A stretch of DNA of 64,000 nt from Streptomyces sp. NBC_01235 (lineage in GTDB: Bacteria > Actinomycetota > Actinomycetes > Streptomycetales > Streptomycetaceae), in NCBI RefSeq assembly GCF_035989285.1, contig NZ_CP108513.1:186001-250000 (forward strand), in the 5' to 3' direction. Of this stretch, positions 1-64,000 are shown piece by piece (position 1 is the first letter of the stretch; every line of letters begins with the position of its first letter). Both the position numbers and the translations under genes were made by a program. The notes beneath the pieces are model-generated. The model did not search any database and was not told where the DNA came from. It was given only the letters and a program-made list of their open reading frames with translations.

Positions 1-254
1 CGGCCAACAGGCCCGCCGGGTCTTCACCGCCCCGATGCTCACCCGCACCTCCGCTCCCCCGGCTCGCGCCCTGGGTGCCCAGGAGGCCAGCGCCCACGAA
101 CCGGGCGTCGTCACCGAGGTGCCCCCGCCCGGCCCCGCCCGCCGATCCCCGGCACACCCGATTGCCCGAGCCCTGAGCCCTGTTGCCCGAGTTCTCAGCC
201 CGCTTGCCCGAGCCCTCGCCCCTCTTGCCCGGCCCTGACACGAAAGACAGTCCC

Positions 255-526
255 ATGCCCGAAGTCGTCTTCAGCGTCGACCAGGCATGTCCATGCGCGA
301 CCACGCGACCAGAAGGTACCCGGCCACAACCGCTGGCAGCCCGACATCCCCCGCCGTCACCGTCAAGCCGGGCTCGGACTTCCGCATCGAGTGCCGGGAC
401 TGGACCGCCAACCAGGTCGGCAACCACGACTCCGCCCACGACGTCCGCGACGTCGCCTTCACCCACACGCACATGCTCAGCGGCCCGATCGCCGTGGAAG
501 GCGCCGAGCCCGGCGACCCCGTGTGG
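255..526 (+). pseudogene. formamidase/acetamidase (FmdA-type) 5' remnant
   Basis: Only the first ~90 codons of an FmdA-like formamidase survive. The start reads MPEVVFSVDQ at 255, then the reading passes through other frames: MSMRDHA from about 287, GHNRWQPDIP near 322 and VKPGSDFRIEC near 364, ending in the conserved stretch HMLSGPIAVEGAEPGD near 518. At least three frameshifts are therefore needed, and the rest of the ~400-residue enzyme is missing; the homology stops exactly where a strong hairpin begins. The family hydrolyses formamide to formate and ammonia. I recognise it by conserved order of motifs, not by a search. No functional product is expected. Confidence 0.75.
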
Positions 527-562
527 CCCCCTTTTCCGCCCACGGCAGGGCGGAAAAGGGGG
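527..562 (-). terminator. Hairpin terminator downstream of the GH43 gene
   Basis: Perfect 15-bp inverted repeat (527-541 and 548-562) with a 6-nt loop, starting CCCCCTTTTCCGCCC. It lies about 50 bases after the GH43 stop codon on the minus strand. It has no long T tract, as is common for actinomycete terminators. Confidence 0.75.
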
Positions 563-613
563 CGAACACACAGGTGCGGGCTCCGTGGGCCGCGACACGC
601 GGGTTCCAAGGGC

Positions 614-2104
614 TCAGGAGAGACTCCACTGCTGGCTCGTCGCGCCGGTGCCCGTCTCCTGGTCCACCGCCGCGCCCTGGGTGGTCGAGCCGCCCGCGAC
701 GCCGATGTTCAGGTCGCTGCCCACCCCGGCGAGCAGGTAGGTGCTGCCGCTGTAGCTGCCGACCAGGTCGAGGAACCACTGTTGGTTGGTCCCACCGTTA
801 CAGGTCCACTGGTCCAACTGCACGCCGGTGGCGGTCGACTGGTTCGGCACGTCCAGGCACAGGCCGCTCTTGACGCTCTTCAGCGTGTAGATGTTGTCCG
901 CCACCTTGGTGAGGGTCCACTGCTGGTTGGCGCCGCCGTTGGACGACCATTGGATGATCTTGGCGCCGCTCGATGTGGAGCCGCTCGCCACGTCCATCAG
1001 CATGGAGCTGTTGCCGTTGGTCAGCGTGTGGACCCCCGCGGAGGGCACCCCACTGTCGGCCGTCCAGGTGCCGGCGCCGGGATCGAGGGACCAGGTGGGG
1101 TACTGACCGACGTTCACCGTCGTCCCCCTGATGGTCATCGGCAGCCAGATCAGCTTCGACGAGCCGAGGTCGGAGGTGTTCCAGCGGTCGCCGGCGTAGA
1201 TGTAGGTGGTGCCGGCGGAGCCCTGCACGGTGATGACGTTCGCCGTCTGGCTTCCGTAGGTTTTGGTGCCGGGGGCGGCGAAGTTCCGGAACGACGACCA
1301 GGTGCCGCCCAGTGACGTGGCGGTGGCGTAGATGTTGTCGTTCAGACTCCAGCCCGTCAGGTGGGAGCCGAACACGTAGTAGCGGCCGCTGACCTTCACC
1401 ATGGCGGGCGCCTCGACGCTGCTGCTGCCACTGCCGCCCAGTACCGCCACCGCGCTGTCCACGGACAGGTAGTCGGCGGACAGCTTGTCGATGCGCAGGC
1501 CGTTGTTGCGGTCCTCGCTGAGCAGATAGCCGGTTCCGTCGGTGTCCTGGAACAGACCGAGGTCACGGCTCAGGTTGCCCAGCGGCCGGAAGCTTCCCCG
1601 GTAGGTGTAGGGGCCGCACGGAGTGCTGCTGGTCGCCACACCGACCTTGGCCTCGGAGTAGTTGGTGCTGTCGATGTGCATGTACATCACGTACGTGCTG
1701 GTCGAGGCGTTGTAGATGACCTTGGGCCGCTCCACGACGCGGCTGGGGCCCAGATCTCCGCTGCTCTGCCTGGTCAGGGCGGCCCCCTGGTACGTCCAGT
1801 TGGCGAGGTCGGTCGAGGCGTAGCACGTGATGTTCTGGAACGACGTGTCCGACGACGTCTCGCCGGTCTTGTCTTCCCCGAAGCCGTACCAGGTGCTCCC
1901 CACCTTGATGATGCCGAGGCCGTGCAGTTGCAGCGTGTTGCCGTTCTGGTCGGTCCGCGCGGCGCCCGTGGTGAACGACACCGTGGCCGCGTGCGCCTCG
2001 GTCGCCGGCAGCAGGAGCGCGGCAAGGCCCCCGAGCAGTGTCAGGAAGGCGGTGACGGCTCTGCGCCATCGGCCGACCGGCCGACGGGGAACTTCCTTGA
2101 GCAT
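614..2104 (-). CDS. Exported GH43 (subfamily 24-like) exo-beta-1,3-galactanase with C-terminal CBM13
   Basis: A 496-residue exported enzyme. Residues 1-39 form a signal peptide (RR, hydrophobic core, cleavage after EAHA). Residues ~45-345 are a five-bladed propeller of the GH43 type, with the early motif HGLGIIKVGSTWYGFGEDK typical of the galactan 1,3-beta-galactosidase branch. Residues ~355-496 are a ricin-type beta-trefoil (CBM13) with three QQW repeats. Known members cleave beta-1,3-galactan backbones of arabinogalactan proteins outside the cell. A GGAGAGGG ribosome site precedes the ATG. It is divergent from the GH97 gene, suggesting a shared sugar-responsive control region. The subfamily assignment is inferred from motifs; another GH43 activity is possible. 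Confidence 0.85.
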   Translation of the reverse strand: MLKEVPRRPVGRWRRAVTAFLTLLGGLAALLLPATEAHAATVSFTTGAARTDQNGNTLQLHGLGIIKVGSTWYGFGEDKTGETSSDTSFQNITCYASTDLANWTYQGAALTRQSSGDLGPSRVVERPKVIYNASTSTYVMYMHIDSTNYSEAKVGVATSSTPCGPYTYRGSFRPLGNLSRDLGLFQDTDGTGYLLSEDRNNGLRIDKLSADYLSVDSAVAVLGGSGSSSVEAPAMVKVSGRYYVFGSHLTGWSLNDNIYATATSLGGTWSSFRNFAAPGTKTYGSQTANVITVQGSAGTTYIYAGDRWNTSDLGSSKLIWLPMTIRGTTVNVGQYPTWSLDPGAGTWTADSGVPSAGVHTLTNGNSSMLMDVASGSTSSGAKIIQWSSNGGANQQWTLTKVADNIYTLKSVKSGLCLDVPNQSTATGVQLDQWTCNGGTNQQWFLDLVGSYSGSTYLLAGVGSDLNIGVAGGSTTQGAAVDQETGTGATSQQWSLS

Positions 2105-2247
2105 GCTCTTCCCTCTCCTTCGAGGTCCCGGTCGCGGGGCCCCGCATACGCCTGGTCCAGCCGGGATGAGTCCCTGTCACCCGGCGGAGATCAATGAGAG
2201 GGGCACGCCAGAGGTGCGGTCAAGGAGCGCGATCGATTTTGTTCATT

Positions 2248-2324
2248 CTTGACCGATCAAGTGTGGGCTGGTTTTAAGTGTGACGCCAAGACCCGTTGAC
2301 CTTCACACAGAAGGGCACTAGAAA
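2248..2324. promoter_or_regulatory. Divergent GH43/GH97 control region with promoter for GH97
   Basis: This 322-base gap (2105-2426) is AT-rich relative to its surroundings. On the plus strand TTGACC (2296-2301) and TAGAAA (2319-2324) are separated by 17 bases, a good sigma70-type promoter for GH97. A small inverted repeat CTTGA-N4-TCAAG sits at 2248-2261 on the GH43 side and is a candidate operator. On the minus strand its TTGATC could act as a -35, but I see only a weak -10. Confidence 0.5.
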
Positions 2325-2426
2325 CGTCGTCGGCAGTAAGGCTTTGTTACTTCCTGGTTGGATTTGTTGAGACTGGGTCGGGCACCTCCTGCCTCATTGC
2401 CGTATCGAGGGAGAGGTGCGCTGGTC

Positions 2427-4400
2427 GTGAACGCTCCAGGACGTCAGGAACCCTCCGACGCGCACAGGACCGGCCCCACCGGACCGGTGTCCCGTCGCGG
2501 GATACTCAAGGGAGCGGCCGTCACCGCGTCCGCCGCCGCGCTGGGCATCGTCGGCACGCGTCCGGCCGCCGCCGAGGCAACCGACGCCTCGGTCACCGCG
2601 ACCTCGCTCGACGGCACCACCACCATCACGATGTCGCTCATCGGAGGTGCGCTCCAGTGGTCGGCCAGACGCAACGGCACGACCGTGATCGACACCTCGG
2701 CCCTCGGTCTGCGGCTGAGCGACGGAAGCACCCTCGGCACCGGCGCCGTGCTGACGAACTATCAGCACTGGCACATCGACACCACCTGGAAGCCGGTGTA
2801 CGGGCGCAACGCGACGGTCTCCGACACCTACCAGGAGATGCGCTGGAACCTCCGGGACACCAGCACCTCCATCAACTTCGCCGTCCAGATCCGCGCCTAT
2901 GCGTCCGGCGTGGCGTTCCGCTACGTCCTGCTCGACCCGGGCACCGCCGCGATCGCCGACGAACTGACCACGTTCGTCTTCCCCGACAGCACGCTCGTCT
3001 ACAGCGCACGCGACGAGGACTCGTACAACCCGGTCGCCCCGGGTTCGATCCCGTCCACCGGGACCTCCTCCACGGACAACGGCCCTCTGACCGACCTGCC
3101 CCTGACCGCCACCGTCGCCGACCAGCTCATCGCCTGTGTCTGCGAGTCGTCCCGCCTCGACTACCCGCGGCTGATGCTCAGTTCCGTCCCCGGAGAGCCC
3201 AACACCCTCGCGGCCTACCTGATGCGGCACACGGCCCGCGGCTCCGACACGGTCCAGACGACCTCCACGGTCAGGACACCGTTCGCCACGCCGTGGCGCG
3301 CGGTCGTGATCGGCTCCACCCACGCCGAGCTGGTCGACAACGCCGAACTGGTGCTCAACCTGGCCCCGGCCTGCGCCCTCGCCGACACCTCGTGGATCAC
3401 ACCGGGCAAAGCCTTCCGCTGCAATCTGACCACCGCCGACGGACTGGCGGGCGTCGACTTCGCCGTCGCCCGTGGCCTGCAGTACATCGAGTACGACGCC
3501 GGGTGGTACGGGCCGGAGACCACCACGACCGACGCGACGCAGTCGATCTCCGCCATCGACATGCCGGCGGTCATCTCCCATGCGGCCGACCAGGGGATCG
3601 GCCTCATCCTCTACGTCAACCGCATCGCCCTGAGCGACCCGGACTCCCTGTTCGCCCTCTACAAGAGCTGGGGCGTCTCAGGTATCAAGCTGGGCTTCAT
3701 CAGCGACGGCACACAGGCGATGACGAACCGGATCACAGGCTGGGCCAGGACGGCGGCCCAGCACAATCTGCTGATCGACATGCACGACGACGTACGACCG
3801 TTCGGTTACGAGAGGACCTACCCCAACTGGGTCAGTCTGGAGGGGGTGCGGGGCAACGAGCACTTCCCGACCGCCACCCACAACGTCACACTGCCCTTCG
3901 CCCGCAACATCGGCGGGCCGATGGACTACACCATCTGCTACGGCCAGTCCCGCGACCACACGACCAACGCCCACCAGATGGCGATGGCGGCCGTGTACTA
4001 CCAACCCCTCAACTTCCTGTACTGGTACGACACGCCGTCGAAGTACTCCACCCCCTCCAAGTGGCCCGGGCTGCCCTGGTTCGACACCGTCCCCACCGTC
4101 TGGGACCAGAGCACGACGCTCACGGGTTCGATCGGCGAGTACATCGCCGTGGCCCGGCGCAGCGGCACCACCTGGTACCTCGGGGCGATGACCAACGAGA
4201 CCGCCCGGACCCTGTCGCTCCCGCTGTCCTTCCTCGGCAGCGGCACCCACACCGCGACGATCTACGCCGACGGAACCCCTGGAAGCAGCCCTTACCAGAC
4301 CCCCGTTGTCGTGAGCACGCAGACAGTTACCTCGGCGACCACACTGACCGTGACGATGACCGCCGCGGGCGGCCAGGCCGTCGTCCTCAAGCCGAACTGA
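2427..4400 (+). CDS. Exported GH97 glycoside hydrolase (alpha-glucosidase/alpha-galactosidase family)
   Basis: About 657 residues from the GTG at 2427, chosen because GAGGGAGAGG lies 10 bases upstream; the frame is open further upstream without a better site. A Tat signal (SRRGILKGA, then an Ala-rich core) shows export. The N-terminal beta-sandwich (~35-300), central TIM barrel (~310-560) and C-terminal beta domain (~570-657) follow the family plan. In the barrel, YIEYDAGWYGPE and LEGVRGNEH are family landmarks. The strand that carries the nucleophile Asp in retaining members reads GIKLGF here, with Gly, as in the inverting SusB-type branch. That favours an inverting alpha-glucosidase, but this is inference. 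It calls for calcium-assisted catalysis, as in known members. Confidence 0.85.
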   Translation: MNAPGRQEPSDAHRTGPTGPVSRRGILKGAAVTASAAALGIVGTRPAAAEATDASVTATSLDGTTTITMSLIGGALQWSARRNGTTVIDTSALGLRLSDGSTLGTGAVLTNYQHWHIDTTWKPVYGRNATVSDTYQEMRWNLRDTSTSINFAVQIRAYASGVAFRYVLLDPGTAAIADELTTFVFPDSTLVYSARDEDSYNPVAPGSIPSTGTSSTDNGPLTDLPLTATVADQLIACVCESSRLDYPRLMLSSVPGEPNTLAAYLMRHTARGSDTVQTTSTVRTPFATPWRAVVIGSTHAELVDNAELVLNLAPACALADTSWITPGKAFRCNLTTADGLAGVDFAVARGLQYIEYDAGWYGPETTTTDATQSISAIDMPAVISHAADQGIGLILYVNRIALSDPDSLFALYKSWGVSGIKLGFISDGTQAMTNRITGWARTAAQHNLLIDMHDDVRPFGYERTYPNWVSLEGVRGNEHFPTATHNVTLPFARNIGGPMDYTICYGQSRDHTTNAHQMAMAAVYYQPLNFLYWYDTPSKYSTPSKWPGLPWFDTVPTVWDQSTTLTGSIGEYIAVARRSGTTWYLGAMTNETARTLSLPLSFLGSGTHTATIYADGTPGSSPYQTPVVVSTQTVTSATTLTVTMTAAGGQAVVLKPN

Positions 4401-4724
4401 GCGAGCGGGCCGCACGCCTACCGCGCTCGACGGTGGGTTCGTCATGGAAGCGCCCGGACAGGAAGGGGTCGGCGCCGATGATGTCGCCCGTGGCGACGGT
4501 CAGCGAGGTGTCGGTGCCCGCCGGAGCCGGCCCAGCCGGGCCGCGAGGTGTTCCGCGCCGCCTACCGGCCTGTGGGCGACGGCTTCTGTGCCGTGGGGAA
4601 GGCGCGGGTGTACGAGATCCACGATCGGACGGCGGCAGCGTCCGTACCGCCGTTGCCGTCCAGGTCTCCGGCCACGCCAGGTCCTTGGCGCTGACGGCGG
4701 CGTCGCCGTTGACGTCCCGGGTGC

Positions 4725-5290
4725 GAGTGGCGAGGAGGCCCGGCGAGACGGACAGCAGACGGAACTTCGTGACGCTGCCGTTTGCAGCCGACGTTGTCGT
4801 CGGCAACGAGGACCAGGGAGCGGGAACCGTCAGGCAGACGCGGCCCCCAGGTGATGCCTTCGACGTTGTCGGCGTCGGTGCCGGAGGTGGTGAAGTCGTA
4901 CAGCAGCTTCTTCGGCATCGGCTTCTCGGTGTCGGCCAGTGCGTCCTCGCCGTTGACGTCCGTCGCGCCGACGGTGCTGGTCCAGTGGAGGCGAATGGCG
5001 AAGCCGACACCGGAGGCGAAGGACCGTTCGACGGTGAGGTAGTCGGTCTCGTTGATCGCGAGGATCTCGGAGACTCCCCGGTCCGCCGAGTACGTGCCGA
5101 CCCGGACCGGCAGGGGTGCGGTGGGCGCGTCGGAAATCGGGGCGACCTCGTGGGCGTGCTCGGCCTCCGGCTTCCCTGTCCGACGGTCCGTCTGCAGCAG
5201 CCGGGACCGGCTCTCGACCGTCATCCCGGCCGCGGGACCGTCCTGGACGAGGGCGTTCTCGGTGCCACGAAAATCGCCGCGAAAGGCACC
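4725..5290 (-). pseudogene. Phytase-like esterase domain (PF13449 type) remnant
   Basis: The minus strand from 5290 to about 4790 reads a recognisable C-terminal half of an 'esterase-like activity of phytase' protein: TENALVQDGP, then VGFAIRLHW, TDVNGEDALAD, and VEGITWGPRLPDGSRSLVLV. Just after LVADDN the homology shifts frame and continues as GSVTKFRLLSVSPGLL to about 4725. The N-terminal half of the ~400-residue protein is missing. No start codon or ribosome site fits. The 300 bases between the GH97 stop (4400) and this remnant hold nothing I recognise. Confidence 0.65.
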
Positions 5291-5352
5291 AGGTGATGGG
5301 CGTGACCCGGCAGACTGCGGCGGCGGTGACCGGGACCCCGGGGGCCAGGGGG

Positions 5353-5640
5353 CTACGAGTTCCGGCGGGTCGGGGGGATGATCAGGTCGTTGACGGTGAC
5401 GTCGGCGGGCTGGTGGAGGGCGTAGACGACGGCGTCGGCGACGGACTCGGGGATGACGGCGATGTCGTTGAGCTCCTGGGCGGCCTTGCGGCCGGCGAGG
5501 TGGGTGACCTTGGCGGGCCAGCCGGTGTCCGTGACGCCGGGGCCGATCGTGGACGCCTTGATGCCTTCGAGGACGCCGAGTTCCTTGCGCAGGGACTCGG
5601 TCATGGCCCGCACGACGAACTTGGTGGCGCACACCCGGCA
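5353..5640 (-). pseudogene. Short-chain dehydrogenase/reductase C-terminal remnant
   Basis: Ninety-odd codons match the last third of an SDR oxidoreductase: ATKFVVRAMTESLRKELG, IGPGVTDTGWP and ESVADAVVYAL. The fragment begins at the active-site region, where the catalytic Tyr of YxxxK is replaced (V-C-A-T-K). The Rossmann dinucleotide-binding half is absent. Upstream sequence leads directly into the cold-shock gene's terminator, so the gene was cut before its catalytic centre. It cannot be active. Confidence 0.75.
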
Positions 5641-5696
5641 GGTCCTCCGGTCCGCGGCACCTGGTGGCGGCTTGTCCTCATGTTGCTCCGGCGCGG

Positions 5697-5733
5697 ATCA
5701 GGTCCCAGAGCCCGAAGTGCTCTGGGACCTGAT
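5697..5733 (-). terminator. Terminator of the cold-shock gene
   Basis: Perfect 15-bp inverted repeat, 5697-5711 and 5719-5733 (ATCAGGTCCCAGAGC), 7-nt loop, about 12 bases after the cold-shock stop codon. Confidence 0.8.
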
Positions 5734-5744
5734 GGCGTGCGAGG

Positions 5745-5948
5745 TCAGGCGGGCGTGATGTTCTCCGCCTGCGGGCCCTTCTGGCCCTGGGTGATGTCGA
5801 AGGTGACCGCCTGGCCTTCCTGAAGCTCACGGAAGCCGGAGGCGTTGATGTTGGAGTAGTGCGCGAAGACGTCCGGTCCGCCGCCGTCCTGGGCGATGAA
5901 GCCGAAGCCCTTTTCGGCGTTGAACCACTTGACGGTTCCGCTGGCCAT
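5745..5948 (-). CDS. Cold-shock protein, CspA family
   Basis: A 67-residue single OB-fold protein covering the full family length. RNP1 reads KGFGFIAQ and RNP2 VFAHYS, so the nucleic-acid-binding face is intact; the N-terminus [10 protein letters not shown] is canonical. These proteins bind single-stranded RNA/DNA and act as RNA chaperones. The ATG at 5948 has GAGAGG about 9 bases upstream. A leader of roughly 190 bases with no other gene precedes it, as is common for csp mRNAs with structured 5' regions. It is monocistronic, with a strong terminator. Confidence 0.95.
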
Positions 5949-6206
5949 GCTGGTGCCTCTCGGTCGCTGTCGGGAGCCGCACCGCGCGGGTCCCGGAGGT
6001 GATCGCCCTGGTCCGGCACTGCACAGCAAGACGCCCGCGCCACGGCGCGGGCAGGTCATGCGAACCACGACATCTGACAGCGACGCTACACGGTGAAACC
6101 GGCGCCCACCAGGCAGCAACGGCCCGTGATCCGCCACCAATCTGTTCAGGCGCGCGAAACAGGTCCGAATGAGAAGGGTGCAGTTCCTCTCGAAGGTACG
6201 TCGTGA

Positions 6207-6345
6207 TCAGGCAGTGAGGTCGTAGTCCTGCTGGTCGGGTGCCGGACAGAGACGCACGTGCTCACCGGCGGCATGGAAGCGCCAGTAGGAGTTGAGATCG
6301 CCGTTGTCGATCGGCAGCCATATGACGCAGCCCTGCCTGTCTGCC
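6207..6345 (-). other. Possible C-terminal fragment of an unrecognised protein
   Basis: The minus strand reads VIWLPIDNGDLNSYWRFHAAGE followed by ~18 residues to a stop at 6207. The composition looks protein-like (acidic and aromatic residues, no Arg/Pro-rich shadow pattern), but upstream of about 6345 it becomes noise. I do not recognise it; it may be a remnant. Confidence 0.25.
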
Positions 6346-6790
6346 GACACGTTTGCATCAGCGACCAGCCGCCCCAGAAGGCACAGGAGCGTTCGGCCGG
6401 CTGCCTCCGCTGCCCGATACCGCGGGCGGGCAGGCTCACGCCCGGCCCGCCGACCGACGAGATCCGAGCGGGGGCCGTGCCGCCGCAAGGGGTGGGGCGT
6501 CTGCGAGGAGCTGTCCCACCGCCCGAGCGCCCGGCATGCGACAGGCACACCCCGAACACACCTCCGTCCGCTGCGGCGCCCGCGCCCCCAACGGGCCGAC
6601 ACACCACCGGGATCCACCGAGTCACCCGCTCGAAGAGAACCATCCGCTCTGTTTGTCCGTACTATCTCTTCAGCAGCGCTGTGCACATGAACCTATCGCC
6701 GCGCGCCCCGGCAGGCACCAGCCCGCCGGGAGGGCGCGCGGGGCAGGCCTGTCATCTGCTGCCTCACACCGAGGAAAGGTCGTGCGCTTG
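6346..6790. other. Gene-free stretch, 445 bases
   Basis: No reading frame here shows actinomycete codon bias or a family I know. The last 20 bases hold the ribosome site of the next gene. A promoter for that gene is expected here but no clear -35/-10 pair stands out. Confidence 0.4.
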
Positions 6791-7435
6791 ATGTCCGAGA
6801 ACGCCTCCGCCACCGAAATCACGTCGCAGTACACCGCTCAGGTGACCGCCGATCTGGATCGCAACGCCAAGGAGCAGGACCGCGTCCAGGCGGAAATCAC
6901 TTCCCTGACAGGCCAGTTGGCGGTCCTTCAGCGGGACCACGCCGTGCTGGTCAGCATCCAGCAGGCCATCGATGCGGCGCCGGCGCCCGACACGACGGCC
7001 AAGCCGTCCGACAGCGTCCCGGTGCCCGCTCCTCGCAAGAAGGCCGCCACGTCCGGCACGCGCAGGCAGACAAAGCCGAAGAAGCCCGCCTCCCAGACCA
7101 CCCGTCCGGCCGGAAAGCCCGCCGCCGACGAGCGCGCAGGCGAGACCGAAGCCGCGAACACCACGCGGCCGACGCTGGTCGACCTGGTCCGCCGACATCT
7201 CTCCGAGCAGAAGGAACCCCGCTCGGCAGCGGAGATCGCCACCAGCCTCGGCCAGGCTCACCCCGAACGCTCCATCAAAACCACCGTGGTACGCACCACC
7301 CTCGAAGGCCTCGTCGCCAAGACCCAGGCACAGCGCACCAAGCAAGGCACATCCGTCTTCTACACCGCCGCCGACGCACCGCAACCGACCGCAGCCGCAC
7401 ACGCCGAGGAGCAGCCCGCGCCAGTCGACGCATGA
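6791..7435 (+). CDS. Coiled-coil / winged-helix protein of unknown function
   Basis: A 214-residue protein. Residues ~1-60 are a charged coiled coil (QVTADLDRNAKEQDRVQAEI). Residues ~65-125 are a disordered Lys/Pro/Ala-rich linker resembling actinobacterial DNA-binding tails. Residues ~130-195 look like a winged helix: TLVDLVRRHLSEQ, SAAEIATSLGQAHPERSIK and TTVVRTTLEGLVAKTQAQRT, then FYTAAD. The plan suggests a dimeric DNA-binding or chromatin-type protein, but I do not know the family. ATG 6791 is preferred over an in-frame GTG at 6782 because GAGGAAAGG ends about 11 bases before the ATG but only 2 before the GTG. It stands alone. Confidence 0.8.
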   Translation: MSENASATEITSQYTAQVTADLDRNAKEQDRVQAEITSLTGQLAVLQRDHAVLVSIQQAIDAAPAPDTTAKPSDSVPVPAPRKKAATSGTRRQTKPKKPASQTTRPAGKPAADERAGETEAANTTRPTLVDLVRRHLSEQKEPRSAAEIATSLGQAHPERSIKTTVVRTTLEGLVAKTQAQRTKQGTSVFYTAADAPQPTAAAHAEEQPAPVDA

Positions 7436-7812
7436 TGTCCGCCCGAGCGAGGGCCTCGTCCTGTCTGCGGGCGAGGATCTGGCTGTAGTGCGCGCCGGGC
7501 GGGGTATGCGCAGCCCCTGCTCGGCCATCGGCCAGGTCCCCGAGACGACGTACTTCATGCCTCGCCGGCCCAGCCGTCGGGCCGTTCACGCCGACGCGGC
7601 TGCAACCCCCGGACGCCGTGCTGCGGGCTGCCCGACGCGGCGGTCGGCGGGGGCCGCGGCCGGAAGGGGGCCCGGGGTGTGGCCGCGCAGCGATGCCGAC
7701 GACAGCATAAGTGCGCAGGCGCGACGTGCTCACTGCCTCGGTGATCCCTGGCATATTCGTCGAATGTCCCCTGAACCGACCCGGCTTGGCGTCCCGTCTC
7801 GGGCTTTGCACC
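7436..7812. other. Gene-free stretch, 377 bases
   Basis: No convincing gene. A minus-strand frame with SQILARRQDEALARADIMRRLA near 7440-7500 has some protein character but lacks a start and any recognisable family. Confidence 0.3.
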
Positions 7813-8145
7813 ATGATGGGCGGGGGCGATGATGACGGGGTGGCTGTCAGCGAAGATCTGCTCTGGGACGCGGCGGACAAGAGTATGCGGATGGTTCCGC
7901 GGCTCCGGCGCATGACGGTGATGGCTGGCTGTCTCGGCTTGTTCGGCTTGGTGCTGTGGGTGGATTCCGACGTCAGGTGGGCGGCCCATGCGGCCTTGGT
8001 CTATGTCCTGGTGGAGATCGCGCACTGGGTGTGGGACCGGCGACGTTCGAGCATTGGCGCGGCCGTGCGATGCCGACAACTCCTCGCCATCGTCTCCGGG
8101 TGGCGCTCCCCTGTCCACGATTCTCATCCGGGCCCGACGCTGACC
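7813..8145 (+). CDS. Possible small membrane protein with a lost or displaced stop
   Basis: From the ATG at 7813 the frame reads a short acidic N-terminus, an amphipathic helix, then two hydrophobic segments (VMAGCLGLFGLVLWV and AAHAALVYVLVEIAHWVW). Protein-like codon use fades near 8100, yet the frame stays open to 8577 through the body of a convincing opposite-strand gene. I infer that the true gene ended near 8140 and has been damaged, or that only the first ~110 residues matter. The family is not recognised. Confidence 0.35.
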
Positions 8146-8682
8146 CTAGGGCTGGTCGGCGGCGTGTTCCCTCAGGAAGGCCCCTGCGTACGCTGCCGCC
8201 TCTTCCTTCGTCGCGTACGTGTCGTCGTCGTCGGGCGTGCCGTGTGTTCCGTCGGCGCCCTGGCCTGTCCATCTCCAGCCGCCGGACGAGGGCTCTTGCG
8301 TCAGTTCGGCCGATCCACCGAACAGTTCGAGTACGGCGCTCGTGTGCGCTGGGGTGGTTACCGGGCGGCTGATGGCATCAGGCCACTTCTTTCGGGCGCC
8401 TTGCCGGGTGATGCCCCAGACGGCGCCCAGTCGCTCGTAGCTCGCGCCGTAGGACCCGGCGGTCCCCGCTGCGATCGCCGTCAGCTGTTTGACCTCCGTG
8501 TCCACGACCTTCCATGCGGCAAGGACGGACAACGCCACGTCGACCGGGTCCGCCGCCCACATGCGGTCCCCCGGTAGCCCTGACGTACGGGAGCGCATGG
8601 ACGATGCGAGCGGGTTGAGGGCGTCGTAGAGGGCCTTGTCGAGCTCTGCCTGTTCTTCGGGGGTGATCTCCAGCGAGGACAT
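8146..8682 (-). CDS. Hypothetical protein with a helix-turn-helix-like core
   Basis: A 178-residue protein starting MSSLEITPEEQAELDKAL. Residues ~45-70 form a long helix (VDVALSVLAAWKVVDTEVK), and residues ~80-103 resemble a helix-turn-helix (SYERLGAVWGITRQGARKKW). The C-terminus (~120-178) contains GGWRWTG, an acidic run (PDDDD) and EEAAAYAGAFLREH. Proteins of this plan occur in Streptomyces as predicted small regulators, but I cannot name a function. It may follow the short frame ending at 8692, ten bases upstream, in one transcript. Confidence 0.75.
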   Translation of the reverse strand: MSSLEITPEEQAELDKALYDALNPLASSMRSRTSGLPGDRMWAADPVDVALSVLAAWKVVDTEVKQLTAIAAGTAGSYGASYERLGAVWGITRQGARKKWPDAISRPVTTPAHTSAVLELFGGSAELTQEPSSGGWRWTGQGADGTHGTPDDDDTYATKEEAAAYAGAFLREHAADQP

Positions 8683-8691
8683 GTGACAACT

Positions 8692-8928
8692 TTAGTTACC
8701 TCGACCGAGGGTTGTAAACAACAGTTTCCGGCCGTCGGTGTGAGCCATCCACAGAACGTCAAGGATGTGATGCTCTGCCGTTGACGAGCATGCGGATAAG
8801 GCGGCGAGAGCCTCGCGGACCGGCAGGGTGATGATGTCACCGCGATCGCGCGCGGGGCGCGGCCCCGGCCGGCGCCCTGCGGCGCCAAGTGGTGAGTCCT
8901 GCCAACAACGCAGGCCCGACGACCGCAC
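8692..8928 (-). CDS. Small ORF upstream of the hypothetical regulator
   Basis: A 78-codon frame whose C-terminal half (LPVREALAALS, then HILDVLWMAHTDGRKLLFTT) looks protein-like and ends 10 bases before the next gene. The N-terminal third is Arg/Pro-rich and doubtful, and no good ribosome site supports the ATG at 8928. It could be a truncated or wrongly started gene. Not recognised. Confidence 0.3.
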   Translation of the reverse strand: MRSSGLRCWQDSPLGAAGRRPGPRPARDRGDIITLPVREALAALSACSSTAEHHILDVLWMAHTDGRKLLFTTLGRGN

Positions 8929-8965
8929 GGCGAAGGCCCGGCCACGAGGCGTGCCGGGCCTTCGC
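8928..8965 (-). terminator. Terminator of the chitinase gene
   Basis: Perfect 14-bp inverted repeat 8928-8941 / 8952-8965 (GGCGAAGGCCCGGC), 10-nt loop, 18 bases after the chitinase stop. Confidence 0.75.
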
Positions 8966-8982
8966 CGCTGCGCTGTCCCGTG

Positions 8983-10059
8983 CTACGGGCGAGCGCCGCC
9001 ACTGGTGAACGGCTCGAAGGCTCGGCTGAAGTGCCAGGTGTCCTGGGCGATGCCGGAGCACGAATCGGAGCCGGCGGTGCCCACGCAGCCGCCGTTGTCG
9101 CGCTGGAGCGCCCAGAAGGAGAGCGTGTTGATCTCCTTTGCCTCGGCCCACTTCTCCACCGTGAACGCGTCCTGCGCGGTGAAGGTCTCCTCGGGTCCGA
9201 AGTCGTCGATGCCGGGCATCTCGATGACGCCGATCATGTTCCACAGCCTCGCAGGGCTCTTCTTCGGGTAGAGCGCGGCCAGTTGATCGTGCAGACCGGC
9301 TGCCGCCTTCTCGGTTTCGGCCGCCATGTCGTGGGTGGCACCGTCCCAGTAGTCGAACGTCATGATGTTGACGACGTCCACCCGCGCACCGTTGTCGACG
9401 GCGTTCTGCAGCAGGGCCACACCGTTGGGCTCGAGACCGGTCGTGGAGGTCGGCAGGGTGTAGGAGAACTGCACGCGGCGGCCCGTGCGGTCGGCCCAGC
9501 GCTGCACCTCGGCGATCGCCTTGTTCCGGCGGTCGATTCCGGCGGCGTTGTCGATGGAGTCACCCTCGATATCGAGGTCGATCCGGGTGACGCCGTACGT
9601 GGTGACGAGGCTCTCGTACACCTTGGCGATGGCGTCGACGCTGGTGCAGCTGTCCGCCAGTTCGGTGCCGGTGGTGTCCGCCGACCAGCCGCCGAAGGAC
9701 GGGATGACGTTGCCGCCGCGCGCTTGGATCGTGGCGATGTCCAGGCCGAAGGTGGTCCGGGAGATCGGCTGGCCGGCCTCGCCGTTCCAGTACGCGGTGC
9801 ACGAGCCCGCCGTGGCCGTCTGGAGGAAGGCCAGCGTGAGGTACTTGTTGCCGGAGGCGGCGGCGAGCCGGGCCGGGCTTTCGCCGGTCCACGCCTCGAA
9901 GTAGGGCGCCGCCACGTGGGCAGGCATGGGCTTGCCAGGGGCCGGGAGTGAGTCCGGCACTGCAAGCGCGCCCCCTCCCCCGAGGGCGACAAGCCCGGCG
10001 GACACGGCGGTCACGCTCAAGCAGGACAGCAACGTACGAAGGGGACCAGGTCGTCTCAC
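8983..10059 (-). CDS. Secreted GH18 chitinase
   Basis: About 358 residues from the GTG at 10059, favoured because GGGAG lies 5 bases upstream; an in-frame ATG at 10071 lacks a site. A Sec signal (LLSCLSVTAVSAGLVALGGG, cleavage near ALA) precedes a GH18 barrel. The catalytic strand reads RIDLDIEGD, matching the family DxDxE pattern with Glu as proton donor. Other barrel landmarks are YLTLAFLQ, VIPSFGGWS, NIMTFDYWD and INTLSFWALQRDN. No carbohydrate-binding module is attached, so this is a small single-domain chitinase like those Streptomyces secretes to degrade fungal or insect chitin. Control by DasR is suggested by the upstream site. Confidence 0.9.
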   Translation of the reverse strand: MRRPGPLRTLLSCLSVTAVSAGLVALGGGGALAVPDSLPAPGKPMPAHVAAPYFEAWTGESPARLAAASGNKYLTLAFLQTATAGSCTAYWNGEAGQPISRTTFGLDIATIQARGGNVIPSFGGWSADTTGTELADSCTSVDAIAKVYESLVTTYGVTRIDLDIEGDSIDNAAGIDRRNKAIAEVQRWADRTGRRVQFSYTLPTSTTGLEPNGVALLQNAVDNGARVDVVNIMTFDYWDGATHDMAAETEKAAAGLHDQLAALYPKKSPARLWNMIGVIEMPGIDDFGPEETFTAQDAFTVEKWAEAKEINTLSFWALQRDNGGCVGTAGSDSCSGIAQDTWHFSRAFEPFTSGGARP

Positions 10060-10128
10060 TGACACTCCCATGGGGAAAAGGGCAGGCGGGGACAGCGGAA
10101 GGACAGAACCGCAGGCGATCACTGACCA

Positions 10129-10157
10129 ATGATTGGACTAGACCAACTAACTGTCAA
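10129..10157 (-). promoter_or_regulatory. Chitinase promoter with DasR-like operator between -35 and -10
   Basis: On the minus strand TTGACA (10157-10152) and AATCAT (10134-10129) are 17 bases apart. The spacer carries GTTGGTCTAGTCCAAT (10147-10132), which matches 12 of 16 positions of the DasR consensus ACTGGTCTAGACCAGT. DasR represses chitinase genes until glucosamine-6-phosphate or related signals release it; an operator in this position would block polymerase directly. Confidence 0.65.
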
Positions 10158-10437
10158 GATTCTTTACAATTAGCTGACCGAGCCCGCCCCGGAAAGTGCG
10201 ACCCCGTGCAGCGGTCGGCGCGACCGGCGTCCCGCGACCTGCCTGCTCCAGGTCACCGCCCCGGCCCGCATGCGCACGAGCGAGGTGAACTCCCACCCCA
10301 CCGGAACGAGTCACAGGCACAGGGCATCAGCCGCTCCACCCTGGGCTTGCCCTTCGGGTTCGACGCCCGGGCAGGATCGGCCAACCCCTGGTGAAAGTTG
10401 GCGATTTCGGCATCCGCCTGGTTGATCTCCGAGTCGA

Positions 10438-11085
10438 TCAGCGGGCGGGTTTTTCCCAGGTCAGTGAGTACCGGCGGAGCACATGCCGGCGGTAGTGCAT
10501 ACCGGGCAGCAACCGTCGCGCCGCAGCCCGCACCTGCCCATAGCTCATCTGCGGGACAGCGACCGGCATGCCCTCCGGCCCACGCGCGCGACGCAGCACC
10601 TTCGTGATCCGTACGACCGGCGCAGCCGCGACCATCGCTGCCCACTCCGCCACGCTCGCCTCGCGAGCCAGGCCGACGACCACCAGCGTGCCACCGGGCC
10701 GCAGCAGTTCACACATGCGGATGAGGGCCGCCTCGAAATCCATGTGATGGATCGTGGTCACCGAGCAGATGAAGTCGTAGCCCACGGCGGGGAGGTCGGC
10801 GGTGAGGAAGTCGCCCTCGACAAAGGTGAGATCCGGGGAAAGGGCAGCAAGGTCGCGCGCACAGGCGATCATCTCCGCCGACTTGTCGATCCCGGTGACA
10901 CGCTTCGCCCGCTCGGCCAGCTTCCGCGCCAGCAGCCCGTCCCCGCAGCCGACGTCCAACGCGTCACCACACCCCTCGGGCACGGCCCGGAGGATGCCCG
11001 AATGCCGGGCGACGTTGGTGTTCCAGTACGGCTTCGGGTCAGCCTCGCGCATCAGATCATCGTAAAGGCATGGCCGGGGCTCCAC
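10438..11085 (-). CDS. Class I SAM-dependent methyltransferase
   Basis: Around 215 residues from the GTG at 11085 (AAGG five bases upstream), or 204 from the ATG at 11052. Motif I reads ALDVGCGDGLLARKLAE, the acidic end of beta-2 is VTGIDKSAEM, motif II/III includes FVEGDFLTADLP, and RPGGTLVVVGLAREA is the post-IV strand. The plan is that of UbiE/Methyltransf_25 small-molecule methyltransferases; the acceptor is unknown. The C-terminus (GMHYRRHVLRRYSLTWEK) is typical of actinomycete 'class I methyltransferase' proteins. It stands alone, with IS5 remnants upstream. Confidence 0.85.
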   Translation of the reverse strand: MEPRPCLYDDLMREADPKPYWNTNVARHSGILRAVPEGCGDALDVGCGDGLLARKLAERAKRVTGIDKSAEMIACARDLAALSPDLTFVEGDFLTADLPAVGYDFICSVTTIHHMDFEAALIRMCELLRPGGTLVVVGLAREASVAEWAAMVAAAPVVRITKVLRRARGPEGMPVAVPQMSYGQVRAAARRLLPGMHYRRHVLRRYSLTWEKPAR

Positions 11086-11111
11086 ATGCGCCTTGGCACG
11101 ATCCGCTCCCC

Positions 11112-11385
11112 CTGTCCGGCAGGCCAGTGGCGGGATCTGCCTGAGCGGTTCGGCGCCTTGGAAGACCGTCCATGAACGCCACTGGCCGTGGTCGGCCGAC
11201 GGCACTTGGGAGCGCCCGGGCGAGATCGAACGGGCCATCTCGGTGGACTCCACCATCGTGCGGCCCATCAGCACGCGACCGGTGCTCGGACCGAACCGCC
11301 GGCGAAGTCCGCGTCAAAGGGGGGCCGGCGCGGCAGAAGGGAAAGACCGGCAGCCCATCCGCGCAAGGACTCACGCGACGGACGG
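11112..11385 (+). mobile_element. IS5-family transposase remnant, N-terminal half
   Basis: Plus-strand fragments of a DDE transposase in three frames: WRDLPERFGALEDRP, then HWPWSADGTWER and ISVDSTIVR, then AHQHATGARTEPPAKS. These match the IS5 landmarks around the first catalytic Asp (VDSTIVRAHQHAAGA). Several frameshifts and loss of the C-terminal half make it inactive. No terminal inverted repeats were found. Confidence 0.65.
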
Positions 11386-11545
11386 CCACCCGTCTCCGAG
11401 GACGAGCGGTACAAGCAGCGCAACGAGCAGAGCTGCGGTGGTGGCGGTGCATGGAAACACGTGCCGCGCTTGTCATGGCGAGTGGCCACGGCCCGGGAGT
11501 GCTTCAGCCTGTTGATTGCCCGCTCGACGGACCACACCAGTGCTC
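11386..11545 (-). mobile_element. IS5-family transposase remnant, C-terminal end, opposite strand
   Basis: The minus strand reads VERAINRLKHSRAVATRHDKR, the C-terminal Glu box of an IS5-type transposase. After one frameshift it continues as FPCTATTAALLVALLVPLVL, matching the usual hydrophobic end. It faces the plus-strand N-terminal remnant, so either two different copies decayed here or an inversion split one. Confidence 0.6.
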
Positions 11546-11661
11546 TGCCGAGGCTGTCCAGTCGTCGTTTCTCCCGCAGTCGCCTTCGTCCACGCCGGCG
11601 TGGACAACCAGGCGCCCCGCCCTGAGGTGGCGATCCGCACAGACGTCCACATGCCGCGGCT

Positions 11662-12516
11662 TCATACGTCGCGGCGCCGCACGACGACCACCGCGAGCAC
11701 GACCGCGACGAGCGGCCAAACCGCGTACACGATCCAGGAACCGCCGACCGTGGCGGTGTAGCCGAGGGATCCAGGATCCGGCGGCCAGTTCTGGACCAGG
11801 CGCTTCCAGGCGGTGACCGGCATCACGTGGCTGACGTCGGCAGACCAGCGCTCGCTCTGCGAGAAGAGCGTGGGCAGCATCAGCAGCGTGAAGACGCTGG
11901 TGACCATGGTCGCGGCGCTGTGCCGGATCAGGACGGCAAGCCCCAGGCCGACCAGTGCGCAGACCGGGGCCAGCAGCGCGGACGCCACCAACGCCCGGAA
12001 CACGCCGGGATGGGTGATCGAGACCCCTGCATGCCGCCCGTTCAGGATGGCCTGGGAGACCAGGAAGGAACCGGTGGAGATGGCCGTGCCGACGGCGGTC
12101 CACACACCGGCGGTGACGACCGCTTTGGCCAACACCACTGAGCCGCGGGCAGGGACGGCCACGGTGGTGGTGCGGATCAGGCCGCTGCTGTACTCGCTGA
12201 CGACGGTGATCGCGCCCATGCTGCCGGCGACGAGCATCAGCGTCATGTAGCCGGCGGGCGGATAGGCGTCGAAGGGCAGGAAGTCGGGGGGCTGCCGCAT
12301 GCTCGCGCCGGAGCCCCCGAAGTTCCTGTGGTTCGCCAGTGCCGCCACGGCTGCGGATCCGATGACGAACACGATGATGAGTGCGATCGTCCACGGCGTG
12401 GAGCGCAGGGACCGCATCTTGATCCACTCGGCGGCCAGGAGGTCGCGGAAGCGGGCGGGCGGCTCGGCGACGGGCCCGTAGGAGGTGATCGAGGAGACGG
12501 AGGTGATCGTGGTCAT
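11662..12516 (-). CDS. ABC-2 type transporter permease
   Basis: A 284-residue membrane protein beginning MTTITSVSSITSYGP. Six hydrophobic segments can be counted: WTIALIIVFVIGSAAVAAL, GYMTLMLVAGSMGAITVV, a pair around VVTAGVWTAVGTAISTG and ALVASALLAPVCALVGLGLAVL, SVFTLLMLPTLF, and the last WIVYAVWPLVAVVLAVVVV. The segment VVSEYSSGLIRTTTVAVPAR is a hallmark of ABC-2 permeases paired with an ATPase next door. The ATG overlaps the stop of the upstream ATPase reading (ATGA), showing an ancestral operon. That ATPase is broken here, so the permease is probably orphaned unless another ATPase serves it. Confidence 0.85.
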   Translation of the reverse strand: MTTITSVSSITSYGPVAEPPARFRDLLAAEWIKMRSLRSTPWTIALIIVFVIGSAAVAALANHRNFGGSGASMRQPPDFLPFDAYPPAGYMTLMLVAGSMGAITVVSEYSSGLIRTTTVAVPARGSVVLAKAVVTAGVWTAVGTAISTGSFLVSQAILNGRHAGVSITHPGVFRALVASALLAPVCALVGLGLAVLIRHSAATMVTSVFTLLMLPTLFSQSERWSADVSHVMPVTAWKRLVQNWPPDPGSLGYTATVGGSWIVYAVWPLVAVVLAVVVVRRRDV

Positions 12517-12880
12517 CGGTGGTGTCCTGCCAGGTATTCGACGCTGCCGGCGGTGAGTTCCATGAACGCCTCCTCCAGTGAGGCGGTTCGGGTGGTCAGC
12601 TCGTTCAGCACGATCTGGTTCTCGAAGGCAAGCGCTCCGATCCGCTCCGCCGGCAGTCCGGTCACGGCGAGCTTCTCGGTGCTCCGGCGAGCCCTCCGGC
12701 TCGACCGATGCGCCTGCGGCGGCCAGCGCGGCAGCCTGCGGGCTGCCCACCACGACGCTGAGGCGCGTACCGCGAGCCGCGAAGTCCCCCACCGGCTCTG
12801 CCGCGATGAGCCGACCCCGGCCGATGACGACGAGCCGGTCGGCGGTGTTCTCCATCTCCGACGAGCGTGCCGTTGGGTGC
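12513..12880 (-). pseudogene. ABC transporter ATP-binding protein, C-terminal remnant
   Basis: The fragment begins after the Walker B region (SEMENTADRLVVIGRGRLIA) and runs in one frame to about 12690. It then shifts frame and ends as AVTGLPAERIGALAFENQ and SLEEAFMELTAGSVEYL, stopping at 12513 inside the permease start codon. Walker A, the signature motif and Walker B are absent, so ATP hydrolysis is impossible. Confidence 0.8.
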
Positions 12881-12950
12881 GGGCGCCGCGATGCTCGGCA
12901 CCGTCTCATTCACGACCGCCGTCGGGTGTGAGCGGTCACGTCCGCTACGG

Positions 12951-12990
12951 GCCCGTACCGAGCGGAGAGTGGGCTCCGCTCGGTACGGGC
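12951..12990 (-). terminator. Strong hairpin terminator downstream of the dehydrogenase-NTF2 gene
   Basis: Perfect 17-bp inverted repeat 12951-12967 / 12974-12990 (GCCCGTACCGAGCGGAG) with a 6-nt loop, lying 166 bases after the stop at 13156 and next to the truncated ATPase gene. Confidence 0.65.
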
Positions 12991-13155
12991 TGAGGGCAGC
13001 GCGAACCGTCTCCCCCGTTGCAGCGTCGCGTCGGGATCAGCTGTTCCGGGCCGTTGAAGTCGGTGTCGCACTGGCTGGCCCGTCGGGCCACCTACCAGAC
13101 CCCTGACCCGCCCGTATCGATGAATTCGACCCAGCCGGGACCGTTTCCTGCTCTC

Positions 13156-14313
13156 TCAGGAGTGTCGGTGATAAGCCTTGTTGGCGATGCGCCAGCTGTC
13201 GTCGACGCGGACCAGCAGGAAGATGTCGGTGAAGGTGTCCGCGCCGTGCCGGAGCGTCATGGTCGCGGTCGCGACGGTGCCGTGGACGTCGACGGCTTCG
13301 ATGCGGCGGGAGCGGGTCGCCTCGTCCGCGGCCGACTGGCCGTGGAAGAGAGCGCAGTACTCGTCCAGGGGCCACGAGACGAATGCGCCGTCCCGGATTC
13401 CCTCGATGTGGGCGGAGGACAGGAACGCGTCCCGGAAGTGGGTGGGGTCGCCGGTGGCATGTCCGCGAACGTAGGCACGAAGCGGTTCGAGCACGGCGCC
13501 CGCCACGGCGGGGACCATGGCGGCAATGGCGATGTCGGCCTCGGGGTCGGCAGGGGTGTCGGCCAGGCCGGCGGCGCTGCGCAGAGGCGTGTTCGACGCG
13601 TCGGCCAGCAGAGTCATGTCCTTGGCCAGCGCACTGATCGTGAAGTCGGCCGTGCCGGCGGCAGACCGGCCGTTGAGGAAGGGGCGTTTGCGGGCCACGA
13701 GCCCGCCGAGCTGGCCGAGTTCGAGGACGTCCAGCGCCTGGGCGCGCGGCAGGCCGAGGGCGTCGGCCTGCCGCAGTGAGTCGCGCAGCGCGAGGACGGC
13801 GCCGGCGAGGCTGTTGTTGGCGATCAACTTGAGCGCGGCGGCCGTGAAGGCGTCGTCGACTCGCCGCACAGTGCCGAGCGATTGCAGAATCGGCCGGGCT
13901 CGATCGAGCGCGTCCTGGTCGGCGGCGGCGAGAATCTGCAGGGCGCCGGCGGTGACAGCCGGCACGGAGCCGAGTACGGGCGCGTGGATGTAGGACGGGC
14001 CGAGTCGCCGGGCCAGCCGCGCCGCTTCGGCGGGGGCGATGGTGCTGGTGTTCACCACGATCGTGTCCGCTCGCAGCGAGTCCCGGACTGCGTCGAGGAC
14101 CTGACGGCAGGCCTGGCCGTCGAACAGCGCCAGGACCACGAGGTGGGCCTTCGCCACGGCGTCGTTCGGATCGCCGGTCGTGTCGACGGCGCCCGATGTG
14201 CGCCCGGAACGTGTCCAGCCGACGACGTCCCAGTCCTGGGATGTGAGTCGTGTCGCGAGGGCGTCGCCCATGCGTCCCAGGCCGAGGACGGCGATCGTGT
14301 GCGGTGTGGTCAT
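13156..14313 (-). CDS. 6-phosphogluconate/3-hydroxyisobutyrate dehydrogenase-like protein fused to an NTF2-like domain
   Basis: A 385-residue two-domain protein. Residues 1-160 are a Rossmann fold (IAVLGLGRMGDALATRL, NTSTIAP). Residues ~165-270 are the all-helical dehydrogenase domain, with LKLIANNSLAGAVLAL supplying the catalytic Lys region of the HIBADH family. Residues ~275-385 are an NTF2/SnoaL-like domain of the lumazine-binding type (YVRGHATGDPTHFRDAFL, DVHGTVATATMTLRHGA, ILLVRVDDSWRIANKAYHR). HIBADH relatives are usually ~290 residues, so the tail is an addition. The substrate is unknown. It is divergent from a LysR gene 95 bases away, the classical arrangement for LysR control. Confidence 0.85.
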   Translation of the reverse strand: MTTPHTIAVLGLGRMGDALATRLTSQDWDVVGWTRSGRTSGAVDTTGDPNDAVAKAHLVVLALFDGQACRQVLDAVRDSLRADTIVVNTSTIAPAEAARLARRLGPSYIHAPVLGSVPAVTAGALQILAAADQDALDRARPILQSLGTVRRVDDAFTAAALKLIANNSLAGAVLALRDSLRQADALGLPRAQALDVLELGQLGGLVARKRPFLNGRSAAGTADFTISALAKDMTLLADASNTPLRSAAGLADTPADPEADIAIAAMVPAVAGAVLEPLRAYVRGHATGDPTHFRDAFLSSAHIEGIRDGAFVSWPLDEYCALFHGQSAADEATRSRRIEAVDVHGTVATATMTLRHGADTFTDIFLLVRVDDSWRIANKAYHRHS

Positions 14314-14408
14314 GCGTGCCACCGTGGTGCACCGCGAGGGCTGCGACAAGCGCAGATCCGGCAGAGCATCCCTGCGGCAACCGCATATCAGCTGGTCATA
14401 CTGGTTCG

Positions 14409-15407
14409 ATGGAACTCACGGTGTGGCGGACCTTCGTGACCGTGTGCAGGCTCGGGTCGCTGTCGGCGGCAGCCGCCGAGCTTCATCACACGCAGTCGGC
14501 CGTCTCCCGGCAGATCGCAGGGCTCGAGCGGCAGATCGGCGTGACACTGATGGAGCGCCACACGCGCGGTGTGCGTCCCACGCCTGCCGGTGAGGTGTTC
14601 CGGCGCCACGCCCTGGCCACGCTGAATGAGGCCGACCGCGCCGTTCGCGCCGCACGAGACGTTCGCGACGGGGCGTATCACCGGCCGTTGGCGGTCGGTG
14701 CGACACCCTCTCTGGCCGCGGGGATCGTCCCCGCGGCCATCCGGGGCCTGCTGGAGCGAGCCGGATCCATCCGGTGGAGCCTGCTGCCCGGCCTGAGCGA
14801 ACAACTGCACAACCGCGTGATCACCGGCGATCTCGACATCGCCGTCGTCACCGATGCGCCACCAGGGCTCCCCCATGACCCGCGGGTCGAACGCCGGTTC
14901 CTCGGGCTGGACGACATGGTCGTCGTCCTGCCCGTCGATCATCCGCAGGCCGGACGCGGCCCGGTACACATGCAGTCGCTGGCCGACCAGACCTGGGTCG
15001 AGGACAACGACGGCTCGGCGGCGCTTCTGCGCCAGCACGCCGCCCGCGCCGGAGTCAGCGCCCGCATCGACCTCACCGCGGCCGATCTGCACGGCAAGCT
15101 GGCCCTGGTCGCAACCGGTCACGCCATCGCGCTGATACCCGGGGTGCTGACGTGCGCGCTGCGGACCGACGTCACCACCGTGGGCCTCGTCGATCCCCCA
15201 GCCCGCGGCATCTACACGATCACACCACGCCGCGACCCCCACCCCTCCGCAGCGCCCCTGGTCGACCAGCTCGCGACAGCCTTCGCCTCGCTCCGTCCAA
15301 CCCAGGCCGCGCGTCAGCCGCCCGAGACGGACGCACACGCCACCGCGCCGGCAGTTCACGACGGCATCACGGAAACGCCCCACCACAAACCCGCGCGCTC
15401 CAAGTAG
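14409..15407 (+). CDS. LysR-family transcriptional regulator
   Basis: A 332-residue regulator. Residues 1-62 are the winged helix (MELTVWRTFVTVCRLGSLSA, TQSAVSRQIAGLERQIG). Residues ~90-300 form the periplasmic-binding-protein-like effector domain (PLAVGATPSLAAGIVP, HNRVITGDLDIAVV, LADQTWVEDNDGSAAL, GHAIALIPG). The C-terminal ~25 residues (rich in His, Pro, Thr) exceed the usual length and run into sequence that, on the other strand, belongs to an aldehyde dehydrogenase remnant; the original stop may have been lost. Likely controls the divergent dehydrogenase-NTF2 gene. Confidence 0.9.
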   Translation: MELTVWRTFVTVCRLGSLSAAAAELHHTQSAVSRQIAGLERQIGVTLMERHTRGVRPTPAGEVFRRHALATLNEADRAVRAARDVRDGAYHRPLAVGATPSLAAGIVPAAIRGLLERAGSIRWSLLPGLSEQLHNRVITGDLDIAVVTDAPPGLPHDPRVERRFLGLDDMVVVLPVDHPQAGRGPVHMQSLADQTWVEDNDGSAALLRQHAARAGVSARIDLTAADLHGKLALVATGHAIALIPGVLTCALRTDVTTVGLVDPPARGIYTITPRRDPHPSAAPLVDQLATAFASLRPTQAARQPPETDAHATAPAVHDGITETPHHKPARSK

Positions 15408-15540
15408 CCCGTGACACGGTCGAAGTGGGCCTTCGACACCAAGGGGTCGACCTCGGCGTTTTCGCCGGAGGCCCGCTCGCCGACTGCCAGGGGCCGGACC
15501 TGGCCGACGAACTGCTCGGCGACCGATGTGTGGACGAGTA
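15395..15540 (-). pseudogene. Aldehyde dehydrogenase remnant
   Basis: The minus strand reads LLVHTSVAEQFVGQV, VGERASGENAEVDPLVSKAHF and DRVTGYLERAG. These match the segment after the catalytic Cys of NAD-dependent aldehyde dehydrogenases (usually RxLVHxS...GP-LIS...RV..YI). About 48 codons survive of roughly 480. The remnant is cut at its 5' side exactly where the PurU remnant begins, and at its 3' side it overlaps the LysR tail. Confidence 0.65.
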
Positions 15541-15740
15541 GGCCAACACCGCTCTCGACGAAGGCCCGATCATCGTCCAGGAGGTCATCGGCGTCGACCA
15601 CAGCCACACCCTGACGACCTGGCTGCGATCGGCCGCGACGCCGGGTCGGCAGCCTTGGTCCGAGCGGTCCGATGGCACTGCGAAGGCCGGGTGTTCGTCC
15701 AGGGCAGGCGCACGGTGGTCCTCCGCCGACGGTCGGGATA
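15541..15740 (+). pseudogene. Formyltetrahydrofolate deformylase (PurU) C-terminal remnant
   Basis: Plus-strand reading ANTALDEGPIIVQEVIGVDH matches the PurU signature near its C-terminus (LDEGPIIEQ...VDH). After one frameshift near 15620 it continues as LAAIGRDAGSAALVRAVRWH and RVFVQGRRTVVL to about 15735. The ACT domain and most of the formyltransferase fold are missing. PurU hydrolyses 10-formyl-THF to THF and formate. Confidence 0.7.
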
Positions 15741-16514
15741 CCACCCGCAGGAGGCACGCCTTGCGGGGCATGTCGCCGCGCTGCAAGGACAAGAAGCAGT
15801 GCGGATCGTTGACGGGAGCAGACTGAGCTGCGGAGTTGAGATCTGGGCCTTCTGGGAAGGCCCAGAGTCACCGCCGTCCTGTGGGTCGTCACGCAGGCGA
15901 GCTCCATCGCGGCAGTCGTCTCCCTCGAGGTGGCACTCGTCCTGGGCCGCAGCGCCCTCATGGGCAGCCAGCCCTCGCCGAGGGCCACTCGCGCTCTCGG
16001 TGAGGAGGGTCGCTCGTCCCGCCCGGGACCGCTCCCACCGCCGAACTGGCCCAACTCATCGGCGAGTTGGACGCAGCCAGCGGGAAGCCGGCCAGTCCGG
16101 GGAGCGCGAGCGTGCTCTGGAGGAGCCGTGACGCGAACTGGTCGCCTGGTCTCCCACGACCCGCGCACCCCGCTCGCCGAGCCGCAACCGCCGCCGAGCA
16201 CCTGCGGACGCCGCTCGGGAACCGGACGCCCCCGGCCCGGCCCCGCGGCTGCGGCCGCCGCCTCGGGGAGCCGGGAGTGCTGGACACCGTATGGCTCCTG
16301 CTTGCGTTGCTCGACGACCCGGACGGCTGTGTGCGCGCCGGAGCGGTCGACGGCCTGGGTGCGCCGGCCGGTGGCGGGCCGCACCGGGCGCCGCCCCCTT
16401 CCACCCCGAAACGACAGAAGGAACGTCGAGCCGGCCGGGGTGCTCTTCACCGCCGGGCGCGATGGCGCCGGCCGATGCACCCCCTGGCGGACGCGGGTGG
16501 ATCCCGCTCTTCCA
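15741..16514. other. Gene-free or fully degraded stretch, 774 bases
   Basis: Short plus-strand pieces such as AELAQLIGELDAASGK (near 16040) and VWLLLALLDDPDGCVRAGAV (near 16290, HEAT-repeat-like) look like scraps of old genes, but no family can be named and stops or frame changes interrupt them. Confidence 0.35.
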
Positions 16515-16563
16515 GTTCTTTCCGGATATGGTTTTTCATATCAGATCTTGCCCAATGGGGAGG
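16515..16563 (+). promoter_or_regulatory. AT-rich leader with small hairpin and ribosome site of the SpoIIE phosphatase gene
   Basis: A locally AT-rich stretch contains the inverted repeat GATATG (16525-16530) / CATATC (16537-16542) and ends in GGGGAGG (16557-16563), seven bases before the GTG start. The repeat may be an operator or a leader hairpin; no matching -35 is certain. Confidence 0.4.
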
Positions 16564-16570
16564 TAGTACG

Positions 16571-18622
16571 GTGAATGCCCCTCATAGGGCGAGGCAGGTG
16601 CCCGAGGAGCCTTTGGGGGCTGTCGGGTACGCGGGTGTGCTGCGCGAGCTGCTTCCGATCGCACTGTGGCGAGAGGACGCGGACGGCCGCATCGTGGAGT
16701 GGTCGCTGGCCGCCCAGGATCTGCTCGGGTTCCAACCGCAGGACGTACTCGACCGGCCCGCGTCGGCCCTGCTCGTCCCCGACGGCAACCGCGAGCTGGC
16801 CGACCAGCTCACGCGTCGTGTCCAGGGCGGGGAGACTGTCGTCGGCACTCTGTCGGTGCGCCACCGCGACGGCCATCAGGTCACGATGGAAATGTGGATC
16901 GTGCCGGCCGCCGACGCGCAGGGGCGGCCCGGAGCACTGCTGATCGCCGTGGAGACTTCCCAGGTCCTGCGCATGCGGGATTCCCTGGCGGCCCTGGAGA
17001 GCCTCTTCAGCCAGTCCCCCATCGGTCTGGCCACCCTCGGTACCGATCTGCGCTTCCTGCGGGTCAACGACGCGCTCGCCCGGATGAACGGCGTCTCCGC
17101 CGCCGAGCATGTCGGCAGGCGGTTGACGGAGGTCGTCCCCGGCGTCAACGCCGTGGCTCTGGAGTCGACGATGCGGGAGGTACTGGACCGGGGCACGGCT
17201 GTCGTCGACGTCCGCCGCACCGGCCGGACCCCGGCGGACCCCCACCGTGAACGGACCTGGTCGTGCTCCTACGCCCCGCTGCTCGACGGCGCAGGCCGGA
17301 CACTGGGCCTGATCGCCTCCCTCATCGACATCACGGAGAGCCAGCAGGCCGAACGCGACGCCGCACGCGCCCGCCGCCGGTTCGCGCTGCTGGCGGAGGC
17401 CGGCACCCGGATCGGCACCACCCTGGACCTGCGGCAGACCTCCGAGGAGATCGTGCAGATGCTGGTGCCCCAGCTCGCGGACTCCGCCGACGTGCAGCTC
17501 CTCGAAGAGGTCATGGCACCCGACGAGTCCACCGCGGCCACGCACGGCGTGGTCCGGCGGATGGCGGCCCTCTTCCCCGACCCGTCCGCCCCTACGGCGA
17601 AGCTGCTCCCGGGAATGACGTCCCGGATCTCACGCGGCTCCCTGTACGAACGAGTCATCGCCGACGGCCGTCCCACCAACCTCCACCGGTCGGACGTGCC
17701 GGCGCTGGTCACAGATCCCCGCGACGGCGAGCTGCGCGCCTACCTCATGAGCCTGGGCTCGGCAAGGCTGGTCCCGCTGGTCGCCCGGGGCAAGGTGCTC
17801 GGCGCGATCGTGGTGACGCGGCTTCGCAGCCGTGAGCCCTTCGACGAGCAGGACTGCGTGCTCGTCGACGAGCTGGCGGCGCGCGCCGCCCTGAACATCG
17901 ACAACGCGCTCATGTACACCCGGCAGCGTGCGGCGGCCCTCACCCTGCAGCGCAGTCTGACCAACAGCGCGCTGCCCGCCGTCCCCGGTCTGGAGCTCAC
18001 GGGGCGCTACCTGCCCGCCAGCGAACACGACGTCGGCGGCGACTGGTTCGACGTCATCGCGCTGCCCGAGGACCGGACCGGACTCGTCATCGGGGACGTC
18101 ATGGGGCACGGCATCCACGCCGCGGCGATCATGGGCCAGCTCCGTGCGGCGGTGCGGACGCTCGCCCGGCACGGCATCGATCCGGCCCACATGCTGCGCT
18201 CGCTGGACGCCGTCGTGGCCGACATGGGCGAGGATCAGATGGCGACCTGTGTCTACGCCGTCCACGATCCCGCCTCCCGTGGGTGCCTCGTCGCCAGGGC
18301 CGGTCACCCCCCACCGGCCGTGGTGGCGCCCGGCGGTGCGATCACCTTCCTCGACGGCTCGCCGGGAACCCCGCTGGGAACGGGAGGACACCAGTTCGGA
18401 ACCGAAGAGGTCCCGTTGCCGCCGGGCAGCCTGCTCGTCCTGTACACGGACGGGCTCATCGAAGCACGCGGCAGGGACCTCGATCAGGGCCTCGACCGGC
18501 TCGCACGGGCTCTGCGACGCCCCGGACAGCCGCTCACCGCGCTGTGCGACGGCGTCCTCGAACAGATGCTGCCGCACCCCGCCCAGGACGACGTCGCGGT
18601 ACTGATGGCCCGACCGCAATGA
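16571..18622 (+). CDS. PAS-PAS-GAF-PP2C (SpoIIE/RsbU-type) serine phosphatase
   Basis: A 683-residue signalling phosphatase; the start at GTG 16571 is set by GGGGAGG. Residues ~20-135 and ~145-265 are PAS domains (REDADGRIVEWSLAAQDLLG; LFSQSPIGLATLGTDLRFL). Residues ~285-440 are a GAF domain. Residues ~455-683 are a PP2C-like phosphatase with the metal-binding motifs VGGDWFDVI, GDVMGHGIHAA, GHPPP, LVLYTDGLIEAR and DDVAVLMAR. Such proteins dephosphorylate anti-anti-sigma factors in Streptomyces stress and development signalling. No anti-sigma or anti-anti-sigma gene is adjacent, so the partner is elsewhere. All metal-ligand Asp residues are present, so it should be active. Confidence 0.92.
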   Translation: MNAPHRARQVPEEPLGAVGYAGVLRELLPIALWREDADGRIVEWSLAAQDLLGFQPQDVLDRPASALLVPDGNRELADQLTRRVQGGETVVGTLSVRHRDGHQVTMEMWIVPAADAQGRPGALLIAVETSQVLRMRDSLAALESLFSQSPIGLATLGTDLRFLRVNDALARMNGVSAAEHVGRRLTEVVPGVNAVALESTMREVLDRGTAVVDVRRTGRTPADPHRERTWSCSYAPLLDGAGRTLGLIASLIDITESQQAERDAARARRRFALLAEAGTRIGTTLDLRQTSEEIVQMLVPQLADSADVQLLEEVMAPDESTAATHGVVRRMAALFPDPSAPTAKLLPGMTSRISRGSLYERVIADGRPTNLHRSDVPALVTDPRDGELRAYLMSLGSARLVPLVARGKVLGAIVVTRLRSREPFDEQDCVLVDELAARAALNIDNALMYTRQRAAALTLQRSLTNSALPAVPGLELTGRYLPASEHDVGGDWFDVIALPEDRTGLVIGDVMGHGIHAAAIMGQLRAAVRTLARHGIDPAHMLRSLDAVVADMGEDQMATCVYAVHDPASRGCLVARAGHPPPAVVAPGGAITFLDGSPGTPLGTGGHQFGTEEVPLPPGSLLVLYTDGLIEARGRDLDQGLDRLARALRRPGQPLTALCDGVLEQMLPHPAQDDVAVLMARPQ

Positions 18623-18843
18623 CCCGCCGTGACCGTCGCCGCGCACGGCGGCATCTCATGCGCCACGTCCGCTGCGGGCATCGGCGAGAAAAGCCTCGGC
18701 CCGGGGCACCATTCGCCCTGCTGACGTGCCTGTCGATCATGAGCAGCGCGAGTCCGGCATCTCCGGAACACCCGCAGTCACGGCGTGCAGGAAAGGACAT
18801 CGGAGACGCGAATTCGGGGTACCCGCCATTGCGGAGGTTCCCC

Positions 18844-19200
18844 ATGTTCGAGGTTGGCGATATCCGCGAATGGCGCGGTCACGACGTGGTTGACCCGCGG
18901 GGGCACAAGATCGGCGTCCTCGAATCGGTCTACGTGGACACCGGGACGGACAGGCCGTGCTTCGCCACGGTGATCGTCGGTCTTCCCACCCGACGCCGCC
19001 TGGTGTTCGTGCCACTGCGCGGAGCGACCGTCGGTCCGGGGTATCTGAAGGTCGTCCACAGCAAGCCCGCGGTGAAAAGGGCCCCGGCCATCGACGTCGA
19101 CGGCGAGCTGCGTGCCCAGGATGAACCGAAGGTGTTCGCACACTACGAACTGGACTATGCGCCGGGCGCCGGCGGCGAGCGACGACTTGCCCGCCGCTGA
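18844..19200 (+). CDS. PRC-barrel domain protein
   Basis: A 118-residue protein with one PRC-barrel (~residues 3-80). It opens MFEVGDIREWRGHDVVDPRG and contains KIGVLESVYVDTGT and RRLVFVPLRGATVG. PRC-barrels bind RNA (RimM) or act as small regulatory or photosystem-related modules; stand-alone actinomycete versions are of unknown function and often stress-linked. GGAGG lies 6 bases upstream of ATG 18844. It is followed 25 bases later by a small hydrophobic protein, probably in one operon, and preceded by a sensory phosphatase, a context consistent with stress response. Confidence 0.85.
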   Translation: MFEVGDIREWRGHDVVDPRGHKIGVLESVYVDTGTDRPCFATVIVGLPTRRRLVFVPLRGATVGPGYLKVVHSKPAVKRAPAIDVDGELRAQDEPKVFAHYELDYAPGAGGERRLARR

Positions 19201-19225
19201 GGCGCCGACACCGTCGGGAGTGCCC

Positions 19226-19399
19226 ATGACCCTGTTTCTGTTCCTGATCCTCGTGGCCCTCGTCCTGGGCATCATCGGGTTCGCGGCCAACGGGTTGTTC
19301 TACTTGCTGATCATCGGCGCCGCCGTTCTCCTCGCCGATCTCTGCTACGCCGCGTTTCGTTTCCGCCGCGGCGGAGGCAAGCACCGTATCGCCCGTTGA
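19226..19399 (+). CDS. Small hydrophobic membrane protein
   Basis: A 57-residue protein with two hydrophobic helices (MTLFLFLILVALVLGIIGFA; LFYLLIIGAAVLLADLCYAA) and a basic tail (FRFRRGGGKHRIAR). GGGAG lies upstream of the ATG. Similar short 'hydrophobic proteins' are widespread in Streptomyces without known function. Probably cotranscribed with the PRC-barrel gene. Confidence 0.7.
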   Translation: MTLFLFLILVALVLGIIGFAANGLFYLLIIGAAVLLADLCYAAFRFRRGGGKHRIAR

Positions 19400-19435
19400 C
19401 TGCCTTCGTCCCTGCCCTGAGCCATGACTCCCACC

Positions 19436-19465
19436 GGGCCACCTGGGCCACCTGGGCCACCTGGG
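19436..19465 (+). repeat. 9-bp tandem repeat
   Basis: Three exact copies of GGGCCACCT followed by a partial unit. It lies in the 352-base gap 19400-19751, which otherwise holds no recognisable gene; the end of the gap carries the ribosome site of the excalibur gene. Confidence 0.8.
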
Positions 19466-19751
19466 TACGGGGCGGCAGCCTGGAGGGTGGCACGGCTTGA
19501 GGTTCGGTGTGCCTCGTGGAGCAGCAGAGGAGCCGACGGTCACGTATCCACGCACACGCTGCCCCACATACCGCGCCCCGAGCACTCTCCCCCTCCCCCG
19601 CTTTCCGCCAGCTTCACGAGGCCTTCGACGTGGCCGGCGGCGTGGGATCCGCCGCCAAGCCATACGGCGTAGCAGAACAGGGCCGGGCAGCAGCGGTGTC
19701 CATAGGCTCACGATGACGGCCCACATGCCCTCGAATCGAAAGGAACGGCTC

Positions 19752-20156
19752 ATGCGGATACGTGCCGGACTCACCGCCGCGGTAACGGTGATCCTCACCG
19801 CCGGACCGGTTGCGGGCCTCGCGCACGCCCAGTCCGATCTGAACTGCAGCGACTTCGCCTTCCAGGAGGACGCCCAGGCGGAACTGAGGCGCGATCCCAG
19901 TGATCCGAACCGGCTGGACGAAGACCGGGGGCCGGACGACGGCATCGCGTGCGAGGTCCTGCCCCACCGCAATGCCGTGAGCTCAACGGCGTCCGCGGTT
20001 CCGACACGGGGCGTCCAGGGCGGCGCGGGCGGGAGCACGGCTCCCGCCGACTTCGCACGGCCCCTGGGAATGGGCCTGACGTTGGGCGCCCTGGGGGTGA
20101 CGGCCAGTTACCTGGTCCGTCGGCACCGACGATCCGTCGGGCCCCACAGGCGTTGA
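19752..20156 (+). CDS. Secreted/anchored excalibur calcium-binding domain protein
   Basis: A 134-residue protein. Residues 1-29 are a signal peptide (LTAAVTVILTAGPVAGLAHA). Residues ~31-75 form an excalibur domain: DLNCSDFAFQEDAQAEL with DEDRGPDDGIACEVL, where the Asp-rich loop resembles calcium-binding EF loops and the two Cys would pair. A Gly/Ser/Thr linker leads to a hydrophobic helix (~105-122, MGLTLGALGVTASYLV) and a basic tail, so it is probably anchored facing outward. Start ATG 19752 is preceded by AAAGGAA. The partner and role of excalibur proteins are unknown. Confidence 0.85.
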   Translation: MRIRAGLTAAVTVILTAGPVAGLAHAQSDLNCSDFAFQEDAQAELRRDPSDPNRLDEDRGPDDGIACEVLPHRNAVSSTASAVPTRGVQGGAGGSTAPADFARPLGMGLTLGALGVTASYLVRRHRRSVGPHRR

Positions 20157-20786
20157 ACACACACTCTCCGCCGATTCCACCGGCGAGCTCGTCTATGGCT
20201 CCCGACGAAACGGGTGGGCCACCCATACGAAGGGCTCCTCCGGTCTCGAAGAAGAACGCAGGAAAGTCTGAGTGGCCGGGCAAACGGTCCGTACCTGGCC
20301 GCGGTCCGGCGGCCTTTCGGGTGACCGGCGCTCGAACAGCCACGGAAGACGCCGCAGGGCCGGCGCCCCCTCACGCGAGTCCTCACTGCGGGCAGGGAAG
20401 CGGCGCTCGACCTCCCCAGGTATCGCGCCGCTTCCTGCCAGCGCGCTTCGACTACCCAGGAGTTCCGGCTCCACGCCCGCCCAATCCTATGAAGGCGCCA
20501 CGCGGAGAACACATGCGTTCACACGTGGAGGTACCGTTTCGTCCTGTCCGCGGCGGCCCCCGGGTCCCGGTCGGCCCAGCACGCGGGTGGGGGTGCCCCG
20601 GGGTGGTTGTCACCGGGGTCGGAGCCCGCCGGTGGACGCCCCGGACCCCTTTCTTCTCCCCTCCCCCGGACTCTGCTTGGGCAGCGACGACCACGGTCGC
20701 GCTCAGGTTGGCCTGGACGCTCTCGGCGCACATGCCCGAGAGGTGTGCGACACCACCGACCCCGCTCGCGCGCGGAGGGGACGACG
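20157..20786. other. Gene-free stretch, 630 bases
   Basis: All frames give Arg/Pro/Gly-rich translations typical of non-coding high-GC DNA. I see no RNA gene or repeat. Confidence 0.45.
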
Positions 20787-21311
20787 TCAGTCACCGGAGG
20801 TCGGTGTGGGGGCGTAGGGCTCGATCTCCCGCCACGGCGGCGGTCCTCCCAGCTGCCGGTCGATGGGCTGCTGGGAGCCGTCGAGGGAGCGGCGGGCCGC
20901 GTTGACGAAGGCGAGCTGTCCCGATGCGAGATCTGCCATGATCTGCTGAAGGTCGTTGCGGTTCTTCGGTCCGCGGTCGGCGGCCAGGAGCGCGAACCGG
21001 CCGACGGCATCGGCCAGGTCACCGGCGGCGTTCGCGACGTCGCGGTCGGCGACCAGACTGAGCGAGGTCAACGCCGCGTTGAAGGACGGCCAGTCGGCGT
21101 TGTTGGGCCGGTCGTCGAGGTACGCCTCACGCAAGTCGATCTCGACGGCGGTGAACTCCTTCAGGAACGCTCCGTAGGCCGCCGTCTGGGTGTCGCGCAG
21201 CCATTGCTGATTCTGGCTGCGGCGGCCGAAGAAGCCACCCACCACGATGCCGATGACGGTTGCGGCGGCGCCGACGCTCGTGGACATCAGAGCATCCCAT
21301 GGGGCGGCCAA
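20787..21311 (-). CDS. Hypothetical single-pass membrane protein
   Basis: About 174 residues from the TTG at 21311. This start is decided by a strong AAGGAGG at 21326-21320, eight bases upstream; ATGs at 21374 and 21287 have no such site. An N-terminal membrane helix (TSVGAAATVIGIVVGGFFG) is followed by RRSQNQQWLRDTQTAAYGAF and a helical cytoplasmic part with LREAYLDD, AGDLADAVGRF and LASGQLAFVNAARRSL. The layout is common to Streptomyces membrane proteins of unknown function. It stands alone. Confidence 0.75.
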   Translation of the reverse strand: MAAPWDALMSTSVGAAATVIGIVVGGFFGRRSQNQQWLRDTQTAAYGAFLKEFTAVEIDLREAYLDDRPNNADWPSFNAALTSLSLVADRDVANAAGDLADAVGRFALLAADRGPKNRNDLQQIMADLASGQLAFVNAARRSLDGSQQPIDRQLGGPPPWREIEPYAPTPTSGD

Positions 21312-21588
21312 ATCGGATTCCTCCTTCAGCGCGGTGGCTGTGACCGCGGTCAGCGTGCGCGATGACGTGTCCATTCTTGATCAGGAGGTCTGCCTTGCGG
21401 GGCCGAATTCGGTGGTCGGGTGGTGGCTGAGGTTGCCCCCGACGTCAGGCCGGTCGACGATGGCGGGCGCGACTGTGTCGGCAGGCCCGCGCTGAATCGT
21501 CGCCGCCGGCGGACTCGGCAGGGCGCGGCACGGCGTCACCAGGACGGCCACGGGCCCCGGGCCGACCGTATGGCAAGACCTGCGCACA

Positions 21589-23085
21589 TCACTTGCAGTA
21601 GACGTCGTGGTCCGGCCGCTCGCCCGTGGACAGGAACTGCGAAACGATGTGGTCACCGCACGCGTTGCCGTTGGCCAGGTAGGCGTCGTGGCCGGTGGAG
21701 TTCACCGTCACCAGGACGGCGCGGTCGCCCAGGGCCGCGCGGAGCTTGCGGGCGCCGGCGAGCGGGGTCGCCACGTCACGCTCGTTCTGCACGAGCAGAA
21801 CATTCGCCGGTCCCCGGCCGGTGATCCGCACGGGCTGTTGCCGGGGACGCGGCCAGGCGGCGCAGAGCATCGCGTTCCTCGGCATCCCGGCGGTCAGCGG
21901 ATACTTCACCCGACTCTGGGAGACACCCTTCTCGTACGCGGCGGCCGAGGTGGGCCAGGCGCTGTCGCTGCAGATTGTCGCCGCGCCGACTGCGGCCGCG
22001 TTCTGCAGCAGCGCCTCCGGCGGTGCGGGCGGCGGGGGCGGCACCGTGCCCTGCCGTGCCGCTCGGATCAGTTGGGCCAGGGTCGGGAATTGGTCGGGGT
22101 CGTAGAAGGAGTCCAGCATGCTCTGACGCAGCGTGGTGCCGTTGAGCACCTCCGGGTTGGCGCCGGGCCACGGCAGCGGTGCGCGATCGAGCCGCGCGGC
22201 GAGACCGAGCAGGACCGACCGCACTGCCGCCGGGGTGTCTGCCACCCGGTCGGGGTTGCCGGGCGCGGACGCCCACCTCGCGAACTCGGCGAACACGTCC
22301 TCGACGCCCTGCTCGAACCCGGCGAGCCAGGCACGGGCGACCTGCGTGCGGCCGAAGTCGCCGGTGGGGTCCAGATTGCTGTCCAGCACGACGCGGTCGG
22401 TGCGGTGCGGGAACAACTCGCTGTAGACCGCTCCGATGTACGAACCGTACGAGACGCCCCACGCGGAGATCCTCCGCTCGCCGAGCGCGGCCCGGATGCG
22501 ATCGATGTCGCGGGCGTTGTCCGCGGTGCTGATGTGCCGCAGCAACTCGCTGCCGTTGCGCGCACAGGCGTCCGCCGTCCGGCGTGCGGTGACCATGTTC
22601 TCGGAGATGGAACCGTCGGGGCCGGGCCAGGGGCGCAGCCTGGAGGTCGCCAGGTCGGCGTGGGCGAGTTTGCAGTCGACGGGGGCCGAGGGTGCGTTAC
22701 CGCGTGGAGCGAACCCGATGAGGTCGTAGGCGTCGCGCACGTCCTGCGGTAACCGCTGCCCCTTCTCCGACGGCTCGTCGAGGCTGGAGCCGCCCGGTCC
22801 GCCGGGGATCAGCAACAGTGCCCCTCGACGGGCCCCGGATTTCTCGCTCGCGATACGGGAGACAGCGATGCCGATCTTCCGGCCGTCCGGGTCGGAGTAG
22901 TCCATCGGCACGTAGACGGTCGCGCATTTCTGACGAGGATCGAGCCCGCTCCCCTCGCACTTGCTCCATTTGAGAGGCTGGGCCGATGCGGTAGCCGTGG
23001 CGGGCGCGACCAAGCTGAGGATGACGCCGATGCCGGCCGCCAGGGCGGCGCCACTCGTGACCTGCTTCTTGGTGATCTGCTTCAT
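21589..23085 (-). CDS. Secreted S33-family tripeptidyl aminopeptidase / alpha/beta hydrolase (Tap-like)
   Basis: A 498-residue secreted enzyme. Residues 1-33 are a signal peptide (basic N-terminus MKQITKKQ, hydrophobic core, SAQ). The oxyanion region LLIPGGPGGSS, nucleophile elbow GVSYGSYIG, acid VQNERDVATP and histidine NSTGHDAYL give a complete Ser-Asp-His triad. The family, typified by the Streptomyces Tap/SlpD/SlpE proteases, removes tripeptides from N-termini of secreted proteins. The C-terminal TAP-like domain (~400-498) is present with its Cys pair. It stands alone. The same frame is open far upstream of the ATG, but the signal peptide fixes the start. Confidence 0.9.
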   Translation of the reverse strand: MKQITKKQVTSGAALAAGIGVILSLVAPATATASAQPLKWSKCEGSGLDPRQKCATVYVPMDYSDPDGRKIGIAVSRIASEKSGARRGALLLIPGGPGGSSLDEPSEKGQRLPQDVRDAYDLIGFAPRGNAPSAPVDCKLAHADLATSRLRPWPGPDGSISENMVTARRTADACARNGSELLRHISTADNARDIDRIRAALGERRISAWGVSYGSYIGAVYSELFPHRTDRVVLDSNLDPTGDFGRTQVARAWLAGFEQGVEDVFAEFARWASAPGNPDRVADTPAAVRSVLLGLAARLDRAPLPWPGANPEVLNGTTLRQSMLDSFYDPDQFPTLAQLIRAARQGTVPPPPPAPPEALLQNAAAVGAATICSDSAWPTSAAAYEKGVSQSRVKYPLTAGMPRNAMLCAAWPRPRQQPVRITGRGPANVLLVQNERDVATPLAGARKLRAALGDRAVLVTVNSTGHDAYLANGNACGDHIVSQFLSTGERPDHDVYCK

Positions 23086-23394
23086 GCCGACGAGCTTCGC
23101 CTGGCAAGCCCACCCCGGCCATCCGGGGAACAACCCATTCCCATGCGGGTTTACCCCAGTCCGGCGTTCGGGTTCACCCCCGGCACAGCCCCTTTGGCTC
23201 AGTGAGCGCATGTCGACAAGGGGCAGGCCGAACAGCCGGCAAAGGATCAGTACGCGTAGGGGTCCCCACACGTCCTGAGCCACCGTCGGTTTCCGGCCGT
23301 GCGCGCCGCATGCGTCGTGACCGGCCCGAGCCGGGGCTGGTGTCACGGAGGGGGCGTGCGCCGCTCCGGACGCTGTGGCAGGCAGGATGGGAGC
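23086..23394. other. Intergenic stretch, 309 bases
   Basis: Divergent promoter region of the peptidase and MhuD-like genes. No other gene or clear operator recognised. Confidence 0.4.
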
Positions 23395-23718
23395 ATGAGC
23401 GTAGTCAAGATCAATGTACTGACCGTCCCGGCGGAGCAACGGGAGACCCTCGAGAAGCGGTTCGCCGCCCGAGCCCAGGCCGTCGAGAACTCCGACGGCT
23501 TCGAGTGGTTCGAGCTTCTCCGCCCTGTCGAGGGCACCGACACCTACCTCGTCTACACGCGGTGGCGTGACGAGGAGTCGTTCCAGGCGTGGCTCGAAGG
23601 CCCGATGAAGGCGGCGCACCGGGGCGGGGCGGAAGGCGAACGGCCCAAGCCCGCGGCTTCCGCCTCCACCCTCTGGTCCTTCGAGGTGGTGCAGCAGGCA
23701 GCGCCCAAGGCCGAGTAG
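23395..23718 (+). CDS. MhuD-like heme-degrading monooxygenase (ABM fold)
   Basis: A 107-residue protein with the antibiotic-biosynthesis-monooxygenase fold. It resembles mycobacterial MhuD in order and length: VVKINVLTVPA, LEKRFAARAQAVENSDGF, ELLRPVEGTDTYLVYTRW, FQAWLEGPMKAAH. Counting from the ATG puts Asn at 7, Trp at 66 and His at 75, the same numbers as the MhuD catalytic Asn7, Trp66 and His75. The family opens heme with O2 to release iron without carbon monoxide. GGGAG precedes the ATG. No heme importer is adjacent. Identification is by motif memory, not search. Confidence 0.85.
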   Translation: MSVVKINVLTVPAEQRETLEKRFAARAQAVENSDGFEWFELLRPVEGTDTYLVYTRWRDEESFQAWLEGPMKAAHRGGAEGERPKPAASASTLWSFEVVQQAAPKAE

Positions 23719-23914
23719 TCCGTCTCGGTGGCGGCACCTCCCGTCCGATCGGCGGAAGGTGCCGTCGCCTCGATGAAACGGCCGCACCCGTCGTCCTGCC
23801 GCGTGGCTGCGGCAGCACCCGGTGGTGACCGCCACGTTCTCAGCCCTGTGTCGAAGCGACGGCTGAGCGCCCTGGCGTCCACCCGCCCGTGGCCGTTGCC
23901 CGGTCCGGCCAGGC

Positions 23915-24153
23915 TGCACGCCCGTGTGATGGACAACGATCTCGGTCAGGATCGGTGTGTACTGCTCCGTCGAGACCTGCCCGGCGAGCGCCACCCGGAG
24001 GCGGGAGGTCGTGACGCTGCCGAGGCCGGTCACGGTGAGGTCGTGTCCGATGCCGGCGTCGTGGTTCGCGAAGGTCGCCCATCGGCCTGTCATGGGGTCC
24101 CACCGCTGCAACTCGAAGGTCCGCACCCGCGGGTGGGCGCCCGCGTGCTGCAT
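23915..24153 (-). pseudogene. F5/8 type C (CBM32-like) domain remnant of a secreted glycosidase
   Basis: The minus strand reads VRTFELQRWDPMTGRWATFA, NHDAGIGHDLTV and TTSRLRVALAG, then YTPILTEIVVHHTG, the end of a discoidin-type sugar-binding domain often found at the C-terminus of Streptomyces glycosidases. The catalytic part is missing and there is no start codon. Flanks up to 24391 hold nothing recognisable. Confidence 0.6.
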
Positions 24154-24391
24154 CCCGCAGGCGAACGGGGCACGGGAGCAGACCGAGAGGATGACCGCCT
24201 CACGCCACGAACAGGTTCTGCGGGTCCTGGACGCAGCCCGATTCCCCCAGGCCGTGGATCGCGCGCTGTGTGGCCTGGAGGTCGCCGCCACCCGGTACGC
24301 CCCCTGAGACCGCGCCGTCGCCTCGCCCACGGCGCCGGTCATACTGCCCGCCAACCACTGTCTTCCCAGCAGAGAGACCTCAGAACTCACC

Positions 24392-25462
24392 ATGACCGAG
24401 CAAGTTCTCCATCGTGTTGCCGGATACGAGCAGTGGTTCAACACTCTCTTCGAGCAGTACTTCGACACGTTGGGCGTCAGGCTCGACGCGCCGTCGTTCA
24501 GCCGTTTCACCCCGGAGTGCCTGGCGTTGGTGCGGGATCTTTCCTTGCGCGGCGGCAAACGGATGCGGGTCGTCCTGCTTCACGAGGCGGCTCGCCTGGT
24601 GACTGCCGAGCCCGTCGAAGGACTCGACGCCGCGGCGCTGAGCATCGAGCTGCTGCAGACCCACGGCCTGGTCCACGACGACCTCATCGACGACAGCCCC
24701 ACGCGCCGGGGCGGCCCTTCCACCTACTACGCCTACCGCGATCGCTTCCCCCACCACCCGCGGACGGCACTCGGCCTCAGCGTCCTCGCGGGCGACCTCG
24801 CACTCGCCCTGTCCTTGCGGGCCCTCCTCGACGCGAAGGTGCCTGTCGCGATGCGTCAGGCCATGGTCGAGGTACAGACACGGGCGGCGGCCGACACGTT
24901 CGTGGGCCAGATCGTCGACATGGAACGCGACTTCATGACGGCGCCGGACGACGACGTCCTGCACTGCGTGGCCGACTACAAGTCCGCCCGCTACTCGGTT
25001 CTCGCGCCCATGCAGCTCGGGCTGCTGGCAGCAGGTGAGCAGCCGGCGCTCTTCGAGCGGGAACTGCGCCGCTATGCGCGGCTGGTCGGGATCTGCGGGC
25101 AGATGCGCGACGACTACCTGGACCTGTTCGGGGACGCAGCCGTCATGGGCAAGCCGACCGGCGGCGACATCCGCGACGGAAAACACAGCTACGCCGTCAG
25201 CGCCCTGCTGTCCGCCGTGAGCGGCGCCGAACGTGCCGTGGTGGAAGCCGCGCTCGGCGACCCGTCCCGCACTCCGGAGACCGTCACCGCCGTACGGGAG
25301 ATCGCCGAAGCCCGCGGTGTGGCGGTCACGATGCAGGAGGCCATGCGGCGTCACGCGGAGCGGGCTTCCGCGGTGGCCGCCGGGTGGCGGCCACGGTGGC
25401 GTGAGGAGGCGGTGACCTTCTTCGAGCGCCTGCCGCAGTGGAGCGTTGAGCGAGCCATGTGA
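24392..25462 (+). CDS. Polyprenyl synthetase (trans-isoprenyl diphosphate synthase)
   Basis: A 356-residue all-helical enzyme. GGKRMR (~54-59), the first Asp-rich motif DDLIDD (96-101), KPTGGDIRDGK and the second motif DDYLD (~240) are all present, so it should condense IPP with an allylic diphosphate. The residues four and five positions before the first motif are Gly and His, not the aromatic pair of FPP synthases, which favours a C20 or longer product; that is inference. No terpene cyclase, phytoene synthase or UbiA gene adjoins, so its pathway partner is elsewhere. Downstream lies an acyltransferase remnant on the other strand. Confidence 0.9.
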   Translation: MTEQVLHRVAGYEQWFNTLFEQYFDTLGVRLDAPSFSRFTPECLALVRDLSLRGGKRMRVVLLHEAARLVTAEPVEGLDAAALSIELLQTHGLVHDDLIDDSPTRRGGPSTYYAYRDRFPHHPRTALGLSVLAGDLALALSLRALLDAKVPVAMRQAMVEVQTRAAADTFVGQIVDMERDFMTAPDDDVLHCVADYKSARYSVLAPMQLGLLAAGEQPALFERELRRYARLVGICGQMRDDYLDLFGDAAVMGKPTGGDIRDGKHSYAVSALLSAVSGAERAVVEAALGDPSRTPETVTAVREIAEARGVAVTMQEAMRRHAERASAVAAGWRPRWREEAVTFFERLPQWSVERAM

Positions 25463-25582
25463 CCACCAGCGCACGGGTCATGGACGTGGCGCGCCCGGCC
25501 GGTGCATGCCCCGCGGGCGCGGGGTCTGTGCCGGGGGCCGACCAAGTCCGTCGGCCGGGGCGCCGTCCCGCGCGACCGCTGA

Positions 25583-26063
25583 CTACCGGCCGGGGCGCAG
25601 GGGTGGGCCGAACAGGGCTTCCGGCAATGCGAGGACGTTGGCGCCGTCCTGGACGGCGTGGTGGGCGAGATGCAGCAGAGCGAACCCGTCGGGCACGTGG
25701 CCGTGCGGCAGAATGATGCGCCGGGCCGGGGCAGTTCGAGCCAGGGCTCTCGCGTGAGGAGCCGTACCGCCGCCTCGAGAGACTCCGGCACGCTGGACAC
25801 TTGCTGCGCGTGGACATGGCGAGTCAGGTCCGGGACGGCAGGCGCCCAATGCGCAGCTCTCTCGTCGCCGGTCAGGACGTGCGTCAGGCAGGGCAGGCCG
25901 GCAAGGTGCGTGCTCATGTGCTCGCGCAGGCCGGCCAGATCGGGCCGGCACCGGTGAGGTGCGGCACCGCTCCGACGGTCGCGTTGGCGTCCGGGTGATC
26001 CGCGAGCCGTTGGGCCTCGAGCAGGACGAGATCGGCTGGGCCGGGATCCGGGAACCGACTCAT
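25583..26063 (-). pseudogene. Wax ester synthase/DGAT-type acyltransferase, N-terminal remnant
   Basis: The reading starts MSRFPDPGPADLVLLEAQRL at 26063 and shifts frame near 25945 to LAGLREHMSTHLAGLPCLTH and LTREPWLELPRP. It shifts again near 25720 to ILPHGHVPDGFALLHLAHHA, followed by VQDGANVLALPEALFG, which carries the catalytic HHxxxDG motif, and stops at 25583. Two frameshifts are needed and the C-terminal two-thirds of the usual ~450 residues are missing. Confidence 0.65.
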
Positions 26064-26342
26064 GTGCGTCACCCCAGGAGGTCGAAGAGCGGTCGGCCGA
26101 CCGCCGCGCCCTCGAAGGGACGGTCACGGCACCGGCGCGCTCTGCTCGATGCGGTCATGCCGAGCACCGCCATGCCCACGGCCCAGCCCGAAGAGCTCCC
26201 CGGCGAGGATGCTCAGCAGCGGTCTTGCGTACATCCCGGATCCGCAACACCGGCTCGCCCGCCGTCACCACTGCCTGCCCCGGGCCCCTTGATGCCGTCA
26301 GCCAGGACAGTCTGCTGCGGCCAGGGCCGGGCGCCTCGTGGG

Positions 26343-26927
26343 TCAGGTTGTGGAGGCTGGACCGGGCGGCAGGTGGACCGTCATGATCAGGCTGCAGGTT
26401 TCGGTGCCGGAACCGCGGTAGGTGTGCGGGGTGTCGCCGGCGAACGTGGCGGTCTGTCCGGCTTCCACGGTGTGTTCGGTGCCGTCGGCGATCAGGGTCA
26501 TCCGGCCGGAGGTGACGCTGAGGGTTTCCACCACTCCGGCCTGGTGGGGGTGGCTGGGGTATTCCTCGCCCGGTTCCAGCCGCCAGCGCCAGACCTCGAC
26601 GGGGGCCGGGCCCGAGGTCGTCAGCATGAGACGGGCCTCCCCGCCTCGTTCTCCGGTCCACAGTGGTGCCACGGTGTCGGCCGCCACGACGCGGACGCGG
26701 CCCTCGGGCGAGCCCTGCATCAGGGCGGACACCGAGATGCCTAGGGTGTCGGCCAGCCGGACCAGGGTGGCCAGGTTGGGGTTGCCCTGGGCCTTCTCCA
26801 GTGCCACCAGGGCTCCCTTGCTGACCTGGGAGCGTCGGCTGAGCTCCTCCAGGGAGAGGCCCGCCCGGGTACGGGCCGCCCGGACGTTGTGCGCGACCGT
26901 CCGCAGGGCTCCGGCTGTCTCGACCAT
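26343..26927 (-). CDS. XRE-family regulator with cupin domain
   Basis: A 194-residue regulator. Residues ~10-68 are an HTH of the XRE type (RAARTRAGLSLEELSRRSQV, ALEKAQGNPNLATL). Residues ~110-185 are a cupin (EPGEEYPSHPHQAGVVETL, TLIADGTEHTVEAGQTATF, DTPHTYRGSG) that would sense a small molecule. The start at ATG 26927 is set by GGAG 7 bases upstream. It is divergent from an EamA-type transporter remnant, PaiB-type and B3/4 genes, a neighbourhood typical for this regulator class, which often controls amino-acid or metabolite export. The shared gap contains three phased repeats. Confidence 0.9.
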   Translation of the reverse strand: MVETAGALRTVAHNVRAARTRAGLSLEELSRRSQVSKGALVALEKAQGNPNLATLVRLADTLGISVSALMQGSPEGRVRVVAADTVAPLWTGERGGEARLMLTTSGPAPVEVWRWRLEPGEEYPSHPHQAGVVETLSVTSGRMTLIADGTEHTVEAGQTATFAGDTPHTYRGSGTETCSLIMTVHLPPGPASTT

Positions 26928-26984
26928 CTGATCTCCATCCTCGCCGCCGACCACCTCGCCACCGACCATCTCAATGCACCGCGC

Positions 26985-27036
26985 GGTCGTTCGGTTGACA
27001 CAGGTTGGTCGTTCCGTTGTACGGTGTGGTCGTTCC
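26985..27036. promoter_or_regulatory. Three phased GGTCGTTC repeats overlapping a promoter
   Basis: GGTCGTTC occurs at 26985-26992, 27007-27014 and 27028-27035, spaced 22 and 21 bases, i.e. two helical turns. The last two extend to TGGTCGTTCC. A plus-strand -35 TTGACA (26995-27000) lies between the first two; the -10 (near 27019-27024) is weak. A regulator, most simply the divergent XRE-cupin protein, could bind cooperatively on one face. Confidence 0.6.
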
Positions 27037-27057
27037 AATGATAGTAAGGGATATGCC

Positions 27058-27477
27058 GTGATCGCTCTGCTGCTGGCCCTCGGCGCGGGCGCCACCATCG
27101 CTCTCCAAGCTCGTCTTCCTGCACCAGGCGCCCGTCCGACAGCGGGGGGCGCCGCTGGTCGTGGGCCGGGCGGTCTCCTCGGCCGTCACCCCGGCCGCGG
27201 CGGGGGCGATGTACCCCAGGCTGGGTTCGGAGCGGCCCGCGTACGCCATGTCCGCAGCCGCGGGGATGCTGGACTCGGTGGCGAACCTGCTGTTCCTGCT
27301 CGCCGCCCGCAGTGGGGACCTCGCCGTCGTCGCCGTGGTCGTCGCCCTCTACCCGGCCGGCACGATCCTGCTCGCCCGCGGCGTGCTCGCCGAATGCAGC
27401 CACCGCGGCCAGCTCATCGGCTGGGCACCGCTGCCGTCGCCGTCAGCCTCCTCGCCCTGACCTGGGCAGCCCCGTAG
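27058..27477 (+). pseudogene. EamA/DMT-family transporter remnant
   Basis: Starts at GTG 27058 (AAGGGA upstream) with VIALLLALGAGATIAL. It then changes frame and reads VSSAVTPAAAGAMYPRLGSE, ANLLFLLAARSGDLAVV and ALYPAGTILLARGVLAE, and ends in a third frame as LGTAAVAVSLLALTWA. The order matches a DMT exporter, but only ~135 codons of ~290 remain; the central helices are deleted. Confidence 0.7.
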
Positions 27478-27511
27478 CCCGCCCCACAGCTGACGACACA
27501 AGGAGACCACC

Positions 27512-28159
27512 ATGTTCATCCAGCCCTGGGACGCCTGCCTCGACAAAGCCGAATGGCAGGCCTGGATCGCCGAGGGCCACGACTTCGGACAGCTGAACGT
27601 CAACGGCCTGCCCGGCCACCCGCCCGTCGCCGTGCCCACCCACTTCACCAGCGACGGAGACCATCTCCTGATCCACCTCGCCCGGCCCAACCCGGTCTGG
27701 AAGGCGATCGAGCACGACCCGAACGTCCTGTTCACGGTCTCAGGCGACTATGCCTTCATCCCTGGCCCCTGGCGTGCCAAGGCCGGCACTCCGCCCGCCG
27801 ACGGCGTCCCCACCAGCTACTACACGGCCGTCCAGTTCACCTGCCGCGCGCATGTCGTCGACGACCCCGAGGCCAAGGCAGAGCTGCTGCGCCGCCAGCT
27901 CGCCCACTTCCAGCCCGACGGCGATCACGCCCCCGTCGCCGTCGACCAGCCGCCCTACGGCCGGATGCTGCCCGGCATTCGCGGCCTGCGCCTGGAGGTC
28001 GCCGAGGTCATGGCCAAGTTCAAGTACGACGACCACAAGCCCGTCGAACACCGCACCGCCGTCGCCGACCGCCTCACCGCACGCGGCCAGGGCCTCGACG
28101 TGCCCACCGCACACCAGCAGCGGCGCCGCCTGGACCGCATCGGCCCCTGGCAGCCCTGA
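27512..28159 (+). CDS. PaiB-type FMN-binding protein
   Basis: A 215-residue protein of the PaiB/transcriptional-repressor-like split-barrel family. It opens MFIQPWDACLDKAEWQAWIA; the flavin-binding barrel includes LPVNGL-like LNVNGLPGHPPVAVPTHFT, HLLIHLARPNPVWKAI and DYAFIPGPWR. The C-terminal helix carries GIRGLRLEVAEVMAKFK, which is diagnostic. PaiB of Bacillus was described as a negative regulator of sporulation and proteases; most relatives are uncharacterised flavoproteins. AAGGAGA precedes the ATG. It is followed by a B3/4 gene after 48 bases, likely one operon with the decayed exporter upstream. Confidence 0.88.
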   Translation: MFIQPWDACLDKAEWQAWIAEGHDFGQLNVNGLPGHPPVAVPTHFTSDGDHLLIHLARPNPVWKAIEHDPNVLFTVSGDYAFIPGPWRAKAGTPPADGVPTSYYTAVQFTCRAHVVDDPEAKAELLRRQLAHFQPDGDHAPVAVDQPPYGRMLPGIRGLRLEVAEVMAKFKYDDHKPVEHRTAVADRLTARGQGLDVPTAHQQRRRLDRIGPWQP

Positions 28160-28207
28160 CCCCGCCACCGCCCCAGCCCCCGCCCGCAGGAAACGGAAAA
28201 CCCGCCC

Positions 28208-28915
28208 ATGCCCGCCTTCCGCATCGCCCCCGCCGTCGCAGACGCCTTCCCCGACACCCTCATCGCCGTGATCACCGCCACCGGCCTGCGCGGCCGTGAC
28301 CCCTGGCCCCACACCACCGCCGCCCTGGAGGACCTGGAGCAACAGCTCGCCGACGGCGCCTGGCACCCCGCCGACGAGACCGACCCCCGCATCGAGGCCT
28401 GGCACACCGCCTACCGCTCCTTCGGCACCAACCCGCGCCGCATCCGCCCCAGCGTCGACGCGCTCGGCCGCCGCCTCGCCAAGAAGGGAAGCCTGCCGCG
28501 CATCAACCCGGCCGTCGACTCCTACAACGCCGTCTCCGTCCGCCACGGCCTGCCGGCCGGCGCCTTCGACCTGGACCAGGTCACCGGCGACGTCGACATC
28601 CGCCATGCGGACGGCACCGAGTCCTTCACCCCGCTCGGCGAACCCGACACCGTCGAGAACCCCAAGCCCGGCGAGATCATCTACACGGACTCCGCCGGCG
28701 TCCTGACCCGCCACTGGAACCACCGCGACGCCCACCGCACCCGCGTGACCGAGGACTCCACGCACGTCGCCTTCGTCCTCGAAACCCTCCATGCCACCCG
28801 CGACGGCAACCTCCTCAAGGTCGCCGCGGAGGAACTCCAGGGCCTGCTCGCCCCGCATGCCGACGAGACCGGCGTGCACTACCTCAGCCCGGCACAGCCC
28901 GAGGCCACCGCCTGA
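28208..28915 (+). CDS. B3/B4 tRNA-binding-domain protein
   Basis: A 235-residue stand-alone B3/4 domain, related to the editing module of phenylalanyl-tRNA synthetase beta. It contains RIEAWHTAYRSFGTNPRRIR and PRINPAVDSYNAVSVRHGLP, then the acidic middle and LTRHWNHRDAHRTRV. Such proteins may hydrolyse mischarged tRNA or act in metabolite sensing; the function of the solo form is not settled. It follows the PaiB-type gene in a likely operon. Confidence 0.85.
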   Translation: MPAFRIAPAVADAFPDTLIAVITATGLRGRDPWPHTTAALEDLEQQLADGAWHPADETDPRIEAWHTAYRSFGTNPRRIRPSVDALGRRLAKKGSLPRINPAVDSYNAVSVRHGLPAGAFDLDQVTGDVDIRHADGTESFTPLGEPDTVENPKPGEIIYTDSAGVLTRHWNHRDAHRTRVTEDSTHVAFVLETLHATRDGNLLKVAAEELQGLLAPHADETGVHYLSPAQPEATA

Positions 28916-29139
28916 GACCGCCACCCGACCGGGCCCGCCATCGGTGTCACGCCACGAAAGCCCTGCCGCGCCCGCGAACTCCTCCGGGCAGGTGACAGCA
29001 CAAGCTCGGAGGACAAGCATGGCTTTGGGGGACATCGGTACACCCATGGGCGGGCGCCGGCAGGCAGGACACGCGGTGACCCGCTGCCGTCGCTGCAGGC
29101 GTGGGCTCCGGCGAAGGCCCCGGCGCCGGCCGGGCATTC

Positions 29140-29262
29140 GGCGTGGAAGAGGTACAGGCTCATCCACATGACGTGCAGGGCGGCGATGACGCCGACGATG
29201 CCCGTGATGCACAGCCGCTCGGCGCGGGTCCACCGCCCGGCGGTGATGGTCGTCGTGGTCAC
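29140..29262 (-). pseudogene. Possible N-terminal fragment of a membrane transporter
   Basis: From ATG 29262 the minus strand reads MTTTTITAGRWTRAERLCIT followed by a helix GIVGVIAALHVMWMSLYLF. The pattern recalls the first helix of HoxN/NixA nickel transporters (basic N-terminus, ALH motif), but after ~40 codons it degenerates. The rest of the 387-base gap 28916-29302 holds nothing else. Confidence 0.3.
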
Positions 29263-29302
29263 GGCACTCCCTGCACTGCGCCGCCAGGGAAACCCCCATG
29301 AC

Positions 29303-30076
29303 CTATCGCACTCCGGCCGAAGGATGCCAGCCCAGCCTGCGGGACACGGCCAGGCCGGATGCGATGACCGCCGGCCGTACCGCCCGTAGGTCGACCGACC
29401 CGGCGCTCACGACGACCGACAGGGCCGCGACGACCTCGCCCTCGGCGTTCAGAACACGGGTGGCCACCGAGTCGACCCCCGGTGTCGTTTCCTGACGGAC
29501 GACGGCCACGCCGCTCTCGCGGCACTCGGCCAGCACGGCTCGCAGCCGCGCGGGATCGGTGACGGTGCGCTCGGTGTGTGCCGGCAGGCCCTGCGCGATG
29601 ACCAGCTCCACCAGCTCGGCGCCGGCGTGGGCGAGCAGCACCTTGCCCACTCCGGAACTGTGCAGCGGCAGCCTCCCACCGAGCCTGGAGACGACATCCA
29701 CCGCGTTGCCCGCCGACAGCCGTTCGACCAGCACCGCTTCGGTGCCCTCCAGCACCGCCAGCTGGACGTGCTGGCGCAGCGCGGTGTGCAGGTCGTCCAT
29801 GAACGGCAGCGCGGCGGTGCGCAACGGAACACTCAGCGGCGCCAGCGTGCCCAGCCGCCACAGCCGGATGCCCACAGTGAACGCGCCGTCCTGTGCCCGC
29901 TCCAGCGCCCCGGCCCCGACGAGTTCCAGTGCCAGCCGGCGCACCGTGGCATGGGGCAGCCCGGTCTCGCGGGTCAGGTCGGCGAGGGTGAGCCGGGACC
30001 GGCCGGGCCGGAACGCGAAGAGCACCTCGAACAGCCGCGAACCCACGCTCCGGCCGGGCTGACTCGTACGCGGCAT
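29303..30076 (-). CDS. IclR-family transcriptional regulator
   Basis: A 257-residue regulator. Residues ~10-75 are a winged helix (SVGSRLFEVLFAFRPGRSRL, TLADLTRETGLPHATVRRLA). Residues ~80-250 are the IclR effector domain (VLVERLSAGNAVDVVSRLGG, LPLHSSGVGKVLLAHA, GVAVVRQETTPGVDSVATRV). The start ATG 30076 gives MPRTSQPGRSVG; the frame is open further upstream without support. It is divergent from an FAD aromatic hydroxylase gene 136 bases away, which it probably controls in response to an aromatic acid. Confidence 0.9.
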   Translation of the reverse strand: MPRTSQPGRSVGSRLFEVLFAFRPGRSRLTLADLTRETGLPHATVRRLALELVGAGALERAQDGAFTVGIRLWRLGTLAPLSVPLRTAALPFMDDLHTALRQHVQLAVLEGTEAVLVERLSAGNAVDVVSRLGGRLPLHSSGVGKVLLAHAGAELVELVIAQGLPAHTERTVTDPARLRAVLAECRESGVAVVRQETTPGVDSVATRVLNAEGEVVAALSVVVSAGSVDLRAVRPAVIASGLAVSRRLGWHPSAGVR

Positions 30077-30212
30077 CAGCTGTCCACCCCCCGCGCAGGG
30101 GGCCAAAAGAGGACGTCCATTGAATGAACATAGCTGTTCTCGGCGGCGCCGGGCGCCCGTGAGGATCGAGGTGTCACCAGGACCTTCGCCCTCGAAGAAG
30201 AGGAGTGCCTCC

Positions 30213-31406
30213 ATGCCCGCTCTTGTGCACGGCCCGCGGATCGCCATCATCGGCGGCGGCATCGGCGGTCTGGCCGCCGCCGCCTTCCTGCACCGTGCGG
30301 GCCTGACCGCCACCGTCTACGAGCAGGCGCCCGCGCTGACCGAGGTCGGCGCCGGGCTGGTCGTGGCGCCCAACGCCGTACGGCTGCTGCGTCGCCTCGG
30401 CGTCATGGAACGGTTCCTGCACCGGGCCGTGCCGCTGGACTGGGGATGGGAGTTCCGCCGCTGGACGGACGGAAGCGTGCTGTCGGTGGAGAAGCTCAGC
30501 GACACATGCGAGCGGCTCTACGGTGAACGCACCTACACCACTCACCGAGCCGATCTGCTCGACATCGTCAAGGCGGCCGTGCCCGGCGACTGGATCCGCC
30601 TGGGCGCCCGATGCACCGCCGTCGACCCACGCCCGGACGGCGCGCTGCTGCGCTTCGCCGATGGCAGCCGGGCCGCGGCCGACGTCGTCATCGGCGCCGA
30701 CGGCGTGCATTCCGTCGTCCGCGGCACGGTGGCCGAACCCGCACCGCCGGGGTACTCCGGCTTGTGCGCCTTCCGCACCGTCGTGCCCGCCGAGGCCGCG
30801 CCCGACTTCGCGCGTCGACGCGCCCAGACCCTGTGGCTCGGACCCGGACGGCACTTCGTTCACTACCCGATCGCCGGCGGGGAGGCCGTCAACGTCTTCG
30901 CCGCCGCCCCTGCCGGGGACTACACCGACGAGTCCTGGAGTGCGAAAGCAACGGTCGAGGAGGTCCACGCCGAGTTCGCCGGCTGGGACCCGCGAGTGAC
31001 GGACCTCATCGCCGCCGGCGGCGACCCAGGCCGCTGGGCGCTGCTGGAGCGGGCGCCTCTGCGGCGCTGGAGCCACGGCCGGATCACGCTTCTCGGTGAC
31101 GCCGCCCACCCCATGTTCCCCTTCTTCGCCCAGGGCGCGGCCCAGTCCATGGAGGACGCCGCCGTACTGGCCCGCTGCCTCGCCGCCACCGCCGACGATC
31201 CCGAACAGGCCCTGAAGCACTACGAGTCGGCACGCATCGAACGCACCTCCCGCCTGCAGCAAATCAGTCACGGCCGCCGCGACATCAACCACCTGCCCGA
31301 CGGCCCCGACCAACAGGCCCGTGACGCCGCCCTCGCCGGGTCCGACCCCCTGGTGGGCAACGGCTGGATCTACGGCTACGACGCCGAGGAGACAGCCCTT
31401 TCGTGA
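30213..31406 (+). CDS. FAD-dependent aromatic hydroxylase (salicylate / 3-hydroxybenzoate hydroxylase type)
   Basis: A 397-residue group A flavoprotein monooxygenase. The dinucleotide motif IAIIGGGIGGLAAAAFL is at the N-terminus, the DG motif reads VIGADGVHSVVR (~165) and the GD motif RITLLGDAAHPM (~290), so FAD and NAD(P)H sites are complete. AGGAG lies 8 bases before ATG 30213. The best guess is hydroxylation of a benzoate derivative such as 3-hydroxybenzoate to gentisate, because a mycothiol-dependent maleylpyruvate isomerase remnant lies 2 kb away; salicylate hydroxylase is an alternative. A short frame overlaps its stop by 4 bases. Confidence 0.88.
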   Translation: MPALVHGPRIAIIGGGIGGLAAAAFLHRAGLTATVYEQAPALTEVGAGLVVAPNAVRLLRRLGVMERFLHRAVPLDWGWEFRRWTDGSVLSVEKLSDTCERLYGERTYTTHRADLLDIVKAAVPGDWIRLGARCTAVDPRPDGALLRFADGSRAAADVVIGADGVHSVVRGTVAEPAPPGYSGLCAFRTVVPAEAAPDFARRRAQTLWLGPGRHFVHYPIAGGEAVNVFAAAPAGDYTDESWSAKATVEEVHAEFAGWDPRVTDLIAAGGDPGRWALLERAPLRRWSHGRITLLGDAAHPMFPFFAQGAAQSMEDAAVLARCLAATADDPEQALKHYESARIERTSRLQQISHGRRDINHLPDGPDQQARDAALAGSDPLVGNGWIYGYDAEETALS

Positions 31407-31648
31407 CCAGAGACGCCGACAGCCCAAGGAGTCGGACCGTGGCCACGGACCGGCAGCGTCACGTCGAGGACGAACTCAGCCAAGCCGCGCTCGCCTCAGC
31501 CGCCCCGCGGCAGCGTGCCCTGCGCCGCGCGGCACGCGCGGTCATGCGCTCCTTGGAGGACCATACGGTCGTTCAGCCGGCGTCGCCGGCCATCACCAGG
31601 CCGTGGACGTCGAGAGGATCACCGGGCCGCGGCCGGTCGCGAACATGA
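31403..31648 (+). CDS. Translationally coupled small ORF, unrecognised, probably a remnant
   Basis: GTG at 31403 overlaps the hydroxylase stop (GTGA), the usual sign of an operon partner. The 81 codons start MTRDADSPRSRTVATDRQRH and include DELSQAALASAAPRQRALR, then drift. A second frame ends with ITGPRPVANMTQVAGGASR, suggesting a frameshifted gene. I cannot name it. It is likely the stump of the next catabolic gene. Confidence 0.35.
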   Translation: MTRDADSPRSRTVATDRQRHVEDELSQAALASAAPRQRALRRAARAVMRSLEDHTVVQPASPAITRPWTSRGSPGRGRSRT

Positions 31649-31704
31649 CGCAGGTGGCCGGCGGCGCCTCCCGCTGCACGCCACCGGCGTGGAAAAAGTG
31701 ATCC

Positions 31705-32664
31705 TCAGCAGTCGATGGTGACCCCGGGCCCGGCGATCCGGGACACACAGGCACACATCTGACGGCCCTCGGCCCGCTGCCTTGGGGACAGGAACACGTC
31801 GCGGTGGTCGACGGGCCCGTCGCTGTCCAGGATCCGGACGCGGCACAGCCCGCACTCGCCGCGCAGGCAGTCGTACATGATCTCGACACCCGCCGCCTGC
31901 AAAGCGTCCAGCATGCTGGTGCCGACCGGGACCTCGACCGTCACGCCGTGGCTCGGCACGGCGACCCGGTACGGACGGGCGGGATGGTCGCCGCTCGTGC
32001 CGAAGGTCTCGAACCGCAGGTCCGCGGGCGATCGCCCCTCCTGCTGCCCGGCCTGGCGGACGTCCCTGAGGAGTGCCATGGGACCGCAGACGTAGAGCAC
32101 GCCGTCCCTTGGAACGCCGGCGACCACCTCGGCGGTGCTCAGGCGCCCTCCGCGTGCGGATTCGGCCAGGGTCACCAGGCCGGGGTGGGCGGCCTCCAAC
32201 TCCCGCATGAACGCCATGTGTTCGCGGGACCGGCCCGCGTAGAGGATCCGGTGATCGCTGCCTCGGGCGCGCAGGGCCCGGGCGAGTCCGAGGACGGGGG
32301 TGATACCGATTCCGGCGGCGAGCAGCACACTGGGGGCCGATCCCGGATTGAGCGGGAACTCGTCGACAGGGCCCGCGACTTGGACCTCGTCGCCCGGTGT
32401 CAGCGAGTGCATCCACACCGATCCGCCCCGGCCGTCCCGCTGCCGCCGTACCGCGATGCGCAACAGGCCGTCGTCGTGGCCGAGATCGACGAGGGAGTAC
32501 GACCGGGTGTCGGTGCCGTCCGGAAGGCGCACGGTGACGTCGAGGTGGCTGCCGGGCGGTGGCTCGGGGGCCGGGTTCGGCAGGCGGAGCGTGATCAGGG
32601 CGATGTCCGGTGCGACGTCGTCGCGGGCTTCGACGGTCGCCACGTGCTTCGTGCCGCCGCTCAT
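31705..32664 (-). CDS. Oxidoreductase component of a Rieske oxygenase (VanB/phthalate dioxygenase reductase type)
   Basis: A 319-residue flavin/iron-sulphur reductase. Residues ~5-105 are the FMN domain (RSYSLVDLGHDDGLLRIAV). Residues ~110-225 bind NAD(H) (LLAAGIGITPVLGLARAL, VLYVCGPMALLRDV). Residues ~235-319 are a plant-type [2Fe-2S] ferredoxin with the cysteine cluster CLRGECGLCRVRIL and a later CAC. It passes electrons from NADH to a terminal oxygenase. Its ATG overlaps the stop of the oxygenase reading (ATGA), but that oxygenase has lost its Rieske half, so the reductase is an orphan. Confidence 0.9.
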   Translation of the reverse strand: MSGGTKHVATVEARDDVAPDIALITLRLPNPAPEPPPGSHLDVTVRLPDGTDTRSYSLVDLGHDDGLLRIAVRRQRDGRGGSVWMHSLTPGDEVQVAGPVDEFPLNPGSAPSVLLAAGIGITPVLGLARALRARGSDHRILYAGRSREHMAFMRELEAAHPGLVTLAESARGGRLSTAEVVAGVPRDGVLYVCGPMALLRDVRQAGQQEGRSPADLRFETFGTSGDHPARPYRVAVPSHGVTVEVPVGTSMLDALQAAGVEIMYDCLRGECGLCRVRILDSDGPVDHRDVFLSPRQRAEGRQMCACVSRIAGPGVTIDC

Positions 32665-32984
32665 GCCGTCCGCCGTGTCGACGCGGCGACGGACGCGAGG
32701 GCGGTGGGGTGGGCGCGTTCGCGGCCCTGCTCGGCGGCGGCCTTGGCGTCGATGATGCGCCGCGCCCACATGCCGCCGATGTCGATGTTGAGGTTGTAGA
32801 ACTCGTGGTCGGGGTTGGCCTCGATGGCTCGCTGCTGCGCGTTGAGCATGTCGGAGTCCTGGCCGAAGACGCGGGAGACGTTCTGCCGCAGGAGGTTGGT
32901 GAGCCCCTGGTCGCCGAGGTGGTAGTTGCGGGTGAACGCCCAGAAGGACTTCGACAAGTCCGTGTGGGTGCGCTGGGACGGCAT
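32661..32984 (-). pseudogene. Rieske oxygenase alpha subunit, C-terminal stump
   Basis: About 107 codons matching the C-terminus of VanA-like oxygenases: HTDLSKSFWAFTRNYHL, VSRVFGQDSDMLNAQQRAIE and NIDIGGMWARRIIDAKAAAE. The Rieske [2Fe-2S] domain and the mononuclear iron site are gone; an ATG at 32984 is fortuitous or residual. The break is a few bases from the 5' break of the maleylpyruvate isomerase remnant on the opposite strand. Confidence 0.8.
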
Positions 32985-32989
32985 GTCAC

Positions 32990-33527
32990 CGGTTGAGCGG
33001 GCCGAAGGCTTCGTGGCGGCCAACGGCGCGCTGGTCAGCCGCTATGAGGGTCTCGAAGCGCGCAGACGCGCAAGGAACTGAAGGTCAACCTCGGTTTCCT
33101 GCCCGTGGCGGTCGATGTCGCCGCGGTGGCCGGCGTGCGGCTCACGGAGTTCGCCCACCACACCTGGGACGTGGAGGTCGCCTTCGATCACGAGGCGCCC
33201 CTGCTCTCCGCTGTGAGCGGACTGCTCCTCGACCAGGCCGGCCCATTCCTGGACTTCCTCGGCAGGGCCGATGCCCTGGACGCCCGCCCGGTCCGCATAG
33301 CCGTCCGCACCACCGCACCCGAGCGCACCTTCGGACTGGAGGTGGGGGACGCAATCACGCTCACCGATGACCCGGACCGGCCCGACGCCGTCCTGAACGC
33401 ACCGGCCGAGTGGTGGCTGCGCCTCACCACCGGGCGCCACGCGCCCGCCCACACGCCGAGTGAGGTGTCTCTGGCGAGCGCCTCCCTCACCGTCGACGAC
33501 CTGCGACGGGTCTTCCCCGGCTTCTAG
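32990..33527 (+). pseudogene. Mycothiol-dependent maleylpyruvate isomerase family remnant
   Basis: From about 32990 the plus strand reads EGFVAANGALVSRYEGLEAR, shifts frame near 33065, and continues through VRLTEFAHHTWDVEVAF, LLLDQAGPFLDFLGRAD, PAEWWLRLTTGRHAPAHTP and VDDLRRVFPGF to the stop at 33527. The N-terminal ~70 residues carrying part of the metal site are lost. The family isomerises maleylpyruvate in the gentisate pathway using mycothiol, or belongs to the wider DinB-like MDMPI group. Confidence 0.75.
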
Positions 33528-33925
33528 CCGGCACCGAGCGGCACCGCAGAGAGCGTGCGGCCGCCGGGCCCTTGATGGACTTCGGCAACGGCCGCGACGA
33601 TGGACAGGCCCAGCCCGCTGCCGCCGCCGGCCCGGCTGCGGCTCCTGTCCGCCCGGTAGAAGGGTCGAAGACATGGGCAACGGCGTCCGAGAGAACGCCC
33701 GGCACTTCGTCCTGAACCCCCAGAACGGTCACGCCGGGCTCGATGTGGTACTCCAGCCGCGTTCGGGTGCGGCCGCGAGCGCGTCGCGGCAGGACTCGTC
33801 GACGATCCTGCTGAGGTCGACGGCTTCCAGGTCCGTCGGGTCCTCCTCATCGAAGCGGGCGAGCACGAGGATCGCCTCGACGAGCCGGGGCACGCGGTGG
33901 ACCTCGCACCGGAGTGTCCCTCGAG
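33524..33925 (-). pseudogene. Sensor histidine kinase remnant
   Basis: The minus strand contains the end of the dimerisation helix (RLVEAILVLARFDEEDPTDL, EAVDLSRIVDESCRDAL) and, in another frame, the G2 box region FYRADRSRSRAGGGSGLGLS followed by IVAAVAEVHQG. The phospho-accepting His and the N/G1 boxes are missing. Its stop overlaps the isomerase remnant's stop. Confidence 0.7.
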
Positions 33926-33996
33926 ATGACCGGCACACCGCACCGTGCCGAAACACAACGGCTCGGTACGGTGCGGTAGTTCACGCAGTCAGGTTG

Positions 33997-34230
33997 TCAG
34001 GCGTTGAAGCGGTACGACCCCGCCCGGGCCCGGTAGGTGCGGGCGACGTCGACGGTCAGGACGTTCGCGTCGCGGGTGAGGTCGGGGGCTTGCCCGAGGA
34101 CCGCCTCGAGGTTCATCACCTCCAGGTAGCCGAGGCCGGCGCCCACCTGGGGCGGACGACCTCGGCAGATCCAGACGTCGTAGGCCGTCAGCCACGGCAC
34201 GTGCACGCCGCTCGAAGCGGGCACCGCCAC
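33997..34230 (-). CDS. Unrecognised 77-residue protein, possibly an N-terminally truncated gene
   Basis: GTG at 34230 opens MAVPASSGVHVPWLTAYDVW, then ICRGRPPQVGAGLGYLEVMN and VLGQAPDLTRDANVLTVDVA, ending YRARAGSYRFNA. Codon use is fully protein-like. The abrupt start suggests the 5' part of a longer gene was lost. It is downstream of and codirectional with the EthD gene, 46 bases away, and may be the tail of the aromatic operon. I do not know the family. Confidence 0.45.
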   Translation of the reverse strand: MAVPASSGVHVPWLTAYDVWICRGRPPQVGAGLGYLEVMNLEAVLGQAPDLTRDANVLTVDVARTYRARAGSYRFNA

Positions 34231-34276
34231 CCGCCCCCCTTGCCCATGCCGCCGGGCACCGGCCCGCCCTACGAGG

Positions 34277-35035
34277 TCATGCTCCGGTGCCGCCGTCGGC
34301 CAGGTCGTCGAAGACCACGACCTCGCGGGTGAGGAGGAAGAAGGACAACGAGGGCTGGAAGAGCGCCCCGTGCTTCTCCGCGTGATCGGCCAAGGCCTGC
34401 TGGTGGGCTCGGAAGCCGGTCAGGGCATCTGCCTCGTCGAACCACAGAGCTGAGTAGGCGTCGTACGCGGGCTGCTCCGCTGCGCCTCCGAAGTACGCGG
34501 CCATGCCGTCCCCGGGGAGGGCCGTGTTCCACTCGTGGCCGCGCACGTATCGGGCGGGCCCGGAGGGGTCGGCGAGCAGGTCCTCGTACGCCCGTCGCAC
34601 ACCTTTCTGGAACGCCTCCGGGGCAAGCCCGTCGGCGGCCTTGAGGAAGTGGAGGACCTTTACCGTGCCGGTTCCGGATCGAGGCGCCTCGGCCGCGCTC
34701 TCCTCGACGAGCAGGCTGAGTGCGGCCGACTGGTCGCTGAAGTTGACCCCGTCCGGGCCGACGACCTCGCGCGTGTACGGGTGCGCGAAGGTCTCCCCCA
34801 TGGACTCGAGGTCGTCGAAGTACAGCTCGGTCACGGAGTCGCGGGGCAGCGTGACCTGGTAGCCCACGTCCCCGATCGCGCCGTAGGCGCTGTCGAGGAC
34901 GTGGTTCTGGACGTACTTGCGCACGGTCAGCTTGTTGGCGACAGCTATCCCGCCGTGCACCTTCTCGATGTACTCGGCGTACTCGGCGTGCGTCATACCG
35001 GGGCGTCGCCGGACGGCGGCCACCAACTTGATCAT
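34277..35035 (-). CDS. EthD-domain protein (double ferredoxin-like fold)
   Basis: A 252-residue protein with two EthD/dimeric alpha-beta barrel repeats. Repeat one opens MIKLVAAVRRRPGMTHAEYA with EYIEKVHGGIAVAN; repeat two contains VKVLHFLKAADGLAPEAFQK and YSALWFDEADALTGFRAHQQ. The second of two in-frame ATGs (35035) is chosen because AGGAG sits 7 bases before it and only 1 base before the first (35041). EthD proteins accompany oxidative catabolic genes, probably handling reactive intermediates or acting as small cofactor-free enzymes. It is the last clear gene of the hydroxyquinol operon. Confidence 0.85.
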   Translation of the reverse strand: MIKLVAAVRRRPGMTHAEYAEYIEKVHGGIAVANKLTVRKYVQNHVLDSAYGAIGDVGYQVTLPRDSVTELYFDDLESMGETFAHPYTREVVGPDGVNFSDQSAALSLLVEESAAEAPRSGTGTVKVLHFLKAADGLAPEAFQKGVRRAYEDLLADPSGPARYVRGHEWNTALPGDGMAAYFGGAAEQPAYDAYSALWFDEADALTGFRAHQQALADHAEKHGALFQPSLSFFLLTREVVVFDDLADGGTGA

Positions 35036-35087
35036 TTTCATTCTCCTGGTGTGAGGATGTGTGGCACGGGCCGCGGAGTGGACCCGG

Positions 35088-36143
35088 TCAGGGTGCGAGG
35101 GTTCCGTTCAGTGCCTCCGTGAGGAGGGAGCGGAGGGCTTCCGCTGTGACCGGTCGCGGGTTGGCGTAGGGCTGGGCCTTTGCTTGGGCGATGATCTCGT
35201 CGAAGTCGCGCTCGGTGAGGCCCAGTTGGGCGAGTGAGCGCGCGGCGCCGAGCTCGGCGGCGGCTCGCGCGAGGTGCTTCGGTACGTCGTCCGTGGCCAG
35301 CGCACGGCGCAGGGCCTGGTCGGCGGTCGGCGCCGCGGGAAGGTTGAAGGCGGCGACGTACGGGAGCACGACCGTGTGGACGGCGGCGTGCGGGAGGTCG
35401 AAGGTGCCGCCGAGGATGTGGCAGATCTTGTGGTGCAGTGACATGGTCGTGGCTCCCAGGCACGCCCCGCACAACCATGCTCCGTGCAGCGCGTCGGTGC
35501 GGGCCCGCACGTCACCGGGGTCGGCGGCGATGGCTGGCAGGGCCGCGGCCATCGAGCGCACGCCTTCCTCGGCCATCAGGGACACGATCGGGGAGGCGTT
35601 TGGCGCGTACAGGGCTTCAACGGCGTGCGCGACGGCGTTGAAGCCGCTGGTCACCGACACGTCGACCGGGAGGCGGAGGGTGAGTTCGGGGTCGTAGACC
35701 ACACTGCGCGGCAGGACGGCCCGGTCCCGGCCGGTGCGTTTGCGGCCGTGGTCGGTGAGTCCCCAGACAGGGGTCATCTCCGAGCCGGCGTACGTGGTGG
35801 GCACGCTGATCACGGGCAGGCCGGAGCTCAAGGCGATCGCCTTGCCCAGGCCGATGGCGGAGCCGCCGCCGATGGCCAGGCAGCCGTCCGCGTCGGCGTC
35901 CCGTGCGGCCGCGCGGGCCGCTTCGGCGACCTGCACCGGCACATGCATCCGCGCTTCGGTGAACAGCCCGGCGCACGCCTCGCCGAGCAGGGTGGCCGCG
36001 TGCCCGGCGAGAGCGCGCTGACCGGGGGTGGACAGCACCAGCAGCCGCCGCACGCCCAACCGCTCGGCTTCCTGGGGTAGTTGGCGCAGGCTTCCGGCGC
36101 CGAAGACCACCCGCATCGGCAATGCTTCGTAGGTGAAGGTCAT
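35088..36143 (-). CDS. Maleylacetate reductase
   Basis: A 351-residue iron-alcohol-dehydrogenase-fold enzyme of the maleylacetate reductase branch. It opens MTFTYEALPMRVVFGAGSL; the nucleotide site includes LAIGGGSAIGLGKAIALSSG and VISVPTTYAGSEMTPVWGLT. Further motifs are GFNAVAHAVEALYAPNASPI and SLHHKICHILGGTFDLPHAA, all characteristic of MacA/GraC/RolM. The reaction is maleylacetate + NAD(P)H to 3-oxoadipate, which then enters the beta-ketoadipate pathway. The ATG overlaps the dioxygenase stop (ATGA), so the two are translationally coupled and act in sequence. Confidence 0.93.
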   Translation of the reverse strand: MTFTYEALPMRVVFGAGSLRQLPQEAERLGVRRLLVLSTPGQRALAGHAATLLGEACAGLFTEARMHVPVQVAEAARAAARDADADGCLAIGGGSAIGLGKAIALSSGLPVISVPTTYAGSEMTPVWGLTDHGRKRTGRDRAVLPRSVVYDPELTLRLPVDVSVTSGFNAVAHAVEALYAPNASPIVSLMAEEGVRSMAAALPAIAADPGDVRARTDALHGAWLCGACLGATTMSLHHKICHILGGTFDLPHAAVHTVVLPYVAAFNLPAAPTADQALRRALATDDVPKHLARAAAELGAARSLAQLGLTERDFDEIIAQAKAQPYANPRPVTAEALRSLLTEALNGTLAP

Positions 36144-37009
36144 ACTGCCGACTCGGCTTGCGGGGCCAGCACGATGTCGAACCCGGCGTGCGTGAAGGGC
36201 ACGGTCACGCCGAAGCGTTCGGCCTCCTGCTCCTCGTAGGACTCGGTGAAGTCGGTGATCAGGCCCCGCTTGACCGCGAAGACAGCGTCCGAGTCGACGT
36301 AGGGGCTGCCCGCGACGAACGCGTGCGTGGTGACCGGGCGGTGGTCCTCGGCGCTCGCGATGAAGTGGATGTGGGCCGGCCGGTAGGGATGCCTGCCGGT
36401 GGCTTCGAGCAAGCCCCCGACGGGGCCGTCGGTGGGGATCGGATAGTGGGAGGGGACGGCGGTGCGGAACCAGAAGCGGCCCTCGCCGTCCGTGCGGAAC
36501 AGCCCTCGCCCGTTTCCCCGCGGCTGCACGTCGGGCTGTTGGACGTCGTAGAAACCGTCCTCCGAGCACTGCCACACGTCGAGTTCGGCGTCCGGCAGCG
36601 CAGTGCCGTCGGCGGCCAGCACTCGACCGGACACCACACACGGACGGCCGGTGCCCATCAGGTCGATGGAGTCGCCGAGCTCGCGGCGGGGCGAGGCGGT
36701 CATGTGGAAGGGACCGAGGACGGTGCTCTCGGTTCCCTCTTCGGATCCGTTCAAGCTCTCGACGAGCATGGAGACGCCCAGGACGTCGGAGAGCAGGACG
36801 AACTCCTGCCGGGTGTCGTCGCACTTCTGACCGACGGCGGTGAGGAAGCCGATGGCGGCCTCCCATTCCTCGATCGTGGGCTCGATGTCCCGCACGAAGT
36901 CGTGGAGGTGGCGTGTCAGGCTCTCCATGACCTGCCGCAGCCGCTGGTCCTTGGTCTGCCGGAAGCTCTCCACCACCGCGTGGGTGGCGGTCTCGACGGT
37001 GAAGTCCAC
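36140..37009 (-). CDS. Hydroxyquinol 1,2-dioxygenase (intradiol)
   Basis: A 289-residue intradiol dioxygenase. The N-terminal helical dimerisation domain (~1-100) contains FLTAVGQKCDDTRQEFVLLS and DVLGVSMLVESLNG. The catalytic beta-sandwich has VLGPFHM, then the non-heme iron ligands: Tyr in EDGFYDVQ, Tyr in VPSHYPIPTDGP and two His in RPAHIHFIASA. GTESTVLGPFHM and the length favour hydroxyquinol over catechol cleavage. It converts 1,2,4-trihydroxybenzene to maleylacetate, the substrate of the next gene. It follows the hydrolase gene by 9 bases. Confidence 0.92.
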   Translation of the reverse strand: MDFTVETATHAVVESFRQTKDQRLRQVMESLTRHLHDFVRDIEPTIEEWEAAIGFLTAVGQKCDDTRQEFVLLSDVLGVSMLVESLNGSEEGTESTVLGPFHMTASPRRELGDSIDLMGTGRPCVVSGRVLAADGTALPDAELDVWQCSEDGFYDVQQPDVQPRGNGRGLFRTDGEGRFWFRTAVPSHYPIPTDGPVGGLLEATGRHPYRPAHIHFIASAEDHRPVTTHAFVAGSPYVDSDAVFAVKRGLITDFTESYEEQEAERFGVTVPFTHAGFDIVLAPQAESAV

Positions 37010-37018
37010 TTGGTCTCC

Positions 37019-38113
37019 CTAACTGTTCGGGGTGCTGTGACCTGCGAGGTGGTCGATGAACCAGTCACCGGTGAGCGCGTCGCGCTCGGCCGCGTGGTTG
37101 TAGAGGGTGTGTTCGCCGTCGGGCCAGACTCGCACCGTGGAGGTGGCGGGGTCGGCGGCGCGCAGGAACGGCTCCTGGTCCTCGTAGCGGGCGAGGGGGT
37201 CGCGGCCGCCGTGCAGCAGGAGCAGCGGGCAGCGGATGCGGTGCTTGTCCGGGTCGAAGCGCAGGCCGTCCATGACCTCGGTCACCCGGCCCGGGTCGTC
37301 GGTGCCGACCACGGCGGCCATCTGCTCGCGGGCGGTGCGGAATTCCGGGACGGTCGGTGCCGCCGGAGCCCCGTTGACGACCACCGCGCCGACGCGCGGA
37401 TCCGCGGCGGCCAGATGGGCGGCGAACAGGCCGCCGAAGCTGACGCCCTGGATGCCGATGGCGCCGCCGAGCCGCGGATCGGCCTCGACCAGGTCGACGA
37501 AGCGTGCGAAGCCGTCGGTTACGTGTTCGTCGACGTACAACCCGTGGCGCAGCCGTGACTCGCCCTGGCCGGGCCCTTCCGCGAGCAGACAGGCCAGGCC
37601 GCGCGCGGTGTACGCGTCGGCGACCGCCAGATACGCCGCTCCCCAGCCGCTGAGTCCGCCCCACACGATCACGGTGGCGCGGGGCGGCCCGGCCGGCAGG
37701 CACAGCCAGCCGCCGAGGACGCCGTCGCGGTGCGGGATCTCCACGCGCTCCACCTGGGGTGCGAGAGCGGCCGTCGCCGCGGTGTGCCGAGCGTACAGCT
37801 CCCGTTTGTCCGCGGTGTCGCTCTGGTACGCCATCTGCGCGAACATCAGGGCCGCCGAGGCGAACCGGTGCGCCTGCCGGGCGGTGACGCCGTGGCCGTT
37901 CGCCTCGCCGAGCCGGGCACGCTCCAGTTGTGTGTCGGCGAGTTTCGCGGCGGCGTCCTGCCACGAGAGTCCGGCGGCGGTGTCGGCGAGCAGGCGGCGG
38001 GCGTCGGCGGGGTCCATACCGCAGTCGGTGAGCCGGGTGAAGGGCATGGCCCGGTGCTGGGCGGCGACCAGCGGTGGCAGCGCCGCCTCTGCTCCGGAAT
38101 CCCCGGTGGTCAT
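37019..38113 (-). CDS. Alpha/beta hydrolase, DHPON-hydrolase-like C-C bond hydrolase
   Basis: A 364-residue hydrolase with a long N-terminal helical cap (~1-125, ARQAHRFASAALMFAQMAYQ) and a catalytic core: VEIPHRDGVLGGWLCLPAG, VIVWGGLSGWG, ACLLAEGPGQGES, nucleophile elbow IGIQGVSFGGLFAAH, acid near LLLLHGGRDPLA and His in PDGEHTLYNHA. The cap-plus-core plan matches 2,6-dihydroxypseudooxynicotine hydrolase, which splits a C-C bond next to a dihydroxy ring. Here it could release resorcinol or hydroxyquinol from an acyl side chain. The ATG overlaps the monooxygenase stop (ATGA). The substrate is inferred, not shown. Confidence 0.85.
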   Translation of the reverse strand: MTTGDSGAEAALPPLVAAQHRAMPFTRLTDCGMDPADARRLLADTAAGLSWQDAAAKLADTQLERARLGEANGHGVTARQAHRFASAALMFAQMAYQSDTADKRELYARHTAATAALAPQVERVEIPHRDGVLGGWLCLPAGPPRATVIVWGGLSGWGAAYLAVADAYTARGLACLLAEGPGQGESRLRHGLYVDEHVTDGFARFVDLVEADPRLGGAIGIQGVSFGGLFAAHLAAADPRVGAVVVNGAPAAPTVPEFRTAREQMAAVVGTDDPGRVTEVMDGLRFDPDKHRIRCPLLLLHGGRDPLARYEDQEPFLRAADPATSTVRVWPDGEHTLYNHAAERDALTGDWFIDHLAGHSTPNS

Positions 38114-39666
38114 ACGGCTGTCACCGTCGTTCCGGACAGTGCGGCATCGAGGTCGTCCACCAGCACGCCCAGATCCGTGGTGTCGGCCGCCGTGCCGAAC
38201 AGCACGAAGTCGGGGCGCGCCAGATACGCGACCGCGCCGAGCAGGTGGAGATACTCCGCGTGCCGTCCGTCGAGGTCGTCGACCGTGTCGAGGGCGACCA
38301 CGGCGCAGCCCAGTCGCTCCAGCCGGGCGAGCCGCTCGGGGCCGAGGGCGGTGGCGGGATCCTCGGCTGTGACCAGGGTGAAGCCGTATCCGGTCAGGTC
38401 GTCGAGGCGTCCGGTGCGTCCGTCGGGCAGCCGGATACGGCCCTGTGGGGTGAGGGTGCCGACCGGCGCGTCCGTGTCATGGCGCAGCACTCCGTGAGTG
38501 AGGGGCGGGAACGGGGGCGGCGCAGGCATCGTGCCCGCGAAGAAGGCCGCGTCCCGGGCGGCTGCGGCCTCGGTGTCGTGCGTGTTGGCGACCTTGCCGA
38601 GGGCGATCGCCGCGTGGGTGAGGGCGGTGACGTGCGGGCGGCGTTCGCTCTCGTAGGTGTCCAGAAGAGCGTCCGGCGCCTGACCGCCCAGGACGAGGTG
38701 CAGTTTCCAGGCGAGGTTGGTGGCGTCGCGCAGGCCGCTGCACGCGCCCTGGCCGAGATAGGGGGGCATGGTGTGGGCGGCGTCGCCGGCGAGGAAGACG
38801 CTGCCCGTCCGCCAGCGGGTGGCGATGCGCGCCTCGAAGCCGTAGACCAACCGCCGGATGATCCGCACGTCGTCCGGGCCCAGGTCGTGGTAGTGGCGCA
38901 GCATCCGCCAGGCGCTGTCCGGGGCGGTCATCCCCTCGCGGGTCTCGCCGGGCAGCAGGGCGAACTCGAAGCGCTGGCGGTTGGTGCCGATGTTGATGGT
39001 CATGTGGCCGCGCGCGGGGTCGCAGTACTGGGTGGCGTAGGCGAACTCCGGGGGCTGCGGGCGCAGCCACTCGGTGTCGATGTTGAGCCACTGCTCGTTG
39101 AAGCCGAAGTCCTGGCGCTCCACACCGAGCAGTTCGCGTATCCCACTGCGGCTGCCGTCGGCGGCGATCACATAGCGGGCCCGGACCTCGTCGTGCGGGC
39201 CGTCCGCAGTCGCTCCGTCGCTGTTCCAGCCGCGCAGACGCAGCGTGACACCGACGGCGTCCTGGTCGAGGCCGGTGACCGCCCAGCCCTGACGGACGTC
39301 GACCGTCCCGCAGTCGCGCAGCCGCTTGTCGATCGCGTTCTCCACGTCCGGCTGGTACATGGAGATGTGGCCCGGATACCCCATCGGACCGTCGGGGTTC
39401 GCGGGGATGCGCACGAGGGTCTCGCCCTTGCCGTTGAGCCATACGTACTGGCACATCGACGAGTCGCGCAACGCCTCGTCCACGTCGCCCGCCGCCTGGA
39501 CGATCCGGGCGGTCTCGTCGTCGATGTGGGTGAGCCTGGGCAGCCCGTACAGACCGGGCCAGCGCTCGCAGACCACCACCCGGTGGCCGAGCCGGCCGAG
39601 CAGGGAAGCGGCGGTGAGGCCGGTCGGTCCGTAGCCGACGACCGCGACGTCATAGAGGGGAGCCAT
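38110..39666 (-). CDS. FAD-dependent phenol hydroxylase (MhpA / resorcinol hydroxylase type)
   Basis: A 518-residue class A flavoprotein. VAVVGYGPTGLTAASLLGRL binds FAD, YVIAADGSRSGIRELLG is the DG motif and VFLAGDAAHTMPPYLGQGAC the GD motif; the C-terminal thioredoxin-like domain (~400-518) is present. Similarity is to MhpA and actinobacterial resorcinol hydroxylases (RolH-like). It most likely converts a resorcinol-type ring to hydroxyquinol. GGAGG lies 6 bases before ATG 39666; the frame is open further upstream but that is not coding. First gene of a five- or six-gene operon with ATGA overlaps, divergent from its TetR regulator. Confidence 0.9.
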   Translation of the reverse strand: MAPLYDVAVVGYGPTGLTAASLLGRLGHRVVVCERWPGLYGLPRLTHIDDETARIVQAAGDVDEALRDSSMCQYVWLNGKGETLVRIPANPDGPMGYPGHISMYQPDVENAIDKRLRDCGTVDVRQGWAVTGLDQDAVGVTLRLRGWNSDGATADGPHDEVRARYVIAADGSRSGIRELLGVERQDFGFNEQWLNIDTEWLRPQPPEFAYATQYCDPARGHMTINIGTNRQRFEFALLPGETREGMTAPDSAWRMLRHYHDLGPDDVRIIRRLVYGFEARIATRWRTGSVFLAGDAAHTMPPYLGQGACSGLRDATNLAWKLHLVLGGQAPDALLDTYESERRPHVTALTHAAIALGKVANTHDTEAAAARDAAFFAGTMPAPPPFPPLTHGVLRHDTDAPVGTLTPQGRIRLPDGRTGRLDDLTGYGFTLVTAEDPATALGPERLARLERLGCAVVALDTVDDLDGRHAEYLHLLGAVAYLARPDFVLFGTAADTTDLGVLVDDLDAALSGTTVTAV

Positions 39667-39753
39667 GAGACACCTCCGGGAACACTCCCGCGCCATTGCG
39701 AGGGGTGAGGTGAGCAGGAAACGGCGGGCACGGCGGTGCACGCCCGGATCAGC

Positions 39754-39796
39754 ATGTGAATGACCATTCACATTTAATGTGAGTCGAGGTTCACAT
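39754..39796. promoter_or_regulatory. Twin operator palindromes of the aromatic operon regulator
   Basis: Site 1 (39754-39773) is ATGTGAATGACCATTCACAT, two perfect 9-base arms around AC. Site 2 (39777-39796) has the same 9-2-9 layout, ATGTGAGTC..GGTTCACAT, matching site 1 at 14 of 18 arm positions. Centres are 23 bases apart, about two turns. They sit between the divergent monooxygenase and TetR genes, so autoregulation plus operon repression is likely. Confidence 0.75.
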
Positions 39797-39806
39797 GACG
39801 GCAACG

Positions 39807-39840
39807 TGGACGTCAAGAGCCCCGTCGATAAGATGCGTAG
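39807..39840 (+). promoter_or_regulatory. Probable leaderless promoter of the TetR gene
   Basis: TGGACG (39807-39812) and TAAGAT (39829-39834), spacer 16, with the GTG start codon at 39841, 7 bases after the -10. There is no ribosome site upstream of the GTG. This fits a leaderless mRNA, which is common in actinomycetes. Confidence 0.5.
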
Positions 39841-40488
39841 GTGACCGAGTCCCGCACCGGCAGGCCCACCGCCCTCCAGGACCGCAGCCGCCGCTCTCAG
39901 CAGGACATCCTGCAGGCCGGGTACGCCCTGCTCGAAGAGGGCGGAGTGGACGCGCTCACCGTGGCCGCCGTCGCCGAGCGGGCCGGCATGGCGGTCGGCA
40001 GCATCTACCGCCGGTTCGGTGACAAGGAAGGACTCCTGCTGGCCATCCAGCACGCCTTCACCGAAAACCTCCAGGCCGAGATCACGGAACGCATGTCCGA
40101 GGAGCGGTTGCGCCTCCTGCGCGATCCGGCCGTGGCGATCGCCGAGGCCGTCGGCGCGATCACCGACGCCTTCCGGGCGCACGAAGCCCTGCTACGCGTC
40201 TTCCTGCTGCTCGGCACCCGGCACGAAGCGGTGCGCGCCGAGGGCTCCCGCGTCAGTGTCGAGGGCAACCGCCACTTCGCCGAGGCGCTGCGGCACACGC
40301 CCGTCGCGCATGCGGACCCCGAGGCCGCGCTGGACTTCGCCTACCGCCTGGTCTACGCCGCGATCGCACACCGCATCACCCAGGGCGAGTTCCTGGAGTC
40401 CGAGCGGCCACTGCCCTGGAGCGAGCTGCGCAGCCACCTGCAGACGGCGGCCGTCTCCTACCTCCTCGGCACCCGGGAAGGCCACTGA
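39841..40488 (+). CDS. TetR-family regulator of the resorcinol/hydroxyquinol operon
   Basis: A 215-residue TetR protein. The DNA-binding domain (~15-65) reads SQQDILQAGYALLEEGGVDA, LTVAAVAERAGMAVGSIYRR and FGDKEGLLLAI. The C-terminal ligand domain is helical with LLRVFLLLGTRHEAVRAEG. It is divergent from the hydroxylase gene, an arrangement seen for RolR in corynebacterial resorcinol clusters, where resorcinol or hydroxyquinol relieves repression. Two palindromes in the gap are its likely operators, and a third, degenerate one follows the gene. Confidence 0.9.
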   Translation: MTESRTGRPTALQDRSRRSQQDILQAGYALLEEGGVDALTVAAVAERAGMAVGSIYRRFGDKEGLLLAIQHAFTENLQAEITERMSEERLRLLRDPAVAIAEAVGAITDAFRAHEALLRVFLLLGTRHEAVRAEGSRVSVEGNRHFAEALRHTPVAHADPEAALDFAYRLVYAAIAHRITQGEFLESERPLPWSELRSHLQTAAVSYLLGTREGH

Positions 40489-40539
40489 GCCCCCGGCTCG
40501 TCGCCCCACCCAAGTCGCGTGAACTTGCCCTCGAGTGCA

Positions 40540-40559
40540 ACGTGATTCGCAATTCACAT
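40540..40559. promoter_or_regulatory. Third, degenerate TetR-operator-like site
   Basis: ACGTGATTC-GC-AATTCACAT keeps the 9-2-9 layout and matches 14 of 18 arm positions of the perfect palindrome at 39754. It lies 90 bases before the P450 remnant's start codon, so that gene may once have belonged to the same regulon. Confidence 0.45.
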
Positions 40560-40645
40560 CACCGGCCTGTGGGTACCCCCATATCAGCAGCGACCCCAGC
40601 CCACCGGGCCGAGTGCCCGACCCTGCCGACGATGTCAGGAGCGCG

Positions 40646-40845
40646 ATGTCCACCGCCCCGCCATCCGCCAACGCCTCCGCCGCCGGGGTTCGAACGGCAT
40701 CCCTGAGTTCGACGTCGGCCCGTTCTCCGACGAGGCCATCGGCGACCCCTACCCGCTCTCCCGGGACCTGGACCTGGACCTGGACCTGGACCGTCGAAGT
40801 GTGCGCGGTCCTGGCGTCCGGGGAGAGCCGACCGGAGTCACGAAC
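40646..40845 (+). pseudogene. Cytochrome P450 N-terminal remnant
   Basis: ATG 40646 has AGGAG upstream and opens MSTAPPSANASAAGV. After a frameshift near 40690 the reading GIPEFDVGPFSDEAIGDPYP matches the proline-rich start of actinobacterial P450s. A run of GACCTG hexamers then interrupts the gene, and only a trace (EVCAVLA) of the next strand follows. The heme-binding end is absent. Confidence 0.65.
40765..40792 (+). repeat. GACCTG hexanucleotide tandem repeat
   Basis: Four full units plus GACC, encoding Leu-Asp repeats, inside the P450 remnant where one unit would be expected. Confidence 0.85.
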
Positions 40846-40989
40846 CTGTCGATGCACCAGGCACAGCCCGGCCTGCTCGCAGGGTCCACGACCGACGGTC
40901 CGGACCTGGCGGGCGGACGCCCCCGGGCCGGACTTGGCCTCATGCGACCGCCTGGGCGGGCCTGTCTCGGGCTACCAGGCGGCCAGTGA

Positions 40990-41224
40990 GCCGTCCGTGT
41001 TGCGCCAGACCTGGGGCGACTACGTCGCGCCCGCCCTGCTGCTGGACGACGCCCACACCACCCTCGCGGTCAAGCTCGCCTACGGCTACGTCAACGCGCA
41101 CGGCTCACCGCTGGGGAACCTGGTCGCCGCGGGCGCGGTGATGTACGTCGTCCCGGTGCTGGCGCTGTTCCTGATCGTGCAGCGGGGCTTCGTCACCGGC
41201 GTCGCCACCTCTGGACTCAAGTGA
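40990..41224 (+). pseudogene. Carbohydrate ABC transporter permease (MalG-type) C-terminal remnant
   Basis: The frame ending at 41224 reads WGDYVAPALLLDDAHTTLAV, KLAYGYVNAHGSPLGNLVAA and ALFLIVQRGFVTGVATSGLK, which is the last ~70 residues of an inner-membrane sugar permease. The EAA loop and first five helices are absent. Its position just before KDPG aldolase and KDG kinase suggests it imported a sugar acid or related sugar. Confidence 0.7.
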
Positions 41225-41265
41225 CTTCGCGTTTACCGACTCACCTTGCTGCAAAGGAACTTCGC

Positions 41266-41316
41266 ATGACCGACACCCAGGCAAGCCTCACGTCCTCCGC
41301 GGCGGTGGGGTCATGA
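41266..41316 (+). other. 16-codon mini-ORF coupled to the aldolase gene
   Basis: ATG 41266 has a good AAGGA site 8 bases upstream, reads MTDTQASLTSSAAVGS and stops in an ATGA overlap with the aldolase start. It is probably the N-terminal stump of a deleted catabolic gene that now acts as a coupling leader. Confidence 0.45.
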
Positions 41317-41984
41317 CGGAGCGTCCTGCCCTCACCCCGCAGCTCGGCCGGACCCGGGTCATGGCCATCCTCAGGTCGGCCGACGCCTCCGGGCTGCCCG
41401 CCGTGGCCCGGGCGCTCGCGGCCGGCGGCGTCACCTGCCTGGAGGTCACCCTCACCACCGCCGGAGCACTCGACGCGCTGACCCGCATCCGGGCGGAACT
41501 CGGCCCCGGCGTCGCGATCGGCGCCGGCACCGTGATCACCGGCGACCAGGCCCGCGACGCGCTGGCGGCGGGAGCGGAGTTCCTGGTCGCCCCCGTCGTG
41601 GACACCGCCGTCGTCCGGCACGCGGCGGACCGGGGCATCCCGTGCTACCCGGGCGCCTGGACACCGACCGAGGTGTCCCAGGCATGGCAGGCGGGCGCCG
41701 CCGCCGTCAAACTCTTCCCCGCGAGCACGGGCGGTCCCGGACATCTGCGCCAGCTGCGGGCGCCCCTCCCCGACATCCCACTCGTCGCAGTCGGCGGCGT
41801 CGGCCTCGACGAGGCGCGGGACTACCTCGACGCGGGCGCCAGTGCGGTCGGCATCGGCTCCCCGCTGCTGCGCGGGGCGGACCGCGACCCGGCCCCGGGG
41901 GCACTGGACGCCCTCACCACGAGGGCGCGCACCCTGCTGGACGCGGTACGGGCCACCGTGCGGGCCGGGGAGGCGAGCGCGTGA
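41313..41984 (+). CDS. 2-keto-3-deoxy-6-phosphogluconate (KDPG) aldolase family
   Basis: A 223-residue class I aldolase. RVMAILRSADAS, LEVTLTTAGAL (catalytic Glu region), IGAGTVITGDQARDALAAGA, FLVAPVVD, IPCYPGAWTPTEV and the Schiff-base Lys in GAAAVKLFPAS are all present. It splits KDPG into pyruvate and glyceraldehyde-3-phosphate. Its start overlaps the mini-ORF stop and its stop overlaps the kinase start (GTGA), so kinase and aldolase are coupled and would act consecutively on 2-keto-3-deoxygluconate. Confidence 0.92.
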   Translation: MTERPALTPQLGRTRVMAILRSADASGLPAVARALAAGGVTCLEVTLTTAGALDALTRIRAELGPGVAIGAGTVITGDQARDALAAGAEFLVAPVVDTAVVRHAADRGIPCYPGAWTPTEVSQAWQAGAAAVKLFPASTGGPGHLRQLRAPLPDIPLVAVGGVGLDEARDYLDAGASAVGIGSPLLRGADRDPAPGALDALTTRARTLLDAVRATVRAGEASA

Positions 41985-42949
41985 GCACGTCCGCACCCCC
42001 GCCCGGCGAGCCCTACCTCGTCACCCTCGGCGACGTGCTCGCCGTCATGGCGGCCCGGGATCCCGGGCCGTTCGCGCTCGGCACGACACTGCGGTTGGGG
42101 ATCGCCGGCGCGGAGTCCAACGTCGCCGTCGGGGTCAGCCGGCTCGGCGGATCCGCGACCTGGATCGGCCGGGTGGGCGACGACGAACTCGGCGAACTCG
42201 TCCTGCGGGAACTACGGGCCGAAGGGGTCGACGTCGTAGCCGCGCGCGACCCCGCCCCCACCTCCCTGCTGCTGAAGGAACGCCGCACCTCCACCCACAG
42301 CCGTACGCGCTACTACCGCACCCACACGGCCGGGGCCCGGCTGACCGTGGACGACATTCCCGAGGACGTCGTCGCGGGGGCGGCGGTCCTGCACATCACG
42401 GGCATCACCCCGGCGCTCGGGGAGGGGCCCGCCGCGGCCGTGACCCGGGCCGTGGACATCGCCGCGGACGCAGGCGTGACCATCTCCCTGGACGTCAACT
42501 TCCGCTCGCTGCTGTGGAGCGAGGCCGAGGCCCGGCGCGCTCTGCTGCCGCTGCTGCGCAGGAGCGACCTGGTCTTCGCCGGACCGCACGAGGCCGCTCT
42601 CGTGGTGTCCGATGCCGACGGACCGGAGGAACTCGCCCAGGGCATCTGCGACCTGGGGCCCGGCGGGGCCGTGATCAAGCTCGGTGCCGACGGGGCGTAC
42701 GCCCTCCTCGACGGACGGCCCCACCGGCAGCCCGCCATACCGGTCCGCGTGCACGACTCGGTGGGCGCGGGCGACGCGTTCGCCGCCGGGTACCTGGCCG
42801 AACTGCTCGCGGGGGAGCCCCCGCAGCGGCGGCTGAGGACGGCGGCCCTGCTCGGCGCCTTCGCGGTGAGCACCGCCGGCGACTGGGAGGGCCTGCCCCG
42901 GCGCTCCGAACTCGGGCTGCTGGACCACCACGACGACATCGTCCGCTGA
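41981..42949 (+). CDS. PfkB-family sugar kinase, probably 2-keto-3-deoxygluconate kinase
   Basis: A 322-residue ribokinase-fold enzyme from GTG 41981. LVTLGDVLAVMAARDPG opens the fold, GIAGAESNVAVGVSRLGGSA is signature 1, SRTRYYRTHTAGARLT is typical of KDG kinases, SLDVNFRSLLWS follows, and the ATP-binding/catalytic motif is VHDSVGAGDAFAAGYLAELL with the base Asp. Coupled to KDPG aldolase, it most likely phosphorylates KDG from uronate or gluconate breakdown. The upstream dehydratase expected in such a pathway is missing, perhaps deleted with the mini-ORF. Confidence 0.9.
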   Translation: MSTSAPPPGEPYLVTLGDVLAVMAARDPGPFALGTTLRLGIAGAESNVAVGVSRLGGSATWIGRVGDDELGELVLRELRAEGVDVVAARDPAPTSLLLKERRTSTHSRTRYYRTHTAGARLTVDDIPEDVVAGAAVLHITGITPALGEGPAAAVTRAVDIAADAGVTISLDVNFRSLLWSEAEARRALLPLLRRSDLVFAGPHEAALVVSDADGPEELAQGICDLGPGGAVIKLGADGAYALLDGRPHRQPAIPVRVHDSVGAGDAFAAGYLAELLAGEPPQRRLRTAALLGAFAVSTAGDWEGLPRRSELGLLDHHDDIVR

Positions 42950-42994
42950 AGCCCCCTCAACCCGCCCTGCTCGATGAACATCCCAGGACCACGC

Positions 42995-43540
42995 ATGCGC
43001 ACAAGCTCCCTCACCGGCGCGATCCCCGTCCTCACCGGCTCCTATACCCACGACTCCGGCGGCAACGGCCCCGGCATCGCGGCCCTGCGGCTCGATCCCA
43101 CGACCGGACACCTCTCGTACGACGGGGTGGCGCCGCTGCCCGTGAGCGGGGCCTCGTTCCTGGCGGCGCACCCGTCGCTCGAGCAACAGCCTGAAAGCGA
43201 CCACCGGTTCGAGGGGCACGACACGTGGTCGGGCCTCACCGACGGGCTGAGGTGGCGGGCCGCCACCGGATGGTGGTCCTACCGCCTGACGGACCGGGAC
43301 GACGCCGCCACCGGCCTGCAAGTGACCCACCTCTCGGACCGAAGTGCCGGATCGACCCGCGTACTGGTCGACGGCCGTGCGCTGGGCACACTCACACCCT
43401 CACCGGACCCCGAGGGCGAGGAAACCTCCCAGGTGCTCCCGCTCGACGCGACCGGTCTTGCCAGGACCGTCGAGATTCGATTCGAAGCGGTCGGCCCTGC
43501 AACCACCATCCGGCTGCGCGAAGTACGCCTGCTGCGCTGA
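42995..43540 (+). pseudogene. Chimeric ORF: lactonase N-terminus fused in frame to GH127 C-terminal domain
   Basis: Residues ~1-62 (PVLTGSYTHDSGGNGPGIAA, LRLDPTTGHLSYDGVA) match the first blade of a 6-phosphogluconolactonase-like propeller. At about 43183 the text switches without a frame change to EQQPESDHRFEGHDTWSG, WRAATGWWSYRLTDRDDAA, TRVLVDGRALGTLTP and IRFEAVGPATTIRLREVRLL, the C-terminal domain (DUF6805-like) of beta-L-arabinofuranosidases. An in-frame deletion joining two genes explains it. The ORF is intact but neither enzyme is complete. Confidence 0.65.
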
Positions 43541-43687
43541 CGCGACCCCAGGGGCCGGGTCCCGACTGCGGGCGCTGGAGACCCATGAGGGCGGGTCGGT
43601 GCGTACGCCTTCTCTCCGACCACGGCCACGCCGACGAGTGAGCGGATCGTCGCCCGACTCGGCGCCAGGGCGCCCCTTGTTGTCGGG

Positions 43688-44377
43688 TCAGAGCGTGAGC
43701 AGCTCTTCGTAGAAGCCGCCGAACTTCCGCTCCCCGTCGATGAGATGGATCTCCAGGATCCAGTGGCAGCGGCGTCCGGCCTTGTCGGTGCGGCGCAGCG
43801 GGGTGTCGTTGGCGGGGGTGATGTACGACTCCGTGTCCGCGCCGTCGATCCACTCGTGCGGGAATTCGCCGACCAGGTGCCCGGCGTGCCAGCCGCCCAG
43901 CTCCCAGCCGGCGTCGGCGGCCAGCCGCTCCACCTCGGCGTACAGCCGCTTGCCGGTGATGTCCGGGTCGCTCTCGAAGAACCGCTTGCCGGAGGCGAAG
44001 ACCTCGGGCAGGTCGTCCCGCAGTCGCCGCTTGACCGGGTCGTCGCCGAGGACGAAGGTCCGGCCGAAGTCGGCCTCGTACTCCTCGAAGATCGGCCCGA
44101 AGTCGGCGAAGACGATGTCGTCCGCGCCGATCTCCCGGTCCGGCGGGTTCTCCCGGTACGGCGCGAGGGTGTTCGGGCCCGAGCGCACGATCCGCTTGTG
44201 CCAGTGCCGGGTCGTACCGAAGAGCTCGTTCGCCAGGTCCCGGATCCGATCGCTGACCGCCCGCTCGCCCTCGCCCGCCTTGACGAGCCCGCGTTCCTCG
44301 ATCTCCGCGAAGAGCTGTTCGGCCTTGGCCTGGGCGTCCAGCAGTCGTGCCGCACGCGTGGGTTCGTCGTCCGCCAT
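43688..44377 (-). CDS. M24-family metallopeptidase-like protein
   Basis: A 229-residue protein with the pita-bread fold only (no creatinase N-terminal domain). It begins MADDEPTRAARLLDAQAKAE; the metal-site region includes IVFADFGPIFEEYEADFGRT, GWELGGWHAGHLVGEFPHEW and CHWILEIHLIDGERKFGGFY. Asp, His and Glu ligands can be placed, so it may be a small aminopeptidase or a non-peptidase M24 relative. It is divergent from the CadD gene across a repeat-rich 166-base gap. Confidence 0.85.
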   Translation of the reverse strand: MADDEPTRAARLLDAQAKAEQLFAEIEERGLVKAGEGERAVSDRIRDLANELFGTTRHWHKRIVRSGPNTLAPYRENPPDREIGADDIVFADFGPIFEEYEADFGRTFVLGDDPVKRRLRDDLPEVFASGKRFFESDPDITGKRLYAEVERLAADAGWELGGWHAGHLVGEFPHEWIDGADTESYITPANDTPLRRTDKAGRRCHWILEIHLIDGERKFGGFYEELLTL

Positions 44378-44438
44378 GGGGCCGACCGTAATTACCCAGA
44401 TCGCTCCCGGCAACGGGATTCCGGAGGCCGGCCGGTCC

Positions 44439-44500
44439 GCGGTCGGGCCGTCGGGCGGTCAATAGGGCGGTCGGGCCGTCGGCGGCCGGGCGGTCGGCGG
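44439..44500 (+). repeat. GC-rich imperfect direct repeats in the M24/CadD gap
   Basis: GCGGTCGGGCCGTCGG occurs at 44439 and again at 44467 (28-base period), followed by a third partial copy GGGCGGTCGGCGG near 44488. Possibly replication slippage, possibly operator repeats. Confidence 0.6.
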
Positions 44501-44543
44501 CGGGTACGCTCCCGGAGCGACCGCGTGAGAAAGGCAGCCCTCT

Positions 44544-45140
44544 GTGGACTTGGGCATTGTCGGGCAGGCGATCGGACTTTTCGCCGTCACCAACGTCGAC
44601 GACATCCTGATCCTGTCGCTGTTCTTCGCCCAGGGTGCCGCACACACGGGCTCCACCCGTCGCATCGTGCTCGGCCAGTATCTCGGCTTCATCGCGATCC
44701 TCGCCGTCGCCGTCGCCTCCGCGTTCGGGGCCACGTTGCTGCCCGATTCGGCGATTCCGTACCTCGGTCTGCTCCCCCTCGCGCTCGGCCTGAAGGCGGC
44801 GTGGCAGGCGTGGCGGCACCGGCATGAGGCCGACGAGGAGCGGGAGTCGGGAGAAGGTGGTCCCAAGGCCGTGGAGGTCGCCGCGGTGACCTTCGCCAAC
44901 GGTGGGGACAACATCGGCGTCTACGTGCCCGTGTTCGCCACCGCCGGAGCCGGTGGGACGAGCGTGTACGCCGTCGTCTTCCTGGTCCTGGTGGCGGTGT
45001 GGTGCTTCGCCGGACGGCTCTTCGCCACCCGTCCCCTCATCGCCAGGGCGCTCAGCCGGTGGGGTCACGTCCTGCTGCCGATGGTCCTCATCTCCATCGG
45101 GCTGCTCATCCTCATCGACGGCGGCGCCTTCGGCCTGTAG
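44544..45140 (+). CDS. CadD-family cadmium/cation efflux transporter
   Basis: A 198-residue membrane protein from GTG 44544 (GAAAGG upstream). The signature FAVTNVDDILILSLFFAQ is in the first helices, with the repeat-related FANGGDNIGVYVPVFATA in the middle; five to six helices are visible, with a charged loop (EADEERESGEGG). The family confers cadmium resistance and belongs to the LysE-like superfamily. No ArsR/CadC regulator adjoins; the regulator may be elsewhere. Confidence 0.88.
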   Translation: MDLGIVGQAIGLFAVTNVDDILILSLFFAQGAAHTGSTRRIVLGQYLGFIAILAVAVASAFGATLLPDSAIPYLGLLPLALGLKAAWQAWRHRHEADEERESGEGGPKAVEVAAVTFANGGDNIGVYVPVFATAGAGGTSVYAVVFLVLVAVWCFAGRLFATRPLIARALSRWGHVLLPMVLISIGLLILIDGGAFGL

Positions 45141-45159
45141 CGGCGGTGCGGACCGGACA

Positions 45160-45654
45160 GGTGGCTACATCTGTTTCGAGGACGAGGCAGGCTTCACCCG
45201 GCGGCCGCCCAAAGGACGCCCTGGGGCCGACGCGGAGTGACTCCGCAGGTGACGGTGAGCGGGCGACGTTCAGGACGTCTGTCCGTGGCCGGGCTGATCG
45301 CCATGCGGCCCGGCTCCCGGACCCGGCTGTGCCACCGCCTGCGCACTCACCCCTCGGGCAACGGAAAACGTCGCAGCATGGGAGAGCGCGACCTCATCGC
45401 GCTGATCTACGGCACCCACCAGTTCGTCAAGGCGTCGATCGTGCTGGTGTGGGACCGCCTGAACACCCACGTCTCCCACGCTGTGCGTGAGCTGATCGCC
45501 GAGCGCGAAGGGGTGACAGTGTTCCTGCTACCCGCCTACTCGCCCGACCTCAACCCCGTCGAGGGCGTATGGGCGCACGTCACACCGGCCAGACACCCTC
45601 GACGGCTGCATCACAGGAACCGGCCTCGCCCTCGGCATCCCTGCAACTCCCTGA
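45160..45654 (+). mobile_element. IS630-family transposase remnant
   Basis: Reading begins GGYICFEDEAGFTRRPPKGR (first catalytic Asp in EDEAG) and shifts frame at about 45238. It continues RRSGRLSVAGLIAMRPGSRT, GERDLIALIYGTHQFVKASI and VLVWDRLNTHVSHAVRELIA (second Asp), then SPDLNPVEGVWAHV (Glu). After an internal deletion it ends RPDTLDGCITGTGLALG. The N-terminal DNA-binding domain is missing. Inactive. Confidence 0.85.
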
Positions 45655-45690
45655 CCAGCCGAAGTCGCATAATGCCGGGCAGTCCGCCGG

Positions 45691-46482
45691 ATGACAGGAG
45701 ACGCTGATGCAGTGAATCAGGTGCAGGAGATCGTGGGGCTGGTCGGCGGTGTGCTGGGCCAAGATGTCATCGGCACCTACCTCCACGGCTCCTCCGTGCT
45801 CGGCGGACTCAGGCCTGCCAGCGACGTGGACGTACTGGTCGTCTCCCGGCGGCGAATGGACGAGCAGGATCGACGGACACTCCTCGGTGGACTCCTCCGG
45901 ATCTCCGGCTCCCGAAACAAGGTCCGCCCGGTCGAGCTCACCGTGGTCGTCCAGTCCGAGGTCCGGCCGTGGCGGTACCCGCCGACCGGCGACTTCCTCT
46001 ACGGCGAGTGGCTGTGTGCGGAGTACGAGGCCGGGGAGGTCCCCCAGCCGGAGCCGATGCCCGATCTGGCCCTGCTGATCACTATGACGCTGACCGGCGA
46101 CCACCCCCTCACCGGCCCGCGCCCGGCGCAGGTCCTCGACCCGGTCCCGCAGACCGACCTGGTCCGGGCGAGCGTGGCGGGTATCCCCGGCCTGCTCGAC
46201 GACCTGGACAGCGACACCCGCAACGTCCTGCTGACCTTCGCCCGCATCTGGACCACGCTCGCCACTGGCCAGATCAAGTCGAAGGACGCCGCCGCCGACT
46301 GGGCGCTCGCCCAGCTCCCGCCCGAGCACCGCCCCGCCCTCGAGCACGCCAGGCAGCTTTATCTCAACTGCTCCTACTCCGAGGAGAGCTGGAGTGATGC
46401 GTTGAAGGCGCAGGTGTGTCCGCATGTGGACCGCGTGCTCGCTGAGATCGACCGGCTGCGCGCCCGAACCCAGCGGATGTGA
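45691..46482 (+). CDS. Aminoglycoside nucleotidyltransferase (AadA/ANT(3'')-ANT(9) type)
   Basis: A 263-residue enzyme. The nucleotidyltransferase core reads [20 protein letters not shown] followed by DVLVVSRR, i.e. GSxxxGxxxxxSDxD with both metal Asp. [17 protein letters not shown] supplies the third acidic region, and the C-terminal helical domain contains [30 protein letters not shown] and NCSYSEESW. The length matches AadA (~260). It would adenylylate streptomycin/spectinomycin-type drugs. ATG 45691 gives the family length; a GTG at 45712 with AGGAG upstream is an alternative start. It lies between IS630 and integrase remnants, implying past mobility. Confidence 0.85.
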
Positions 46483-46486
46483 GGGC

Positions 46487-46668
46487 CGCTGCCTGAACTC
46501 CCGGCACTCCGGCCTGACCCACCTCGGCGAGGGTGGGACAAACCTGCTCATGCTGATGGCGAAGTCCCGGCACAAGAAGGCGGAGAACGTACGGAAGCAT
46601 TTCCACCCCTCCCGGAGGCGATCGCCGAAGTCACCAGCCTGGTCGCGCCGGGCGACCGCCGACGCTGA
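46487..46668 (+). pseudogene. Tyrosine recombinase/integrase C-terminal remnant
   Basis: Plus-strand reading [20 protein letters not shown] and [18 protein letters not shown] matches the HxxR-to-Tyr region of phage-type integrases; one frameshift later [18 protein letters not shown] ends it at 46668. The first catalytic Arg domain is missing. No attachment site is recognised. Confidence 0.65.
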
Positions 46669-46906
46669 GCACGGGCGGGTTGCCTCCCGTACGCTCCTTC
46701 GTTGGACTGGGGCGTGGCTACAACTCACCTGCGCACATGCGACGTTCCCGAAGTCCACCAGGACCTCCTCCAGTGGGGGCACCGTCAGGATCGTCATCCC
46801 ACGGCTCAAGGTCCCACTCATCGCCAAGAGTCGGCCGCATGCGCCACAACCCAGCCAGGGGCGGACCCGTGGAAACGATGAAAGACCCCGCCTCTACGAT
46901 GGACCG

Positions 46907-47341
46907 ATGGCATCGATCAAGCAGTTCCAAGTCACCTTCGACTGCGCAGAACCTGAGCGCGTCGCTCGTTTCTGGTGCGAGGTGTTGGGATACGTCGTAC
47001 CGCCGCCACCGGAGGGGTTTGCCACTTGGAACGATTTCGATCGCGCACTGCCCCCTGAGCGTCAGGGTTCGGCGTTCGCGTGCATTGATCCCTCAGGTGT
47101 GGGCCCGCGACTGTTCTTCCAGCGCGTTCCCGAAGGCAAGGTCGTCAAGAATCGGCTGCATCTTGACGTGCGGGTCGGCACCGGGCTCGTGGGTGAAGAG
47201 CGCGTGGCCGCACTTGAGGCCGAATGCGCACGACTGGTCGCGCTCGGCGCGGTACGCGGGCAGCTACTGCTTGCCGATGGATTCAACGAGTCGTGCCTCG
47301 GGATGCAGGACGTCGAGGGCAACGAGTTCTGTCTCGACTGA
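46907..47341 (+). CDS. VOC-superfamily (glyoxalase-like) protein
   Basis: A 144-residue protein of the glyoxalase/bleomycin-resistance fold: [62 protein letters not shown] and [20 protein letters not shown]. His and Glu metal ligands can be placed at LHLDV and EGNEFC. A TACGAT -10-like box (46895-46900) ends 6 bases before ATG 46907 and no ribosome site is present, so the mRNA is probably leaderless. Codon use is slightly lower in GC than its neighbours. The substrate is unknown. Confidence 0.88.
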
Positions 47342-47473
47342 GTGGCCGCGAACGCGGCACCTTCGCGAGCCGACCGGTGCAGTTCGCCATCAGTACCTGT
47401 TTCTGATCTGGGACCGGTGACGAGCTGGTGGACGACTCGTTGAGCCGACATGATCGATGGTGTGACGGATCTC

Positions 47474-47583
47474 GATGATCGATTCCAAGGGGTTTAGTGG
47501 TCGTCGGCGGTCAGTGCGCGCATGACCGGCCGGCCGCGCATGAACCTGGCTCCACTCATCGGGCCCCCTTGGAATCGATCATC
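47474..47583 (-). mobile_element. 110-bp MITE-like element, left copy
   Basis: Bounded by perfect 19-bp terminal inverted repeats GATGATCGATTCCAAGGGG (47474-47492) and its complement (47565-47583). Inside, the minus strand has a ribosome site and a 21-codon ORF (47559-47494, MSGARFMRGRPVMRALTADD then His and stop) that looks like the start of a transposase. It ends 12 bases before the methyltransferase start. An inverted copy lies on the other side of that gene. The structure fits an internally deleted insertion sequence. Confidence 0.8.
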
Positions 47584-47595
47584 TAGGCTGGCGCG

Positions 47596-48447
47596 GTGAC
47601 TGATGAGCAGGAGCGGGTGCAGCCGTCGGGAGTGTGGGCCACGGCGGTGGGGGTGGCCAGGGTGCGGGCGCTGGAGACCGAGCGGGAGAACGCGCTGTTC
47701 CGCGACCCACTGGCACAGGCCTTCGCCACCGCCGGCGGCCTGGGGCCCTCCTCGCCGCCGCTGCCCGGTGACGAGGCCGCGCGACGCCGCCGGCTGGCCG
47801 TGTCGTTCTCCATCGTCATCAGGACCAAGTTCCTCGACGACCTGTTGCAGCAGGCCTCCGCGTCCGGGGTCCGGCAGATCGTGCTGCTCGGCGCCGGCAT
47901 GGACAGCCGGGCCTTCCGGATGGACTGGCCCGAGGGCACCCGGCTGTTCGAGGTCGACACCGCTGCGCCATTGGACTTCAAGGCTTCGGTGCTGCGCCAG
48001 GAGCGGGCCGTCGCACGCTGCGAGCGGATCACCGTCGCGGTGGATCTGCGTGAGGACTGGCCAGGCGCGCTGGCCGCCGCAGGGCACGACCCGGCGGTGC
48101 CGACCGTGTGGATCGCCGAAGGACTGCTGATCTATCTGCCCGAGGACGCGGTGGAGCTGCTGCTGGCCCGGATCAGCGCGCAGTCGGCGGCAGGCAGTCG
48201 GATGGGGCTGACGTTGGGCTCGCGCGGCGTGATCGAGCGCTTCGGCGCGGACGCCGTGCCGGGATCGGCGGCGTCCATGTGGGTTTCGGAGATGCCCGAC
48301 GACCCGGTGGGCTGGCTGGCCGGGCACTGCTGGGAGGCCGACAGCCACACCCTGCGCGAGCGCGCTGCCGCCTACGGCCGCCCGATCAGCACCCCGCCGC
48401 AGCGCGAGGAGCGGCCCGGCGGACTGATCTCGGCGGTCCGCCGGTAG
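47596..48447 (+). CDS. SAM-dependent methyltransferase, PPM/LCMT-like (TIGR00027 type)
   Basis: A 283-residue methyltransferase. RVQPSGVWATAVGVARVRAL and ENALFRDPLAQAF open it; motif I reads IVLLGAGMDSRAFRMDWPEG, followed by TRLFEVDTAAPLDFKASVL, TVAVDLREDWPGALAAAGHD and the post-II segment WIAEGLLIYLPEDAVELLL. These are the hallmarks of the leucine-carboxyl-methyltransferase-like family abundant in mycobacteria and streptomycetes, whose substrates are mostly unknown. Start GTG 47596 lies 12 bases from the MITE end; no ribosome site is visible, so leaderless translation or a promoter within the element is possible. It is flanked on both sides by inverted copies of the element. Confidence 0.88.
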   Translation: MTDEQERVQPSGVWATAVGVARVRALETERENALFRDPLAQAFATAGGLGPSSPPLPGDEAARRRRLAVSFSIVIRTKFLDDLLQQASASGVRQIVLLGAGMDSRAFRMDWPEGTRLFEVDTAAPLDFKASVLRQERAVARCERITVAVDLREDWPGALAAAGHDPAVPTVWIAEGLLIYLPEDAVELLLARISAQSAAGSRMGLTLGSRGVIERFGADAVPGSAASMWVSEMPDDPVGWLAGHCWEADSHTLRERAAAYGRPISTPPQREERPGGLISAVRR

Positions 48448-48466
48448 AGCGCCTCCCGGTTCCCTG

Positions 48467-48562
48467 GATGATCGATTCCAAGGGGGCCTGATGAGTGGAG
48501 CCAGGTTCATGCGCGGCCGCCGGTCATGCGCGCGCTGACCGCCTACGACCACTGAACCCCTT
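48467..48562 (+). mobile_element. MITE-like element, right copy, inverted and truncated
   Basis: Reads the reverse complement of the left copy from GATGATCGATTCCAAGGGG (48467) through to CCCCTT (48562), about 95 percent identical (four substitutions and one deletion by eye), then diverges before completing the outer terminal repeat. The internal mini-ORF is frameshifted here. Confidence 0.8.
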
Positions 48563-48894
48563 GCGCAACATTCCAGGTTCCAGCCCGTCGTGGCGCCCGG
48601 ACGGGCGGCCGACGGCGGTGGCCCGGGCGTACCGCCGCGGCTGCGAGTGCCCGCGCCGATCGGCCTGCGTCCTGATCGTGCCGCCGACCGCGCTGCTCGT
48701 GCGGGCCCCGTGGCGCGGCGGTCCGAGCGGCTGACCAGCGGACGGCGTCCCGCCGAGTGGTGTAGCCAGTCAAGGGTCGTGAACGCTCAGGTGTCTGCCC
48801 GGGGCGTGACCCCGTGTGAGTGACTGCTCCCCAAACAAGGGCAGGCCATCGCGCAAGTCGCCCTGGTGAACGGGCGGTTCGACCGTGGGAGCGC
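48563..48894. other. Gene-free stretch, 332 bases
   Basis: No gene recognised between the truncated MITE copy and the IS256 remnant; it may contain old IS sequence. Confidence 0.4.
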
Positions 48895-48897
48895 GTG

Positions 48898-49200
48898 ATG
48901 GCCTTGTCCCCGTCTGACCTGATGCGGCTGCTGGAGTCACTACGCACGGCCGACGGAATTGCGACGATCAGGGTGCTGTGCGAACGCATCCTGCAGGAAC
49001 TCATCGAGGCTGAGGCCCCGAGGTCATCGGTGGCGCCCCCGGCGAGCACTGACGTAGGGCCGACGTCGTCCAGGTCTTCCCCAACCCCGCTGCCCTCGAC
49101 CGGCTCGCCGCCGCGGTCCTGGCCGAACTCCTCAACCCCAACCCCCACCGAGGACAAGCGCCGGCTTCCCCCGACCGAACCGAATCAGCTCGGCCAGTGA
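48898..49200 (+). mobile_element. IS256-family transposase remnant
   Basis: ATG 48898 with GGGAG upstream opens MALSPSDLMRLLESLRTADG, then IRVLCERILQELIEAEA, the standard N-terminus of IS256 transposases. The catalytic middle is deleted: after about 49060 another frame reads DVVQVFPNPAALDRLAAAVL and AELLNPN, from the C-terminus. The 290 bases after it (49201-49492) hold no recognised gene. Confidence 0.75.
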
Positions 49201-49492
49201 CTACACCCGCTCGGTGGGACGTGATCCTCGGTGGCGGTGACGAGGGGCCGGCCGTCGCGTCCCAGTGGTGTGCTCATGCCTCAATGGTGCCCGGCCGCCA
49301 TGGAATCGAAAGGATGTGAGCTACAGGGCCGCTTTCCATGCCGCCGTGCAGATGTGGCAGCTCATCGACCGGCACGGCGGCCGGTCGCCGGCTCTGTGGA
49401 TGGAGGCGATGCCGGGAACGTTGCGGGTGACGCCACCGCCGGCATGAGCAGGGTCGACAGCCCGGCTTCGCGAGGTCCTCGCCCATGCGTGA

Positions 49493-49521
49493 GGGTGCGG
49501 CGGGAGAACTCCCGCCGACCC
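49493..49521 (-). terminator. Terminator of the small secreted protein gene
   Basis: CGGCGGGAG (49498-49506), two bases, CTCCCGCCG (49509-49517), with outer GGGT/ACCC pairing; 14 bases after the stop at 49535. Confidence 0.7.
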
Positions 49522-49534
49522 TCCTGGCCGTTCC

Positions 49535-49885
49535 CTAGAAGGCGAGCGAGCCCTTCACCCGCGCCTTGTTGTCCCTGAACTGGATCTTGCTATGAGTTCC
49601 GTCCTTCACGTTCGTGGCAACCGCTGTCCAGGACTGGCCGACTTTCGTCCATCGCTCCTGGCAGTCCCAGGACGCCTCAGCCGTCCGCCAGCACCAGTTG
49701 ATCTCCTGCGTTCCGTAGCCGCTCCACAGCCGGACATTGAAGTCGTTGCACCGGCTGGTGGTTGCGTACCAGGCATACGCATTGGAGGGGACGAAGCCGT
49801 TGACGCCGCTCTTGGTGAACGACATAGCGCCGCCGTAGCAGGTGGCCGCGCTGGCGGGGGTGGCGGCGGCGATCAGGCCAGCCAA
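49535..49885 (-). CDS. Small secreted Cys-containing protein, possibly with a damaged signal peptide
   Basis: The mature part (ATCYGGAMSFTKSGVNGFVP, AYAWYATTSRCNDFNVRLWS, INWCWRTAEASWDC, ending NKARVKGSLAF) has four Cys and many Trp/Tyr, like a small extracellular Streptomyces protein. The signal cleavage site is visible (AAATPASA), but only a short hydrophobic stretch follows the TTG at 49885; the frame stays open upstream to about 49970 without an ATG or GTG. The 5' end may have been altered. Not recognised. Confidence 0.6.
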   Translation of the reverse strand: MAGLIAAATPASAATCYGGAMSFTKSGVNGFVPSNAYAWYATTSRCNDFNVRLWSGYGTQEINWCWRTAEASWDCQERWTKVGQSWTAVATNVKDGTHSKIQFRDNKARVKGSLAF

Positions 49886-50044
49886 CGTAGTGAGCTGCCG
49901 CTCACGGAGTACCTGCGAGTGCCCCGGAGGTCCCCGCTGCCGCAGAATTCTGTAAAGGGCTATTCGCAGTTGGCCGTGGTGGCCCGCTGATTCAAGCGTG
50001 TGCGCCGTGGGTGCTCGGGTCGCCAGGGTGGAGTGGTGGTGCGG

Positions 50045-50713
50045 CTACCGTGGGTGCACGGCGTAGGTCAGGTGCGTCACCCGCGACGACGGCTCCGAAC
50101 GGACCGGCTCCAGCGCGACCCTGGACGCGTCCACGCCGTCGAACAGGCGGGTGCCGGCGCCGAAAAGCACCGGTGACAGCGTGATCGAGAACTCGTCGAC
50201 CAGGCCGGCGTTCAGGTGCTCCAGGATCGTCGCGCCGCCGCCGGCGATGCGGACGTCGCGGTCGCCGGCGGCCTCGCGGGCCTGGTCGAGGGCGCGCTCG
50301 ATGCCGTCGTTGACGAAGTGGAACGTGGTGCCGCCGGGCCGCTCCCACGGGTCACGCTTGGTGTGCGTCACGACGAAGACCGGGGTGTGGAAGGGCGCCT
50401 CCTCCGGCCATGACTGCTCGCCGAGGTCGAACATGCGCTTGCCCATGACGCTCGCGCCGGTGCGCTGGAACGTCTCCCGTGCTACGTCGTTGTCGCGGCC
50501 CTCGTCGCCGCCCTCGCCCAGCTTCAGGTTCTCCCGGAAGAACCGCAGCGGGAACGCCCACTGCTGCAGCTCCGTCCACTGCGCCATCCAGCGCTGAACG
50601 TCCGGGTCGTCCTGCTTGTCGGGCGCGAAGAGCTCGTCTTCAACGGGCACGGACTCGGGTGCGATGAAGCCGTCCAGCGACATCGACACGCTGAAGAACA
50701 CCTTCCCGGCCAT
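50045..50713 (-). CDS. RibD C-terminal/dihydrofolate-reductase-like family protein
   Basis: A 222-residue protein of the DHFR-like fold: MAGKVFFSVSMSLDGFIAPE at the start, TGASVMGKRMFDLGEQSWPE, TPVFVVTHTKRDPW, RIAGGGATILEHLNAGLVDE and FSITLSPVLFGAGTRLFD. These are typical of the stand-alone RibD_C proteins in actinomycetes, probable NADPH-dependent reductases with unknown substrate. Its ATG overlaps the stop of the SRPBCC gene by one base, so it is the last gene of an ArsR-led operon. Confidence 0.9.
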   Translation of the reverse strand: MAGKVFFSVSMSLDGFIAPESVPVEDELFAPDKQDDPDVQRWMAQWTELQQWAFPLRFFRENLKLGEGGDEGRDNDVARETFQRTGASVMGKRMFDLGEQSWPEEAPFHTPVFVVTHTKRDPWERPGGTTFHFVNDGIERALDQAREAAGDRDVRIAGGGATILEHLNAGLVDEFSITLSPVLFGAGTRLFDGVDASRVALEPVRSEPSSRVTHLTYAVHPR

Positions 50714-51219
50714 CAGCCCTCCACCCCCTTCCGCGCGAGGTCGGTGACGTAGGCCGCCAAGCTGCTCAGGGTCTGCCGGCCGCCCTCGATCGCGTGGTAC
50801 TTCTCGACCGCCTCGTCGCGCAGTTCCTTGGTGGGGAACACCGTGCGCATCACGATCCGGGTCGACGCGCCGTCAGGCGCGAAGGTCAGGAGCGACTCGA
50901 AGGCGTTCGGGTCGTCGCGGGACTCACCGTGCAGCAGCGCGATCCGCTCCGGCGGGGCGATCCGCAGCCAGCGGATCCACTCGGAGTAGTCGGTCCCGTC
51001 CGGCCCGTGCAGCACGAAGTCCCACTCCCCGCCCTCGCGGAACTCGAAGGACCGCGTGGTGGTGGTGAACCCCTCCGGACCCCACCACCGCGACAGGTGC
51101 CGGACCTCGGTGAACGCCTCGAACACCAGCTCCCGCGGGGCGTCGATGACCCGGGAGATCACGATCTCCCGGTCGGCCGTCGCCGGCTCCGCCCCCGATT
51201 CTTGCCTTGCCCCTGCCAT
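50713..51219 (-). CDS. SRPBCC (AHSA1-like) domain protein
   Basis: A 168-residue START-like protein: EIVISRVIDAPRELVFEAFT, HLSRWWGPEGFTTTTRSFEF, GGEWDFVLHGPDGTDYSEWI, and the C-terminal helix TLSSLAAYVTDLARK. These form the hydrophobic-ligand-binding cavity of the AHSA1 group. In actinomycetes it is very often encoded behind an ArsR repressor, as here (3 bases between the genes). Role unknown; perhaps binding or modifying a small toxic molecule. Confidence 0.9.
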   Translation of the reverse strand: MAGARQESGAEPATADREIVISRVIDAPRELVFEAFTEVRHLSRWWGPEGFTTTTRSFEFREGGEWDFVLHGPDGTDYSEWIRWLRIAPPERIALLHGESRDDPNAFESLLTFAPDGASTRIVMRTVFPTKELRDEAVEKYHAIEGGRQTLSSLAAYVTDLARKGVEG

Positions 51220-51222
51220 CGG

Positions 51223-51564
51223 TCATTCCTCCTGCCGTGTCTGCTTGAGGTCCTGCACATAGGTGTCCAGCCGGTCGAAACTCTCGTTCCAGAACCGCTC
51301 GAATCCGCCGACCCACTCGTGGACCGGCCGCAGCCCGCGGGCGTCCAGGCCGTAGAGGCGCTGCTTGCCCACCCCGCGGACCCGCACCAGCCCCACCTCC
51401 CGGAGCACCCGCAGGTGCTTGGACGCCCCCGGCTGGCTCATCCCCAGCTCCTGGGCCAGGTCGGTCACCGGCCGCTCACCCGCCCGCAGCAGCGCCAGGA
51501 TGTCCCGGCGCTGCGGCTCGGCGATCGCGTTGAACGCGTCCGACGTCGTCGCTGCTCGTGCCAT
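51223..51564 (-). CDS. ArsR-family repressor
   Basis: A 113-residue winged-helix regulator: SDAFNAIAEPQRRDILALLR, PVTDLAQELGMSQPGASKHL and RVLREVGLVRVRGVGKQRLY. It lacks the CxC metal site of ArsR/SmtB, so it likely responds to something other than metal, as is typical of the SRPBCC-linked subgroup. Start ATG 51564; a promoter with an inverted repeat between -35 and -10 lies just upstream, suggesting autorepression of the three-gene operon. Confidence 0.92.
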   Translation of the reverse strand: MARAATTSDAFNAIAEPQRRDILALLRAGERPVTDLAQELGMSQPGASKHLRVLREVGLVRVRGVGKQRLYGLDARGLRPVHEWVGGFERFWNESFDRLDTYVQDLKQTRQEE

Positions 51565-51571
51565 GGCAGCA

Positions 51572-51599
51572 ATCATATTCCCATATCGGAATGCGTCAA
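51572..51599 (-). promoter_or_regulatory. Promoter and operator of the ArsR operon
   Basis: Minus-strand TTGACG (51599-51594), 16-base spacer, TATGAT (51577-51572). The spacer holds the inverted repeat ATTCC-N6-GGAAT (51592-51577). The position would let ArsR block polymerase binding. Confidence 0.7.
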
Positions 51600-51807
51600 G
51601 CCGGTTGGGAATCGGGCGAGTCTTGTCGGATGACGATCGCCGGTTAAGGCAAGGGCGTTGCACTCGGCGGGACGCCATCGACCAGCGCCGAACACGGTCT
51701 CCCGCTGCGCCTCGTCGTGCCGCACCTGTACGGCTGCTGAATCCCCAAGTGACCTTTGGCGAAAAAGCGGTTGCCGAGCCGGTGATGCTCATGGACGATC
51801 TCGGATC

Positions 51808-52611
51808 GTGACGACGAGCAACGGCCGAGGACGCCCTGATCACGGTCAGATCAGCCCGCCTGCCCGTCCGCTCGCCCTGGTCACCGGGGTGGGACGCACT
51901 GTCGGCATCGGCGCGGGCATCGCCCGTCGCTTGGCGGCGTCGGGCTGGGACATCGCTTTCACCTACTGGACTCCCTACGACGAGCGCATGGCCTGGGGCC
52001 GCGAGCCCGGCGCGACCGGGGCGATCACCGAGGGCCTCGCCGAGCAGGGTGCGGCCACCGTGACCGTCGAAGCCGACCTCTCCGACCCGGACACCCCGGC
52101 CCGTGTCTTCGACGAGGTCGAACGCGGTCTCGGCCCGGTGACCGCGTTGGTGATGTGCCACTGCGAATCGGTCGACTCCGGACTGCTCGACACCACCGTG
52201 GAAAGCTTCGACCGGCACTTCGCGGTCAATGCCCGCGCCACCTGGCTGCTGATCCGCGAGTACGGCCTGCGATTCGCCGCCACCCCGGGCAGCGGGCGGA
52301 TCATCAGCCTCACCAGCGACCACACCGTCGGCAACCTTCCCTACGGAGCCAGCAAGGGCGCGCTGGACCGCATCACCCTTGCCGCCGCACACGAATTCGC
52401 TCATCTCGGCATCACCGCCAACGTCATCAATCCGGGGCCGGTGGACACCGGCTGGATGACCGACGACGGACGCGCCTACGTACTCCGCCAGACCCCGCTC
52501 AACCGCCTCGGCACACCGCAGGACACCGCGCACCTCGTCGACTTCCTCTGCTCACCGCAGGGCCAGTGGATCAACGGCCAACTCCTCTTGAGCAACGGCG
52601 GATTCGCATAG
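51808..52611 (+). CDS. Short-chain dehydrogenase/reductase
   Basis: A 267-residue classical SDR from GTG 51808. Cofactor motif LVTGVGRTVGIGAGIARRLA; CHCESVDSGLLDT replaces the usual NNAG region; Ser in IISLTSD and the catalytic pair YGASK are present; C-terminal NVINPGPVDTGWMTD and GQWINGQLLLSNGGF complete the fold. It should be an active NADP(H) reductase, substrate unknown. The start follows a GC-rich leader without a clear ribosome site. Upstream bases 51600-51807 hold no other gene. Confidence 0.9.
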   Translation: MTTSNGRGRPDHGQISPPARPLALVTGVGRTVGIGAGIARRLAASGWDIAFTYWTPYDERMAWGREPGATGAITEGLAEQGAATVTVEADLSDPDTPARVFDEVERGLGPVTALVMCHCESVDSGLLDTTVESFDRHFAVNARATWLLIREYGLRFAATPGSGRIISLTSDHTVGNLPYGASKGALDRITLAAAHEFAHLGITANVINPGPVDTGWMTDDGRAYVLRQTPLNRLGTPQDTAHLVDFLCSPQGQWINGQLLLSNGGFA

Positions 52612-52753
52612 CGAGCCGCCTGCACCCCAGAGTCCCCGCCGGCGTCCCTGACGCGATGTCGGGCGATGGCCGGGACGCGTCGGTCTGCCGTCGCGCAGGC
52701 GGCCGAACCGGGAGAGCCGCACCTCGGGCAGCCGTGTGAGGAGGTCCGTCCGA

Positions 52754-53599
52754 TCACGGTCCGTCCTGCCGCGTGACCTGGTCGCCCAGCCGGACCGTGC
52801 CTGGTTCCAGGACGTCCAGGTACACCCCGAAGCACGCCAGCCGACCCAGGTCGAAGACGGGTATCCGGTGTTCACGGGCGACCGCACGCATGATGCCGGG
52901 ATCGGGTCCCAGCTCGTCATGGCCGAGGGTGGGAACCACACAGCGCGGGGTGGGCAGCACCACGCGGAAGAGTGCCTCGCCCACGCGCACATGCCGGTCC
53001 ACCCACGTGTCCTCCACGAAACCCGGTCCTTCGCCGGTGTCGACGACCAGGTTCGGACGGAAGCGGCGGGGATCGAAGTCGCCGCCGGGATACACCGCCC
53101 GGAGCCTCGCCAAGGACGAGGTGGTGACGAGGTGCACCCTGCCGAAGTCGAAGAACGTCCCCGGGACGACCCTGCCGACGGTGATCTCCTCGCCCGTGCC
53201 GTCCACGGTGGCCCTCGCACGCACGGCATCCGGGACACCGCCCTCGTACTCGGGTACCGCGCGCTCCAGCGTGCTGTGCGGCGGTGCGCTGCCCGAGACG
53301 CACACCGGGCGGCCCAGCAGTTCGGACAGGCGTGCGTCCAGACCGGAATCCCCGACCGGGAAGGTCACTCCGTCGGGCAGTTCGACCTGGACGGCGCCGT
53401 CGTCGGTCAACCGGCTGCGGCAGTCCAGCAGTTGGCCCCACTTGCGCGGGTGCTTGACGCTCCCGATCGCACCCGCGTCGTCGAGCACGGCGTGCGTGCG
53501 GTCACCGGAGAGCCCTGTACGGGTGACCGCCACGGACCGCAACGGCTCACCGAGCATGGACTTCACCGGATACCGGGCCAACGCGGTCACAGTCCCCAT
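52754..53599 (-). CDS. MOSC-domain protein
   Basis: A 281-residue protein with an N-terminal beta-barrel (VTALARYPVKSMLGEPLRSV, GLSGDRTHAVLDDAG) and the MOSC domain (~130-275: RFRPNLVVDTGEG, VRVGEALFRVVLPTPRCVVP with the conserved Cys, LACFGVYLDVLEPGTVRLGD). The family includes the mitochondrial amidoxime reducing component and YcbX, which bind molybdenum cofactor and reduce N-hydroxylated compounds. It stands alone; 52612-52753 holds nothing else. Confidence 0.9.
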   Translation of the reverse strand: MGTVTALARYPVKSMLGEPLRSVAVTRTGLSGDRTHAVLDDAGAIGSVKHPRKWGQLLDCRSRLTDDGAVQVELPDGVTFPVGDSGLDARLSELLGRPVCVSGSAPPHSTLERAVPEYEGGVPDAVRARATVDGTGEEITVGRVVPGTFFDFGRVHLVTTSSLARLRAVYPGGDFDPRRFRPNLVVDTGEGPGFVEDTWVDRHVRVGEALFRVVLPTPRCVVPTLGHDELGPDPGIMRAVAREHRIPVFDLGRLACFGVYLDVLEPGTVRLGDQVTRQDGP

Positions 53600-53645
53600 G
53601 GAGATCGATTATGGCGCTCCCGCTCCCCCTGAGTCGGCTCGATGG

Positions 53646-54098
53646 CTACTCCGGCAACGGACGGTCGTTGACCACTTGCTTCATAACCAGGGTGGACGTC
53701 AGGCGCTGGACACCCGGCAACGTGGCGAGCTGCCGATCGTAGAGCTGTTGGAAGGAGGTCAGGTCGCTGGTGACCACGCGCAGGAGGTAGTCGGGCTCAC
53801 CGAACAGACGCTGGGCCTGCACCACGTGCGGGACCGCGGCCACGGCCTCCTCGAAGGCGGTGACCGTCTCCCGGTCCTCCCAGCGCAGGGTGGCGAACAC
53901 CAGGGCCTCGAAGTCCAGGCCGACAGCGGCCGGATCCACGACCGCGCGGTAGCCGCGGATCGCGCCCGTGCGTTCGAGGTCGCGCAGGCGCCGGTGGCAC
54001 GGCGAGACGCTCAGCTTCACCCGGGCGGCCAGTTCGGTCACCGTCAGACGGCCGTCCAACTGCAGCTGGGTAAGAATCTTCCGATCCAGGTCATCCAT
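53646..54098 (-). CDS. Lrp/AsnC-family regulator
   Basis: A 150-residue regulator with an HTH (DDLDRKILTQLQLDGRLTVT, ELAARVKLSVSPCHRRLRDL) and RAM ligand domain (VVDPAAVGLDFEALVFATLR, RLFGEPDYLLRVVTSDLTSF). GATAAT (54111-54106) ends 7 bases before ATG 54098 and no ribosome site exists on this strand, so translation is probably leaderless. It is divergent from a LysE-type exporter, the classic pairing for amino-acid-responsive export. Confidence 0.92.
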   Translation of the reverse strand: MDDLDRKILTQLQLDGRLTVTELAARVKLSVSPCHRRLRDLERTGAIRGYRAVVDPAAVGLDFEALVFATLRWEDRETVTAFEEAVAAVPHVVQAQRLFGEPDYLLRVVTSDLTSFQQLYDRQLATLPGVQRLTSTLVMKQVVNDRPLPE

Positions 54099-54213
54099 GG
54101 AGGAGATTATCCCCCGAAGTCGCTGAGAACAGGGAATTTTTGGAAACACTTTCGCCCGGAAGGCTCCTACTCTTCCCTCTCATACAGACGAACGGAAGAG
54201 AGATCGATTCAGT

Positions 54214-54783
54214 ATGGACACGGGCACCGTGGCGGCTTTTCTGGCAGTGGACCTCCTCCTGGTGTTCACTCCCGGCGCGGACTGGGCCTACGCGATCGCG
54301 GCAGGACTGCGGAGCCGGTCGCTGCTCCCCGCGGTCGCCGGGCTGGTGGCGGGATACGCCGGATACACCGCGCTCGCCGTGGCCGGCCTCGTGGTGATCG
54401 TCGCCGGCTCCGCGAGCCTGCTCACGGCGCTGACCGTCCTCGGAGCCGCCTATCTGATCCGGCTCGGCTGGGGCGTCCTGGCACGGCCGGCCACACCCGG
54501 CGCCTCGGCCGAGGCCATGGCGGCCTCCGGGCGGCAGGTCATGCTGAAAGGCGCCGGAATCAGCGGACTGAACCCCAAGGCGCTGCTGCTGTACTTCTCT
54601 CTGTTCCCCCAGTTCATCGACCCCGCGGCAGGCTGGCCGGTCGCCGCGCAGCCGAACAGTGAAATCCCCGAGCTCTACGACCCGGCCTCCATCGCGGACC
54701 ACGCCACCGCGATCGTCGCCGTGACCGCCCGTCACACGCCTGCGGTGACGGCGGTTCTGCGCACGGACACTTCACATCCGTGA
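54214..54783 (+). CDS. LysE/RhtB-family amino-acid exporter, C-terminus replaced
   Basis: A 189-residue ORF. The first ~150 residues are a LysE-type exporter: VAAFLAVDLLLVFTPGADWA, YAIAAGLRSRSLLPAVAGLV, TVLGAAYLIRLGWGVLARPA, LKGAGISGLNPKALLLYFSL and FPQFIDPAAGWPVAAQ. Family members continue with a sixth helix, but here the last ~40 residues (PNSEIPELYDPASIADHATA and on) are hydrophilic and unrelated. A deletion or insertion has probably truncated the gene, so transport activity is doubtful. GGAAGAGAG precedes the ATG. Controlled by the divergent Lrp-type protein. Confidence 0.75.
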   Translation: MDTGTVAAFLAVDLLLVFTPGADWAYAIAAGLRSRSLLPAVAGLVAGYAGYTALAVAGLVVIVAGSASLLTALTVLGAAYLIRLGWGVLARPATPGASAEAMAASGRQVMLKGAGISGLNPKALLLYFSLFPQFIDPAAGWPVAAQPNSEIPELYDPASIADHATAIVAVTARHTPAVTAVLRTDTSHP

Positions 54784-54812
54784 CCGGGCTTCAGTAGCCG
54801 TGGGGCTGCCGG

Positions 54813-55409
54813 TCAGGCGTCCTTGTCCTTCCTCACCGCCACGTCGAGGATGGGCCCGAGTTCTCGGGCCACGGTCGTCAGGGCGCGGACGTCCTGCTCG
54901 GCGCGGGCCATCAGGATCGCCCCCTCCAGGGCGCTGATCATGAGTGTGGCGAGGGCCGCGGCCCGTTCTTCCGGGACGCCCATGTCCACCAGGGCTCCGG
55001 CCACCGGTCCGGTCCAAGCGGTGAACGCGGCGGCCGCGGCCTCGCGCGTGGAGACGGTGGACTGCGCGCAGTCCACCGTGGCGGCGGCCACGGGGCAGCC
55101 GCCCGCGAAGCCGGCCGTCTCGTACTCGTCGGTCCACTGGCGCACCATCTCGGCGAACAGCCCGCTGGGCGTCGGCTCGTCCAACGCGGCGAGGAAGCGG
55201 GCGACACGTTTGCCCGCGTACCGGCCGGCCCAGCCCACCGCCTCGTTGACGAGCTGTTCCTTGCCGCCGGGGAAGTAGTGCTGGAGCGAACCTCGCGGTG
55301 CGTCGGCGTGGGCGGCGACCTCTCGCATACCGGTGGAGGCGACCCCGTCGCGCCGGATGAGCTGAGCCGCGCTGAAGACCATCCGCTCGCGCGGCCCTCG
55401 TTCGGACAT
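54813..55409 (-). CDS. TetR-family regulator (YxaF/LmrA-type C-terminus)
   Basis: A 198-residue regulator from ATG 55409 (GGGGAG upstream). HTH: RMVFSAAQLIRRDGVASTGM, REVAAHADAPRGSLQHYFPG and GKEQLVNEAVGWAG. The C-terminal domain contains GFAGGCPVAAATVDCAQST, the GCxxA signature of the LmrA/YxaF group. It is divergent from a dehydrogenase gene, with two near-identical palindromes between them that are its likely operators. Target ligands of this group are planar aromatics or flavonoids in known cases. Confidence 0.92.
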   Translation of the reverse strand: MSERGPRERMVFSAAQLIRRDGVASTGMREVAAHADAPRGSLQHYFPGGKEQLVNEAVGWAGRYAGKRVARFLAALDEPTPSGLFAEMVRQWTDEYETAGFAGGCPVAAATVDCAQSTVSTREAAAAAFTAWTGPVAGALVDMGVPEERAAALATLMISALEGAILMARAEQDVRALTTVARELGPILDVAVRKDKDA

Positions 55410-55445
55410 CCTCGGTCTCCCCAATCGTCGAGCTCTCCGACACCC

Positions 55446-55495
55446 ATCCTATGACCGCCGTCATAGGATTCGGCTACTATGACCGCTGTCATAGT
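55446..55495. promoter_or_regulatory. Twin operators TATGAC-N4-GTCATA
   Basis: Site 1 (55446-55469) has 10-base perfect arms ATCCTATGAC / GTCATAGGAT around CGCC; site 2 (55476-55495) has 8-base arms ACTATGAC / GTCATAGT around CGCT. Centres are 28 bases apart. They lie between the TetR gene and the dehydrogenase gene. Confidence 0.8.
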
Positions 55496-55515
55496 CGGCT
55501 GGATGGTGATGCATC

Positions 55516-56421
55516 GTGTACGTCGGTTTCATCGGACTCGGGGTCATGGGACAGCCCATGGCCCTCAACCTCGCCCGCGCCGGGACACCCCTCGTCGTGT
55601 GGAACCGCACCCCAGGCCGGTGCGACCCCCTGCGCGCCGCCGGCGCCGAGGTTGCCGCGATCCCCGCCGAGGTCTTCGACCGGGCCGAGACCGTGATCCT
55701 CATGCTGGCCGACGAGAAGGCCGTCGACACGGTCCTGGGGCGCGGCACCCCGGACTTCGACGCGCACGTCGCCGGACACACCGTCATCCACATGGGCACC
55801 ACCTCGGCCGAGTACTCCGGCAGCCTCCAGGACGAGATCCGGGCGGCGGGCGGACGCTACGTCGAGGCCCCGGTCTCCGGATCGCGCGTACCGGCCGAGC
55901 AGGGCGAACTCGTGGGAATGCTGGCAGGGGACGACGACGCCGTGGCGGACGTACGGCCCCTGCTCGCCGCCATCTGCCGGGAGACCTTCGAGTGCGGCGC
56001 GGTCCCGGGGGCGCTGCTGATGAAGTTCTCGGTGAACCTGTTCCTGATCACGATGGTCACCGGGCTGACCGAGGCCTTCCACTTCGCCGACCGGCACGGG
56101 CTCGACCAGCACCTGCTCCGCGACGTCCTGGACGCCGGTCCCATGGCCAGCGCCGTCTCCCGCGTGAAGGGACCCAAACTGCTGGCCCGTGACTTCGCCG
56201 TCCAGGCGGCCGCCGCGGACGTCCTGAAGAACAACCGCCTGATCGCGGAAGCCGCCCGCAAGGCCGACCTGGCCTCCCCACTCCTCGACATCTGCCACAC
56301 CCTCTACCGTGAAACCGTCGAACAGGGCCACGGCGGCGAGGACATGGTGGCGGTACTGCACGCCCTGGAGTCCCGCACCGACGGCGCTCCCGTACCCGTC
56401 CGGCTGGAGGAACGAGCATGA
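55516..56421 (+). CDS. NAD(P)-dependent beta-hydroxyacid dehydrogenase family (GLYR1/HIBADH)
   Basis: A 301-residue enzyme from GTG 55516. Rossmann motif [37 protein letters not shown], substrate-binding [20 protein letters not shown], catalytic-Lys helix [20 protein letters not shown] and C-terminal KDLRLI-like [20 protein letters not shown] are complete. It reduces or oxidises a beta-hydroxy acid or a related semialdehyde; imine reductases are also in this superfamily. Controlled by the divergent TetR gene. Confidence 0.92.
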
Positions 56422-56449
56422 GCCGGACCATCGAGCGGCGCGGCCGCGT

Positions 56450-56668
56450 CACCCGAGCGACATCGGACTCGGGTTCGCGCTGTTCACCGTGCTCACCCCG
56501 GACGCGTTCCGCACACGCGCCGAGATTCCCTCCGGCCTGTCGGCCGGCGCGAGTGTTGCCGTCGCGCTCGCCGTGACGCCGGGCCTGGCCATGTTCACCG
56601 CGCTGTTGCTGTTCGTCGCCCTGCTGCTGGTTCGTCACGCGTTCGCCGTTCGCCGCCACGCTCGGGAG
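56450..56668 (+). pseudogene. AzlC-type branched-chain amino-acid exporter, C-terminal remnant
   Basis: The plus strand reads DIGLGFALFTVLTPDAFRTR, EIPSGLSAGASVAVALAVTP and ALLLFVALLLVRHAF, matching the last ~70 residues of AzlC. The N-terminal two-thirds are missing; the upstream junction is right after the dehydrogenase stop. Confidence 0.55.
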
Positions 56669-56675
56669 GCCGCCG

Positions 56676-56966
56676 GTGCCCAGCACCGGCAGCCTCCGGG
56701 CCGTTCTCGCGATCGTCTGCACGATCACGCCGGCCCTGCGCGCACTGCCGTTCGCCGTGCTCGGCCGGCTGCGCGGCTCGGCGATCGTGTAGCGGCTCAC
56801 GGTGTGGATGCCGACGGGCATCCTCGCGATCCTCGCGGTGAGCTCACTGCACGGCACCCTCGTCGAGGATCACGGTGCAGTCGTCGCGGGACAACCGCCA
56901 GGCACCCGGCGCCCGTTCGGCACGAGAAAACCCCTGCGTCCGCCGCCGCGCTCCGTCATACGCTGA
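56676..56966 (+). pseudogene. AzlD-type transporter subunit with internal stop
   Basis: GTG 56676 opens an AzlD-like protein: VCTITPALRALPFAVLGRLR, GSAIV, then a TAG, then RLTVWMPTGILAILAVSSLH. Apart from the stop the reading is continuous, so this looks like a recent nonsense mutation, though the last third is unusually basic. AzlCD exports branched-chain amino acids. Confidence 0.6.
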
Positions 56967-56993
56967 CGCCCACTGTCTGCTGAGGGAGGACAA

Positions 56994-59435
56994 TTGGAGA
57001 TCCGGAGCCTGACCCGTTCGGAAGCCGAGCGCCGGGCCGAGCTGTTGACGGTCGAGCGGTACGACGTGGACATCGACCTCACCGGCCTGACCGAGGGTCC
57101 GGAGGTCCGGTGTGTCTCCACCGTGACCTTCGACTGCCACGAGCCGGGCGCGGAGACCTTCGTGGACTGCGCGGCACAGGTACACAGCGCCACACTGAAC
57201 GGCGTCTCCCTCACCCCCGCCGGGGACGGCCGGATACCGTTGCCTGCCCTCGCCCGGCACAACGTGCTGCGTGTGGAGAGCGTCCAGGCCGACACGGCCA
57301 CGGGCGCGGGCGTGCACAAGGCGACCGACCCCGCGGACGGCGAGGTCTACGTGTGGATGAGCTTCGAACCGGACGAGGCCCGGTTCGTCTGGGCATGCTT
57401 CGACCAGCCCGACCTCAAGGCCCCGCACGCCTTCACCGTCACGGCCCCGCCCGCCTGGACCGTCACCAGCAACTCCGGCGATCCGCGCATCGAGGAGCTG
57501 GACGGGGCCCGCCGCTGGATCTTCCCGGACACCCCGCCCCTGTCCGTGTACAACACCGTCGTCAACGCCGGCCCCTTTCACGAGATCCGCCGCGAGGCCG
57601 ACGGCCACGACCTCGGCCTCTACGCCCGCCGCTCCCTCGCTCCGGTCCTCGACCGCGACGCCGACGAGATCTTCACCCTCACCCGTCAGGGCCTCGCCTT
57701 CTTCGGCGAGGTCTTCGCCATGCCGTTCCCCCAGCGCAAGTACGACCAGGTGTTCATGCCGGAGTTCGGCGGGGCGATGGAGAACTACGGCTGCGTGACC
57801 TGGTCGGACGGGTTCCTGCGGCGGGCCACGCCGACGCCCGCCGAGAGCGAGCTGCTCGCGAAGGTGCTGCTGCACGAGATGGCGCACATGTGGTTCGGCA
57901 ACATCGTCACCATGCGCTGGTGGGACGACCTCTGGCTGAACGAGGCGTTCGCGGAGTTCGCCTGCAACTGGGCCGCCGAGCGCGCCACCCGGTTCACCGA
58001 CGCGTGGGCGGGCCACCTCGCGGACGGCAAGCTCAAGGCGTACCTCTCCGACCAGGGTCCCGTCTCGCACCCCATCCACCAGCCCATCCACGACGTCGCC
58101 CAGGCCGCCTCGATCTTCGACAACATCACCTATCCCAAGGGCGCCTCCGTCCTCCAGCAGCTCATGACGTATGTCGGCGAAGAGCGCTTCAAGGCCGGCA
58201 TGACCGCTTACTTCGCCCGCCACGCGTGGGGCAGCGCCACGCTCCAGGACCTCATCGACGCCCTCTCCGAGGCGAGCGGGCGCGACCTGGACACCTGGCG
58301 CTCGGCCTGGCTCGCCACGGCGGGTCCGGACCGTTTCACCCTAGAACGCGAGGGCGACACCGTCACGCTGGTGGCCGCCGGCACCCCGCGCCCGCAGGTG
58401 CTGGCCGTGGGCGCTTTCCGCAGGAACGGCGAAGCCCTGGAACGCAGGGCGCTGGTACGCGTCGAGGTGACGCAGACCCGCACTCCGCTCACCGGCCTCC
58501 CGCCCGAAGCGGACACCGACGTCCTGCTGATCAACGACGACGATCTGACCTTCGCCACGGCCCGCCCCGATCCCACGACCAGGGACGCCGTGTTCCGCAC
58601 CGCGGCGCAACTGCCCACGGCCATCTCCCGGGGCGTGGCCGTGGCGACCGTGTGGGACATGCTGACCACCGGCGAGGCCACGGCGGCGGAAGCCGGGCGC
58701 TGCATCACCGCCGTCCTCACGGCCGAGACGTCCGACGCCGTGATCGAGCCCTATCTCACGCTCGCCGCGACGATCGCCGAGCTGTGGGCGCCGCACGACG
58801 AACGCGCCGGACTGACGGCGGCGGTGGCGGGGGCCTGTCGGCGCCTCGCCGCGGACCCCGGCCGCCGCCAGGTCGCCCTGCGCGGCCTGGCCCGCACCGC
58901 GACCGACCCGGACGACCTGGCCTGGCTGCGCGAACAGGCGGGCGACGACGTGGACCTGCGCTGGCGCGCGCTGGTCCGGGAGGCGGAACTGGGCGGGGAC
59001 GTCTCGTCCGAGGCCGCCCTGCTCCTGGCGGACGACCCGGACCCCGACGCGTGGGTCCGCGCCCTCACCGTACGGGCCGCTCTCCCGGACCCCGCCGCGA
59101 AAGCGGAGGTCTGGCAGAAACTGGCCGTGGACCGCGCGGTGCCCGTCAACGCGGTCAGCCAGGTGGCGGCGGCGTTCTGGCGCCCCGACCAGGACGCCCT
59201 GCTGACGCCCTACGCCCAGAGCTACCTGGACTCCATCCCCCACCTGCACCGAGGCGGAATGATCCCGGCGATGGTCTTCGCCGGCCAGCTCTTCCCACCG
59301 CACGCCATCGACACCACGTACATCGAAAAGGCCCAGCAGGCGTCCCACGAGGCGGCCCCGGTCGTCCGCAACACCCTCCTGGAACGCTCGGACGCGGTGA
59401 GCCGCATGCTCCACTCCCGAAACCGCACGACCTGA
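56994..59435 (+). CDS. Aminopeptidase N (M1 family)
   Basis: An 813-residue zinc aminopeptidase from TTG 56994, supported by GGGAGG 7 bases upstream. N-terminal beta domain (~1-195), exopeptidase motif GGAMENYG (~258) and zinc motif HEMAHMWFGN with the third ligand in LWLNEAFAEF (~295-325), then TYPKGASVLQQL with the transition-state region, and a C-terminal helical ERAP1-like domain (~500-813). All catalytic residues are present. It removes N-terminal residues from peptides in the cytoplasm. A strong terminator follows; the gene is monocistronic. Confidence 0.95.
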   Translation: MEIRSLTRSEAERRAELLTVERYDVDIDLTGLTEGPEVRCVSTVTFDCHEPGAETFVDCAAQVHSATLNGVSLTPAGDGRIPLPALARHNVLRVESVQADTATGAGVHKATDPADGEVYVWMSFEPDEARFVWACFDQPDLKAPHAFTVTAPPAWTVTSNSGDPRIEELDGARRWIFPDTPPLSVYNTVVNAGPFHEIRREADGHDLGLYARRSLAPVLDRDADEIFTLTRQGLAFFGEVFAMPFPQRKYDQVFMPEFGGAMENYGCVTWSDGFLRRATPTPAESELLAKVLLHEMAHMWFGNIVTMRWWDDLWLNEAFAEFACNWAAERATRFTDAWAGHLADGKLKAYLSDQGPVSHPIHQPIHDVAQAASIFDNITYPKGASVLQQLMTYVGEERFKAGMTAYFARHAWGSATLQDLIDALSEASGRDLDTWRSAWLATAGPDRFTLEREGDTVTLVAAGTPRPQVLAVGAFRRNGEALERRALVRVEVTQTRTPLTGLPPEADTDVLLINDDDLTFATARPDPTTRDAVFRTAAQLPTAISRGVAVATVWDMLTTGEATAAEAGRCITAVLTAETSDAVIEPYLTLAATIAELWAPHDERAGLTAAVAGACRRLAADPGRRQVALRGLARTATDPDDLAWLREQAGDDVDLRWRALVREAELGGDVSSEAALLLADDPDPDAWVRALTVRAALPDPAAKAEVWQKLAVDRAVPVNAVSQVAAAFWRPDQDALLTPYAQSYLDSIPHLHRGGMIPAMVFAGQLFPPHAIDTTYIEKAQQASHEAAPVVRNTLLERSDAVSRMLHSRNRTT

Positions 59436-59458
59436 CCGGAGACGGACACCGAACGCCC

Positions 59459-59485
59459 CGCGCAGGGGGGCCTGTCCCCTGCGCG
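59459..59485 (+). terminator. Terminator of aminopeptidase N
   Basis: Perfect 10-bp inverted repeat CGCGCAGGGG (59459-59468) / CCCCTGCGCG (59476-59485), 7-nt loop, 24 bases after the stop. Confidence 0.75.
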
Positions 59486-59554
59486 TTCGAGGTGGCGTCG
59501 CGGAGTTCGACGGCGCCGGCCGGTGCGATGAGGTGATCCGCGCCGGCGCCGTTT

Positions 59555-59929
59555 CCCGAGGACCTGGTGCTGGTGCTGGTGCTGGTGCTGGTGCTGGTGA
59601 GCAAGGTCGGTGCGGAGCACGATGTCCGGGCCGGACTGGTCGCCGAACAGCGGCCCGAGCAGTTGCGCGCGGGCGTGGAGGCCAACCTCGCCGCACGGGG
59701 CGTCGAACGGCCGGACGTGGTCAACCTGCGTCGCGCCGACCGTCCGCCCGGTACCCAGGCCGAGGGGGATCGGGTCGTCGACCTCGACAGCCGGCTTGCG
59801 GAGCCCATCGCCCAGCGGGACCAGGGCAAGATCGGCGGCATCGGGCTGAGCAACGTCGCGGCGGATGACGTCCGCCTCGACCGGGAGGCCGTCGACGCCC
59901 TCTCCGGGATCGCACCGTGCGCCGGGTGA
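59555..59929 (+). pseudogene. Aldo/keto reductase remnant with hexamer expansion
   Basis: The plus strand reads PEDLVLV (then extra LVLV repeats) SKVGAEHD, AEQRPEQLRAGVEANLAARG, VERPDVVNLRRAD and QRDQGKIGGIGLSNVA. This is the middle of an aldo/keto reductase, including the strand carrying the Lys of the catalytic tetrad and the LSNV strand. The N-terminal Asp/Tyr part and the C-terminal cofactor part are missing. Confidence 0.7.
59564..59599 (+). repeat. CTGGTG hexanucleotide tandem repeat
   Basis: Six exact units encoding Leu-Val repeats inside the aldo/keto reductase remnant; intact homologues have about two. Confidence 0.9.
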
Positions 59930-59953
59930 GGAGTGCTCGCCCGGCGCACGGTG
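59913..59953 (-). terminator. Terminator of the GH95-SGNH operon
   Basis: 18-bp inverted repeat 59913-59930 / 59936-59953 (CACCGTGCGCCGGGTGAG) with one G-T pair and a 5-nt loop, 20 bases after the SGNH stop. Confidence 0.8.
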
Positions 59954-59972
59954 GGCCGTCGGTGGGCCGGCG

Positions 59973-61175
59973 TCAGGGGCAGTCGAGGGCCGTCAGGTCC
60001 ACGGCGTCGGCCATCGCCTGCATGCCCTTGTCGTTGGGGTGCAGGTGGTCGCCGCCGTCGAAGAACGGCAGGATCCGCTGGGGGGCGTAGGGGTTGCGCA
60101 GGATGCGGTCGAAGTCGGTGACGGCGTCGAACTCGCCGCTGCTCCTGATGAACGCGTTGACGTCCTGGCGTACGGACTCGGCGGCCGGGTCCCACTCCGA
60201 CCAGCCCTCGAAGGGCGCCACGGTCGCCCCGACCACGCACTTGCCGGCGGCGTGCGCGCGGCGGACGATCTCCCGGTATCCGGCGATCATGTCCTGGGCG
60301 ATCACTCCGGTGTGGGCCTTGATGTCGTTCACGCCCTCGAAGAGGAACACCGTGCGCACGCCCGGGTGGGACAGCACGTCCCGCTGGAGCCGGTTCAGCG
60401 CGCTCTGGCCGGCTCCGTCCGCCAGCACCTTGTTGCCGGAGATGCCCTCGTTGGCCACGCCCTTGACCGCGGTGTCCGCGCGTTGCAGCCGACGGGCGAG
60501 GTAGTCGGGCCAGCGTCGGTCGAGGTCGGAGGTGGACTGCCAGCCGTCCGTGACGGAGTCGCCGAGTGCGGCCACGGCGCCCGTCGACGCGTTCGCGCGG
60601 ACGGAGACGGCGTCGAGGTAGAACCACGAACCGATCGTCCCGCTCCAGTGGTCGGCGCTTTCCTCGGCGCTGTGGTCGCCCTGGGTGACGTACGACGTCT
60701 GCAGGGCCATCCCGTGGCCGCTCGCCGGGCCCGCCGCGTCCGGCGAGTGCAGGCTGACCACCAGGTCTGAGGCGGCGGGCAGTCGGCCGGGCAGCGCGTC
60801 GCTCAGCGCGGTGCCGCCCGCGGGAATCGTGACGGAGTCCGTGCCGCCGAAACTCAGCCGCCGGTTGCTGCCGGGCACCAGTGCAGCGCCCTGCTGCCGG
60901 ACACCCGCATAGACGCTGTCGAAGGTCACCGGCCGGTCGCCGAAGGCGTTCGTCAGCCGGATCCGCAGGTCGGTGCCGCCGACGCTGGTGCGCACGACGA
61001 GACGGTAGCCGCGGTCGGCGACGCCCTCCCCCACCCGGTCGGCGGACGCCCCCCAGGTGACGACGTCGTGCCGGGTGTCCACCGCGTGGGCGACCGCGCT
61101 CGGTGCGGCCTGGAGCAGCGTGACGGCGAGCAGGACGGTGACGAGCCGGCGCAACCGGGGCCGACGGGCCGTCAT
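59973..61175 (-). CDS. Secreted SGNH/GDSL esterase
   Basis: A 400-residue exported hydrolase. Residues 1-31 are a signal peptide (LRRLVTVLLAVTLLQAAPSA). Residues ~35-190 form a beta-rich N-terminal domain, and ~200-400 the SGNH domain: block I VAALGDSVTDGWQ (Ser), block II Gly in NEGISGNKVL, block III VFLFEGVNDIK (Asn) and block V GGDHLHPNDKGMQ (Asp and His). It likely removes acyl groups from polysaccharides. Its ATG overlaps the GH95 stop (ATGA), so it works with that fucosidase. Confidence 0.92.
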   Translation of the reverse strand: MTARRPRLRRLVTVLLAVTLLQAAPSAVAHAVDTRHDVVTWGASADRVGEGVADRGYRLVVRTSVGGTDLRIRLTNAFGDRPVTFDSVYAGVRQQGAALVPGSNRRLSFGGTDSVTIPAGGTALSDALPGRLPAASDLVVSLHSPDAAGPASGHGMALQTSYVTQGDHSAEESADHWSGTIGSWFYLDAVSVRANASTGAVAALGDSVTDGWQSTSDLDRRWPDYLARRLQRADTAVKGVANEGISGNKVLADGAGQSALNRLQRDVLSHPGVRTVFLFEGVNDIKAHTGVIAQDMIAGYREIVRRAHAAGKCVVGATVAPFEGWSEWDPAAESVRQDVNAFIRSSGEFDAVTDFDRILRNPYAPQRILPFFDGGDHLHPNDKGMQAMADAVDLTALDCP

Positions 61176-63538
61176 CGGGTGAATCCCTTCAGCGTGACGG
61201 ACTCCCCCGGCCGCAGGTCCACCGTCCGGGATGTCTGCGCGTAGGCCAGTGTCGTGGTCCGGCCGCCGACGCTGTGCAGCCGTACCGAGGTGGGGGTTCC
61301 GTTGCGCCACCGCAGGTCGACGACGAAGCCGCCGCGCGCGGGCAGCCCGGTGACGTGCCCGGAGGCCGCCCAGGCGTCGGGGAGGGCGGGGAGGAGTTCC
61401 AGGTGTCCGGGGCGGGAGTAGAGGAGCATCTCCGTCATCGCCGCGGGGGTGCCGAAGTTGGCGTCGATCTGGAAGATGCCCCGGCCCTGTTCGGCCTCGT
61501 AGATGTCGAACAGGTTGAAGGCGGTGCCGTTGCCGCCGCCGGTCGACGGGCGCAGGTTGGTCACGATCAGTTCGTACGCGTTCTCCGCGTTCTTCAGACG
61601 GGCCCAGCACAGGGCGCGCCAGGCGTTCGCCCAGCCGAAGCTGTTCATGCCGCGCGCGGTGAGGAGAGCGGTGGCGCCGTCGAGGGTCTCCTTGGGGGTG
61701 GAGCCGTCGGGGCGGATGCGGTCGCCGGGGAAGAGGCCGACGAGCGGGGAGAGGTGCCGGTGGGTGGTCTCGCCGAGGTTGTCGGGTGACATCCACTCCT
61801 CCAGCCAGCCGGTCTTCGGACTCACCTGTGGCAGGTACAGCCGCTCACGCAGGTTCGCGATCCTGTCCGCGTAGGCGGCGTCCTTGTCCAGTTCTCCCGC
61901 GGCGGTTTCGTAGTGGCCGAAGAGTTGCCACACCAGTTCCTGGGCGTAGGTGATGCCCTGTGCGTCGAGCGGGCCGTGTTCGGGCGACCAGTCGCCGTCG
62001 GCGACGAGCACCTCCCGGGTGGTTCCGGGGAGGGTCGTGGGCAGCAGCCGTGCCTCCCAGAACGCGCAGGCGCCTTTCAGCAGCGGGTAGATGCGCTCCA
62101 GGTGGGTGCGTGAACGGGTGAACTCGTAGTGCTCCCAGAGGGTGTTGGCGAGCCAGGCGTTGCCCGCGGGGTGCCACCACCAGCCCATGCCTCCGTGCGG
62201 GTTGGTGGAGATCGCGACGGTCCAACCGGCGTTCTCGCCGGTGGAGTTGCGGTATCGGTTGCGCGGATCGTTGAACAGGGACCGGGTGAGGGCGGTCCAG
62301 GAGGGCAGTTGGGCGAGGCAGTAGTCGGTGAGGGCGTCGAAACACTGGGACAGGCCCGCACGGTCGGCCATCCAGTAGTTCATCTGGACGTTGATGTCGG
62401 TGTGGTAGTCGGCCATCCAGTCCGGGTCGTTGCCGTCGAGCCACAGTCCCTGGAGGTTGAGGGGGAGGCTGCCGCGGGAGCCGGAGATCATCAGGTATCG
62501 GCCGAACTGGAGGTAGGCGGCATCGAGTTCGGGGTCCGGTGCCCTGTCGCGGGCGCGCGCCTTGAGGCGTTCCCAGGTGTCCAGAGAGCGCTGCTCGGCG
62601 GTCGACGTGCCGAGTGAGACGTCCAGTTGGCCGTAGAGGGCGCGGTGGTCGGCGACGTGGGTGCGCAGCAGCGTGCCGGCCGGGTGGGCGGCGGCCGCGC
62701 GCACCTTCGTGCGGGCCAGTTCCTCCGGGTCGAGGGAGGGGTCGCGGTACTTCGCGCGGGCGTCGGGTACGTAGTTGGTGCCGCCGCTGACGACCACGGT
62801 GAGGTCGGTGCAGTCCGAGAAGTCGATCCGAGTCCCGCGCACCCGGACCCGGCCGCCGGTGCCGTGGGCGGTGACGGCGGCGCCGTAGCGCAGGCCGCCC
62901 GGGAAGGACGCGCCGAACGACTCCGCTCCCGCGGGGGTCTCGCCGTGCGTGCCGTCCAGGGTCACGGATCCCGTGTGGCGTCCGCCACCGCTCTGGGTGA
63001 AGTGCAGGACGATCACGTCGTCGGGGCGGCTGGCGAAGAGCTGCCGCCGGTAGGTCACCCCGGAGCGGACGTACGTCGTCGTGACCAGGGCCTCGGAGAG
63101 GTCGAGGGTGCGACGGTAGTCGTTGACGGCGGACAGGTCGTGGTCGGGGAGGTCGACGGTGAGCCGGGCGAGGAGGGTGAAGGAGCCGAAGTCGTCGCGG
63201 CCGTAGGGGAACTGGCCGTCGGCGTCCAGTCGGTCGTTGAGGCCGCCGGTCCACATCGTGGCGTCGGTGATCAGCAGGAGCTCACGGCCGGGGTCGTTGC
63301 TCGCGAGGGCGCCCAGGCGGCCGTTGCCGACGGGCAGTCCCTGTTCGATCATGGAGTGGTCGTCGGCGGGGGCCTGCCACCACAGTTCGTGGCGGGTGGC
63401 GTCGGTGGGCGGCGGTGCGGCGGTGGGCCGCTGCGGTGCGGCGGAGGCGGTGAAGGCGGGCAGGCCGGCGAGTGCGGCGGCGGTGAGACCGGTGGTGAGG
63501 AGGGCCCGTCTGTCGGGGTCCGTCGGGCGGGGGTTCAT
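61172..63538 (-). CDS. Exported GH95 alpha-L-fucosidase
   Basis: A 788-residue enzyme. The N-terminus DRRALLTTGLTAAALAGLPA is a Tat-type signal. The N-terminal beta domain (~45-300: LWWQAPADDHSMIEQGLPVG, NGRLGALASNDP) is followed by the (alpha/alpha)6 barrel with LPLNLQGLWLDGNDPDWMAD and YHTDINVQMNYWMADRAGL, which holds the conserved Asn/Asp water-activating residues, WWHPAGNAWLANTLWEHYEF and DGDWSPEHGP. The C-terminal beta domain follows. Known members hydrolyse alpha-1,2-fucosyl (or alpha-L-galactosyl) links in xyloglucan and glycans by inversion. Coupled to an SGNH esterase downstream, with a CBM35 protein upstream. Confidence 0.95.
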   Translation of the reverse strand: MNPRPTDPDRRALLTTGLTAAALAGLPAFTASAAPQRPTAAPPPTDATRHELWWQAPADDHSMIEQGLPVGNGRLGALASNDPGRELLLITDATMWTGGLNDRLDADGQFPYGRDDFGSFTLLARLTVDLPDHDLSAVNDYRRTLDLSEALVTTTYVRSGVTYRRQLFASRPDDVIVLHFTQSGGGRHTGSVTLDGTHGETPAGAESFGASFPGGLRYGAAVTAHGTGGRVRVRGTRIDFSDCTDLTVVVSGGTNYVPDARAKYRDPSLDPEELARTKVRAAAAHPAGTLLRTHVADHRALYGQLDVSLGTSTAEQRSLDTWERLKARARDRAPDPELDAAYLQFGRYLMISGSRGSLPLNLQGLWLDGNDPDWMADYHTDINVQMNYWMADRAGLSQCFDALTDYCLAQLPSWTALTRSLFNDPRNRYRNSTGENAGWTVAISTNPHGGMGWWWHPAGNAWLANTLWEHYEFTRSRTHLERIYPLLKGACAFWEARLLPTTLPGTTREVLVADGDWSPEHGPLDAQGITYAQELVWQLFGHYETAAGELDKDAAYADRIANLRERLYLPQVSPKTGWLEEWMSPDNLGETTHRHLSPLVGLFPGDRIRPDGSTPKETLDGATALLTARGMNSFGWANAWRALCWARLKNAENAYELIVTNLRPSTGGGNGTAFNLFDIYEAEQGRGIFQIDANFGTPAAMTEMLLYSRPGHLELLPALPDAWAASGHVTGLPARGGFVVDLRWRNGTPTSVRLHSVGGRTTTLAYAQTSRTVDLRPGESVTLKGFTR

Positions 63539-63594
63539 GGCGGCTCCGGAGGTCTGAGGGGCCCGGGTGCGCGGTCCCGGGCCGCCGGGTGTCG

Positions 63595-64000
63595 TCAGGA
63601 GGACTTGGGTACGTCGATCCGGTCGATGTCCGGCGCGTAGCCCGAACCGCTGTCGAAAGTGATCGTGTTGGCGCCCGCCTTCAGCGTCACCGGCACGTGG
63701 ACGCTGTCGACGGTCCCCCAGTCGCCGGTGGAGGGGAACTTGTGGCGGGTGGCACCGCCTCCGTTGGCGGAGACGTCGGCCGAGCGGGCGTCACCGCTGA
63801 TGTAGGCGACCTCGATCTGGTAGGTGCCGGGCTTGTCGACGACGATGTCGGTGAAGGTGAGCTTGCCGCCGAGGTAGAGGTTGCCGACCTTGTGGCCGCC
63901 GGAGCAGGCGGAGCAGTCGGCGGTGGAGGCGTTGCCGGCGAGGGTGTTGACGGGGGCCTCGGCCTCATGAACGGTCCGCTCCAGTGCGCTGCCGTGCGGG
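63595..64000 (-). CDS. C-terminal CBM35-like module of an exported protein (5' end beyond the window)
   Basis: The last ~134 codons of a gene that continues past the window end. It reads ERTVHEAEAPVNTLAGNAST, CSACSGGHKVGNLYLGGKLT and FTDIVVDKPGTYQIEVAYIS, then VTLKAGANTITFDSGSGYAP and DIDRIDVPKSS. This is a galactose/uronate-binding CBM35-type beta-sandwich, commonly attached to GH27 alpha-galactosidases or similar. The stop is 56 bases before GH95, same strand, so one operon is likely. Confidence 0.8.
   Translation of the reverse strand, partial: PHGSALERTVHEAEAPVNTLAGNASTADCSACSGGHKVGNLYLGGKLTFTDIVVDKPGTYQIEVAYISGDARSADVSANGGGATRHKFPSTGDWGTVDSVHVPVTLKAGANTITFDSGSGYAPDIDRIDVPKSS

Follow-up and report, generated by a model that had tools for sequence, protein, structure and literature searches.

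A Streptomyces methyltransferase gene between inverted IS982-derived mini-elements: a probable non-autonomous mobile insertion cassette

Introduction

Insertion sequences (ISs) that carry passenger genes are known as transporter IS (tIS). A group of Streptomyces IS982 elements described below resembles the tIS in bearing non-transposase genes between terminal inverted repeats (TIRs). The cassette that is the subject of this work differs from tIS in that it lacks a transposase and has its gene flanked by two elements, not enclosed in one.

Mobile insertion cassettes, of which MIC231 of Bacillus cereus and mic-qnrD are examples, consist of a passenger between inverted repeats and have no transposase (PMC3913671). 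The locus described here is like them in having autonomous IS relatives, and a short target duplication is the expected trace of movement (PMC3913671). It departs from MIC231 and mic-qnrD in that each end is a whole 110 bp element with TIRs on both sides and not a single TIR; in addition, the ends belong to the IS982 family, a methyltransferase gene is carried, and the arrangement is found at numerous loci and in numerous species.

In Acinetobacter, MITEs that flank class 1 integrons have been proposed to behave together as a composite transposon, with target repeats (PMC3934969 and PMC10969869). There too, two copies of a mini-element bracket the cargo. However, the Acinetobacter elements are 439 bp in length, lie in the same direction and enclose whole integrons, whereas the elements described here are 110 bp, inverted, and enclose one Streptomyces gene. 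Near-complete copies of the 110 bp element, unlike the Acinetobacter MITEs as these sources portray them, are found only beside the gene or its remnants. The pAC3 mobile insertion cassette of Aeromonas likewise brings a cassette and a MITE together (PMC5444012), but there one MITE is inside, whereas here two bracket the gene.

The principle is already known from mobile insertion cassettes and MITE-flanked integrons, and the examples drawn on here are mainly resistance genes or come from Bacillus (PMC3913671, PMC3934969, PMC10969869, PMC5444012). A survey of titles and abstract openings, with most subscription journals outside it, found no report on elements of this kind, on MITE-bounded cargo or on mobile insertion cassettes in Streptomyces. 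Also not found described, in a search mostly at the level of titles, were an IS982 origin for such a unit, a single gene bracketed by complete inverted mini-elements, the host group, the breadth of occurrence and the passage into ISL3. The present locus suggests that single metabolic-type genes move between actinomycete species in transposase-free packages.

Structure of the locus

The window, i.e. the whole stretch of 64,000 nucleotides analysed, consists of positions 186001–250000 of an 11.09 Mb Streptomyces genome assembled in one contig (G000:C1). Features of the locus are listed in Table 1.

Table 1. Features of the methyltransferase cassette and its immediate surroundings (positions in the window)
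Feature	Position	Strand	Description
Context A	47391–47473		~83 bp of another small repeated sequence, in which the cassette is inserted; sharp left edge CAGTACCTG
Left mini-element	47474–47583	+	110 bp, IS982-derived, perfect 19 bp TIRs
Outer TIR, left copy	47474–47492	+	GATGATCGATTCCAAGGGG
Inner TIR, left copy	47565–47583	−	
Inner left junction	47583–47586		CTAG, the usual target of the IS982 group
Putative −10 box	47584–47589	+	TAGGCT, 6 nt ahead of the GTG start
Methyltransferase gene	47596–48447	+	283 aa, TIGR00027/LCM (PF04072)
Inner right junction	48464–48467		CTGG in the window; CTAG in G370 and G033
Right mini-element	48467–48563	−	Inverted, 95% identical, outer TIR lost
Inner TIR, right copy	48467–48485	+	

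The initial annotation reported a complete LCMT-type methyltransferase gene between a 110 bp element with perfect 19 bp terminal repeats and an inverted copy with ~95% identity. The gene and the left element are as it described them. The right copy does have this orientation and identity, but it aligns to bases 13–110 of the left copy (95%, E 4.3e-37 in a whole-genome search) and is thus without the outer 12–13 bases, a loss that had not been stated and by which its outer TIR is destroyed.

A genome-wide search with the 110 bp element shows these two copies and no third among the 40 of 55 candidates that were scored. The 18-base core of the TIR, with up to three mismatches allowed, is seen three times in the window; shuffled sequence gives an expectation of 0.01. 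This excess and the E-value of the genome match rule out chance as the source of the repeats. Single-stranded folding gives z = −5.20 for the left copy and z = 0.07 for the stretch with the right copy (48463–48562).

Context A is present in 10 of the 138 distinct loci assembled below, and the sequence to the left of it diverges among the loci compared. Used as a query, context A matched G000 at 233391–233475. No IS982 or ISL3 transposase match was found around the locus in the window, and the outer CTAG of the unit is mutated or lost. Since the right outer TIR is lost, and only the left 110 bp element keeps a proper inverted pair of TIRs, the composite in the window probably can no longer move as a whole and is stranded in context A.

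Two neighbouring genes may be mentioned. A gene with an AadA_C (aminoglycoside adenylyltransferase) domain, at 45691–46482, slightly overlaps the preceding open reading frame of an IS630-type transposase fragment (45237–45707). A Glyoxalase_6 gene (46907–47341) is upstream of the cassette and has many relatives in the genus; the relative in G146 (L069) is ~2.4 kb downstream of the methyltransferase gene and in the opposite orientation.

Origin of the 110 bp element

The 110 bp element is short, non-coding and bounded by TIRs, as MITEs are, and the initial annotation treated it as an independent MITE. It was searched for in 392 genomes of the genus (E 0.001), with two candidates scored per genome, so that the counts are lower bounds. 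At least 95 of the genomes have a match, many of these being weak and short, and at least 19, which include G000, have two matches in opposite orientation that are 930–993 bp apart. The full gene is present at 27 of 31 loci with element matches (two of the 27 are the window's own), pieces of it at three, and none of it at one. Near-complete copies without an intact gene were found in G380, G038, G221 and G104; all four touch gene remnants, and so does a partial copy of 43 bp in G069. As G000 has two copies and the gene-free near-complete copies all adjoin remnants, a free-living MITE family is rejected.

Repeats that never occur apart from the gene had been considered by the initial annotation to speak against a mobile unit. 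This is nearly the situation for the element as a whole, but its halves do occur apart, as IS982 ends: ~63 bp from its beginning and, in G367, the final 48 bp. Gene-free matches cover about half of the element. Those confined to approximately bases 1–63 are the ends of IS elements which, where they can be delimited, are mostly 0.9–3 kb in length and have the same TIR and a transposase of ~304 aa. This half matches the side of the IS982 element where the transposase gene has its 3′-end. The best gene-free match to bases 1–63 (94%, G055:C1) is to an IS982 element with a pentapeptide-repeat passenger (L048). For bases 63–110, the best gene-free match, also 94%, is at ~4142–4188 in G367:C148 (L356), at the end of an IS982-type element; the reading frame that precedes it ends, by eye, like the pentapeptide protein of L048, and there are transposase pieces nearby. 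Because the two halves match opposite ends of pentapeptide-type IS982 elements, the 110 bp element is apparently, to judge from the alignments, a pentapeptide-carrying IS982-family element from which the middle was deleted.

The ends of the unit, 110 bp and 97 bp, are too short to contain a transposase gene, and in this respect the unit is not a composite transposon. Mean identities of the repeats at 17 loci (left–left 0.857, right–right 0.898, left–right within a locus 0.884 and between loci 0.872) give no clear verdict on a single origin of left and right repeats. One of the 19 genomes with two opposed matches, G306 (L349), has half-elements only; they form an inverted pair ~1 kb apart with a remnant of an IS982 transposase and no methyltransferase match.

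The methyltransferase gene and its putative promoter

The gene is an open frame that begins with GTG. Its product scores 193.3 bits against PF04072 (LCM; cut-off 22.3) and 268.1 bits against TIGR00027 (cut-off 93.55). The solved relatives are ML2640 (2ckd) and Rv0731c (6id6), both of which are named putative SAM-dependent methyltransferases. We infer methyltransferase activity of the gene product.

It had been proposed that the left copy, which ends 12 bases before the start codon, might drive the gene. The sequence TAGGCT presumably fits the −10 box of leaderless-type Streptomyces promoters. It is likely to be such a box and to belong to the gene module, where it is mostly kept when the repeat is missing, and the proposal is not borne out in the form in which it was made. 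The 13-base leader with TAGGCT is alike in 41 of 44 repeat-less copies (≥90% amino acid identity), whereas bases −26 to −14 are alike in only 5 of these 44 and in 58 of 72 copies with a left repeat. The comparison is ungapped, and only the −26 to −14 bin is used, as the bases from −39 to −26 match poorly even where the left repeat is present (9 of 72). The downstream edge is less sharp; the 15 bases after the stop codon are alike in 15 of the 44 repeat-less copies. Scans for E. coli-type sigma-70 promoters and for terminators yielded nothing.

The full composite at unrelated sites

The full composite, 1,103 bp from outer TIR to outer TIR, is present without interruption in G370 and G033, and the flanks at the two sites are non-homologous. 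Between the two loci, blast homology covers positions −125 to +989 relative to the gene start and ends at the outer TIRs. In G033, CTAG is found at all four junctions, and thus on both sides of the unit, where it may be the trace of a target duplication. The view of the initial annotation that repeats and gene are a mobile unit is supported in part: the gene with its inverted repeats does occur as a unit at unrelated loci, but the copy in the window has lost one outer TIR. The search for the unit elsewhere that it recommended did find different loci, but no empty site for the full composite. It should be pointed out that G370 and G033 are the only two among the 138 distinct loci that have bases 1–110 at both ends and both outer TIRs without interruption, which counts against the composite model.

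No empty target site was found for the G033 composite in 100 genomes, where G016 matched the left flank only (84%), for context A in 295 genomes, where G151 has just the first 64 bases, or for the flanks of the window's unit in 174 genomes, where the right flank matched only G000 among the matches listed. Two Streptomyces plasmids, NZ_CP108366.1 and NZ_CP109357.1, have the 1.09 kb unit at 98%. In the gene, and for 150 bases to either side of it, both agree with G370 without a difference; this stretch takes in some 18–28 bases of outer flank.

A different fate is seen in L193 (Streptomyces noursei A-2-1). There, a sequence with coding that by eye is IS630-like has entered the inner left CTAG at its TA and separates the left repeat from the gene; the cassette retains its two outer ends.

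Distribution of gene and repeats

At E 1e-90, with six candidates scored per genome, the gene is found in at least 85 of the 392 genomes and at no fewer than 87 places. Of these places, 81 were carried forward, the window's own among them (those in G103, G208, G259, G314 and G376 and the place in G055 were left out). To these were added 80 named loci kept from 341 relatives, which belong to Streptomyces, Kitasatospora, Streptacidiphilus, Actinacidiphila and one unclassified actinobacterium, and six plasmid loci. The resulting set of 167 loci was reduced to 138 distinct loci by removal of 29 duplicates.

A repeat is present on at least one side at 82 of the 138 loci (both sides 39, left only 33, right only 10) and on neither side at 56. 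Classified by their flanks, 29 loci have ISL3, 10 have context A, 44 are others with a repeat, and 55 have none of these. Surroundings mostly differ: flanks of 1,500 bases, taken from 300 bases out on the upstream side, form 121 groups among the 138 loci, and on the downstream side (2.8–4.3 kb from the gene start) 130 loci give 118 groups, both numbers being threshold-dependent.

The 44 repeat-less copies do not share their near flanks, except for one cluster of 10 upstream and 9 downstream. Since repeat-less copies are at many separate places and seldom keep bases −26 to −14, the gene also moves, or is rearranged, without these repeats. Both outer flanks of one host locus are common to seven loci that lack the repeat (L104, L130, L151, L154, L170, L175 and L240). 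The upstream group of this host locus has 12 members, and one of them, L062, has the repeat. Between L104 and several other members the host flanks are mostly ~75–87% identical and the gene ~92–96%. Neighbours of the gene in L240 resemble, by eye, a padR-type regulator and a phzF-type gene; the gene may have resided at this host locus for a long time, or the locus may be a hotspot. Synteny of the gene without repeats in relatives was another situation in which the initial annotation would have doubted a mobile unit. These seven loci do show it, but the other loci mostly differ.

On the gene tree, context labels change 55 times compared with a mean of 67.4 in shuffles (lowest 57), a weak clustering on a poorly resolved tree; the resolution is too poor for transfers to be counted, and the count gave no result. 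Other inverted repeats were looked for in the non-repeat class, where pairs scoring ≥16 were found at 5 of 57 loci as against 30 of 773 shuffled pairings. Three of the five (G033, G390 and G003) are repeat copies, and the remaining two are G045, which has ISL3 ends, and G326. In G326 (L110), the gene lies between inverted repeats of another kind, 31–32 bp in length and 94% identical, and no IS982 repeat was found at this locus. In G300, copies of the gene with the same score are near both ends of the contig (C1:60376–61221 and 8851158–8852003) in opposite orientation, as is expected of terminal inverted repeats. No difference is seen between them in the gene or in the 150 bases to either side.

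Exchange between species

The gene passes between species. In tblastn comparisons of 30 genomes, the gene has a median dS of 0.097, as compared with 0.247 for recA, and the lower value in 407 of 435 pairs; the 30 genomes were picked from the 85 with the gene, mostly as strong matches, and the choice favours similar gene copies. Divergence of recA and that of the gene show no positive correlation (Spearman −0.10). Its median dN/dS is 0.29 (recA, 0.086). Selection for the protein seems to maintain the gene.

ISL3 as a second vehicle

The ISL3 flank noted at 29 of the distinct loci was assigned to the ISL3 family by a profile match of the copy in G122. In G193, the gene and truncated repeats lie between inverted ISL3-type ends together with an ISL3 transposase gene. 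The gene in G045 is also between ISL3 ends, and there is no ISL3 transposase match at this locus. Unoccupied ISL3 left ends are found at a minimum of 13 places in 199 genomes, with at least 128 of 151 bases aligned across the junction and 69–89% identity (four candidates were scored per genome, and seven of the thirteen places were aligned). G161 has both states, an unoccupied end in C29 and an occupied one in C39.

At the 20 ISL3-flanked loci with repeats on both sides (e.g. L052, L055 and L056), no repeat reaches the first 9 bases of the element. The left repeats begin at base 17 in 8 of the 20, and the right repeats at base 20 in 12 of the 20. This regular absence of the outer TIRs is unaccounted for by transposition via those TIRs.

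A possible helper element

The unit has a passenger between inverted repeats, no transposase inside, and ends that match an autonomous IS. The transposase of one relative scores 184.9 bits against the IS982 profile (NF033520; cut-off 130) and 37.2 bits against IS5 (cut-off 110). Autonomous IS982 relatives have the same TIR as the cassette and CTAG at their junctions. Identical 4 bp flanks were flagged at 12 of 31 IS982 loci with a pair, by an automatic pairing that is sometimes wrong.

G000 itself contains a matching IS982 element of 992 bp at 1,307,634–1,308,626, with a perfect left TIR and three mismatches in the right TIR. Its open frame (1,307,702–1,308,604) is 77% identical to the query transposase, and the element is a possible helper for the cassette. 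At E 1e-60, an IS982 transposase is found in 12 of 20 gene-bearing genomes, and some of these are partial or have stops, which counts against the proposal. With a cassette that has one intact mini-element and a matching IS982 element in the same genome, mobilization in trans is directly testable in a soil bacterium. A more distant IS982-type transposase match (54%) is located at G000:C1:173403–174284, ~12 kb before the window.

Mechanism and alternative explanations

The unit is probably a non-autonomous mobile insertion cassette, similar to a composite transposon, which an IS982 transposase would move in trans. Two internally deleted 110 bp elements of the IS982 family would have landed, in opposite orientation, at CTAG sites close to an LCM-type methyltransferase gene, one on its upstream and one on its downstream side. 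The outermost TIRs would then serve an IS982 transposase supplied in trans, and the whole package of ~1.1 kb would be moved to new CTAG sites. The cassette would also have been taken up by an ISL3-family IS, with which it is found in many genomes. The copy in the window would have been inserted in the small repeated sequence and stranded afterwards, when the right outer TIR was lost. We infer that the unit moves by transposition, that the IS982 transposase brings this about and that the unit arose from two separate landings.

One may ask whether the repeats are only passengers of a frequently exchanged accessory gene, which homologous recombination and several unrelated ISs move about, the repeats having been inserted once and hitch-hiking since. 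We consider this improbable, although it would explain why 56 of the 138 loci have no detectable repeat and why the flanks of the 44 copies of this kind are mostly unshared, and it agrees with the weak clustering of context labels on the poorly resolved tree (55 against 67.4 changes), with the ISL3 flank at 29 of 138 loci and with the conserved padR-like/phzF-like host locus, which carries the gene without repeats. It does not agree with a homology between G370 and G033 that ends exactly at the outer TIRs, nor with CTAG at both outer junctions in G033. The ISL3 flanks, and the genes between ISL3 ends in G193 and G045, might also be taken to mean that the vehicle is an ISL3-family transporter IS with a methyltransferase passenger, in which case the IS982-type repeats would be leftovers and the unit in the window a relic of it. 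This is very unlikely, as intact composites exist outside ISL3. No ISL3 transposase match was found near the gene in the window, G370 or G033, and a query with the ISL3 end gave no match in G000 (4 of 23 candidates scored); both outer IS982-type TIRs are present in G370 and G033 and the left one in the window, and none is present in the two-sided ISL3 copies.

Least credible of all is a resident gene that never moved and is flanked by chance by two independent MITE insertions. CTAG-like sites do flank each repeat, as two landings would give. However, the arrangement and its inner junctions recur at different places in many genomes, and in 407 of 435 pairs recA is more diverged than the gene. 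At the level of the family, chance flanking is refuted by the arrangement common to different loci.

Passenger genes of the IS982 relatives

The IS982 relatives point to a passenger-rich group of elements. Twenty-nine TIR-bounded IS982 elements were picked via matches to the window's repeat and TIR, and the census is biased to that extent. Three of them, ~990–1,000 bp in length, have the transposase only, one is a remnant of 559 bp and one is probably mispaired; the remaining 24 carry other genes, of 16 kinds. Twelve of the 16 kinds have a Pfam match above the cut-off: zinc-type alcohol dehydrogenase, DUF1203, hexapeptide transferase, alpha/beta hydrolase, PAF-acetylhydrolase-like hydrolase, NUDIX, M15 peptidase, mycothiol-S-transferase, DUF4440/SnoaL-like, HEAT-repeat protein, DNA polymerase III beta-like protein and pentapeptide protein. 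Among the other kinds, two have no Pfam match and one is below the threshold, and L279 has a hydrolase-like gene with a glyoxalase-like gene.

Perhaps the Streptomyces IS982 lineage is a general system of gene capture and delivery, in which at least 16 unrelated kinds of genes have been placed between one set of TIRs and the transposase is shed as mini-elements and small cassettes are formed. The methyltransferase cassette might then be its most widespread product, one that reached ISL3 and many other contexts owing to an advantage that the gene gives to its hosts. This broader idea is a tentative one, and we lean somewhat against it. One element of the group, at positions 1464–3680 of L042, is of the IS982 type and carries the DNA polymerase III beta-subunit-like gene.
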